In this document: positions 1-36,855 of the stretch, in pieces
How the letters are laid out: every line of letters begins with the position of its first letter
How positions within the stretch are numbered: the stretch's first letter is position 1
Assembly: GCA_016194375.1 (NCBI GenBank)
Contig: JACQBU010000057.1
Coordinates: 1 to 36,855, forward strand
Reading direction: 5' to 3'
DNA: 36,855 nt
DNA from: Nitrospinota bacterium
GTDB taxonomy: Bacteria > Nitrospinota_A > UBA7883 > JACRGQ01
The notes under the pieces: model-generated
Seen by the model: only the letters and a program-made list of their open reading frames with translations
Told to the model about the DNA's origin: nothing
Databases searched by the model: none
Program-made: the position numbers and the translations under genes

Positions 1-93
1 ATCACGGCCTGCATGAGGAAGCTGTTGACCATCCTGAACGTGATGGTCAAAACCAAGGCTCATTGGGAAGCGGGAGTTTGCATCCATGCTTGA
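1..93 (+). pseudogene. IS110-family transposase, C-terminal fragment
   Basis: Reading from base 1 in frame 1 gives 30 codons and a TGA at 91-93. The peptide starts ITACMRKLLTILNVMVK, which is the recognisable C-terminal tail of IS110/IS116/IS902-family transposases (DEDD enzymes whose Tnp20 domain carries a catalytic serine). All catalytic parts lie outside the window, so it cannot be told whether the copy is intact to the left. Only about 45 bases separate the stop from the truncated IS256-family gene, which suggests the IS110-type element inserted into it or recombined beside it. IS110-group elements insert site-specifically without obvious target duplications; none is visible here. Confidence 0.75.
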
Positions 94-105
94 CGTCAAA
101 CACAG

Positions 106-591
106 TTGCTGACCCCCAAGACTGTTCGACTGTTCGAGGTCCAGCGGTGCGTCGTCCACCAGATACGCAACTCCATGAGGTACGTCTCGTGGAAGGAAAA
201 GAAGGCATTCGCCGCGGACTTTAAAAAAGTCTACGGGGCCGCGACCATCGAGGAGGCCGGCGCGAACATGGACGAGTTCGAGGACAAGTGGGGCGGCAAG
301 TACGCCCACGCCGTCAAGTCGTGGCGAACCAACTGGAACGCCCTCATGAGCTACTTCCGCCACCCGGTGGAGACCAGGAAAATCATGTACACCACGAATC
401 TCATTGAGAACGTCAATTCCATGTTCCGGAAGGTGACGGACGTGCGGAAGGTGTTCCCCTCCGACGAGGCGGTTTTCAAATCGCCGTACATGGCGGTGCT
501 CGACATCGAGAAAAAGTGGACTATGCCGATTCGGGATTGGGGTGTAATCTACGGCCAGCTTACGATGCTGTTTGAAGGAAGGCTACCGTAA
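106..591 (+). pseudogene. IS256-family (mutator) transposase, 5'-truncated
   Basis: The recognisable family sequence begins near base 136 (EVQRCVVHQIRNSMRYVSW) and runs to the TAA at 589-591. It contains the hallmark TTNLIENVNSMFRKVTDVRK block, whose Glu is the third residue of the DDE triad. The first two catalytic Asp residues and the DNA-binding N-terminus are missing: full members are about 400 residues and only about 150 remain. The possible TTG start at 106 falls in junction sequence and is probably not used. The VFKSPYMAV stretch departs from the usual LLKMLYLA pattern, consistent with decay. Its left neighbour is an IS110-family tail, so the truncation probably reflects insertion or recombination by that element. 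It cannot be active. Confidence 0.85.
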
Positions 592-593
592 CG

Positions 594-627
594 ATGGGCT
601 ACTTACACAGTTCGCAAGACAGTCCCC
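594..627 (+). mobile_element. Probable right end of the IS256-family remnant
   Basis: Just after the transposase stop, bases 601-627 read inward from the right as GGGACTGTCTTGCGAACTGT followed by GTAAG. This resembles right terminal repeats of IS256-family elements. The matching left repeat is lost, so the boundary cannot be confirmed by pairing. Confidence 0.35.
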
Positions 628-742
628 ATGCCAAAAGTTTCAACTAAAAAAAAGCTTGCTTCCCGAGATGCCGAAGCAAATCTTTTCCCTTCACTGGGCG
701 ATCTTTTCTTCCTCAAATCCTACGCCCGCCGCAGACATTCGG

Positions 743-890
743 TCGGCTCCTGCGCAACCTCGCCTTGTCGGTGCGAACGCGAAGGTACCCCGTGTAGCCG
801 TTTAACAAATATTCCTTTTACGGTTAAACGGGGTTTCCTGCATGCCCTCCCTGATCGATCGCGCCGCTCGCTCGCCTTCAATCCACTCCA
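743..890 (+). repeat. 148-bp direct repeat, copy 1
   Basis: It aligns without gaps to 3793-3940 with roughly 88 percent identity by eye. Shared blocks include TCGGCTCCTGCGCAAC, GCGAACGCGAAGGTACCCCG, AACAAATATTCCTTTTACGG and GCGCCGCTCGCTCGCCTTC. The two copies are in the same orientation and lie 3.05 kb apart, flanking the DUF262 fragment, the IS481-family element and the peroxidase gene. The first 100 bases contain short inverted motifs (AGCCGTTTAAC paired with GGTTAAACGGGGTT). No open frame is conserved between the copies, so it is more likely a small mobile or RNA-level repeat than a gene. Confidence 0.8.
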
Positions 891-930
891 TTGAGGTTGT
901 TACTCTCCCTGTAGATCCCACAAGCTGAAT

Positions 931-959
931 TTGACATGAATCATCGTCTTTCATAGTAT
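931..959 (+). promoter_or_regulatory. Sigma-70-type promoter for the DUF262 gene
   Basis: A perfect -35 box TTGACA (931-936) is followed by a 17-base spacer and the -10 box TAGTAT (954-959). It lies in AT-rich DNA about 100 bases upstream of the DUF262 ATG and is one of the best promoter matches in the window. Confidence 0.6.
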
Positions 960-1013
960 TGTTGGCATGTGGAAGTATTTAAACATGGGTCACAAGGAAA
1001 ATGCCAGAACAAT
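958..1013 (+). promoter_or_regulatory. Inverted repeat in the DUF262 leader
   Basis: ATTGTTGGCAT (958-968) pairs with ATGCCAGAACAAT (1001-1013), leaving a two-base bulge. It begins at the end of the -10 box, so it may be an operator or a leader hairpin controlling the DUF262 gene. Function is inferred from position only. Confidence 0.3.
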
Positions 1014-1061
1014 GAAACCCTTGTATGATTTTTACATTCTTTATTCTTTAGAAGAACAACC

Positions 1062-1423
1062 ATGAGCAAACAACCCAAACCAGATTCAAAGAAATATATC
1101 GATTTGATTTCTGAAATTCAGAAAGGGCAAATCAAAGTTCCAAAATTTCAAAGAAATTTTGTTTGGAGTATTGATAAGACGGCCAAACTATTAGACAGCA
1201 TTCTAAAAGGTTATCCTATCGGGACATTTATTTTATGGGAAACCAACGAAAGGCTAAACGACATTAAGAATATTGGTAATCTTGCGCTTCCAACGATACC
1301 AGATGACACTAAAGTACAATACGTTTTAGATGGCCAGCAACGAATTACTTCTCTTTATGCGGCATATTTGGGAGCGCAAATTCAAAAAGAGGGAGAAAAG
1401 AAATTTACAAATTATGTGTACAA
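1062..1423 (+). pseudogene. DUF262 (GmrSD/SspE-type) protein, truncated by an IS
   Basis: About 120 codons of a DUF262 N-terminal domain remain. Residues 25-35 carry KVPKFQRNFVW and residues 88-97 carry VLDGQQRITS. The DGQQR motif (90-94) is the nucleotide-binding signature of the family, found in GmrS/GmrD type IV restriction enzymes, SspE and BrxU, which act in phage defence using NTP binding to drive nuclease activity. Codon 121 runs into the IS481-family element at 1424, and the last 14 residues of the open frame are IS sequence. The remainder (typically several hundred residues with an HNH/DUF1524 nuclease) is absent on the far side of the IS, where the peroxidase gene ends within 10 bases. 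The gene is AT-rich, unlike its neighbours, which points to horizontal acquisition. The weak ribosome site (AGAAGAAC) precedes ATG 1062. The defence role is a family-level inference. Confidence 0.85.
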
Positions 1424-2620
1424 AGATAGTAATCACCTGACGCCACCCCGATCCGGGATATCGTCCTAAGCCGCCTCTTCCACCTCCTTTTCCGCTGGCT
1501 GTGTTTCAGCCGGAAGCCCGTTGACGAACGCCTCAATCGGCCTCATGCCGTTCATGTTCCTCCCCTGGTGCGGACGCTCCGTATTGTAATGCAACAGATA
1601 GGCTTCGAGGTCGGCCTGCATCTCATCCAGCGACTCGTACCACTTCTTGCGGCCCATGACGCGGAAGTGTTCGTCGAGGATGGTTCGGTGGAAGCGTTCG
1701 ACGAAGCCGTTGCTCTGCGGCCTTCTGACCTTCGTGGTGCGGTGCTCGATTCCCTCAAGCTGTAGGAACAGCTCGTAGGGATGGCGGTCCTGTCGGCCGC
1801 AGAACTCCCGCCCGTTGTCGCTGAGGATGGTGCGGACGGTCGCCCCGTGCTGGTCGAAGAACGGCAGGACGTCGTTGTTGAGCAGATGCACGGCCGTCAC
1901 CGGGAGCTTGTTGGTGTACAGCCTTCCCCAAGCGTGTCTGCTGTGGCAGTCTATTGACGACTGCATATACACCTTCCCGACCCCCTTTAGGGCGCCCACG
2001 AAGAAGGTGTCCACCGCCACCAGGTCGCCGGTAAAGGCCGCCTCGATGTGCCTGTCGCGGAACTCCGGGCTGAAGCGTTCGAGAAGGCGCACCTGCTCGT
2101 CGTCCAGCTTGATCCGGCGTTCCCGGACTTCGCTTTCAAGGCGTATCAGCCGCTCATGGCGGGTCAGCAGGTTGTGTCGGCTCCAGACTCCGCGCACCCC
2201 GCCGGAGCTCACGTTGATTCCCTGCAGGGAAAGTTGTTGGGCCACCCGCAGGGGGCCGTGGGTCGGGTGCTCTATGCAGTAGGCCAGAACAGCCTTCTCC
2301 ACCTCTTCGCTCACCCGGTTCGGGTGCGGCCCTTTGGCTCCGGGAAGCCTGTCAATCAGGCCGTCGGAGCCGTAAGTTTGATAATTGCGACGTATCTCGT
2401 AGAACTGCTGGCGGGAATAGCCCATGATCTTGCAGGCTTTGCTGACGTTCCCCATTTCGGAAGCCAGCTCTAGCAGGGACAGCTTCCTTCGTGCTACTTT
2501 GGTCTCGGTGGTCATACTTACCTCCTGGGTTAATGTTTGTGTTGCAACTAACTTTTAACCCAAATCGGGGTGGTATGACCACCGTCTCATAAACGGCGGA
2601 TTGTCAGGTGAATACTATCT
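1424..2620 (-). mobile_element. IS481-family insertion sequence
   Basis: An element of about 1197 bases bounded by inverted repeats. The left end AGATAGTAATCACCTGAC (1424-1441) matches the right end read inward, AGATAGTATTCACCTGAC (2620-2603), at 17 of 18 positions. Both ends also carry CCACCCCGAT, directly inside the left repeat but about 29 bases further in at the right end. There an imperfect hairpin of the form CCGCCGT...ACGGTGG intervenes. No target-site duplication is seen in the flanks (CAA on the left, CTG on the right), and the DUF262 gene does not resume. The simplest reading is an IS-adjacent deletion or recombination between copies. One transposase gene fills the element. Confidence 0.8.
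1466..2515 (-). CDS. IS481-family transposase
   Basis: A 349-residue DDE transposase that cuts and joins the ends of its own element. The N-terminal half is a helix-turn-helix/winged region (residues 10-70, LSLLELASEMGNVSKACK) typical of IS481, IS3 and Mu-like enzymes. The integrase core (rve) carries Asp169 (LVAVDTFF), Asp233 (ILSDNGREF) and Glu273 (SNGFVERFHRT), followed by the expected HYNTERPHQG segment at 309-318. All three catalytic residues and full family length are present, so the enzyme could be active. The ATG start lies about 100 bases inside the right inverted repeat. It disrupts the DUF262 gene. Confidence 0.92.
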   Translation of the reverse strand: MTTETKVARRKLSLLELASEMGNVSKACKIMGYSRQQFYEIRRNYQTYGSDGLIDRLPGAKGPHPNRVSEEVEKAVLAYCIEHPTHGPLRVAQQLSLQGINVSSGGVRGVWSRHNLLTRHERLIRLESEVRERRIKLDDEQVRLLERFSPEFRDRHIEAAFTGDLVAVDTFFVGALKGVGKVYMQSSIDCHSRHAWGRLYTNKLPVTAVHLLNNDVLPFFDQHGATVRTILSDNGREFCGRQDRHPYELFLQLEGIEHRTTKVRRPQSNGFVERFHRTILDEHFRVMGRKKWYESLDEMQADLEAYLLHYNTERPHQGRNMNGMRPIEAFVNGLPAETQPAEKEVEEAA

Positions 2621-2628
2621 CTGCACAG

Positions 2629-3501
2629 TCAAAACGCCCCGGTGACCGGCCGGCTGAATTCCATCAGCCGGTCGCGCATCCCGTCGGGCGCCCCGCCGAA
2701 CATCCTCGCAAGCTGGGCCTCAAATATTGCGGGATCCTTGGCGTACGCCGTGAAAAAAAGCCCCCGCTCCCCGCCGGCACTGCCGTAAGGCATGCTGTGG
2801 CGGACGATTTTCCTCTCCCTTCCCCCCTCCATAATTTCGGCGCGGGCGATGTGGGCGTCCTCCGGTTTGGGGTCCAGCTCGACGCTCTTCTTTTTTGTCC
2901 TGCCGATAATCCGCTCCTGCTCGCGGGCCGGCAATGTTTCCCATTTCTCCAGGTCGTGGACGTACCTTTGCGCAAGGACAAAACTGCCGCCGTTGAACTC
3001 GGCGTCGTCGTCCACGAGCGCGGCAAGCGACGCCGCCCTCCCTTTCGGGTTGGCCGTCCCGTCTATAAACCCGGTCAGATCGCGCGAATCTTGGTAAACG
3101 AAGCCCTGCACCTCGTCCATGACCCTCGCGTGCCCTTTCAGAACCGTCATCGCCTCGCGGGCGAGGGCATAATTCGCTCCCGGTTTTTTGGAGTTGACGT
3201 GGATAAAAATGTCGCCTCCGGTCGCGGGAACGCCGGTCGTCGCGCCGGGAACTCCGTTAAAAGGCCTCAGTTGTTTTGGGATTTTTGGCGAAAGCCCCCT
3301 AAAGAACGCGTCCCCGAAAGAGAGGACGAAGGCGAGGTCGGCGCCCTTGTCGGACTTGTTGACGTCGGCCGCCATCTTTGAGGCGGCTCCGCAGAGTTTT
3401 CGCACCGCCGCGTTGGCGGCCGGGGATGTGGTTATTGAAAGGACGAGGAAGGTGCTGTAAGGCAACCCCTTCCTGACTATTCCAATCTGAGGTTTTGCCA
3501 T
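2629..3501 (-). CDS. Dyp-type haem peroxidase (YfeX-like)
   Basis: A 290-residue dye-decolourising peroxidase that uses haem and hydrogen peroxide to oxidise bulky organic substrates. The family signature GFIDGT is at 144-149 with the distal Asp147. His217 (EDAHIAR) is the expected proximal haem ligand and Arg234 (IVRHSMPYG) the distal Arg; their spacing from Asp147 closely matches that in E. coli YfeX. Length and layout fit class P/B enzymes. There is no signal peptide or Tat motif, so it is predicted cytoplasmic. No encapsulin gene or cargo tail is visible nearby. The gene ends only 8 bases from the IS481-family element, so its original downstream context is lost. The ATG at 3501 has no strong ribosome site. 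Confidence 0.92.
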   Translation of the reverse strand: MAKPQIGIVRKGLPYSTFLVLSITTSPAANAAVRKLCGAASKMAADVNKSDKGADLAFVLSFGDAFFRGLSPKIPKQLRPFNGVPGATTGVPATGGDIFIHVNSKKPGANYALAREAMTVLKGHARVMDEVQGFVYQDSRDLTGFIDGTANPKGRAASLAALVDDDAEFNGGSFVLAQRYVHDLEKWETLPAREQERIIGRTKKKSVELDPKPEDAHIARAEIMEGGRERKIVRHSMPYGSAGGERGLFFTAYAKDPAIFEAQLARMFGGAPDGMRDRLMEFSRPVTGAF

Positions 3502-3744
3502 TGTCTGCCAATTATAATCCGTAAAAAGACCGGACCGTTTTTATTTTGGTGGCGCGTCAGCGGCAAGTTTTTTACATTGCGTCCTTCGGACGCAACACGG
3601 ACAGGAGTGTCCGTGCCACCCAAAAGTGTCCGCGCCACCCAACTCGGTAGCGGCGCTCGCTCGGTTTCGCTAACTTAGGTAGGGGAGGCAATCTTGCCTC
3701 CCAACACGGCAGGATTGCCGTGCCTACCAACAAGGGGGGATTTA
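3502..3744. repeat. Intergenic palindrome modules upstream of the peroxidase
   Basis: No gene is seen. Several small palindromes are strung together. TTGCGTCCTTCGGACGCAA lies at 3577-3595. A CACGGACAGGAGTGTCCGTG hairpin at about 3594-3613 has a relative at 25733-25752. A 54-base unit at 3677-3730 (GGGAGGCAATCTTGCCTCCC then GGCAGGATTGCCGTGCC) recurs at 11592-11643 and, weakly, at 8270-8296. Confidence 0.65.
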
Positions 3745-3763
3745 TTTGGTGGAGCAGAGGGGG
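3745..3763 (-). repeat. 19-bp duplicate of the tRNA-Ala 3' end (candidate att site)
   Basis: TTTGGTGGAGCAGAGGGGG is identical to 3984-4002, the 3' acceptor/T-stem end of the tRNA-Ala gene. It stands alone, with no tRNA body beside it. Tyrosine-recombinase elements commonly duplicate a tRNA 3' end on integration, so this pair probably marks attL/attR around the 220 bases between them. No integrase gene remains in the window. Confidence 0.55.
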
Positions 3764-3792
3764 CTAACGGTTACTACGTCGCCTACATCGTG

Positions 3793-3940
3793 TCGGCTCC
3801 TGCGCAACCCCACCTTGCCGGAGCGAACGCGAAGGTACCCCGAGTAGCCGTTCAACAAATATTCCTTTTACGGTGGAACGGGGCTTCCTAAATGCGCTCC
3901 CTAATCGGTCGCGCCGCTCGCTCGCCTTCGATCCCCTCCA
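3793..3940 (+). repeat. 148-bp direct repeat, copy 2
   Basis: Second copy of the 743-890 repeat. It lies between the tRNA-Ala gene and the 19-bp tRNA 3'-end duplicate, so the copy sits inside the possible integration scar. Downstream, AATTCCCCTGAAGGGGATT (about 3959-3977) forms a small hairpin before the tRNA end. Confidence 0.8.
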
Positions 3941-3985
3941 ATGCCTGCCAAAACACAAAATTCCCCTGAAGGGGATTATGTGTTT

Positions 3986-4061
<76 letters not shown>

Positions 4062-4136
4062 ATACCCTAAGATGGAGAAGGGAAAGTCTAACAGAATCCC
4101 GCCAAAAATCCATAACGGAAAATATCGGGTATTTTG

Positions 4137-4255
4137 TCAGTTTGAAAATAATCGAAAAAAAAGGGTCGGGATTGCTTCGCTTCGCTCGCAATGACAAATA
4201 CTTGTCATCGCGAGACCTCTCAAAGAGGTCGTGGCGATCCCCATAAATTTCAAAC
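4137..4255. repeat. REP/MITE-like element, copy 1
   Basis: It starts TCAGTTTGAAAATAATCGAA and ends ATAAATTTCAAAC. It matches 8889-9009 almost base for base, including GGGATTGCTTCGCTTCGCTC, the TGACAAAT/TTGTCA palindrome and the GACCTCTCAAAGAGGTC hairpin. The ends are inverted repeats (CAGTTTGAAA/TTTCAAAC). No coding capacity. Confidence 0.75.
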
Positions 4256-4373
4256 AGAGGCACTACCAAATATCGGGTGCCGGCTCGGTTTGCCACAAAC
4301 TGGCAATTTTATGCATCGGGCACTCGTTGGTGTCAACGGATTTATCCTGTTGTTGCGTCCCTTTGGGACGCAA

Positions 4374-4434
4374 GGCGGGGTAAACCACAGGCTGAAGCCT
4401 GTGCTACCGAGCCCGCCGCCACCAAATTAAACTG
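4374..4434 (-). repeat. 61-bp palindromic module, copy 1 (inverted)
   Basis: The reverse complement matches 25207-25267 over its full 61 bases with only scattered differences. Both begin CAGTTT, pass through ATTGGTGGCGGC or a close variant, then a hairpin of the type GCACGGGCTTCAGCCCGTG, and end CCCCGCC. The hairpin core recurs at 8319-8341, 26597-26620, 36618-36640 and 36689-36714. Confidence 0.75.
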
Positions 4435-4455
4435 GGCGGCGCCAAATGTCGTCCC

Positions 4456-5166
4456 TCACTTCTCCGTTATCCAGCCGTAAAGGTTGTCGTAAAATCTCTG
4501 CGCTATCGGCCTCAACCCCGGCATCCCGCGCCGGGTCTCCGACAATATAAGCTCCATCCCCTTGTCGCCCCGCTCGCGCTTGAGCTCGTCAATGTACAGT
4601 TCGGACCATTCCCTCACGTCCCTCTCCCCCTCCACCTCCAGATGGAACTGCAGGCCGAGCGCCGTCCTATACACGAACGCCTGGTTGGCGCAAAGCTCGG
4701 AGCTCGCCAGGAGCTTTGCCCCCGCGGGAATGTCGAACGTGTCCCCGTGCCATTGAAACACGTTGAACTTCTTCGGAAGCCCCTTCAACAGCGGCTCGCC
4801 GGCCCCGTCGTCCGTCAGCCGCAGGTCGAACCAGCCGATTTCCTTCTTGTGGTTTTTTTTGACCTTCGCGCCGAGCGCGCGGGCGAACATCTGGGCCCCG
4901 AGGCAGAATCCGACCATCTTCGTGCCGTTCAAAAGGCACCTCTCGATGAACTTGAGCTCGTCCCTCAAAAACGGATATTTGTCCTCCTCGTAAACGTTCA
5001 TCGGCCCCCCCATGAACATCACGAGCGAGTAACCCTCGGGCGAGGGGGGAAGCTTGTCCCCCTTTTCCAAATCCGCGTAGGTTATCTCGCACCCCTTTTT
5101 TTCAAGGTAAACGGCAAGCGATCCGGGCCCCTCGACGCCCGTGTTTTTTACTGCCAAAGCCTTCAT
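4456..5166 (-). CDS. Class I glutamine amidotransferase-like protein
   Basis: A 236-residue GATase1 domain protein of the stand-alone GMP-synthase-like group. The nucleophile is Cys88 in VGFCLGAQ, and His175 and Glu177 in LQFHLEVEG complete the catalytic triad. The oxyanion segment is MGGPMNVYE (52-60). The usual reaction is glutamine hydrolysis to feed ammonia to a partner. This group often acts on gamma-glutamyl compounds or remains uncharacterised, and no synthetase partner is adjacent, so the substrate is unknown. An AGGAG ribosome site overlaps the stop codon of the preceding der gene (TAGGAGATAAAACGAATG), so it is translationally coupled as the last gene of the operon. Confidence 0.88.
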   Translation of the reverse strand: MKALAVKNTGVEGPGSLAVYLEKKGCEITYADLEKGDKLPPSPEGYSLVMFMGGPMNVYEEDKYPFLRDELKFIERCLLNGTKMVGFCLGAQMFARALGAKVKKNHKKEIGWFDLRLTDDGAGEPLLKGLPKKFNVFQWHGDTFDIPAGAKLLASSELCANQAFVYRTALGLQFHLEVEGERDVREWSELYIDELKRERGDKGMELILSETRRGMPGLRPIAQRFYDNLYGWITEK

Positions 5167-5178
5167 TCGTTTTATCTC

Positions 5179-6693
5179 CTATCGTGCTTTTTTTGACGCG
5201 GTCGCGTGCTTTGACGCAGGTTTGCCGTGCTTCGGCCCCCCCGGCTTCGTTCTTCCCGTCGGGGATTTCCCCGCGTGTCTCCGCGGGCTTTTTCCGCCTC
5301 GTCCGGGTTTCCCGGCCGGCCTTGACTTGTCCCCCCGCTCGTCCGAATGCCTTCCGGTGCGGGGCAGGTATTTGCATATTATCGGCGCGCCCGCGAACCC
5401 GTATTCCTCCCTTATGCGGTTCACCAGGTAGCGCTCGTACGGCTCCCCGACGAGCCCCAGCCTGCTCACCGTGAAGTGGAACGTAGGCGGCGGGCTTCCC
5501 GACTGCGACGCGTAGAAAAACCGGACGCGCCTGCCGCCGACGATCGGCGGGGGTTGTTTGGCGACCCAATGCGCCAGCCTGCGGTTGAGCGGCCCGGTGT
5601 CCACGTGTTTTTGGTACTCGTCCCTCACGCGCGCTATTTCCTCGAATATCCTGCCGGTCCTCTGCCCCGTCAGCGCCGAGACGAACACGACCGGCGCCCA
5701 CGACAGGAATTTTAGCTTCTCCTCCAGGTCCGTTTCGAACCGCGCGGTGGACATGGAGTCCTTCTCCAGCAGGTCCCATTTGTTCACGACTATGACGCAC
5801 GCGCGCCTCTCCTCGTTTATGAGGCCGGCCACGCGCTCGTCCTGCGTGGTTATCCCCTGCGTCGCGTCGAGCACCAGCAGGGCCATGTCCGCACTTTCGA
5901 TGCTCTTCAGCGACATGATGATGGAGTATTTTTCTATCTTTAGCGTGACGCGGTTTTTCCGCCTTATCCCGGCGGTGTCTATGAAGACGAACTCCTTCCC
6001 GTGCCACGTCACGGAGGCGTCCACGGCGTCCCGCGTGGTGCCCGGGACGTCGGACACCATCAGCCGGTTTTCGCCCAGTATCCTGTTGACGAGCGAGGAT
6101 TTCCCCACGTTCGGCCTCCCCACCACGGCCACGGCGAAGGGCCTGGCCGGCTCCCCCTCCCGCGCGGGCTCCTCCCCCGCCGGTTCCGGTAGCCCCTCTA
6201 TGAGCGCGCTTTCAAGCTCCCAAAAGCCGATCGAATGCTCGGCGGAGATCGGGACCACCGCGTCAAACCCCAGGGAGTAAAAATCCGCCGTTTCGTTCGT
6301 TCGTTTCGGCGTGTCCAGCTTGTTCACCGCCACCACGACCCTCCTGCCGCTTTTGCGCAGGACCTCGCCTATCTGACGGTCCACCGAAGTGAGGCCCGCG
6401 ATGCCGTCCACCAGCAAGCAGATGACGTCCGCCTCCTCCACCGCCACCATCGCCTGTTCACGCACCTGCCGGATTATGACGTCCTCGTCCCCCCCCATCT
6501 CAAGCCCGCCGGTGTCTATGACGAGCGCCGGCCTACCGCGAAGGTCCGCCTTGCCGAACATCCTGTCCCGCGTGACCCCGGGCATGTCGTCCACTATCGC
6601 CCTGCGCGATTTCGTGAGCTTGTTGAACAGGGTGGATTTCCCCACGTTGGGCCTTCCGACGATGCCGACGGTGAGATATTTCGGGTTCGCCAT
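5179..6693 (-). CDS. der: Ribosome-assembly GTPase Der (EngA)
   Basis: A 504-residue double-GTPase needed for 50S subunit maturation. The first G domain has GRPNVGKS (13-20), DTGG (60-63) and NKLD (124-127). The second has GRPNVGKS (192-199), DTAG (239-242) and NKWD (304-307). A KH-like domain follows to about residue 444. The last 60 residues form a Lys/Arg/Gly/Pro-rich tail, longer than in many homologues and probably RNA-binding. The start is one base after the stop of the NnrS-like gene, with no ribosome site of its own (CCCAATAACATG), so translation is probably coupled. Confidence 0.97.
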   Translation of the reverse strand: MANPKYLTVGIVGRPNVGKSTLFNKLTKSRRAIVDDMPGVTRDRMFGKADLRGRPALVIDTGGLEMGGDEDVIIRQVREQAMVAVEEADVICLLVDGIAGLTSVDRQIGEVLRKSGRRVVVAVNKLDTPKRTNETADFYSLGFDAVVPISAEHSIGFWELESALIEGLPEPAGEEPAREGEPARPFAVAVVGRPNVGKSSLVNRILGENRLMVSDVPGTTRDAVDASVTWHGKEFVFIDTAGIRRKNRVTLKIEKYSIIMSLKSIESADMALLVLDATQGITTQDERVAGLINEERRACVIVVNKWDLLEKDSMSTARFETDLEEKLKFLSWAPVVFVSALTGQRTGRIFEEIARVRDEYQKHVDTGPLNRRLAHWVAKQPPPIVGGRRVRFFYASQSGSPPPTFHFTVSRLGLVGEPYERYLVNRIREEYGFAGAPIICKYLPRTGRHSDERGDKSRPAGKPGRGGKSPRRHAGKSPTGRTKPGGPKHGKPASKHATASKKAR

Positions 6694-6694
6694 G

Positions 6695-7777
6695 TTATTG
6701 GGCCGGTTTGGCCAGCCCCCTTGCGACGGCGACGACCGTGTTAGCCAAAAAAACCAACAGCGCGAGCGCGTTCAACGCGCCGCCGACCGTGTGCGCCGCC
6801 TGGGCGTCCAGCAAGGTCCCAAAAACCCTCGCCAACAGCGACGCGTGCAAAAGCGCCAGGTGGACGTAGAAGGCCGGGGAATACGGAACCTCCACCTTCA
6901 GCACCGCCGGGAAGATTATCGGGGCGTGGCCGAATATCATGCTGAAGGCGAACCCGAGGAAAAGGGAGTGCAAAACGGGGTCGTAAAACGGGCCGACGGG
7001 CCATCCCGACTGAAAAACCAGCAACAGCCCCGAGACCGCCATCCACAAATAACCCGGCAGGAGGCTCGCGGCCACGAACCGCGTGAGTCCTGTCTGGCGG
7101 ATTGTCCTCCTCGGAATGTCGTACACAAACAGCCACAACGCCGTGGCCGCCATCGCCGCGCCGAAGGCCTTCGAGCCGGGGCCGGGGTTGAAGGGGGCGG
7201 CCACCATGCCGGCCAGAAGGACGCCCATGAGCGCCCCGAACAGCGACTGCGCAAATCGCGGCGGCTGGATGAATCGGCTTAGCTCCAGCCTCTCCCCCGC
7301 GATCGTGAAAACCACGAAACCGCCCCACCACAAAACGAACGTCCCGACGGGGTATTGGAGGAGCCAAAATCCGTTCCCGACGCCCCACGCCGCGGCGCCC
7401 AGGGTCATCACCACGTTGAACATAACGCCCTGTCTGCGGAGGATGACCGCGTATATGGCGACCATGAAAACGCTCGACACCAGAAACAGGGCCGCGCCGA
7501 CCCTTTCCGCGCCGCCGGCGACTAGCCATATCCCGCCGACCGCGGAGAAAAACGGCGCGGCGTAGCCCCAGGCGCGGCCGAGCGCGACCGCCCGCTCAAG
7601 CCCGATGACCGTGCCGAGAAATCCCGCCACCATCAGCGGCCCGTGGACGGCGGCCAGGCTCGGGCTCACGAGGAAAAGGTTGAGGTTCAGGCGCAACAGC
7701 CCCGCCGCCATTCCGACGAGGAGGCAAATCATTCCCGCCGCCATCAGGGGATATCGGACGGCCCTTTGGAATTCCAT
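6695..7777 (-). CDS. NnrS-like 12-TM membrane protein
   Basis: A 360-residue protein of about twelve hydrophobic segments resembling the NnrS family of haem/copper membrane proteins, linked in other bacteria to nitric oxide resistance. Conserved-looking His residues occur in HGPLMVAGFLG, DPVLHSLFLGFAFSMIFGHAP and FYVHLALLHAS; these could bind haem or metal. The ATG at 7777 is preferred over upstream in-frame codons because it lies 5 bases after the stop of the DUF59 gene, whose TGAGG can serve as the ribosome site, and the longer version would overlap that gene. The operon order (DUF59, this gene, der, amidotransferase) suggests co-transcription. NO stress is an inference; no Nsr- or Fnr-type site was identified. 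Confidence 0.75.
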   Translation of the reverse strand: MEFQRAVRYPLMAAGMICLLVGMAAGLLRLNLNLFLVSPSLAAVHGPLMVAGFLGTVIGLERAVALGRAWGYAAPFFSAVGGIWLVAGGAERVGAALFLVSSVFMVAIYAVILRRQGVMFNVVMTLGAAAWGVGNGFWLLQYPVGTFVLWWGGFVVFTIAGERLELSRFIQPPRFAQSLFGALMGVLLAGMVAAPFNPGPGSKAFGAAMAATALWLFVYDIPRRTIRQTGLTRFVAASLLPGYLWMAVSGLLLVFQSGWPVGPFYDPVLHSLFLGFAFSMIFGHAPIIFPAVLKVEVPYSPAFYVHLALLHASLLARVFGTLLDAQAAHTVGGALNALALLVFLANTVVAVARGLAKPAQ

Positions 7778-7782
7778 GCGCC

Positions 7783-8082
7783 TCAGTAGGCCCCCAGCTG
7801 TTTTTTCGCCGCTTCCGACATCATGGACGGGGACCACGGGGGGTCCCACACCAGGTCCACCTCGACCGATTTCAACTCGGGAAATTTGAGCCGCACCACG
7901 CGTTCCGCCTGTTCGGTAAGATGTTCCCCCATCGGGCAGGACTGGGTGGTCATCGTCATTATTATCTTCACGCCGTCCTCCGAGGGGACGACCTTGTAAA
8001 CGAGGCCGAGGTCCACGATGTTGACCCCCGCCTCGGGGTCAATGACCCGCTTAAGGGTTTCCAGCACGTCCGATTCGAGCAT
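7783..8082 (-). CDS. MIP18/DUF59-family Fe-S assembly protein
   Basis: A 99-residue single-domain MIP18 (DUF59) protein, the family of SufT, PaaD and the Fe-S carrier partners. Recognisable segments are the N-terminal LKRVIDPEAGVNIVDLGLVY and the TQSCPMGEHL segment, which contains the conserved Cys, followed by VDLVWDPPWSPSMMS near the end. These proteins help mature Fe-S or other metalloproteins. ATG 8082 is preferred over TTG 8088 because GGAGG (8091-8095) is 8 bases upstream of the ATG but only 2 from the TTG. First gene of the operon with the NnrS-like gene; it may support metal-centre assembly for that membrane protein (inference). Confidence 0.88.
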   Translation of the reverse strand: MLESDVLETLKRVIDPEAGVNIVDLGLVYKVVPSEDGVKIIMTMTTQSCPMGEHLTEQAERVVRLKFPELKSVEVDLVWDPPWSPSMMSEAAKKQLGAY

Positions 8083-8153
8083 ATACAATGCCTCCGTCCA
8101 AAAATTGCGGCGGTTAATTTAGGATTAAGTTAAACGCTACCGTGAGTCCAGCC

Positions 8154-8173
8154 ATTATACGACAACTTTTGTC
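8154..8173 (-). promoter_or_regulatory. Promoter and palindrome upstream of the DUF59-der operon
   Basis: The minus strand has a perfect -10 box TATAAT (8159-8154) about 70 bases before the ATG. Immediately upstream is the palindrome GACAAAAGTTGTC (8173-8161), placed where a regulator could block RNA polymerase. No convincing -35 box is seen. Confidence 0.4.
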
Positions 8174-8423
8174 ATTGTTGTTTCCGGCGGGTGGTCCGTT
8201 TTGTCCGTTTGTCCGCATTTTTTGAGGGCGAACCGCCATGGCGCGGAGTACGCCAAGAGGAAAAGAATTGGTAGGGGCGGGCAATCCTGCCTGCCGTTGC
8301 CCTGTCAGGGGCAAGATGGTAGCACGGGCTTCAGCCCGTGATTTTCGTTAGTTTTAATTTCGGGCTGTCCCGTTTGTCCCGTTTTTCCGTTTGGTCCCCG
8401 CATTTTAAAATTTTTTACCGCAT

Positions 8424-8574
8424 GGAGGGGCGGACTTGGCAAAACCCCCCATGCGGGGGGCGAGGGTTATGGGCTGAAGACGACTGCGGCAAACCGCCCC
8501 GGCCACAGTCATCTTTGCTTTCTCTTCTCGTACTGTTCGCAACTTGGCGAATAGTGAAATCCTCCGCAAGAGGG
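8424..8574 (+). repeat. 151-bp dispersed repeat, copy 1
   Basis: The sequence matches the reverse complement of 25521-25671, at an estimated 85-90 percent identity. Shared blocks include GGCAAAACCCCCCATGCGGG, GACGACTGCGGCAAACCGCC and TGCTTTCTCTTCTCGTACTG. The CCCCCCATGCGGGG part is a hairpin. A third, partial copy (the CCCCCCATTCGGGG end only) lies at about 25768-25815. Confidence 0.75.
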
Positions 8575-8650
8575 CAAGACGCCAAGGATGGAAAGAATCC
8601 ACAGATTGCGCGGATTATCGCAGATAAGAAAAATACCCCTCCTGCGCCTC

Positions 8651-8783
8651 CCCTTTCCAAGGGGAGGAAAGAGGTGGGGTTTTTAGGCATTGTTCCCCGC
8701 CCCCTTTCCAAGGGGAGGAAAGAGGCGGGGTTTTTAGGCATTGTTCCCCGCCCCCTTTCCAAGGGGAGGAAAGAGGCGGGGTT
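8651..8783 (+). repeat. 51-bp tandem repeat, 2.6 copies
   Basis: Units start at 8651, 8702 and 8753. Each contains CCCTTTCCAAGGGGAGGAAA (a CCCCTTTCCAAGGGG-type palindrome), then GAGGCGGGG and TTTTTAGGCATTGTTCCCC. The CCCCGCC...GGCGGGG pairs between units allow large alternative hairpins. The unit length is a multiple of three, so open frames appear on both strands, but none has a start or product that looks real. Confidence 0.85.
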
Positions 8784-8869
8784 GCCCCTTAAATCCGTGG
8801 ATAAAATTCTTAGCGTTCTCCGCGCCGGCCTTCGTCTTGCTTTCGCTTCTCGTCCCGGCCGCGACTTGG

Positions 8870-9027
8870 CGGCCGGGGCGGTAGCGCCTCAGTTTGAAAA
8901 TAATCGAAAAAGAATCGTGCGGGATTGCTTCGCTTCGCTCGCAATGACAAATAATTGTCATCGCGAGACCTCTCAAAGAGGTCGTGGCGATCCCATAAAT
9001 TTCAAACTGTGGCGCTACCGCCGGGGC
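8870..9027. mobile_element. MITE-like element with 26-28-bp terminal inverted repeats
   Basis: The left end CCGGGGCGGTAGCGCC then TCAGTTTGAAA (8873-8899) mirrors the right end TTTCAAACTG then TGGCGCTACCGCCGGGG (9000-9026), with only a few mismatches. The interior (8900-8999) is the same REP-like unit as at 4137-4255. With no coding capacity, long inverted ends and a second copy elsewhere, it fits a non-autonomous miniature element. No target duplication is evident. Confidence 0.6.
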
Positions 9028-9123
9028 AATCGGCTGTCCCACACGGCCCGTTCCGTGGTACTATGCCGAGGTGTCGAGCCGCAAGCATGAAACCTGGCAA
9101 AATTTTGTTTTGGGATTGACCAT

Positions 9124-10566
9124 ATGAAGATAGTTTTTATCGAGCCTAAGTCTCCCGGCGTCCACATCTATTCCCACACCCCCATGCCCCGACTGGGAAC
9201 CTTGATTCTGGCGACGATACTCCGCGACAACGGATACGACGTGGAGGTGCAAATAGAGGAGCTGGGCGCCATAAGGCGGGATTCCATTAGAAGCGCCGAC
9301 GTTGTCGGCATATCCATCATCACCCCCACGGCACGGCGGGGATACGAGCTGGCAAAAATCGCCCGCGAGGAGGGAAAGACGGTCGTCATCGGCGGCCCGC
9401 ACGCCACGTACCTGCCCGACGAGGCGTTGTCGCACGCCGACTACATCTTCCGGGGGGAGGGGGACGAAAGCATCCTTCCGTTCATCAAGGCGCTTGAAAG
9501 CCGCTCCGGCTTCGAGGGCGTCCCCGGCCTCTCGTGGCGGGACGGCTCCGAGACGCGCCACAACAAGAGGCCCGGCTACTGCAAGAACCTGGACGCCCTT
9601 CCGTCGCCCGACTTCAACCTCATCACCAACGCGACCCGGCACATGTCCGTGACGCCCATTTATACGAGCCGCGGGTGCCCCTTCGACTGCGGGTTTTGTT
9701 CCGTCTCGGACATGTTCGGCAGGCAGTTCAGGACCAGAAGCAACGAAAAAATCCTCGAGGACCTTCGCGTGCACAGGCGCCTGGTGGCCGACCAGAAGGT
9801 CGTGACGGGAAACGACATATTTTTTTACGACGACAACTTCACGATAAACAAAAAGAGGGTCAAGGGGCTCCTTAACGCGATGGTGGCGGAGGGTCTCACG
9901 CCGCCGTGGGCCGCGCAGGCCAGCTCGGACGTGGCCGACGACGAGGAACTCCTTGAGCTCATCGGCCGCACCAACTGCTACTACCTTTACATCGGGTTCG
10001 AGTCGGTGAACCCCGCCACCCTGACCGCCTACAACAAAAAACACACCCTGGAAAAAATCGAATACTCCATAAGCCGGATAAACGCACACGGCATAAAGAT
10101 ACACGGCATGTTCGTGGTCGGGGCCGACACCGACGACAAGGAGGTCATAAGGCGAACCGCAAAGTTCGCACTCCGCACGAAGATCTCCACCGTGCAGTTC
10201 ATGATTCTCACGCCGCTCCCCGGAAGCCGGACCTACGACGAGATGGCCGCGGAGAACAGGATAACGACGCGGGACTGGTCCCTTTACGACACGCACCACG
10301 TCGTCTTCAAGCCGAAGAATTTCACCGAGCTGGAGCTCCAGATTGAAACCGCGAGGGCGATGCTGATGTTCTACTCTTGGACGAACTTCCTAAACAAGGT
10401 CGTCGAGTTTTCCATTCACTTAAAAAACCTCAAGTTGAACTTCCGCCAGATAATCCTCTCCGTATACGGCCATTATATGGTGAAGGGTTGGCTCAAAAGC
10501 CATAAGGACTGGATGGCCCTGCTCGCCGACCGGGGCGCCGACCACGCCGCCGACAACAAGACCTAG
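9124..10566 (+). CDS. B12-binding-domain radical SAM protein
   Basis: A 480-residue enzyme with a cobalamin-binding-like N-terminal domain (about 1-130, including VVGISIITPTARRGYELAK and VVIGGPHAT) and a radical SAM core. The 4Fe-4S cysteines are Cys185, Cys189 and Cys192 in the motif SRGCPFDCGFCS. The FFYDDNFTINKKR segment (about 237-249) and GFESVNPATL (about 290) are typical of this class. The C-terminal 80 residues are helical and Lys-rich. Members methylate or rearrange lipids, cofactors or natural products, but the substrate cannot be deduced. ATG 9124 has only a weak upstream ribosome site (GGGA). A terminator-like structure follows, so it is probably monocistronic. Confidence 0.9.
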   Translation: MKIVFIEPKSPGVHIYSHTPMPRLGTLILATILRDNGYDVEVQIEELGAIRRDSIRSADVVGISIITPTARRGYELAKIAREEGKTVVIGGPHATYLPDEALSHADYIFRGEGDESILPFIKALESRSGFEGVPGLSWRDGSETRHNKRPGYCKNLDALPSPDFNLITNATRHMSVTPIYTSRGCPFDCGFCSVSDMFGRQFRTRSNEKILEDLRVHRRLVADQKVVTGNDIFFYDDNFTINKKRVKGLLNAMVAEGLTPPWAAQASSDVADDEELLELIGRTNCYYLYIGFESVNPATLTAYNKKHTLEKIEYSISRINAHGIKIHGMFVVGADTDDKEVIRRTAKFALRTKISTVQFMILTPLPGSRTYDEMAAENRITTRDWSLYDTHHVVFKPKNFTELELQIETARAMLMFYSWTNFLNKVVEFSIHLKNLKLNFRQIILSVYGHYMVKGWLKSHKDWMALLADRGADHAADNKT

Positions 10567-10570
10567 CCCG

Positions 10571-10630
10571 AAACCCCGGGGTCGTCCCTTTGCCCGCGCC
10601 AAGGCGGATTTTATCCGCGCGCCGGGGTTT
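10571..10630 (+). terminator. Nested hairpin between the radical SAM gene and ilvE
   Basis: The outer stem AAACCCCGG (10571-10579) pairs perfectly with CCGGGGTTT (10622-10630). Inside it GCGGAT-TTT-ATCCGC (10604-10618) forms a perfect short hairpin. It starts 4 bases after the radical SAM stop and its last bases overlap the ilvE -35 box, so it probably ends upstream transcription. Confidence 0.5.
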
Positions 10631-10656
10631 GACAACGGCGCCGGATGAAAGATAAA
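10629..10656 (+). promoter_or_regulatory. Promoter of ilvE, near-leaderless
   Basis: TTGACA (10629-10634), a 16-base spacer and GATAAA (10651-10656) form a promoter whose start site would fall about 5 bases before the ilvE ATG at 10668. No ribosome site is visible in CTCACCCGATA just before the ATG, which also suggests a leaderless mRNA. Confidence 0.4.
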
Positions 10657-10667
10657 CTCACCCGATA

Positions 10668-11582
10668 ATGACGGCCCCTAAAAGCGATTTCGTGTGGATG
10701 GACGGCAAGCTCGTCCCCTGGGGCGAGGCGACCGTCCACGTCATGACCCACACGCTCCACTACGGCGCGGGGGTGTTCGAGGGGATACGGTGCTACAAAA
10801 CCTCAAAAGGGCCCGCCGTCTGGCGCCACGGGGAACACATAAAAAGGCTGTTCGACTCCGCACGCGTCCTGGGCTACGAGATTCCGTTCACCCAAACGGA
10901 GGTTATGGAGGCCGTGCGCGCGACCATCAAAAGGAACAAGCTGGAGGAATGCTACGTCCGCCCCATAGCGTTCCTAGGCGACGAGGCCAGGGGCCTGAGC
11001 ACCAAGGGGCTAAAGGTGCATCTTTCGATCGCGGTGTGGCCCTGGGGAAAATACCTCGGGGACGACCCCTCCAAGGGGATAAGGGTCGCCGTCTCCTCGT
11101 TCACCCGGCACCACCCGAACATAACGATGACCAAGGCCAAGTCCACCGGCATCTACATCAACTCGGTGCTGGCGAAGCAGGAGGCGTTGCGCAACGGCTA
11201 CGACGAGGCGATATTATTGGACCCCTTCGGGTTCGTGGCCGAAGGCTCCGGCGAGAACATCTTCGTCGTGCGCGACGGCGGCCTGAAGACGCCGCCGACG
11301 ATGTCGGTGCTGGAGGGGATAACGAGGGACGCCGTGATTAAGCTCGCCCGAGAGGCGGGGATCCCGGTCTTGGAACAGCTGTTCCCGCGCGACGAGCTCT
11401 ACATAGCGGACGAGGTTTTCCTCACCGGGACGGCGGCGGAAATTACGGCAGTCACGGAAGTGGACCACCGAAAGGTCGGCTCGGGAGCGATGGGACCGAT
11501 TACAAGGAAGCTTCACGACGTCTTTTTCGAGACGATCGACGGAAAGAACCCCAGGTGCCTCGACTGGCTCGACTTCCTGTAA
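10668..11582 (+). CDS. ilvE: Branched-chain amino acid aminotransferase
   Basis: A 304-residue class IV PLP aminotransferase that interconverts Leu, Ile and Val with their 2-oxo acids in the final step of their synthesis. The N-terminal HYGAGVFEGIRCY (31-43) and the PLP-binding region with the catalytic Lys158 (TMTKAKSTGIYINS) are present, as are EGSGENIF (192-199) and the FLTGTAAEIT segment near residue 250. Length and layout match bacterial IlvE of the group without N-terminal extension. The start codon follows a promoter by about 12 bases with no ribosome site. It ends 100 bases from a large convergent gene; the palindrome module at 11592-11643 separates them. Confidence 0.95.
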   Translation: MTAPKSDFVWMDGKLVPWGEATVHVMTHTLHYGAGVFEGIRCYKTSKGPAVWRHGEHIKRLFDSARVLGYEIPFTQTEVMEAVRATIKRNKLEECYVRPIAFLGDEARGLSTKGLKVHLSIAVWPWGKYLGDDPSKGIRVAVSSFTRHHPNITMTKAKSTGIYINSVLAKQEALRNGYDEAILLDPFGFVAEGSGENIFVVRDGGLKTPPTMSVLEGITRDAVIKLAREAGIPVLEQLFPRDELYIADEVFLTGTAAEITAVTEVDHRKVGSGAMGPITRKLHDVFFETIDGKNPRCLDWLDFL

Positions 11583-11591
11583 TTCGATATC

Positions 11592-11643
11592 TTGGTGGGG
11601 AGGCAATCTTGCCTCCCGGCACGGCAGGATTGCCGTGCCTACC
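11592..11643. repeat. Bidirectional palindrome module between convergent genes
   Basis: GGGAGGCAATCTTGCCTCCC then CGGCACGGCAGGATTGCCGT, a near copy of 3677-3730. It lies between the stops of ilvE and the giant lipoprotein gene and contains two adjacent hairpins. It is well placed to end transcription from both sides, although no clear U-run is present. Confidence 0.6.
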
Positions 11644-11681
11644 GCAAAGCGGTTTTCCGTGTAACCACCCAACACGCTCCC

Positions 11682-14600
11682 CTACGGCGTCGCCGAGACG
11701 ACGTCCGACTGCGGCCCCTCGTACCCCGGATTTTGCGGAGACACGACGAAATAATATTTCGTGCCCGCGGTCAACCCGCCCACGGTCGCGTATGGCGCGG
11801 TGAGTCCGGCCACCTTCGTCGTCGTGGCGGTCGTCGAGGGAACCACCGTCGCGTTTGTCGGGGTCGTCGCATAATAAAGATTGTAGGTCGTGGCGTACTG
11901 CGCCGGGGTCCAGTTCAACGTCACCACCCCGGCGCCGGCGCCCGTGCTTGTGCTTGTGCCGGTGCTCGTTCCGGTATGAGTGCCGGTGCTTGTGCCGGTG
12001 TGCGTTCCCGTGCCCGTGCTTGTTCCGGTTCCGGTACTCGCGGAAGGCTGGCCGGGATACGCCGAGAGCTCCGCCTTGGAGTGCGGTATCCAATCCGGGG
12101 TTGCGTAGAGCGTTATGCCGCCCGTCCCGTTGCAGTATGTGCCGCCGCATGGCGCCGGCGTGTCGGCGACGACGGTTGACGGGCCGCTCTCATGCCCGTT
12201 GTAAACGGACGTAATAAAAACGTAATAACTCACGTTGTTCGAAAGCCCCGTTATCGTGTACCCCGCCGAGTAGGCGTCGCTCGCGACGCCCAGAACTTTC
12301 GTGAGCGTCGCCGTAGTGGCCCCGTCCGCCGTGGCGGACCAATAAACGTTGTATTCCACCGACCCGGGGACGGTGTTCCAACTCAGCTGGATTTGCGAGT
12401 CCGTCGCTATGGTGGTGAGCCAGTTCGGCCCGTTGGCCTGCGCGACGGCGGAAACGGGGTTGGAGGCCGGCCCCTCGACTCCGTTCACGACGGCCGTCAC
12501 GACGACGTAATACGCGGACCCGTACGTGAGCGGCGCAATCCGCGTGAACAGCTCCGGTTCGGAGCCGGTTATGCCGGCTTGGTTCGTCTTGCTCGAGGTG
12601 GTCGCGCCCGCCTTGGTCGCGGACCAGTAGACGTTGTATGAAGTCGCGTTGGCGACGTATCCCCAGCTGACGTCTATCGTCCCCGCCCCGCCGACGGCCG
12701 TGGCTATCGGCGTCCCCGCCACCGGCGGGTTGGTGAGGGTCGAAACGGGGGCCGACGGCGGCCCCTCGAGCGCGTTGTTCAGCGCCGTCACCACGAAATA
12801 ATACGAAGTCCCGTTCGCCGGAACCGGAAGCGGAACGGAAATCTTGTAACCCGCGCCCGTGACTCCGGTCTGTTTATTCACGCTCGCGGGGGTCGCGCCC
12901 GCCTGGGTCGTGTCCCAATAAATGTTGTACGTCGTCGCGCCGGTCACGGCGCTCCAGCTTATCGTCGCCGTCCTGTCGCCAGACGCGGCTGAGACGTCCG
13001 CCGGGGCGCCGGGCGTGACGGCCGGTTGCGGCGTGGCCGACACCGGCGGCGAGGACGGGGCGCTCTCAAGCAGGAAGCCGTTGACGGCAGTCACGACGAA
13101 CCAATAGGTCGTCCCGTTCGCGAGGCCGGGTATGATGGTTGAAATCGTGCCTCCGGTTCCGGTGACGCCCCTGACGTTCGACCCGCTGGAGGTCGTCGCG
13201 CCCCCGGCGTTGGTCGCGTAATAGACGTTGTACGACGTCGCCCCCGCCACCGCGCCCCAGCTCACCGTGACGAGCCCGTCCCCGGCGACGGCGGTGACCC
13301 CGACGGGCGCGGGCGGGGCGGTCGGCGCCGCCGGCGTCGCCGAAACCACCGGCGTGGAGTCCGCGCTCTCGATCCCGTCTATAATCGTCGTGACCACGAA
13401 GTAATATTTTGTTCCGTTCGCGAGCGGCGAAACCGTGTACGGGGAGCCGACGTTAGCAATCCTGGTTCCCTGCGCCGTCGTCGCCGAGAGCGGGTTCGTG
13501 GAGTAATAAATGTTGTAGGACGACGCGCCGTTTATCGCGTTCCAGCCCACCGTGACCTTGGCGTCCCCCCCGGTCGCGCTCACTCCCCACGGGGAGGTCA
13601 GCGTCAGGTCGTTCGGGACGGCGGACACCAAATAGGATATCGGCCCCTCCACGCCCCCCTTGACGGCCGTCACGCCGAAGAAATAGGTGGTTCCGTTGTC
13701 CAGGGGTACGCTACCGACGTTGACCGTCCCCCCGGCTCCGGTGGAAATTATCGTCGTCCCGTCGGTGGTCAAGACGGAGGAGGTCGAGACGAGCCCCGTG
13801 ACCTTGCTCGAGGACGACGGAGGGTTCTCCAGTTGCGACGGGTCGGTCGCGTAGTAGAGGTTGTACGCGTCGGCGCCGGACGCGGGGGCCGTCCACGAAA
13901 CGGCCACCTGCCTGTCCCAACCGGCGGCGGACAACGAGCAGGGCTGGTTGACCCCGCAGACGCCGGGCACGGTGGAGACCGGCGGCGACCCGGCCCCCTC
14001 CCCGAACGGAAGGTTCGCGGCCACCACGAAATAATATCTGATTCCGTCAATAAGCGGAATGCTCCCGGGGTTCACCGTTCCCGCCGTCGCCGATATTGTC
14101 GCCCCCGACGTCGTCAGCGTGACCGTCGTCGGGACAATTAGGGTGACCTTGTTCGAGCTTCTGGTGGTCGCCCCCGCCGGGGAGGTCGCGTAATAGACGT
14201 CGTACGACGTCGCGTTCTCCACCGGCTTCCAACTCACCGTTATGGAGCGCTCACCGGCGAGGGCGGTCAGCCCGGACGGAATCGTCGAGGTCAGCGCGCT
14301 TGGCACGGTGGAAACCGGGGTCGAGGGGGGCCCCTCCACGCCGAATTTGACGGCGGTCACCACGAAGTAATACCTCGTCCGGTTCACAAGCGGCATGCTA
14401 CCCGGGTTGACCGCGCCGTTCGTGGCGGTTATGGTCGGACCCGCGGTCGCAAGGTTGGTCGTGGGGAGCACGATCGTGGTCGCGCCGGTCGAAGAGCCGG
14501 TTGACGTTGACGTCGAGGTGGCCGAACCGGTTGAAGTTTCCGTCGAGGCGCCGGTCGGCGTTGACGTCGCGGCGGCCGAACCGCCCGGCCCCGTTATGCC

Positions 14601-15281
14601 CGTCACCCTGTTAAGGGAGGCCGTGGTGGCGTCCGCGGCCGTGTATCCATAATAGACGTTGTAACTGTCGGCCCCGGACGCCGGGGGGTGCCAGTCCAAA
14701 ATTACCTGTTGGTCCCAGCCGGCGGCCCTTAGTTGGAACGGCTGGGTGGCCAAAGGCACGCCCGGAACGCACGAGACCGGGTACGCTGGGGGCCCCTCCA
14801 CGCCGAAAATGACGGCGGACACGATGAAGAAATACTCCGTCCCGTTTTGAATGGCCGCGCTTCCGTTGTTGACGACGCCGTTGGTGGCCGCGATTGTCGG
14901 GCCGGACGTCGTCAGCGTCGTGGTCGTGAGCGTGACGCCCGTGACCTTGTTCTGGCTCAGCTTGGTGTCGGCGTCCGCGGCGGTCGCGTAATAGACGTTG
15001 TAAGAGTCCGCGCCCGCGACGGCGTTCCAATTTAATATGGACGATTTGTCGGCCCCGGCGCAGGTGAAGCCGGATGGAACCTTGGAGTTCGAGGAGCCTC
15101 CCCCTCCCCCCCCGCCCCCTCCCCCGCCTCCGCCGGACGGGTCGGGCAACCAGGCGTTCGGGCCGCACGATAGGGAAATTGCCATGGTAGCAAGGAGACA
15201 GAATGCGGAATACAGAACGGAGGGAGAAATTCCCCTTCTTCTGGAACCTGACTTCTGACTTCTACGTTCTGGGCTCCGCAC
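11682..15281 (-). CDS. Giant fibronectin-III-repeat lipoprotein
   Basis: About 1199 residues built from roughly ten degenerate fibronectin type III-like repeats of 90-110 residues. Each has a core of the type TVSWNAVAGATSYNVYYAT followed by TYYFVVTAV, a GVEGPPS-type segment and PVSATP. A signal sequence (VLYSAFCLLATMAISLSC) precedes a candidate lipidated Cys39 and a 13-Gly linker; the lipobox SLSC is non-canonical, so lipidation is likely but not certain. Between repeats 2 and 3 and before repeat 10 are Thr/Ser/Gly-rich segments coded by short tandem repeats. A GTG start at 15281 is preferred: AGGAG lies 5 bases upstream and a basic n-region follows. A longer frame reaches a TTG at 15344. This is probably a surface adhesin or scaffold; the ligand is unknown. 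It follows another giant lipoprotein gene, separated by a strong terminator. Confidence 0.8.
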   Translation of the reverse strand: MRSPERRSQKSGSRRRGISPSVLYSAFCLLATMAISLSCGPNAWLPDPSGGGGGGGGGGGGGSSNSKVPSGFTCAGADKSSILNWNAVAGADSYNVYYATAADADTKLSQNKVTGVTLTTTTLTTSGPTIAATNGVVNNGSAAIQNGTEYFFIVSAVIFGVEGPPAYPVSCVPGVPLATQPFQLRAAGWDQQVILDWHPPASGADSYNVYYGYTAADATTASLNRVTGITGPGGSAAATSTPTGASTETSTGSATSTSTSTGSSTGATTIVLPTTNLATAGPTITATNGAVNPGSMPLVNRTRYYFVVTAVKFGVEGPPSTPVSTVPSALTSTIPSGLTALAGERSITVSWKPVENATSYDVYYATSPAGATTRSSNKVTLIVPTTVTLTTSGATISATAGTVNPGSIPLIDGIRYYFVVAANLPFGEGAGSPPVSTVPGVCGVNQPCSLSAAGWDRQVAVSWTAPASGADAYNLYYATDPSQLENPPSSSSKVTGLVSTSSVLTTDGTTIISTGAGGTVNVGSVPLDNGTTYFFGVTAVKGGVEGPISYLVSAVPNDLTLTSPWGVSATGGDAKVTVGWNAINGASSYNIYYSTNPLSATTAQGTRIANVGSPYTVSPLANGTKYYFVVTTIIDGIESADSTPVVSATPAAPTAPPAPVGVTAVAGDGLVTVSWGAVAGATSYNVYYATNAGGATTSSGSNVRGVTGTGGTISTIIPGLANGTTYWFVVTAVNGFLLESAPSSPPVSATPQPAVTPGAPADVSAASGDRTATISWSAVTGATTYNIYWDTTQAGATPASVNKQTGVTGAGYKISVPLPVPANGTSYYFVVTALNNALEGPPSAPVSTLTNPPVAGTPIATAVGGAGTIDVSWGYVANATSYNVYWSATKAGATTSSKTNQAGITGSEPELFTRIAPLTYGSAYYVVVTAVVNGVEGPASNPVSAVAQANGPNWLTTIATDSQIQLSWNTVPGSVEYNVYWSATADGATTATLTKVLGVASDAYSAGYTITGLSNNVSYYVFITSVYNGHESGPSTVVADTPAPCGGTYCNGTGGITLYATPDWIPHSKAELSAYPGQPSASTGTGTSTGTGTHTGTSTGTHTGTSTGTSTSTGAGAGVVTLNWTPAQYATTYNLYYATTPTNATVVPSTTATTTKVAGLTAPYATVGGLTAGTKYYFVVSPQNPGYEGPQSDVVSATP
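11941..12042 (-). repeat. Thr/Ser/Gly-coding microsatellite in the FN3 lipoprotein
   Basis: Degenerate repeats of the 6-base type GTGCCG/GTGCTT, arranged in loose 12-base periods, encode a TGTSTGTGTHTG-type linker. The period is in frame, so slippage would lengthen or shorten the linker without frameshift. Confidence 0.7.
14481..14590 (-). repeat. Second Thr/Ser-coding microsatellite
   Basis: Degenerate hexamer-like repeats (GTTGACGTTGACGTCGAGGT and similar) encode STETSTGSATSTSTSTG-type sequence inside the second FN3-like repeat. The location and composition parallel the array at 11941-12042. Confidence 0.6.
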
Positions 15282-15633
15282 TCCGTCTCCTAAATCCATT
15301 GGTGGCACGGGCGCGGCGCCCGCATTGGTCGCACAAGCGGCCAATCATCCTTAACCCTTTTTTTATCGGCGAGAACCAAAGTTTCCTGAAGGGATAATTC
15401 GAGCCGCCGATTAGCGCGGATGTGGAACTGGAAGCGGACGCCAATCCGGGGGTCGTTAGGGAAGGAACGAGGCAAAAAAATGGGGGGGCTTTTGGCCCCT
15501 CCCTCGGATTTTCCTCATTCCCGTGAAGGGGCCTCCAGCCTTCCCGTCTGCGTATTCCCTGTCCGCAGGAATGAGAGGAAGAACCCCCGTCCTCCCCTTC
15601 TTGGGATGAGGACGGGGGCGGGGGTTATTAAGG
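15282..15633. other. Intergenic region between the two giant lipoprotein genes
   Basis: It contains the terminator of the upstream gene (15584-15618), a GCGCGGCGCCCGC palindrome (about 15311-15323) and the AGGAG ribosome site of the downstream gene. A low-complexity run at about 15220-15270 (TCTGACTTCTGACTT-like on one strand) overlaps the signal-peptide coding region. No clear promoter and no further gene are seen. Confidence 0.45.
15584..15618 (-). terminator. Strong intrinsic terminator of the GxGYxVGD lipoprotein gene
   Basis: Read on the minus strand, CCCCCGTCCTC pairs perfectly (11 bp) with GAGGACGGGGG around a 13-base loop. TTCTTCCTC follows. It starts 16 bases after the stop codon. 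Confidence 0.8.
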
Positions 15634-18600
15634 TTACTGTCCGAATATGTTGCCTGCGAGGAACTCGTCAAGGTTGAACCTCGAGACACCGTCCGAGAAT
15701 CCGCTCGAACCGTCGGAGGCGACGGACAGCGGGTCTCCGCCGCCGGAAATGGGCGCCACCGTGTTGGTGTTGACCGCCGCGTAAACGGTGGTGCCGGCGG
15801 TCACGACCGAAAATCCGGTCAACGCGCCGGTAATCGGGTTGACCGAGGTCACCTGAATCGTGCCGTCCGTCCCCGGCGTGCAAACGGCGACGGCGCATAC
15901 TTCGAGGATGTCGCCGACGGAGTAGCCCGATCCGGCCAGTCCGAAATACGGGGCGGCGCCGGTGCCGGACAGGCCGGTCGCGGCGGCGGTCGTTATCTGG
16001 ACCGGGTTCGCCGGCGGAACCGGGCTGGAGGCCGGGGCCGAATATCCGGCGGCGGCGGTGTAAACCGTGGTGCCGGCGGAGACGACGCTCACGGTGAGAA
16101 TTGCCCCGGTGGCGGGGGTGATTGTCGCCACCTGCACCGTGCCGTCGCTCGCCGGTAGACACCCGAGGGTTGTTTCACAAATTTCGAGGACGTCCCCGAC
16201 CCGGTAGCCGAGCCCCCCCGAAGTCGGGGGGCTGACCGCGGCGGTTATGCCCGCGCCGGCCAACGGGGTGAACGTGGCCGCGTTTGCGCCCGCCGTGGAC
16301 GGTTGCGCGACCGTGGTGGCCTGCGTGGCCGCGGTGCAGGCCGCGGAACCGGGATCCCAAACCGAGACCGTCGCGACTCCGCCGCCGACTCCAGCCGTGC
16401 CGGTGACCATGAGCTGTCCGCCGTTGCAGTTGGCGACGTTTAGAACGTCCCCCACGTGGTAGCCTGTTCCGGGGTTGGCGACGGCGTCGTTGGTGGCGCT
16501 CAACGGGTTCGCCGTGGTTGTGATGGTGGCGCCGGTGCCGAGGGAGACCACCTTGTTCCTAGAAACCAGCGAGATGGGTATCGGACCGGCGCCGGGACTG
16601 CCGGGGTATGCAAGCGGCGGAGTGTAGACGCCGCTGGTGCTGACCGAGCCGTACGCGTTCGTCGCGGGAGCCGGAGACGCCTGCAACGCGAAGTAGCAGG
16701 TCGGCTGGAGTCCCTGCGCGGGGAACGGGTTGCAACCCGACACGTACTGCTCCACGCCGCCTTGCCAGATCGACCATTCCAAGCCGCCGCTTTCGTCCGT
16801 CGAAGTCAGAAGCGGCAGGGCGGCCGCGGGCGAGTTGCCGTTGGACGCCGTGAGGCCCAGGGCGGGGTTTTTCACCGCGGCCAGGTTGCCGCCGTAAGTA
16901 GCCACCGGCGTGCCGGTCGCCGAAACCACGAAATAATACGGCGTGCCGGTCGTGCCGGACAATGCGATGGCGGAGGAGCCGACCGTGCCGCCCGCGGACG
17001 ACGTGACTGTCGAGCCGGAATCGGCTAGGGTCGTGGCCGTAACCGTGCCGGGCAACCCTTTTATGAAGTTTTGGGTGTTGAACGCGGAGGTGGCCGCGTT
17101 TGAATAGCTTGCGGCGTTGTAGCCCGTGCCGGCCACGACGAGGGAGACCGAGATGGGCACGCCGTTGATGACGGCGTTTACCTTCGCCGTGGCGTTGTTG
17201 TTCCCTGCTTGTATGTAAACCGAGTCAAACGCGGAGTACCCCTGCCCGGCGTTGGAGCCGATGGAGACCCCGGTGACGACGCCGCCGGAGGCGGTTACGT
17301 TCAGGGTCAAGCCCGAGCCCGAGGCGGTGGGAATCACGTTTGAGGGGTTCGTGTCGTAATAGACGCTGTAGGACGACGCCCCGGCGACCGCCGCCCACGA
17401 GAGCGTGGCCGTGTTGGCGCTGGAGGCCGTGCCGGTGGTGGTTCCGTTTGCCACCGTGATTGAGGCGGGCGCGCCGGTCACGCTCCCGGGCGAGACCTGC
17501 AATTTTGCCGTCGCCGCGCCCACGAGGGCGGCGGCGTTTCCGCTGGGGTCGACCGTTTGGGCGGCGACCGCGAAAAAGGCGGGGGTGCCGTCCGCAAACT
17601 GGTAGGTCGCGTTGCCGTCGGTCAGGACGTTGGCGCCCGGGGTGGAGGAGCTTATTCCGGAGCCGCTGTTTGTGAGCGTCGTGGACAGGGAGGTCAGCGC
17701 GATCACGCCGTTAAACAAAGTCTGCGTCGGCGTCGTCGCCGCGCCCGCCGTGACCGCGGAATAGCCGCCCGTTCCCTGGGGGGTCGGGTTGGCCACGCCG
17801 AACACGATGCCGTTGACGATTCCCGTCGTCATTATCCCGCTTATCGTGTTGGTGCAAACGCTGTTGACCTGCAGGACGGCGTCCTTCGTGCTCCCGGTCT
17901 CCAAAACCTTTATGTTGTCGCCGACCTTGTAGCCGGAGCCGCCGCTGACGACGCCTATCACCGCGGAGGGGGCGAGGGTGTCGGCGGCGCAGTTGGCCGC
18001 CGTGTTGGTGTTCAACGCGCCGGTCGTGGCGGTGATCTGGTTGCCGGCTATCGTGAACGCGACGTTGGTCAAGTCAAGCACCAGGCCCTGGCCGGGGCTC
18101 GTGTTCATGCGCCCTTGAACCGCCGTAAGGGCGGCGGGCGTCGGCGACGTCGGGGTCGTGGCGGCGCCGGGAACGGTGGCGCTTATGCTATAACCGCCCG
18201 TTCCGGCAGGCGAAACAATCGTAAAAGTGGTCACGCCGCCTGCCGCGTTGACAACCGTCACGGTGCCGACCGCGTCCTTGGAGCTTCCCGACTCCAAAAT
18301 GTAGAAGGTGTCCCCCACGTGGTAGCCCGTTCCCGCGCTAACAATGGTCGGTATAACGGTAATCTGTCCGGCGACGACGGTCGCTCCCGTCATGTTGACG
18401 ACCAAGCCGGAACCCGGAATCCCGTAATAGACGTTGTACGTGGTCGAGTTGGTGCCCGGCGGGGTGTAGGGCGCCGACGCGTTCCACCCGACGCTTATCG
18501 TCTTGCTTGACGGCGAGTTTACGGTGAGTCCCGATACCGGGTTGGAGGTGGGCGGAACCCCGGAGGCGGGGGCGGCCGGCGCGCCGTACACCGTGCCGCC

Positions 18601-19239
18601 CGCGTTTGTGGCGGGGGTCGCGACGGCGTTGAGAGCCGCGGTCCTAACCGAGGAGCCCATGGCGACGGGTATCGAGGCGAGCCCCACGACCACCATGGTG
18701 CCGTTAGACGCGCCGTACGAAAGCTCGTTGCCGGCGGTCGAACTGCCCCACGCGCCGCCGGCGGGGACGGCGAAGAACGGGAACGACGTGCTCAACTGGC
18801 CCGAGCTTGCCGTGTAGCTGGTGCTGAAGGACTGGTCGAAGGCCCTGGCCTCGATGAGGGGCTTCGCGCCTATGACCAGGTTGACCTGGACGCTGGCCTG
18901 GCCGGTCGATTGGTTAATTGTTCCGAAATAGGTGATCGGCGGCAGACAGGTCTGCGTCGCAACGGAACACTCTCCGCTCGAACCCACGATGTAGTTTTGC
19001 GAGATGGTGAGCGAATAACCCTGCGTCGAGGCGAATATGGTCCGCGCCGGACCGCCCCTGGTCGCGCCGGCCGGGTTGGAGGACAGGACGATGTTGACCG
19101 GCGTCGTCGGGGGGCCGCCGGCCGTGTTGCCGCCGGTCGAGCCGCCGGAGCCGGCCGTCGGGCCGCTCCCGAGGCCCCCGCCGCTACACGCGGCGAATGC
19201 GAGCGCCGTTGCCATCATTAGTGCAAATTTCTTAAACAT
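15634..19239 (-). CDS. Giant lipoprotein with GxGYxVGD and FN3-like repeats
   Basis: A 1201-residue protein with a clear lipoprotein signal: MFKKFALMMATALAFAAC, lipobox FAAC, Cys18, then a Gly/Ser-rich linker. It contains at least two FN3-like segments (KTISVGWNASAPY and TLSWAAVAGASSYSVYYDT) and at least five repeats of the form GTGYHVGDxxxV (GTGYHVGDTFYILE, GSGYKVGDNIKVLE, GTGYHVGDVLNVA, GLGYRVGDVLEIC, GSGYSVGDILEVC). Each VGD repeat is followed by a Thr/Val-rich beta stretch. The end is FNLDEFLAGNIFGQ. An AGGAGG ribosome site is 11 bases before ATG 19239. Architecture suggests a long beta-rich surface fibre or adhesin tethered to the outer membrane. Paralogous in parts to the downstream FN3 lipoprotein. 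Function unknown. Confidence 0.85.
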   Translation of the reverse strand: MFKKFALMMATALAFAACSGGGLGSGPTAGSGGSTGGNTAGGPPTTPVNIVLSSNPAGATRGGPARTIFASTQGYSLTISQNYIVGSSGECSVATQTCLPPITYFGTINQSTGQASVQVNLVIGAKPLIEARAFDQSFSTSYTASSGQLSTSFPFFAVPAGGAWGSSTAGNELSYGASNGTMVVVGLASIPVAMGSSVRTAALNAVATPATNAGGTVYGAPAAPASGVPPTSNPVSGLTVNSPSSKTISVGWNASAPYTPPGTNSTTYNVYYGIPGSGLVVNMTGATVVAGQITVIPTIVSAGTGYHVGDTFYILESGSSKDAVGTVTVVNAAGGVTTFTIVSPAGTGGYSISATVPGAATTPTSPTPAALTAVQGRMNTSPGQGLVLDLTNVAFTIAGNQITATTGALNTNTAANCAADTLAPSAVIGVVSGGSGYKVGDNIKVLETGSTKDAVLQVNSVCTNTISGIMTTGIVNGIVFGVANPTPQGTGGYSAVTAGAATTPTQTLFNGVIALTSLSTTLTNSGSGISSSTPGANVLTDGNATYQFADGTPAFFAVAAQTVDPSGNAAALVGAATAKLQVSPGSVTGAPASITVANGTTTGTASSANTATLSWAAVAGASSYSVYYDTNPSNVIPTASGSGLTLNVTASGGVVTGVSIGSNAGQGYSAFDSVYIQAGNNNATAKVNAVINGVPISVSLVVAGTGYNAASYSNAATSAFNTQNFIKGLPGTVTATTLADSGSTVTSSAGGTVGSSAIALSGTTGTPYYFVVSATGTPVATYGGNLAAVKNPALGLTASNGNSPAAALPLLTSTDESGGLEWSIWQGGVEQYVSGCNPFPAQGLQPTCYFALQASPAPATNAYGSVSTSGVYTPPLAYPGSPGAGPIPISLVSRNKVVSLGTGATITTTANPLSATNDAVANPGTGYHVGDVLNVANCNGGQLMVTGTAGVGGGVATVSVWDPGSAACTAATQATTVAQPSTAGANAATFTPLAGAGITAAVSPPTSGGLGYRVGDVLEICETTLGCLPASDGTVQVATITPATGAILTVSVVSAGTTVYTAAAGYSAPASSPVPPANPVQITTAAATGLSGTGAAPYFGLAGSGYSVGDILEVCAVAVCTPGTDGTIQVTSVNPITGALTGFSVVTAGTTVYAAVNTNTVAPISGGGDPLSVASDGSSGFSDGVSRFNLDEFLAGNIFGQ

Positions 19240-19765
19240 GATTAAAGACTCCTCCTAAAGTTTTAATGTTTCGAATGCGAATGGAATTAAGCCGATCCCT
19301 GGCGTTGCACAAAATCAAATGCCCTCCTCACACTAGTTAGATTTTCAAGCACAATATGTCCCTATAAATTTGTCACCAAAGTGCAACTTGAATGCCGCCC
19401 TATCCAAGCCCCGGCATTTCAAACTATTACACTCGTCATGACTATTATTACTTTTCCCGGCCGGCCGCCACCCAGTCAAATAATTGACGCCATGGGATTA
19501 AGCGGCGGGGACACGGGGACTTTGCCCTAATCCAATGTTCCCTTATCGGCGCACAGGCCCAAAAGTTGACTTCCCACCCCACATTTTTTCAAGGCGCTGA
19601 TTTCTCGGGCATTGGCCGACGTCACGCCGGTATTGGCGTCGGCGTTTATAGGGGAAACTTTTTTGAAATTTTAACCAATGGTAATAAATATAATGATGAA
19701 GGCGCGCCGGAGCGGCGCGCGAAAAGGACGCCCGCTTCTTAACCGGATTTGGGGCTGTTCGAGGC
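19240..19765. other. Long leader/intergenic region between trpD and the lipoprotein gene
   Basis: No gene is seen. On the minus strand the region is the long 5' flank of the lipoprotein gene. It holds the AGGAGG ribosome site and a stable hairpin (19388-19422: TTGAAATGCCG pairs with CGGCATTCAA around 14 bases) about 150 bases upstream of the ATG. A second stem, GCCGACG/CGTCGGC (19615-19643), lies nearer trpD. The 19260-19440 part is AT-richer than its surroundings. No known riboswitch consensus was recognised. Confidence 0.4.
19702..19720 (-). terminator. Hairpin terminator after trpD
   Basis: Perfect GCGCGCCG-CTC-CGGCGCGC stem-loop on the minus strand about 46 bases after the trpD stop. It is followed by CTTCATCATTATATT, which is U-rich enough for a weak intrinsic terminator. 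Confidence 0.5.
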
Positions 19766-20791
<1,026 letters not shown>

Positions 20792-20948
20792 CGTTTAACT
20801 TCCTTTATTCATCCAAATGTCGAGCTTGAATTTTAACCGCCAAGTCGCCGGGAACGCCAAGAAGAATTTATCAGCGGATTCCGCGGATTAACGCCCATTT
20901 AAACACCCTTTCGTTTTCTAATCCGTGGAAATCCTCGTAATCTGCGGA

Positions 20949-21536
20949 TTATTTTTTCGCCATACCGGCATACAAGGTCAAAAAGTTTTTAAGTATGTTC
21001 TTCCCCTCGGCGGTGAGGACGGACTCGGGGTGGAACTGCACCCCCTCAACCGGAAGCTCCGTGTGCCGCACCGCCATTATTTCGTGCAGTTGGGAGTCGC
21101 TGGCGGAGACCTCCAGCTCGGGCGGCAGGGAGCCCTTTTCGGCCACGAGGGAATGGTATCTGGTCGCGGTGAACGGATTTTTAATCCCCTTGAAAATCGT
21201 CCTTCCGTCGTGCTCTATCTGCGAAGTCTTGCCGTGCATCAGTCTTTCGGCCTTGACTATCCGCCCGCCGAACGCCTGGCAAATGGACTGGTGCCCGAGG
21301 CAGACGCCTAGGATGGGAATTTTTCCCTTGAGCCTCTCCACGACGGCGAGCGACACCCCCGCCTCGTTGGGCGTGCAGGGGCCGGGCGATATGACGACGT
21401 ATTCCGGCCCCAGCGCCTCGACCTGCTCCACCGTCACGGCGTCGTTTCGACGCACGACCGTCTCCTCCCCCAGCTCCATAAAGTACTGGACGAGGTTGTA
21501 GGTGAAGGAATCGTAGTTGTCTATCATCAACAGCAT
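20949..21536 (-). CDS. trpG: Anthranilate/4-amino-4-deoxychorismate synthase amidotransferase subunit
   Basis: A 195-residue class I glutamine amidotransferase that delivers ammonia from glutamine to chorismate, with TrpE (anthranilate) or PabB (p-aminobenzoate). The nucleophile is Cys79 in GVCLGHQS; His169 and Glu171 in GVQFHPESV complete the triad. The N-terminal [18 protein letters not shown] is diagnostic of the TrpG/PabA group. Sequence alone does not separate TrpG from PabA, and in many bacteria one protein serves both. No TrpE or PabB lies in the window. The neighbour trpD favours the trp assignment. Confidence 0.93.
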
Positions 21537-21573
21537 CCGACGGCCCGCCTTTTTTCACGCATAAATTTGCGCC

Positions 21574-21579
21574 ATTATA
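21574..21579 (-). promoter_or_regulatory. -10 element upstream of trpG
   Basis: On the minus strand AAGGTATAATGG holds a perfect TATAAT (21579-21574) 37 bases before the trpG ATG. The -35 region (around TTTTGTCTTG) is weak. The same TATAATGG string is found before the DUF59 operon. Confidence 0.4.
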
Positions 21580-21694
21580 CCTTACCGAACAAGACAAAAC
21601 ACGCGACCGGGGCGCAAGCGTGCGGCGCGGCGGTCGCGGCGGTCGCGGCGGGCGCCCTTTTCCTTCGGGCCTTTTTTGGGTTACATTAATCCCT

Positions 21695-23119
21695 ATGGCA
21701 AACGAGCATCCGATTCTGGCCGGGGGAAGGCGGGTCAGGACGACCGACGAGATGGCGGTGAAAAACCCGTACGACGGAAGCACCGTCGCCGTGACGTATC
21801 TGGCCGGGGACGCCGAGGCGGAGGCATCAACAGCCGCCGCCGCGGAATCGTTCGCCGCAACCAGAAAAATGACCGCCGCCGAGCGCGCGGACGCGCTCCA
21901 TAGGGTCTCGTCCCAAATCTCCCAACGCGCGGAGGAGCTCGCCCGACTCATCTCTAAGGAGGCGGGCAAGCCGATTACGAGCTCGAGGCAGGAGGTCCAG
22001 CGCTCGATTTTCACGTTCCAATACGCGGCGGAGGAGGCCAGGCGGCTCCACGGGGAGATTATCCCGCTCGACGCACAGCCGTTGGGAAGGGGGCACGTCT
22101 GCCTCGTCAGACGCTTTCCAATCGGGCCGGTGCTCGGCATAACCCCGTTCAACTTCCCGCTGAACCTCGTCGCGCACAAGGTCGCCCCCGCGATGGCGGC
22201 GGGCAACCCGATTGTGGTCAAGCCCGCCCCGCAGACGCCGCTCACCGCCCTCCTGCTGGGGGAAATCGTGTCGGACTCCGGCTGGCCGGCGGGCGCCATC
22301 TCCGTCATCCCCGCCCCCAACGGGGTGGCCGAGAGGATGGTCGCGGACGACCGCTACAAGTTCTTCTCCTTCACCGGTAGCGCGGCCGTCGGATGGCGGC
22401 TCAAGAAGACGGCGGGCAGAAAAAAGACCGCGCTGGAGCTGGGCGGAAACTCCGGGGCGGTGGTGCACCACGACGCAAACCTCCCCTATGCGGCGGAAAG
22501 GATAGCGCTCGGCGGGTTCGGATACGCGGGGCAGAGCTGTATTTCCGTCCAAAGGGTGTTCGTCCACGAGAGCGTTTACGACGAGTTTAAGAGACTTTTT
22601 CTCGAGAGGGTCGCAACCGTCAGGGCCGGCGACCCGATGGACGAGTCCGTCCTTGTCGGGCCGCTCATATCCAACAGGGACGCGCTTCGGCTGGGCGACT
22701 GGCTGAAGGAGGCCCTGGGCGGCGGGGCGAGGCTTCTTTGCGGGGGGGCGTTCAACGGGCCGGTGATGGAGCCGACGGTTCTGGAGAACACAAAGCCGGA
22801 GATGAAGGTCAACTGCCTCGAGGTTTTCGGGCCTCTCGTGACGCTGACCCCCTACGCCGACGCGGAGGAGGCGCTAAAGGCCGTGAACGACTCCGAGTTC
22901 GGGCTTCAGGCGGGGATTTTCACCAACGACCTGGGGCTCGCCTTCCGCGCGTGGGAAACGCTCGACGTCGGGGGCGTGATAGTCGGGAACGCGCCGACCT
23001 TCAGGATGGACCACATGCCCTACGGCGGGACGAAGGCTTCCGGGCAGGGGCGCGAGGGGTTGCGCTACGCCATGGAGGAGATGACCGAGCCGAAAAGCAT
23101 GGTCATAAACCTCCCGTAG
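21695..23119 (+). CDS. NAD(P)-dependent aldehyde dehydrogenase
   Basis: A 474-residue member of the ALDH superfamily oxidising an aldehyde to the acid. Asn153 (GITPFNFPLN), Lys176 (VVKPAPQTP), Glu248 (ALELGGNSG) and the nucleophile Cys282 (GYAGQSCISVQ) are all in place. The LELGGN segment and PFN motif fit a broad clade that includes lactaldehyde, succinate-semialdehyde and phosphonoacetaldehyde dehydrogenases. The substrate cannot be told. ATG 21695 begins the NEHPILAGGRRV homology, so the longer frame starting upstream (a low-complexity Gly/Arg stretch) is not used. It is divergent from trpG. Confidence 0.92.
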   Translation: MANEHPILAGGRRVRTTDEMAVKNPYDGSTVAVTYLAGDAEAEASTAAAAESFAATRKMTAAERADALHRVSSQISQRAEELARLISKEAGKPITSSRQEVQRSIFTFQYAAEEARRLHGEIIPLDAQPLGRGHVCLVRRFPIGPVLGITPFNFPLNLVAHKVAPAMAAGNPIVVKPAPQTPLTALLLGEIVSDSGWPAGAISVIPAPNGVAERMVADDRYKFFSFTGSAAVGWRLKKTAGRKKTALELGGNSGAVVHHDANLPYAAERIALGGFGYAGQSCISVQRVFVHESVYDEFKRLFLERVATVRAGDPMDESVLVGPLISNRDALRLGDWLKEALGGGARLLCGGAFNGPVMEPTVLENTKPEMKVNCLEVFGPLVTLTPYADAEEALKAVNDSEFGLQAGIFTNDLGLAFRAWETLDVGGVIVGNAPTFRMDHMPYGGTKASGQGREGLRYAMEEMTEPKSMVINLP

Positions 23120-23185
23120 CCCCTCCGCCTTCCGCGGCGCCAAGGCTTCCTTTGTCGGCGCGGGGGCGTGTGGTAGATTGGGTTC

Positions 23186-23620
23186 GTGACCCGAACTGAC
23201 GTACTGCAACATTATGGTCGGATGCTGGCCGAAAACCCCTCCTCCTACGTTTTCACATCCATGGCCTCCGAGTGCATGCGTTCCGGCAGGAACAAGATGG
23301 CCCTGGAGGTTTTGGAAAGGGGGCTAAAGCGCCACCCGACGCTTCGAAGCGCGCTGACGCTAAAGGGGCGCGCGCTAATCTCGCTGGGAAGGGCGGAGGA
23401 GGCCCGGGGGATACTCGAGGGCGTCGTCCGGGCCGACGCGGACAACCTCCTGGCGAGGAGGCTCCTCGAAAAGGTCGGGCCCTCCCCAAAAAAGGCCGGC
23501 GGGCCGGTCGCCGGGGGTGGTTCCGGGACCGAAAAAACCGCCGCGGCGCCCCATTACGCGCAAATGGTCGAAACGCTCGAGAAATGGCTGGACAACGCCG
23601 CGCGAATGAGGAAAGGATGA
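23186..23620 (+). CDS. Small TPR-repeat protein
   Basis: A 144-residue protein. Residues 2-95 are helical and contain about two TPR-like repeats (MASECMRSGRNKMALEVLER and KGRALISLGRAEEARGILEG), followed by a Gly/Lys-rich linker and a short C-terminal helix. TPRs bind partner proteins; no partner is visible. GTG 23186 is the likeliest start, though an ATG at 23222 is possible. Its TGA overlaps the aroQ ATG (ATGA), so the genes are translationally coupled. Confidence 0.65.
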   Translation: MTRTDVLQHYGRMLAENPSSYVFTSMASECMRSGRNKMALEVLERGLKRHPTLRSALTLKGRALISLGRAEEARGILEGVVRADADNLLARRLLEKVGPSPKKAGGPVAGGGSGTEKTAAAPHYAQMVETLEKWLDNAARMRKG

Positions 23621-24099
23621 CCGGAATGAGGAACATCGTAGTGATAAACGGGCCGAACATCAACATGCTGGGCGTCAGGGAAAAAAAACTGTACGGCAGG
23701 GTGGACTACGGTTCGCTTTGCAAGGCGCTAGAGGCCGAGGCGAAAAGGCTCAAGGTCGGGCTGGAGATTTTCCAGTCCAACGGCGAGGGCCCGCTTGTGG
23801 ACAAGATACAGTCCCTCCTCGGCAAGGCGGACGCCGTCGTCATCAATCCCGGCGCGTACACCCACACGAGCATAGCGATACGCGACGCGCTCTCCGCGGT
23901 GAAAATTCCGTTCATAGAGGTGCACGTCTCCAACATATTCGCCCGCGAGAAGTTCAGGTCTCACTCCTACCTTTCCGACCTGGCGGCCGGCGTCGTGGCC
24001 GGCTTCGGCACGGACGGGTATCTTATCGCGCTCAGGGCCGCCGCCGAAATGACGGCGCGCGGCGCGCGCGGGCGGGTACGGCGCAAGGGCCGGGGGTGA
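23617..24099 (+). CDS. aroQ: 3-dehydroquinate dehydratase, type II
   Basis: A 160-residue enzyme of the shikimate pathway that removes water from 3-dehydroquinate in the anti direction. The N-terminal VINGPNINMLGVRE loop and the catalytic Tyr26 (KLYG) are present. NPGAYTHTSIAIRDAL (77-92) carries Asn77 and His83, and EVHVSN (101-106) carries the catalytic His103. The Arg pair in FAREKFRSHS caps the active site. The first ATG at 23617 overlaps the upstream TGA and has GAGG 5 bases before it; a second ATG at 23626 also has a ribosome site (AAAGGA). A basic 15-residue C-terminal tail is longer than usual. Confidence 0.95.
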   Translation: MTGMRNIVVINGPNINMLGVREKKLYGRVDYGSLCKALEAEAKRLKVGLEIFQSNGEGPLVDKIQSLLGKADAVVINPGAYTHTSIAIRDALSAVKIPFIEVHVSNIFAREKFRSHSYLSDLAAGVVAGFGTDGYLIALRAAAEMTARGARGRVRRKGRG

Positions 24100-25184
24100 T
24101 GGACGAAGAGGCGTTCAAGGCCCGGCTAAAAAAACTGCGCGCGGCGATGGCCGAATCGAGGCTGGACACCTTCGCGACGCTCAACCTAAACAACGTCCGC
24201 TATCTGACCGGCTACAGCGGCACGAACGGCGCCGTGGTGGTCACGCCCCGGGACGCGGTGATGTTCACCGACTTCCGGTACGCCTCGCAGGTCGCCCTGC
24301 AGGTGACCTCCATGCGCTTCGTGATAACAAAGGAGCCGCTCGCCGAGGAGGTCGGCCGACAGGTAAAAAAAAGCGGGGCGAAACGGGCGGGCTTCGAGGA
24401 CGGGCACGTCACGATAAGCCTCATGGCGAAGTTGAGGAAGTTTTCGGGCGGGGTGCGCTGGACGCCGGCCTCGCCGGTGGAAGGGTTGCGGAAAATAAAG
24501 GACGCGCGGGAGACGGCGCTCATCAGGCGCAATTTCCGGCTCCTTGAAAGGGCGTTTTCAAAAATCGGGGACGTCCTCGCGCCCGGAAAGAAGGAGAGCG
24601 ACGCCGCCGCAGAGCTGGAATACAAGCTCCGGCTCTCGGGCGGGGAGAAGGCGGCGTTTGATTTCATCGTTGCCTCCGGCAACCGGTCGGCCATGCCCCA
24701 CGGGGTGGCGAGCGGGAAGAAAATGGCGCGGGGCGAGCCGGTCATCCTGGACTGGGGATGGGTGCTGGACGGCTACAACTCCGACAACACCCGGACGCTT
24801 TTCCTCGGAAGACCCAAGCCGAGGCTGAGGGAGATATTCGAGATAGTCCTCGAGGCGAACATGCGCGCCATCGCAAGGACCGCCCCCGGGGTTCCGTTGA
24901 GGGAAATAGACGCCGCGGCGCGCGACTTCATCGAAAAAAAGGGGTACGGAAAATATTTCGGCCACGGCACCGGGCACGGGCTGGGGCTGGAGATACACGA
25001 GGCGCCAAGCCTGAACGCGCGCTCGGAGGACGTCGCCCGCGAGGGGATGGTGTTCACCATAGAGCCTGGAATCTACCTGCCGGGAGTCGGCGGCGTGAGG
25101 ATAGAGGACGTCGTGGAGGTCACCAAAGACGGTTGCGACGTGATCTCAAAGGGACTGCCCAAAAACCTGAGGATATTGGGCTGA
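24099..25184 (+). CDS. Xaa-Pro aminopeptidase (M24 family)
   Basis: A 361-residue metallopeptidase that removes N-terminal residues preceding proline. The C-terminal pita-bread fold has the five metal ligands Asp218 (ILDWGW), Asp229 (YNSDNTR), His293 (GTGHGLGLEIHE), Glu322 (TIEPGIY) and Glu336 (RIEDVVE). The N-terminal creatinase-like domain spans about 1-120. The ATG overlaps the aroQ stop (TGATG) behind a GGGGG ribosome site. The aroQ-pepP neighbourhood, often followed by accB and efp, is common in many bacteria. Cytoplasmic. Confidence 0.94.
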   Translation: MDEEAFKARLKKLRAAMAESRLDTFATLNLNNVRYLTGYSGTNGAVVVTPRDAVMFTDFRYASQVALQVTSMRFVITKEPLAEEVGRQVKKSGAKRAGFEDGHVTISLMAKLRKFSGGVRWTPASPVEGLRKIKDARETALIRRNFRLLERAFSKIGDVLAPGKKESDAAAELEYKLRLSGGEKAAFDFIVASGNRSAMPHGVASGKKMARGEPVILDWGWVLDGYNSDNTRTLFLGRPKPRLREIFEIVLEANMRAIARTAPGVPLREIDAAARDFIEKKGYGKYFGHGTGHGLGLEIHEAPSLNARSEDVAREGMVFTIEPGIYLPGVGGVRIEDVVEVTKDGCDVISKGLPKNLRILG

Positions 25185-25206
25185 GGCCGGTTTTTCGGTT
25201 GCGTAT

Positions 25207-25267
25207 CAGTTTCAATTGGTGGCGGCATGCTCGGTAGCACGGGCTTCAGCCCGTGGTTTGCCCCGCC
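25207..25267 (+). repeat. 61-bp palindromic module, copy 2
   Basis: Opposite orientation to 4374-4434. It starts CAGTTTCAATTGGTGGCGGC and contains GCACGGGCTTCAGCCCGTG, a 7-bp-stem hairpin. Confidence 0.75.
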
Positions 25268-25520
25268 TTGCCGCGGTCGTCCTCATCCCCCCGCCCTCGT
25301 CCTGTTTGCATCCGCATTCGTCACCGCAATCGCCTCTCGTCCTGGCCGCATGAGCCTTCGTCTTGGCTTTCGCTTCTCGTCCTAGCCGCATCAGCATTCG
25401 TCTTTGCTTAGAAGCTCTCGTCCTGGCCGTATCTTGGCGGCCAGGGCTTGGCTGACGGGGAATCCAGGTCAATTAAATCCGGTTCTCCGCCGGGGTTTAC
25501 CCCGGTGGCGCGGACGCTCT

Positions 25521-25671
25521 CCCTCTTGCGGAGGACTTCACTGCCCGCCAAGATGCGGCCAGTACGAGAAGAGAAAGCAGAGACGACCGTGGCCGGGGCG
25601 GTTTGCCGCAGTCGTCTTCGGCCCGCAACCCTCGCCCCCCGCATGGGGGGTTTTGCCAATTCCGCCCCTCC
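25521..25671 (-). repeat. 151-bp dispersed repeat, copy 2 (inverted)
   Basis: Reverse-complement match to 8424-8574. It is bounded by CCCTCTTGCGGAGG on one side and CCGCCCCTCC on the other. Confidence 0.75.
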
Positions 25672-25899
25672 TTTGTCCGCGTTGCGTCCTCCGGACGCAA
25701 GTAGCAAAACCTTAGCCGCTAACGCGGCAAACGCAGACAGGAGTGTCTGCGCCACCAATAGTCTGGATCCCCCCATTCGGGGACGAGGGTTGCGGGCTAG
25801 GGACGGATGCGGCCCGTTTTCACGGAGATGACAAGTGAGGGGGCGGGAACGACGAAGTTTCGGCATCCGTAACCTCTGAAAACGCCCCGGTTGTTGGGT

Positions 25900-25981
25900 C
25901 ATTGCGAGGAGCATGGCGACGAAGCAATCTCCAACACATTGACGGAACATATCGTGGGATTGCTTCGCTCCGCTCGCAATG
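25900..25981. repeat. REP-like inverted repeat
   Basis: The left arm CATTGCGAG...GAAGCAATC (25900-25929) pairs with the right arm GATTGCTTCGCTCCGCTCGC...AATG (25958-25981), separated by 28 AT-rich bases. It is related to the interior of the MITE-like units at 4137 and 8889. Confidence 0.7.
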
Positions 25982-26099
25982 ACGTACTACCGCCCCTTTT
26001 CAGGGTTCCCATCAATGAAAAGTCGAAATGCGATAAAACGTCTGCCAACCAGTACGAACGCGTCCGGTTCCTCCGGCCAAGTCCGGGAGAAACCGGTTT

Positions 26100-26438
26100 T
26101 TAGCCTCGGGCCGGATCGGGGCCGCCGGGGTGGTCGGCCGATTTTTTTTCCACCGAGCCGACGGGGGCGTCCGGAAGGGCGGGTCTTGTTTCCACGGAAC
26201 CGGCGGGGGGTGGGACGGGGGCGGCCGGGGGCGCGACTTCCTTGACGGTGGATTCGACCTCGTGTCTCACGGAGTCGCCGGCCTCCGCGAAATCCCTTCT
26301 GATGCCCTCGAGCGCGTGTTGGAGCTCCCTGTAGGTTTTTCCAAAAGTGCGCGCGACCTCGGGAAGTTTTTTCGGACCGATGAATATCAAGGCCAGGACA
26401 AGTATCAGTATGAGTTCCGTGGCGCCAATCCCGAACAT
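26100..26438 (-). CDS. Twin-arginine translocase subunit TatA/TatB
   Basis: A 112-residue Sec-independent translocase protein. The N-terminal transmembrane helix (FGIGATELILILVLALIF, about 2-19) is followed by the hinge and amphipathic helix IGPKKLPEVARTFGKTYREL. The tail is charged then Pro-rich (AAPVPPPAGS). TatB-like features are the longer helix and tail; TatA and TatB are hard to separate in such lineages. The gene is isolated from tatC. ATG 26438 is behind a GGGGG ribosome site; an upstream extension of the frame is rejected since it would add 27 residues before the membrane helix. Confidence 0.9.
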   Translation of the reverse strand: MFGIGATELILILVLALIFIGPKKLPEVARTFGKTYRELQHALEGIRRDFAEAGDSVRHEVESTVKEVAPPAAPVPPPAGSVETRPALPDAPVGSVEKKSADHPGGPDPARG

Positions 26439-26935
26439 TAAACCGCCCCCGGCGTCACGCCGCGAAACCCGGCAAAGGCTTGGAAAAACCCGACCCCAAC
26501 ATGGCTTTAATGTAGCCAATGACGCCGGAGCCGGTCAAACGACCCGTGTTTTGGCGGTGAGTCGGTTTGAAATGGTAGCGGCATGCTCGGTACCACGGGC
26601 TTCAGCCCGCGCTACCATTCCGCGCCGAAAGGGCGCAACAACGGGCTGAATTACACTCGCATTTACTTGAAATGCGCGATGTGAAAACGACGGAACACAA
26701 AAGCGTCCGCTTTTTTCCGTTGCCACCAATACGTCCGGATGCGGAATAGCCAAAAAAATGAAGCCGACCCGCCGTCAATCTGTCCCTCTCCTTGACTATT
26801 TCGGAGTCTCCGTCATAATTCACCATCACGGGCCGTCGAGTCGCGCGGCGCGGCGGCCCCGGTTAATAAGCAGGGTGGAATTTCGCGTCGTCGGCCGGCG
26901 CCGCATGACGCCGCTTTCCTGATGGAGGTACGTCC
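26439..26935. other. Divergent intergenic region of tatA/B and rng
   Basis: It holds the 179-base composite repeat (26571-26749) and the GGAGG ribosome site of rng (26924-26928). It is the divergent regulatory space for two genes, but no convincing promoter was singled out, and no other gene is seen. Confidence 0.45.
26571..26749 (-). repeat. Composite palindromic element, copy 1
   Basis: On the minus strand it runs TTCCGCATCCGGACGTATTG, the GGCAACGGAAAAAAGCGGAC segment, CGCATTTCAAGTAAATGCGA (hairpin), the GCGCCCTTTCGGCGC hairpin, the GCGGGCTGAAGCCC hairpin, and the GTACCGAGCATGCCGCTAC end. The same order and sequence occur on the plus strand at 36487-36726 with an extra inserted hairpin. 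Confidence 0.75.
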
Positions 26936-28462
26936 TTGGGCACGGAAATAATAATCAACGTGGAGCCTTTTGAGACCCGCGTGGCGGTCCTGGAAAACCG
27001 GAGCGTGAGCGAGATATTCATCGAGCGCACCACCGAGCGCAGGATGGCCGGCAACATATACCGGGGCAGGGTCACCAAGGTGTTGCCCGGCATGCAGGTC
27101 GCCTTCGTGGACGTCGGGCTGGAAAAATCCGGGTTTCTCCACAAAAACGACATCAGCCCGGGGGAATACGGCTTCGTGCCGGAGTTCGGCAAATCGCAGG
27201 AGGCGGAGGACGACGGCGACCTGGAGGAAAACCGGGTGGGCGAACCGAGGGAAACCCCGCCCATAGAGGACATCCTCAAGGAGCGCCAGGAAATAATGGT
27301 CCAAATCATCAAGGACCCGATAGGCACGAAGGGAACCAGGGTGAGCTCGTTCATCACCCTCCCCGGCCGGTACCTGGTCTTCATGCCGCTGGTGGACCAC
27401 GTGGGCGTGTCGCGGCGCATCGAGGACCCGGCCGAAAGAGAGCGGCTCAGGGCGGTTTTGGACAAGATCCGCAAGCCTTCCAGGGGGTTCATCATCAGGA
27501 CGGCGGCGGACGGCGCCTCCGAGGAGGACCTTCGGAGGGACGTGGACTTTCTGGAGAGGATGTGGGGAAAAGTGCAGGCGAAAAACGAGCGGGCCAAGGC
27601 CCCGGCCCTCGTCCACAGCGACCTCGACATCGTCCTTCGCTCCCTGCGCGACCTGCTGGGGAAGGACGTGGAGAGGGTCATCATCGACTCCGAGGCCGAC
27701 CACCAGCGGTGCGTGGAGTTCATCAACAACTTCATGGGCGACCCCAAGACGCCCATAGAGCTGTACAGGGGGGACCAGCCGATATTCGAATCGTACGCCG
27801 TGGACATAGAGATAGAGCGCGCGCTGGGCAAAAAGGTCTGGCTGAAGTCCGGGGGTTACATCGTGATAGACCAGACCGAGGCGCTGACCACGATAGACGT
27901 GAACACGGGCAAGTTCGTCGGAAAAAAGAGCCAGGAGGAGACGATACTAAAAACCAACCTGGAGGCCGTCAAGGAGATAGTCTACCAGCTGAGGCTGAGG
28001 AACATCGGGGGGCTCATCATCATAGACTTCATAGACATGGAGAGGGAGGCGAGCAAGGAAAAAGTCTACCTCGCCCTCGAGCAGGCCCTCAAGCCCGACC
28101 GCGCCCGGGCCACCATCCTGCGCGTGTCCGAGCTTGGGCTCGTTGAGATGACGCGGAAACGGACGAGGGAAAGCCTGGTGAAGACCCTCTGCCAGCCCTG
28201 CCCGCACTGCGACGGCAAGGGGTTCGTGAAATCCCCCAAGACCGTCTGCCACGAGATATTCAGGGAGATAGAGCGCGTGGTGGCCAAAAACCCCGGGGCG
28301 AGGGAGCTTCAGATAATAGCCTCGACGAGGATTGCCGCCGCCCTGTACGAGGAGGGGAACGACTACCTTGAAAAACTCGAAGGCGAGAGGAACTTCAAGT
28401 TCACCATAAACGCCGACGACGAGGTTCAGGACGAGGACTACGAGGTGGTCGCGCTGGACTGA
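26936..28462 (+). CDS. rng: Ribonuclease G/E
   Basis: A 508-residue endoribonuclease of the RNase E/G family that cuts single-stranded AU-rich RNA and matures 16S rRNA 5' ends. An S1 domain (about 37-125, GNIYRGRVTKVLPGMQVAFVD) carries an acidic insertion at about 88-100. The catalytic Asp321 (TIDVNTGKF) and Asp364 (IIIDFIDM) match E. coli RNase E Asp303/Asp346 in spacing (43). The Zn-link CPHC at 422-425 mediates dimerisation. The long RNase E scaffold is absent, so RNase G-like. The start is TTG 26936, supported by GGAGG 7 bases upstream. It leads directly to rpsO and pnp, grouping RNA-processing genes. Confidence 0.95.
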   Translation: MGTEIIINVEPFETRVAVLENRSVSEIFIERTTERRMAGNIYRGRVTKVLPGMQVAFVDVGLEKSGFLHKNDISPGEYGFVPEFGKSQEAEDDGDLEENRVGEPRETPPIEDILKERQEIMVQIIKDPIGTKGTRVSSFITLPGRYLVFMPLVDHVGVSRRIEDPAERERLRAVLDKIRKPSRGFIIRTAADGASEEDLRRDVDFLERMWGKVQAKNERAKAPALVHSDLDIVLRSLRDLLGKDVERVIIDSEADHQRCVEFINNFMGDPKTPIELYRGDQPIFESYAVDIEIERALGKKVWLKSGGYIVIDQTEALTTIDVNTGKFVGKKSQEETILKTNLEAVKEIVYQLRLRNIGGLIIIDFIDMEREASKEKVYLALEQALKPDRARATILRVSELGLVEMTRKRTRESLVKTLCQPCPHCDGKGFVKSPKTVCHEIFREIERVVAKNPGARELQIIASTRIAAALYEEGNDYLEKLEGERNFKFTINADDEVQDEDYEVVALD

Positions 28463-28494
28463 CGTTCCGGCCCCCGTCGTTCGATGATAAATGC

Positions 28495-28524
28495 TTTGCA
28501 AATAAGCCGGGAATATGGTACAAA
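28495..28524 (+). promoter_or_regulatory. Candidate promoter of rpsO
   Basis: TTTGCA (28495-28500), 18 bases, then TACAAA (28519-28524), about 42 bases before the rpsO ATG. It lies just after the rng stop. Confidence 0.4.
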
Positions 28525-28566
28525 TTCCGGCTGTAGTAAAAAAGTGCAAAGAATTTGGAAGGAGTT

Positions 28567-28836
28567 ATGGCTTTAGCAAAACAGGTTAAGACGGAAGTTA
28601 TCGGCAAATTCAGAAGGGACGAAAAGGACGTCGGCTCGCCGGAGGTCCAGATAGCGCTCCTGAGCGAACGCATCCAACAGCTTACGAGGCACTTCGAAAC
28701 CCACAAAAAGGACAACCACTCGAGGCGGAGCCTGCTCGTCATGGTCAACAACCGCAGACGACTGCTCGACTACCTCAAAGGCGAGAATTTCGAAGGCTAC
28801 AAAAAGACCATAGAATCGCTGGGAATAAGGAAATAA
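28567..28836 (+). CDS. rpsO: 30S ribosomal protein S15
   Basis: An 89-residue primary 16S rRNA-binding protein. The core DVGSPEVQIALLSERIQQLT, HKKDNHSRRSLLVMV and RRLLDYLK segments are the family hallmark, and the length is standard. AAGGAG 4 bases before ATG 28567 sets this start; a longer frame from 28555 is not used. S15 and pnp are neighbours in many bacteria. S15 can repress its own mRNA in E. coli; no such pseudoknot was identified here. Confidence 0.98.
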   Translation: MALAKQVKTEVIGKFRRDEKDVGSPEVQIALLSERIQQLTRHFETHKKDNHSRRSLLVMVNNRRRLLDYLKGENFEGYKKTIESLGIRK

Positions 28837-28960
28837 CCCTTATCCCGGCGGTCCGGCGGGCGTCTCGAAAAAGTCCTATGATTCCCGTAGCCTTTCTTGA
28901 GCATCTGAACCCACCGGCGAAGTCAATGCACGGGGCGGGAGTTTTCCATGCGCGGAACTC

Positions 28961-29006
28961 GGCCGCCTTTCACCGGCCCGCGTCGGCCACGGGCGACGCG
29001 GCGGCC
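28961..29006 (+). promoter_or_regulatory. Hairpin in the pnp leader
   Basis: GGCCGC (28961-28966) pairs with GCGGCC (29001-29006), enclosing the perfect stem CGCGTCG/CGACGCG (28979-28985 with 28994-29000). It ends about 40 bases before the pnp ATG. In E. coli a pnp leader stem is cut by RNase III and then targeted by PNPase for autoregulation; this hairpin is positioned to do the same, by analogy only. Confidence 0.45.
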
Positions 29007-29047
29007 AAAGTTACGCGCTTAAGCACGGGATGTTAAGGAGAAAATAA

Positions 29048-31156
29048 ATGGCGGTACAAGTAACGGCCGGAATCGGCCAAAAAAAAATAACGATTGAAAC
29101 CGGGGAGATAGCCCGTCAGGCGGGCGGCTCCGTGGTCGTGAGGTGCGGCGACACCATCGTCTTCAGCGCGGCCACGGCGGCGTCCAAGTCGAAGCCGGGG
29201 TTCGACTTCTTTCCGCTCACCATAGACTACCGCGAAAAATTCTACTCGTCCGGCAGGATTCCCGGCGGATTCCTCAGGCGCGAGGGCAGGCCGGCCGACA
29301 GGGAGACGCTGGTCTCCCGCCTTGCGGACAGGCCGATGCGCCCGCTTTTCCCGGACGGCTTCAACAACGAGACGCAGGTGTTCATGTACACCCTCTCCTA
29401 CGACGGCGAGAACGAGCCGGACGTCCTGGCCGTCAACACCGCATCGGCGGCCCTGACCATTTCGGACGTCCCGTTCCTCGGGCCTGTGGGCGCCGTGAGG
29501 ATGGGGATCGTGGACGGCGCGCTGGTGGTCAACCCCACCCGCGAGGAGCGGAAGAAAAGCGCGATGGACGTCGTCGTTGCAGGCACCTCCACGGCGATAA
29601 CCATGGTCGAGGGGGAGGCGCACGAGGTGACCGAGGCGAGGCTCGTCGAGGCCCTCGAGCTCGCCCACTCCGAGATAAAAAAGCTTTGCGCGGCCCAGCT
29701 GGAGCTGGCCGCAAAGGCCCCGAACGAAAAGATGGGCTTCGAGCCGGCCGTCAGGGAGACCGCCGTACACGAGCAGATCCGCGAAAAATTCAGCGCCGAA
29801 ATCAAGACCGCCGTCTGCATACCGGAAAAACACCAAAGGGCCGGGGCGCTTTCCGAAATCAAGTCGAAGATAGTCAAGGCCCTCACCACGGACGAAAACC
29901 GCGCCGCGTTGGAGGGGACGATAAAGTCCGCCTACGACGACGTCGAACAGATGGTGGTGCGCCACATGATAGTGACCGAGGGAAGGCGCGCCGACGGGCG
30001 CGGCCTCGCGGAGGTGAGGCCGATTTCCATACGCACCGGCGTCCTGCCGCGCGCGCACGGCTCGGCGCTCTTCACGAGGGGCGAGACGCAGGTGCTCGTG
30101 GCGGTCACGCTCGGCACCGGGCAGGACGAACAGCTGATAGACAACATAGAGGGAAAATCCGACAAGGACTATTATTTCCACTACAACTTCCCCCCGTTCT
30201 CCGTGGGGGAGGTGAAATTCCAGCCCGGCCCCGGCAGGCGGGAAATCGGGCACGGCATGCTGGCCGAAAGGGCGGTGGGCTTCTGCCTTCCGGACAAGGA
30301 AAAATTTCCGTACACCGTGCGCGTCGTCTCCGAGGTCATGGAGTCAAACGGCTCCTCCTCGATGGCGTCCGTGTGCGGCGGCACGCTGGCGCTCATGGAC
30401 GCCGGGGTGCAGATCAAGGCCCCGGTCGCGGGCGTGGCCATGGGGCTCGTCGCGGAAGGGGACAAAACCGCCATCATCACCGACATCCTCGGCCTCGAGG
30501 ACGCGCTGGGGGACATGGACTTCAAGGTCGCCGGCACCCGCAAGGGGATAACCGCCATCCAGATGGACATCAAGACCGTCGGCCTATCAATGCAAATCAT
30601 GAAGGACGCGCTTGCGCAGGCGAACGGGGCCAGGATGCACATCCTCGACCAGATGGCGGCCGCCCTGCCGAAGCCGAAGGACGACATCTCCCTGTACGCG
30701 CCGCGCATGATAATCGTGAAGGTGCCGTCGGACATGGTCGGCGCCGTCATCGGACCAGGGGGGAAAATAATCCGGAGCATAACCGAGGCCTCCAACAGCC
30801 AGATAGACATAGAGGACGACGGAACGGTGAAAATCTTCGCGGCAAATTTGGAGGACGCCCAAAAGGCGAAGACGATGGTCGAAAACATCGTCCAGCCGGC
30901 GGAGATCGGAAAAACCTTCATCGGCAAGGTGACGCGAATAGTGGACTTCGGGGCGTTCGTCCAGATATCCCCGGGGACGGAGGGGCTCGTCCACATCTCC
31001 CACATGGCGCCGCACAGGATAGACCGGGTGAGCGACGTGGTCTCCGAGGGGGACGAGATATTGGTGAAGGTCATAGACGTTGACCAGCGCACCAAGAAAA
31101 TCCGCCTGAGCCACAAAGAGGCGCTCGAGGACGAAAAGGCCGGAAAGAAGAAGTAA
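29048..31156 (+). CDS. pnp: Polyribonucleotide nucleotidyltransferase
   Basis: A 702-residue phosphorolytic 3'-5' exoribonuclease. Two RNase PH domains (about 10-225 and 310-545) flank an all-helical linker. The first has FFPLTIDYREKFYSSGRIPG and the second FPPFSVGE...GPGRREIGHGMLAERA. A KH domain follows (about 555-615, with MVGAVIGPGGKIIRSI and its GPGG loop), then an S1 domain (about 625-690, GKTFIGKVTRIVDFGAFVQI). AAGGAG lies 9 bases before ATG 29048. Normal length. It acts with RNase E/G in mRNA decay; rng lies two genes upstream. Confidence 0.98.
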   Translation: MAVQVTAGIGQKKITIETGEIARQAGGSVVVRCGDTIVFSAATAASKSKPGFDFFPLTIDYREKFYSSGRIPGGFLRREGRPADRETLVSRLADRPMRPLFPDGFNNETQVFMYTLSYDGENEPDVLAVNTASAALTISDVPFLGPVGAVRMGIVDGALVVNPTREERKKSAMDVVVAGTSTAITMVEGEAHEVTEARLVEALELAHSEIKKLCAAQLELAAKAPNEKMGFEPAVRETAVHEQIREKFSAEIKTAVCIPEKHQRAGALSEIKSKIVKALTTDENRAALEGTIKSAYDDVEQMVVRHMIVTEGRRADGRGLAEVRPISIRTGVLPRAHGSALFTRGETQVLVAVTLGTGQDEQLIDNIEGKSDKDYYFHYNFPPFSVGEVKFQPGPGRREIGHGMLAERAVGFCLPDKEKFPYTVRVVSEVMESNGSSSMASVCGGTLALMDAGVQIKAPVAGVAMGLVAEGDKTAIITDILGLEDALGDMDFKVAGTRKGITAIQMDIKTVGLSMQIMKDALAQANGARMHILDQMAAALPKPKDDISLYAPRMIIVKVPSDMVGAVIGPGGKIIRSITEASNSQIDIEDDGTVKIFAANLEDAQKAKTMVENIVQPAEIGKTFIGKVTRIVDFGAFVQISPGTEGLVHISHMAPHRIDRVSDVVSEGDEILVKVIDVDQRTKKIRLSHKEALEDEKAGKKK

Positions 31157-31171
31157 CGCGATATTTAACGA

Positions 31172-31205
31172 GGGGGCGGGATTGCCCGCCCCCGTCATTT
31201 TTCCC
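31172..31205 (+). terminator. Intrinsic terminator after pnp
   Basis: Perfect 9-bp stem GGGGGCGGG-ATTG-CCCGCCCCC (31172-31193) followed by GTCATTTTTCCC. It starts 15 bases after the pnp stop. Confidence 0.9.
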
Positions 31206-31324
31206 GCTTCAATCCCCGCATTTTTTCATAAAAACAGCCTTCATAATTAACCGCTTATAGTCGGCCGCATTTTTTCTCCGGCTTGATTATGACGCCCGGT
31301 TCTCATGTAAAATAATCAGGAACG

Positions 31325-32158
31325 ATGATAATAAGCGCGAGCAGAAGGACGGACGTGCCGGCGTTCTTCTCCGAATGGTTTTTCCAAAAGATCGCCGCCG
31401 GGTTTTGCCGGGTGAAGAACCCGTACAACCCGAACCAGATTTCCACCATATCCCTGAAACCCGAGGACGTGGACGCGATAGTGTTCTGGTCGAAAAACCC
31501 GGCCCCCATCATGCCGCGCCTCAAGGAGCTGGACGCGCGCGGGTTCAGATATTATTTTCAATTCACGCTCAACGGGTACGCGCGCGAGCTGGAGTCAGGC
31601 GTCCCGACCCTTGGCGAAAGAATAAGCGCGTTTTTGGAGTTGAGCGACGCGCTAGGCCCGCGCCGGGTGGTCTGGCGCTACGACCCGATAATCATATCCG
31701 ACAAGACCGGCCATGACTTTCACCGCGAAATGTTTTCGTCGCTTTGCGAAAAACTTGCCGGCCGCACGACGCGGGTCATGACCAGCCTGGTCGAGTATTA
31801 CAGAAAGACGGAGCGGAATTTCGCAAAACTCGACGGGTTTCATTTCGACAAAAACGCGGCCCGGGACCCGCGAACCGACGGTCTGCTGGAAGACATGGCA
31901 AAAACCGCGCGCGGCTCCGGGATGGAAATGTTCACGTGCGCGCAGGAGAGGGATTATTCCGAAATCGGCGTGAAACCCGGCGCGTGCGTGGACGCGGGGC
32001 TGATAAACGAAATTTGGGGAACCTCGCTCCCGACCGTCAAGGACAAGGGACAACGCAAATTTTGCCGATGCTCCGTCAGCAGGGACATAGGAACAAACGG
32101 CACCTGCCTGGCGGCCTGCGCGTACTGCTACGCCGGGCACGCCGCCAACAAAGGCTAG
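31325..32158 (+). CDS. DUF1848 protein with C-terminal cysteine cluster
   Basis: A 277-residue member of DUF1848. Recognisable blocks are MIISASRRTDVPAFFSEWF, FWSKNPAPI (about 53-61), YFQFTLNGY and VVWRYDPI. Five cysteines lie in the last 31 residues: Cys247, Cys249, Cys261, Cys265 and Cys268, the last three spaced CxxxCxxC. The spacing is that of a radical SAM 4Fe-4S site but at the C-terminus, so a cluster and a radical SAM-like barrel are plausible. AGGA lies just before ATG 31325. The stop codon overlaps that of the convergent phosphorylase gene. The biochemical role is unknown. Confidence 0.85.
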   Translation: MIISASRRTDVPAFFSEWFFQKIAAGFCRVKNPYNPNQISTISLKPEDVDAIVFWSKNPAPIMPRLKELDARGFRYYFQFTLNGYARELESGVPTLGERISAFLELSDALGPRRVVWRYDPIIISDKTGHDFHREMFSSLCEKLAGRTTRVMTSLVEYYRKTERNFAKLDGFHFDKNAARDPRTDGLLEDMAKTARGSGMEMFTCAQERDYSEIGVKPGACVDAGLINEIWGTSLPTVKDKGQRKFCRCSVSRDIGTNGTCLAACAYCYAGHAANKG

Positions 32159-33060
32159 CGGGCGGCGTCCAGCGGATTTTTCAAAAGCCCCTTTTTTCTG
32201 TACCTATTCATCGCAACCCCGCATTTGCACCCCCGCTTCGCGCCGGAAATCCGGCGCAGAAACGTCCCCAAAATGGCGGGCAGGTTGGCGAGAGACCACT
32301 CCACCTTTTCCTTTTCGGCCTCGTTCATCATCCCCTCGAAAAGCTCCCCCTCCTTGAAATTGCGCGGCAGTACCCCCTCGGCGAAATTGGTGGAAAGACA
32401 GATGGCGGCGTAGCACATCTCCAACTGGCGCGCCAAGAACGCCTCCGGCACCAGCGTCATCCCGACGAGGTCCCCGCCCCACGAAGCGAACGCCCTTATC
32501 TCCGCGGGGGTTTCCAGCCTGGGCCCCTCGGTGCAGACGTAAACCCCGCCGTTGTGGCAGATGCTCCCGTTAGTCGTTATGGAGGAGACGGCGGCCGCAC
32601 GAAGCTCCGGGCAGAACGGGTCGCTCATCCTGATGAACCCCAGCCCGGTTCCCTCGAAAAAGTTGGAGGGACGGTTTTTCGTCGCGTCTATGAGGTCGTG
32701 CGGAACGACGAACATCCCCGGGGTCATGGCCCGGTTGATGGCGCCGGGGCCGCTCCAGGATATTATCCTCTCCACGCCGAGTTTTTTGAGCGCCCAGACG
32801 TTGGCGCGGTAGTTCACCCCCGGCGCGGAGACCTCGTACCCCTTTTCGCCGTGCCTTGACATGAAGTAATAATCGAACCCCTCCCCGTAAAACATCCTTA
32901 CCGGAGCGCTCCGGCCGAACGGGGTTTTAAGGGTTCGCGGCTTTTTGCCGGTTTTTCCGAAACTCCTCGCGCCGAGCAGGTCGTACGCCCTGCTTCCGCC
33001 AATGACCGCCAGCGTCGCCTTTTTTCGAGACTTTATTTTTCCCATTTTGTCGTCCGCCAC
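32155..33060 (-). CDS. S-methyl-5'-thioadenosine/thioinosine or purine nucleoside phosphorylase
   Basis: A 301-residue PNP/MTAP-family enzyme that splits a purine nucleoside with phosphate. The phosphate/ribose signals are VIGGS (19-23), FMSRHGEKG (66-74), PGVNYRANVWAL and TEGPRLETPAEIR (177-189). GMTLVPEAFLARQLEMCYA (200-218) is the family's ribose/base segment. Where adenine-specific MTAPs have TDYD this protein has TNFA (Asn225, Ala227), which may indicate 6-oxopurine preference such as methylthioinosine. A 30-residue C-terminal extension holds CKC and many Lys/Arg. Start: GTG 33060, or ATG 33045, which better fits the promoter position. Convergent with the DUF1848 gene. Confidence 0.9.
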   Translation of the reverse strand: MADDKMGKIKSRKKATLAVIGGSRAYDLLGARSFGKTGKKPRTLKTPFGRSAPVRMFYGEGFDYYFMSRHGEKGYEVSAPGVNYRANVWALKKLGVERIISWSGPGAINRAMTPGMFVVPHDLIDATKNRPSNFFEGTGLGFIRMSDPFCPELRAAAVSSITTNGSICHNGGVYVCTEGPRLETPAEIRAFASWGGDLVGMTLVPEAFLARQLEMCYAAICLSTNFAEGVLPRNFKEGELFEGMMNEAEKEKVEWSLANLPAILGTFLRRISGAKRGCKCGVAMNRYRKKGLLKNPLDAAR

Positions 33061-33062
33061 TC

Positions 33063-33090
33063 ATCATACTTCCGAACGGCCGTTTTTCAA
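33063..33090 (-). promoter_or_regulatory. Promoter with palindromic spacer for the phosphorylase gene
   Basis: On the minus strand TTGAAA (33090-33085), a 16-base spacer and TATGAT (33068-33063). The spacer holds the perfect palindrome AACGGCCGTT (33084-33075), a potential operator. The -35 box overlaps the stop codon of the upstream metallopeptidase gene. Confidence 0.45.
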
Positions 33091-34709
33091 GGGGAGGTGA
33101 TTGTGATCGAATACGCACCGTATCTCGTCACCGCCGGCGACGAGCCCCCCGCGCCGCCGTATAGAAAAATGTCCGCCGGAACATACGGCCTGTACGGTTC
33201 GCAAAGAAGATAGACGGTTTTTGTGGCGCTGGCCGTCCAGACGATCTTCGACCCCTTGTCGGCGGCGCTGACGTCGTCGTTCTGGGCGAGCATGGTTGCG
33301 CCGTCGGAATCAAGGAGGGTGAGCAGGGTGTCCGCCCCGTTGGAAACCGAGGTCGCGAACGTGTATTGGCGTCCGCTGGCGACGTTTATCTTGAGATAAT
33401 CCTTGTCCCCGTTCGGGGCGGCCCCCGACTTGAAAAACGTGTGGTTTTCGCTCGTCCCGACCGGGACGAGTCGAGCCTGGGCTATTGTGTCGTCAGGCTC
33501 GTACGGGTCGGCGGAATAGGCGATTTTTCTATCAAAAAGTATCGGCGTGAGCGGGCTTTCCTGTTGGGGATATTTGGCGACCCAGCCGTCCCAAAACGAT
33601 TCCAAGGTCACGTATTCGGATGGGGACAGGTTTTGCACGGTCGGAAGGTACGTCGAGAAAACCGACCATATGTCCGTCGCGCCCAGCCCCAGGTACGGGC
33701 TGGTGGGGCTGGTGGCGGGGGCGGCGCTCGCGGCGAAGACGTGCCAGAGAACGTTCGAGACGGCCTGCTCGTTGTCCGCCCCGGTGGCGACGCTCGAAAA
33801 TGTGGGGGTGTCTATCTCGAAGGAAAAACTGTTCCCGGCCAGCCCCGGCCACCCGGGAGTGTCAACGTACCACTGCGGGCCGACGAGCGCGCCGGTGATG
33901 GGCCGCAGGCTCCTCGACATGCAGGAGAAAAACGTGGCCCACCCTTCGGACCAGGTCAGCCTTAGGTCGGGATAATGCCCAAGCGCCGAGTGGTCCCCGC
34001 CCGGGGAGTCGTCCCTGGAAAAATTCGCGGCGGCGTAATGCCCCATCTCGTGCAAAATGACGGCGTCGTCGTACGCGTCGGAGCCGCCGGCCGCGTCCGT
34101 CAGCGCCCCGAGAATCGTTATGTCCCCCGTGCTGGAGTTGTAAAAGGTGCCGGAAGTGTTCCCGGAATACCAGACGGCCGTTATCTTTTTGGGGTACCTT
34201 CCGGCAAGGGAGTTGTCCGCGTCCTGCGCCCGAATAAGGTTGTCGAAAATATTGAATGCGGGCCCGACGTCCGTATTTGAGGCGAGCAGGTTCAAGGTAA
34301 TCGAGCCGCCGGCCGTAAGCGGCGTGTCGGACGAGCGGACGGAAAAGACGGCGGAGGAGGCGTCGACGACGGAGGCGAAGAACGGGGGGGCCGCGTCGGC
34401 GTTCACCCGGACATAAAAGGTTCCCGAAAGCCCCGGGGAGGAAAAGGAGTAGTTGCCGTCCGCGTCCGTGGCGGTCGAAGCGACGACGGATCCGTTTTGG
34501 ACGACGTCCGCCTTGGCGAACCTAATCGGAAAGTCGGTCACGGCTCCGGTCAGCCCGTTTTGGTCGTAGGCGAGCTTCTCGAACCGCGCCACGCCGGACA
34601 GCGTCGGCCCGCCGGCCTTGTTCCCCCCCCCGCCGCCGCCCCCGCCGCCGCACGACAAAAACGCGAGGGCCGCCATGGCCAGGACGACGGCCGCGGTCCT
34701 GCGCGTCAC
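33087..34709 (-). CDS. Lipoprotein zinc metallopeptidase with PPC domain
   Basis: A 540-residue secreted protein. The signal ends LAFLSC with a candidate lipidated Cys20 followed by nine Gly coded by a run including nine C on the plus strand. Next comes a carboxypeptidase-regulatory-like beta domain (about 36-140). A peptidase region carries HEMGH (220-224) and, 31 residues on, Glu255 in LTWSEGWATF, a gluzincin-like arrangement. The C-terminus is a pre-peptidase PPC domain (SADPYEPDDTIAQAR onward). Substrate unknown; it is probably exported to the outer membrane. The GTG start at 34709 overlaps the stop of the upstream membrane enzyme (GTGA), indicating coupled translation. Confidence 0.82.
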   Translation of the reverse strand: MTRRTAAVVLAMAALAFLSCGGGGGGGGGNKAGGPTLSGVARFEKLAYDQNGLTGAVTDFPIRFAKADVVQNGSVVASTATDADGNYSFSSPGLSGTFYVRVNADAAPPFFASVVDASSAVFSVRSSDTPLTAGGSITLNLLASNTDVGPAFNIFDNLIRAQDADNSLAGRYPKKITAVWYSGNTSGTFYNSSTGDITILGALTDAAGGSDAYDDAVILHEMGHYAAANFSRDDSPGGDHSALGHYPDLRLTWSEGWATFFSCMSRSLRPITGALVGPQWYVDTPGWPGLAGNSFSFEIDTPTFSSVATGADNEQAVSNVLWHVFAASAAPATSPTSPYLGLGATDIWSVFSTYLPTVQNLSPSEYVTLESFWDGWVAKYPQQESPLTPILFDRKIAYSADPYEPDDTIAQARLVPVGTSENHTFFKSGAAPNGDKDYLKINVASGRQYTFATSVSNGADTLLTLLDSDGATMLAQNDDVSAADKGSKIVWTASATKTVYLLCEPYRPYVPADIFLYGGAGGSSPAVTRYGAYSITITSP

Positions 34710-36406
34710 GGACGGCGCCTCGCCAGTTCCAGCAATTCGGCGTTCTCGTCGGAATAGACGGGTTGCGCAAACCCTTCCTTGAACGCGGCAAATTTAGCCC
34801 GCAGGTCGTCGTTCGCCAAATAGCGCCCCATTATTTTTTTGTTGTAGAGCAGGTGCGTTATGCCCCTCGACCCAAATTCCCCGTAAATCGAGCCGACGTC
34901 CGCCTTGGAGTCGAAAAGCCTCATGAACGTGGAGCCGTCCCAAAACGCGTCGTAGTAATACGGCACGTCGCAATAATAAACTTGGTTCCCCAAAAAAACA
35001 AAATAAACCGTCTCCTTTTTCGTCAGCCTTTTGTTCGCGAACGTCGTGGCGTCGTAACTGGCGACGTTCCGGGACAAGAACGCGCCCTTGGACTCCCTCC
35101 CCAAAAGATAACCCCACCCGTCGAACCCAAGCGCGGACCGCGCGTAGCCCTGGGCGTCAAAAGCCAGAAACGCGGCGGCCAGCGCAATCCCGGCCTCCTT
35201 GCGCCGGACCGTCACGGCGCGCAAAAATCCGGCGGAGAGAAACATCAGCGCCGGGACGACCGGCAGAAAATACCTTCCCGTAATGGCGAAAAGAAGCGAG
35301 GCCGAGACCATAAAAAGTGCCGCCGAGGCCGCCAGAAACCTCCTGTCGGACGACGCCCCTCCGAAAAAAGGGAGGCAGAATATCCCGAAGACGAGAAGGA
35401 ACGGGTTCAGCCCGCCGTCGTAACCGCACCTGTTCCCCTCCGCCCCCTGGAAAAAAAGCCTCACGGGGGAGGCCAGGGCGTACGCGGCCGATTCGCCGCA
35501 CAGCGCCATCCTCTCCTGCAACGGCCCGTTGAACAAGGAGGCGGGGGCCACGGGGCGATCATGGGCGAACCTCGCCCACCACGGGCCGCAAAAAAGCAAA
35601 ACCGCCGCCACCGACGCGAGGAACACGCGAAACCGCGGCCCGAACGCGCCCGACCTAAGCGAGTAAACAAAAAAAACGACCAGCATGACGACGAGCAAAA
35701 GTCCGGCGTTGTACTTTATACCGCTTCCGGCGGCGAAGGAGACCGCCCCCTTAAACCCGTCCGCCGACCGCCCCCCCCTGAGAAAAACCCAGAAATAATA
35801 GGCGCCGGCGCAGGAAAAGAACGCGACCGCCGGGTCGTTGTACGCCGTCGTCGAAAGCCGGAAAAAAACGGGCTCGAGCAAAAACCCCGCGCCCGCGAAA
35901 AGCCCCCATCCCGCCCCGAATTCCGCCGCCGCCCACCTGGCGAGCAGGAGCGCGGCGGCGAGGTAAAAAAGCGCGGGAATGTACGAAACGGCCCAATCCA
36001 ACCCGGCATTGACCAAAACGGCGTTCAACGGAAGAAGGGAGTTGGGAAACACGGAGCTTGGCTGGAACGGAATCGAGGTCCAAGCCCCGGCGCGAAGGAC
36101 GTGCTTGGGCGCCTCGAGGTGTATTATAAGGTCGTCCCGAAAATACGGGGGAAGCGAGGTTATCCAGCCGGTCCACGCGGCGAACAGCCCGAAGATTCCG
36201 ACGGCCGGCCTCGGGAACCCGGAAAAAAAGGAGCCGCGCAACACCATAAGAGAGAGGGTCGCTACCCAGAGCGCCAGTACAAGCGCCCCCAGGGCCAGGG
36301 ACGCCCCGAGCCCCGCGGTGTTGGCCACGACAAACTGCAGGACACCCGCCAAGGGCAGGAACAGGAAAAGAGCGAACAGCTTGTCAATTTCGCGGTCGCT
36401 TGCCAT
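34706..36406 (-). CDS. GT39/ArnT-like integral membrane glycosyltransferase
   Basis: A 566-residue membrane protein with about 11-12 hydrophobic segments in its first 400 residues and a soluble C-terminal domain (about 440-566). The first large loop carries PPYFRDDLIIHLEAPKHVL, whose acidic pair matches the catalytic Asp/Glu of PMT/ArnT-type enzymes that use polyprenyl-phosphate sugars. The acceptor may be a lipid or exported protein. ATG 36406 is preferred over a TTG at 36475 because the longer frame enters a dispersed repeat. TACAAT lies 6 bases before the ATG, and no ribosome site is visible, so the mRNA may be leaderless. Its stop overlaps the start of the metallopeptidase lipoprotein gene. 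Confidence 0.75.
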   Translation of the reverse strand: MASDREIDKLFALFLFLPLAGVLQFVVANTAGLGASLALGALVLALWVATLSLMVLRGSFFSGFPRPAVGIFGLFAAWTGWITSLPPYFRDDLIIHLEAPKHVLRAGAWTSIPFQPSSVFPNSLLPLNAVLVNAGLDWAVSYIPALFYLAAALLLARWAAAEFGAGWGLFAGAGFLLEPVFFRLSTTAYNDPAVAFFSCAGAYYFWVFLRGGRSADGFKGAVSFAAGSGIKYNAGLLLVVMLVVFFVYSLRSGAFGPRFRVFLASVAAVLLFCGPWWARFAHDRPVAPASLFNGPLQERMALCGESAAYALASPVRLFFQGAEGNRCGYDGGLNPFLLVFGIFCLPFFGGASSDRRFLAASAALFMVSASLLFAITGRYFLPVVPALMFLSAGFLRAVTVRRKEAGIALAAAFLAFDAQGYARSALGFDGWGYLLGRESKGAFLSRNVASYDATTFANKRLTKKETVYFVFLGNQVYYCDVPYYYDAFWDGSTFMRLFDSKADVGSIYGEFGSRGITHLLYNKKIMGRYLANDDLRAKFAAFKEGFAQPVYSDENAELLELARRRP

Positions 36407-36486
36407 CGGACAATTGTACTTTATTCCGGCGAACGACGCCCGTCGAGCCCCGATTGGGTAGCGGGTCAGTTTCAAATTTTTGGTTG

Positions 36487-36726
36487 TTCCGCATCAGTAC
36501 TTCTTGGTGGCAACGGAAAAAAGCGGACACCTTGTGTTCCGTCTTTTTCACACCTCGCATTTCAAGGAAATGCGAGTGTAATTCAGCCCGATGATGCGCC
36601 CTTTCGGGCGCGGAATGGTAGCACGGGCTTTAGCCCGTGGCGCGTCCGAGGGACGCGGGGGGGGATTCTTGTTTCCTTTCGGAAACAAGCACGGGCTAAA
36701 GCCCGTGCTACCGAGCATGCCGCCGC
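36487..36726 (+). repeat. Composite palindromic element, copy 2 with extra hairpin
   Basis: Matches 26571-26749 in the opposite orientation: the GGCAACGGAAAAAAGCGGAC segment, the CGCATTTCAAGGAAATGCG hairpin, GCGCCCTTTCGGGCGC, then GCACGGGCTTTAGCCCGTG. It differs by about 70 extra bases before the common TACCGAGCATGCCGCCGCC end. These include a second GCACGGGCTAAAGCCCGTGC and a TTGTTTCCTTTCGGAAACAA hairpin. Confidence 0.75.
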
Positions 36727-36780
36727 CGGTAAAATGCGACCCGCCAGCCACTTTCTGAGCCTTTCACTACCGGCCCCGGG

Positions 36781-36815
36781 TTGAAAACCCCGCGCCGTTT
36801 CCGCGGGGCATTTTC
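36781..36815. terminator. Bidirectional hairpin terminator
   Basis: CCCCGCG (36788-36794) pairs perfectly with CGCGGGG (36802-36808) around a 7-base loop, flanked by TGAAAA on the left and CATTTTCA on the right. Works in principle on both strands. Confidence 0.65.
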
Positions 36816-36855
36816 ATCCCACATACCGGCGCCGGAAATGATACAATTCTGCCTC

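Follow-up and report, generated by a model that had tools for sequence, protein, structure and literature searches.

The window analysed here is a stretch of 36,855 nucleotides (positions 1 to 36,855) of contig JACQBU010000057.1 of a Nitrospinota bacterium. It holds two copies of a miniature element (MITE), each closed by inverted ends (TIRs) and lying between two copies of an 8-bp direct repeat of the target (TSD). The features of copy 1, which is the element under study, and of copy 2 are as follows.

8880-9019, + strand: MITE copy 1, 140 bp, with its own place among the genome matches, a TIR pair, an exact 8-bp TSD and a hairpin
8880-8899, + strand: left TIR of copy 1, GGTAGCGCCTCAGTTTGAAA, 1 mismatch against the consensus
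9000-9019, - strand: right TIR of copy 1, 2 mismatches against the consensus
8872-8879, no strand: left TSD of copy 1, GCCGGGGC, 8 bp, perfect direct repeat
9020-9027, no strand: right TSD of copy 1, GCCGGGGC, 8 bp, perfect direct repeat
8900-8999, no strand: internal palindromic core of copy 1, nested hairpins including TTGCTTCGCTTCGCTCGCAATGACA / TGTCATCGCGAG...
9059-9064, + strand: predicted -10 hexamer TACTAT, 39 bp past the end of copy 1 and upstream of a 480-aa ORF (9124-10566)
4128-4267, + strand: MITE copy 2, 140 bp, whose left TIR has decayed to 3 mismatches, compared to 1 in the right TIR
4120-4127, no strand: left TSD of copy 2, AAATATCG, 8 bp
4268-4275, no strand: right TSD of copy 2, AAATATCG, 8 bp
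4085-4090, - strand: predicted -10 hexamer TAGACT of tRNA-Ala, 37 bp past the end of copy 2, conserved in G001 (same genus)
3986-4061, - strand: tRNA-Ala (CGC), the gene downstream of the predicted promoter targeted by copy 2

The TIR consensus of the family is GGTAGTGNCTCAGTTTGAAA (20 bp), and the window has 5 TIR-like matches, while 0.00 are expected from 100 shuffles. An initial annotation had described a MITE-like element at 8870-9027, with 26-28-bp inverted ends and a core made of smaller palindromes. The element is indeed a MITE of 140 bp by its TIRs, TSD, copies and transposase-bearing kin, and its core is the series of nested hairpins listed above. The ends are inverted as described, but their length has to be revised. 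The inverted arms at 8872-8904 and 8995-9027 span 33 nt and are 85% complementary; placed beside other copies, they resolve into a 20-bp TIR and the 8-bp direct repeat GCCGGGGC. The longer inverted end was read because this TSD happens to be partly self-complementary. Likewise, the second copy that had been placed at 4137-4255 is present, and is slightly longer (4128-4267), with TIRs and a TSD of its own. The predicted RNA fold of copy 1 has -67 kcal/mol (z -10). The MITE has no coding capacity, and the listed ORFs of at least 90 aa merely traverse it into the flanks. At the gathering threshold no Rfam family matches the MITE, and the tRNA is the sole match in the window. Just upstream of copy 1, at 8650-8802, a 51-nt repeat (CCCCTTTCCAAGGGGAGGAAAGAGG...) occurs three times in tandem, the third time partially.

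The genome of this bacterium (1.91 Mb in 135 contigs, estimated to be 94% complete) is rich in such elements. Locus L131, in a Nitrospinales MAG, agrees in its paired-end coordinates, its ends and the 12 flanking bases with L050 of G009, a genome of the same family, which makes Nitrospinales or a neighbouring group the probable home of the host. A search with copy 1 reports 46 matching places, which amount to about 40 copies, since six are second pieces of a copy already listed; two of the copies are those in the window. Most are 140-141 bp long with a palindromic core. The sequence CAGTTTGAAA occurs 58 times, versus 6 times for its reversed control, and the genome-wide search for the ends that the initial annotation had proposed gives 79 matches with up to 3 mismatches, versus 1 for the reversed control. 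We paired the ends that lie 130-260 bp apart and compared the 8 bp outside them. Among the 31 pairs the TSD is exact in 14, has 1 mismatch in 5 and 2 mismatches in 4 (23 pairs with 2 or fewer), while it has 3 mismatches in 4 pairs and more in the other 4. When the length of the duplication is left free (exact repeats of at least 4 bp in 12-base flanks of paired ends, L043-L180, elements of about 130 bp to about 4 kb), all exact repeats are of 8 bp except two of 5 bp. A second subtype of the MITE (L035, L036, L037 and L039) has the same ends and palindromic core with a different arm, GAAATTTGGGAACCTTTGCAAA or close to it.

The ends are not confined to miniature elements. An exact scan of a genome collection with the end consensus finds at least 118 stretches, and in several phyla there are elements of about 2.0-4.2 kb that have the same ends and 8-bp duplications. 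A relative of one transposase, intact or fragmentary, is found in 23 of the 27 elements of at least 900 bp, and a small basic protein carrying a KGG-type motif also occurs in 23 of the 27 (one of these proteins, in Mesorhizobium, is annotated as 'histone H1'). The initial annotation had supposed a transposase elsewhere and proposed to look for a full-length element with the same ends. One such element exists in the same family (G008:C45:7679-10559): it is 2881 bp long, carries the transposase inside, has GGTAGTGTCTCAGTTTGAAT as both TIRs, one base off the MITE consensus, and is flanked by an exact 8-bp TSD. Many more exist in other phyla. The transposase has three matches in G001 and one each in G008, G006 and G004, all three of the same family, at E < 1e-80. 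In the bacterium's own genome, at its estimated 94% completeness, the search for the transposase gives 0 matches, so that present activity of the MITE is unproven. Among phage records there is one distant match to the transposase (33% identity), without an annotated feature.

What kind of transposase is this? Intact reading frames have 266-363 aa. When 16 of the transposases are compared with the NCBIfam models, the IS1 model NF033558 matches 16/16 with the lowest E-value of any family (best 6.4e-20), and it is also the best model for each of three transposases scored singly, with 63-72 bits, which is below its curated cut-off of 100 bits. We therefore use the label IS1-related, rather than IS1. 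The IS6 model (16/16) and the IS481 model (12/16) match more weakly. In Pfam, PF03400 (DDE_Tnp_IS1) scores 2 of 3 transposases above its gathering score and 1 of 3 below it. The transposase alignment has invariant D66, D136 and E194, a D-D-E set on an RNase H fold, and these residues are the putative catalytic ones. The structure model (pLDDT 81) shows a helical region at the N-terminus, and its best PDB match by Foldseek is the ISCth4 transposase (6xg8, E 6.7e-6), which we take to be an IS256-family, Mutator-type transposase. The full-length elements also carry passengers (in L066, L088, L103, L132 and L379): a P63C-domain protein, an HTH with an IrrE-like peptidase, and a protein with a weak HARE-HTH match. 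Our guess is that some of these genes could be defence or addiction modules. In the window itself, a 349-aa ORF at 1466-2515 on the - strand resembles, by eye, an integrase-type (IS481/IS3-like) transposase.

Evidence of mobility comes from unoccupied sites, that is, from the presence/absence differences that had also been proposed as a check. For a full-length insertion in an Acidiphilium plasmid, empty sites align without gaps (130/132 and 131/132) and have a single copy of the 8 bp. For another in a Mesorhizobium plasmid, the empty sites align at 129/132 and 128/132, also ungapped and with a single copy of the 8 bp, one base of which differs. Closer to the locus, copy L014 of the same genome as the window sits inside a repeat, and unoccupied copies of that repeat are found in the same genome, at 96.5% over 86 bp with no gaps. 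That repeat, centred on GACGAGAAGCGAAGGCAAAGACGAATGCTGATGCGGC, is dispersed and partly tandem (L014, L030, L033 and window 25296-25433), and a similar sequence interrupts MITE copies in L028, L031 and L033. For copy 2, the tRNA-Ala region of G001 serves as the comparison. The orthologous tRNA-Ala is 100% identical over 79 bp, and its upstream sequence is 86% identical over 37 bp including the TAGACT -10 hexamer; the 150 bp inspected upstream contain no MITE. This empty site is at footprint level and not base-precise, because the sequence past the insertion point does not align. For copy 1, the neighbouring ORF (radical-SAM-like, by eye only) was used as an anchor, and it has no match in G001 and one in G006, at 65%, so that no empty site was obtained for this copy. 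An empty-site search for a Hoeflea element returned that element as its sole match.

Where do these elements insert? The first clue was that copies aligned in register have TATAAT-like hexamers 38-39 bp past one end. For both ends of an insertion, we scored a TTGACA-N16-18-TATAAT promoter at each offset and used the end with the higher score; offset 15 was then set against offsets 25-109. The promoters are thus consensus predictions, and each flank supplies its own control through its other offsets. An insertion was included if it has a paired end and at most one mismatch in the duplication; in the four main sets, insertions with repeated flanks were also dropped. The sets, and where the score peaks, are the following.

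Own genome: 19 insertions from 35 sources (the window and 34 loci); peak at offset exactly 15, z 8.2
G011: 28 insertions from 40 regions, out of 136 end matches; peak at offset 15, z 8.7
G017: 29 insertions from 40 regions, out of 92 end matches; peak at offset 15, z 12.9
Other loci: 44 insertions from 136 loci (L043-L180 less two from the own genome), among the matches listed; peak at offset 15, z 10.1; the 40 that remain without 4 overlaps give z 9.4, still highest at 15
Further set: 13 insertions from 20 regions of G001, G002, G004-G006, G008, G009 and G058

These sets total 133 insertions, of which 129 are unique (one is repeated between G017 and the other loci, and three between the other loci and the further set). 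An exact duplication is present in 96 of the 129; 100 are MITE-sized and 29 are long. Pairs of the own genome that fail the duplication filter are outside these sets, although they are inside the count of 31 pairs given above.

We observe that 94 of the 129 unique insertions have a promoter score of at least 7 at offsets 14-16, compared to 15% (maximum 24%) in control triplets of offsets, which leaves 35 of 129 without such a score. The elements of at least 900 bp alone (29) also peak at offset 15. When the best site over offsets 0-59 is taken, it is at exactly 15 in 23 of 57 insertions with a score of at least 9, and in 14 of 24 with a score of at least 10. The -10 hexamers are found mainly at 38 or 39 as the spacer varies, and since the position of the -35 is sharper than that of the -10, the register appears to be set by the -35 side. 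In the own genome, 15 of 19 insertions reach a score of 7, the exceptions being L014, L017, L025 and L039. Both copies in the window barely reach it; the predicted promoter next to copy 1 has a weak -35 at offsets 14-16, with whole-site scores of 6, 6 and 7 of 12. Three annotated plasmid insertions outside the set score 6, 6 and 3, and two of them are those with the clean empty sites. The elements tend to land about 15 bp upstream of a predicted sigma70-type -35, with one end facing the promoter. No further motif is seen in the oriented flanks besides the promoter hexamers, whose columns are biased by the choice of ends.

A fixed orientation of the MITE with respect to the promoter was suspected at one point, from copies that had all been printed in the query orientation, and was rejected: the better-scoring end is the left one in 9 cases and the right one in 10 in the own set, and 70 versus 63 across all sets, with ties counted as right. 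Of the 129 insertions, 6 have a second GGTAGTG-like end immediately next to the duplication, while control offsets average 0.24% each and reach 3.1% at most; this is expected if the same site is used repeatedly.

Promoters in Bacteroidota have a different code, TTTG ... TAnnTTTG, with the latter at -7. In 81 unique Bacteroidota ends (pattern matches with up to 3 mismatches and no duplication filter, so that chance matches are included and dilute any signal), an exact TAnnTTTG is found at offsets 36-38 in 8, against a background of 0.08 per offset. By offset, the counts are 2, 2 and 4 of 81 at 36, 37 and 38, and 0, 1 and 3 of the 47 ends with at most one mismatch. At offset 38, it is found in 0 of 152 ends of the own, G011 and G017 sets, which are of sigma70 type, and in 2 of 88 ends of the mixed set, both from Bacteroidota loci (L080 and L082). 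A two-part Bacteroidota score is highest at offset 13 (z 3.4-3.8); for the 47 closer ends it gives z 2.3-2.5, and another offset is higher. These counts are suggestive of Bacteroidota insertions tending to face a Bacteroidota-type promoter motif at the matching place.

Our main reading, to which we give a probability of roughly 0.8, is that the element is a non-autonomous MITE which an IS1-related DDE transposase mobilises in trans, with integration directed to promoters at a 15-bp register. What the sequences themselves exhibit in its favour are the ends, the 8-bp duplications, the ends in common with transposase-bearing elements, the empty sites, and the fixed phase to predicted promoters. 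The transposase would recognise the GGTAGTGNCTCAGTTTGAAA ends of the MITE and make 8-bp staggered cuts. Its integration complex would be directed to a promoter such that the edge of the element is set 15 bp upstream of the -35 box, and either end of the element may face the promoter. Because the edge lies 15 bp upstream of the -35, duplication would affect the 8 bp around -50 to -43 and leave the promoter intact, an insertion specificity that would spare the host.

Since insertions tend to be 15 bp upstream, the element probably recognises either the promoter-bound RNA polymerase or the promoter itself. We infer contact with RNA polymerase because the -35 is placed more sharply than the -10, and because Bacteroidota insertions tend towards Bacteroidota-type motifs. 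The transposition complex would then be seated against the upstream edge of the promoter-bound polymerase, perhaps touching it near sigma region 4 or the alpha-CTD. Integration guided by RNA polymerase is in our view the likeliest mechanism. We consider that a broader claim has about even chances of being right. It says that an IS1-related lineage present in several phyla, distinct from the Mutator-type transposases, docks on promoter-bound RNA polymerase at a fixed -35 register, and hence follows the housekeeping-sigma promoter code of its host, be it sigma70-type or Bacteroidota-type, while its MITEs come to sit at promoters throughout the genome, again at this register.

The alternative with the most in its favour, and still one that we find rather unlikely, is that promoter DNA is read without RNA polymerase, by the transposase or by a partner that the element encodes (the KGG-type protein, for example). 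The sharpest signal in the flanks is the -35 motif. The transposase has an N-terminal helical region, and a sigma-factor HTH model (TIGR02985) matches 5 of 16 transposases, although its best E-value of 0.037 is not significant; the KGG-type protein in 23 of 27 long elements is another candidate reader. The different motif that Bacteroidota insertions tend towards at the corresponding place, a suggestive result, argues against it, as does the fact that the promoter hexamers are the only motif that stands out in the target. The register could also come from survivorship, if selection purged insertions elsewhere and those immediately upstream of promoters were merely tolerated. Insertions within genes or core promoters should indeed be harmful. 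But under tolerance one would expect insertions to be spread over a broad zone upstream that stops at an edge, and what we observe is a peak at 15, one base wide, in four sets and for both MITE-sized and long elements; survivorship fails as an explanation for that reason, and the second ends that abut the duplication in 6 of 129 insertions, well over the control values, speak against it too. We regard it as improbable.

Two other readings dispute the identity of the element or of its mover, and both have very low odds. The same specificity, 15-17 bp upstream, has been published for Mutator-type promoter-targeting elements (PMC3942029, as far as the available part of that paper goes), which makes an element of the ISLre2, ISKra4 or TnGBS kind a conceivable mover of the MITE. 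Yet the transposases inside elements with these ends are IS1-related. The 16 transposases match 24 NCBIfam families at E of 1 or less; the names ISLre2 and ISKra4 are absent from these, and IS256 is the sole Mutator-type family recognised among them, in 4 of 16 (best E 3.5e-4), versus 16 of 16 (6.4e-20) for IS1; this mover is very unlikely. Least credible of all is that the palindromes belong to a REPIN or REP-type repeat, or to a transcription terminator or attenuator, instead of a transposon with TIRs and TSDs. The strongly palindromic core and its very stable fold would suit such a repeat, and a related short palindrome does stand alone near 25900-25985 of the window. To our knowledge, REPINs are pairs of REPs moved by a Y1 (RAYT) transposase, without TIRs and TSDs, whereas here there are 20-bp ends, 8-bp TSDs, ends in common with transposase-bearing elements, and empty sites. 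The REPIN reading of the core was dropped on sight of the TIRs and the 8-bp duplications.

Insertion aimed at promoters has been termed unusual among prokaryotic transposases (Guerillot et al. 2014, PMC3942029). In the available part of that work, the TnGBS/ISLre2 elements (p-MULT 3) and some of the ISKra4 group (p-MULT 4) insert upstream of sigmaA promoters, at 15-17 bp from the -35, and do so in both orientations when their inverted repeats are near-perfectly complementary. Its authors suggest that the elements touch the RNA polymerase initiation complex, and tie promoter targeting to a conserved aspartate motif between N1 and N2; the word 'MITE' is absent from the main text as available. 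The present elements likewise tend to insert at such a distance upstream of a predicted -35. The difference is in the transposase, which is Mutator-type there and IS1-related here, with a MITE family of the same specificity, and because it is IS1-related we do not place the present elements among the p-MULT members. It is possible that both groups have the specificity from a common ancestor, given that the best PDB match of the transposase model is ISCth4. The promoter specificity is already published for TnGBS, ISLre2 and ISKra4; in the open-access literature as available, the accessible part of PMC9208149 included, we found no report of IS1-related promoter-aimed insertion or of these ends.

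With respect to IS1 itself, the likeness goes beyond the NF033558 matches in 16/16, as several relatives are named 'IS1 family transposase' by NCBI. IS1 makes duplications of 8-9 bp, has GGT- ends and an insA/insB frameshift, and is about 0.8 kb long. The 8-bp TSDs and GGT- ends of the present elements agree with this; their intact frames of 266-363 aa in place of a frameshift, and their length of about 2.0-4.2 kb with passengers, do not. The promoter register may be a further difference. From what is accessible of its description, MITEAba12 (PMC6382973) is likewise a short non-autonomous mobile element derived from an IS, a likeness of description. The Ty3 retrotransposon at Pol III genes (PMC8632968, in the part available) is eukaryotic, and is a functional analogy only.

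The 8-bp duplication, the IS1-related transposase and the promoter register go beyond what the initial annotation had seen. The same 15-bp register in another transposase family suggests that the upstream face of RNA polymerase may be a recurrent docking site; alternatively, the register may predate the divergence of these DDE families. Insertion upstream of an intact -35 would spare genes and could reshape upstream control regions in register, and in genomes of uncultured organisms such elements would serve as natural flags for where promoters lie. If the Bacteroidota result holds, it would offer a direct way to tell reading of the host sigma factor from reading of the DNA sequence.

A few repeats in the window resemble parts of the MITE. 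In a search of the open-access literature, neither the internal palindrome GTCATTGCGAG nor the end sequences are mentioned. The palindrome at 25898-25984 is a lone pair, GTCATTGCGAGGAGC...GAAGCAATC / GGATTGCTTCGCTCCGCTCGCAATGAC, similar to the MITE core and without TIRs, and in view of it the MITE may have acquired its core by capturing a distinct REP-like repeat. At 36457-36476 there is a solitary end-like sequence with 3 mismatches, with CCCGATTG before it and palindromic repeats GCACGGGCTAAAGCCCGTGC downstream; this may be a decayed element, or one of another kind that has this end.
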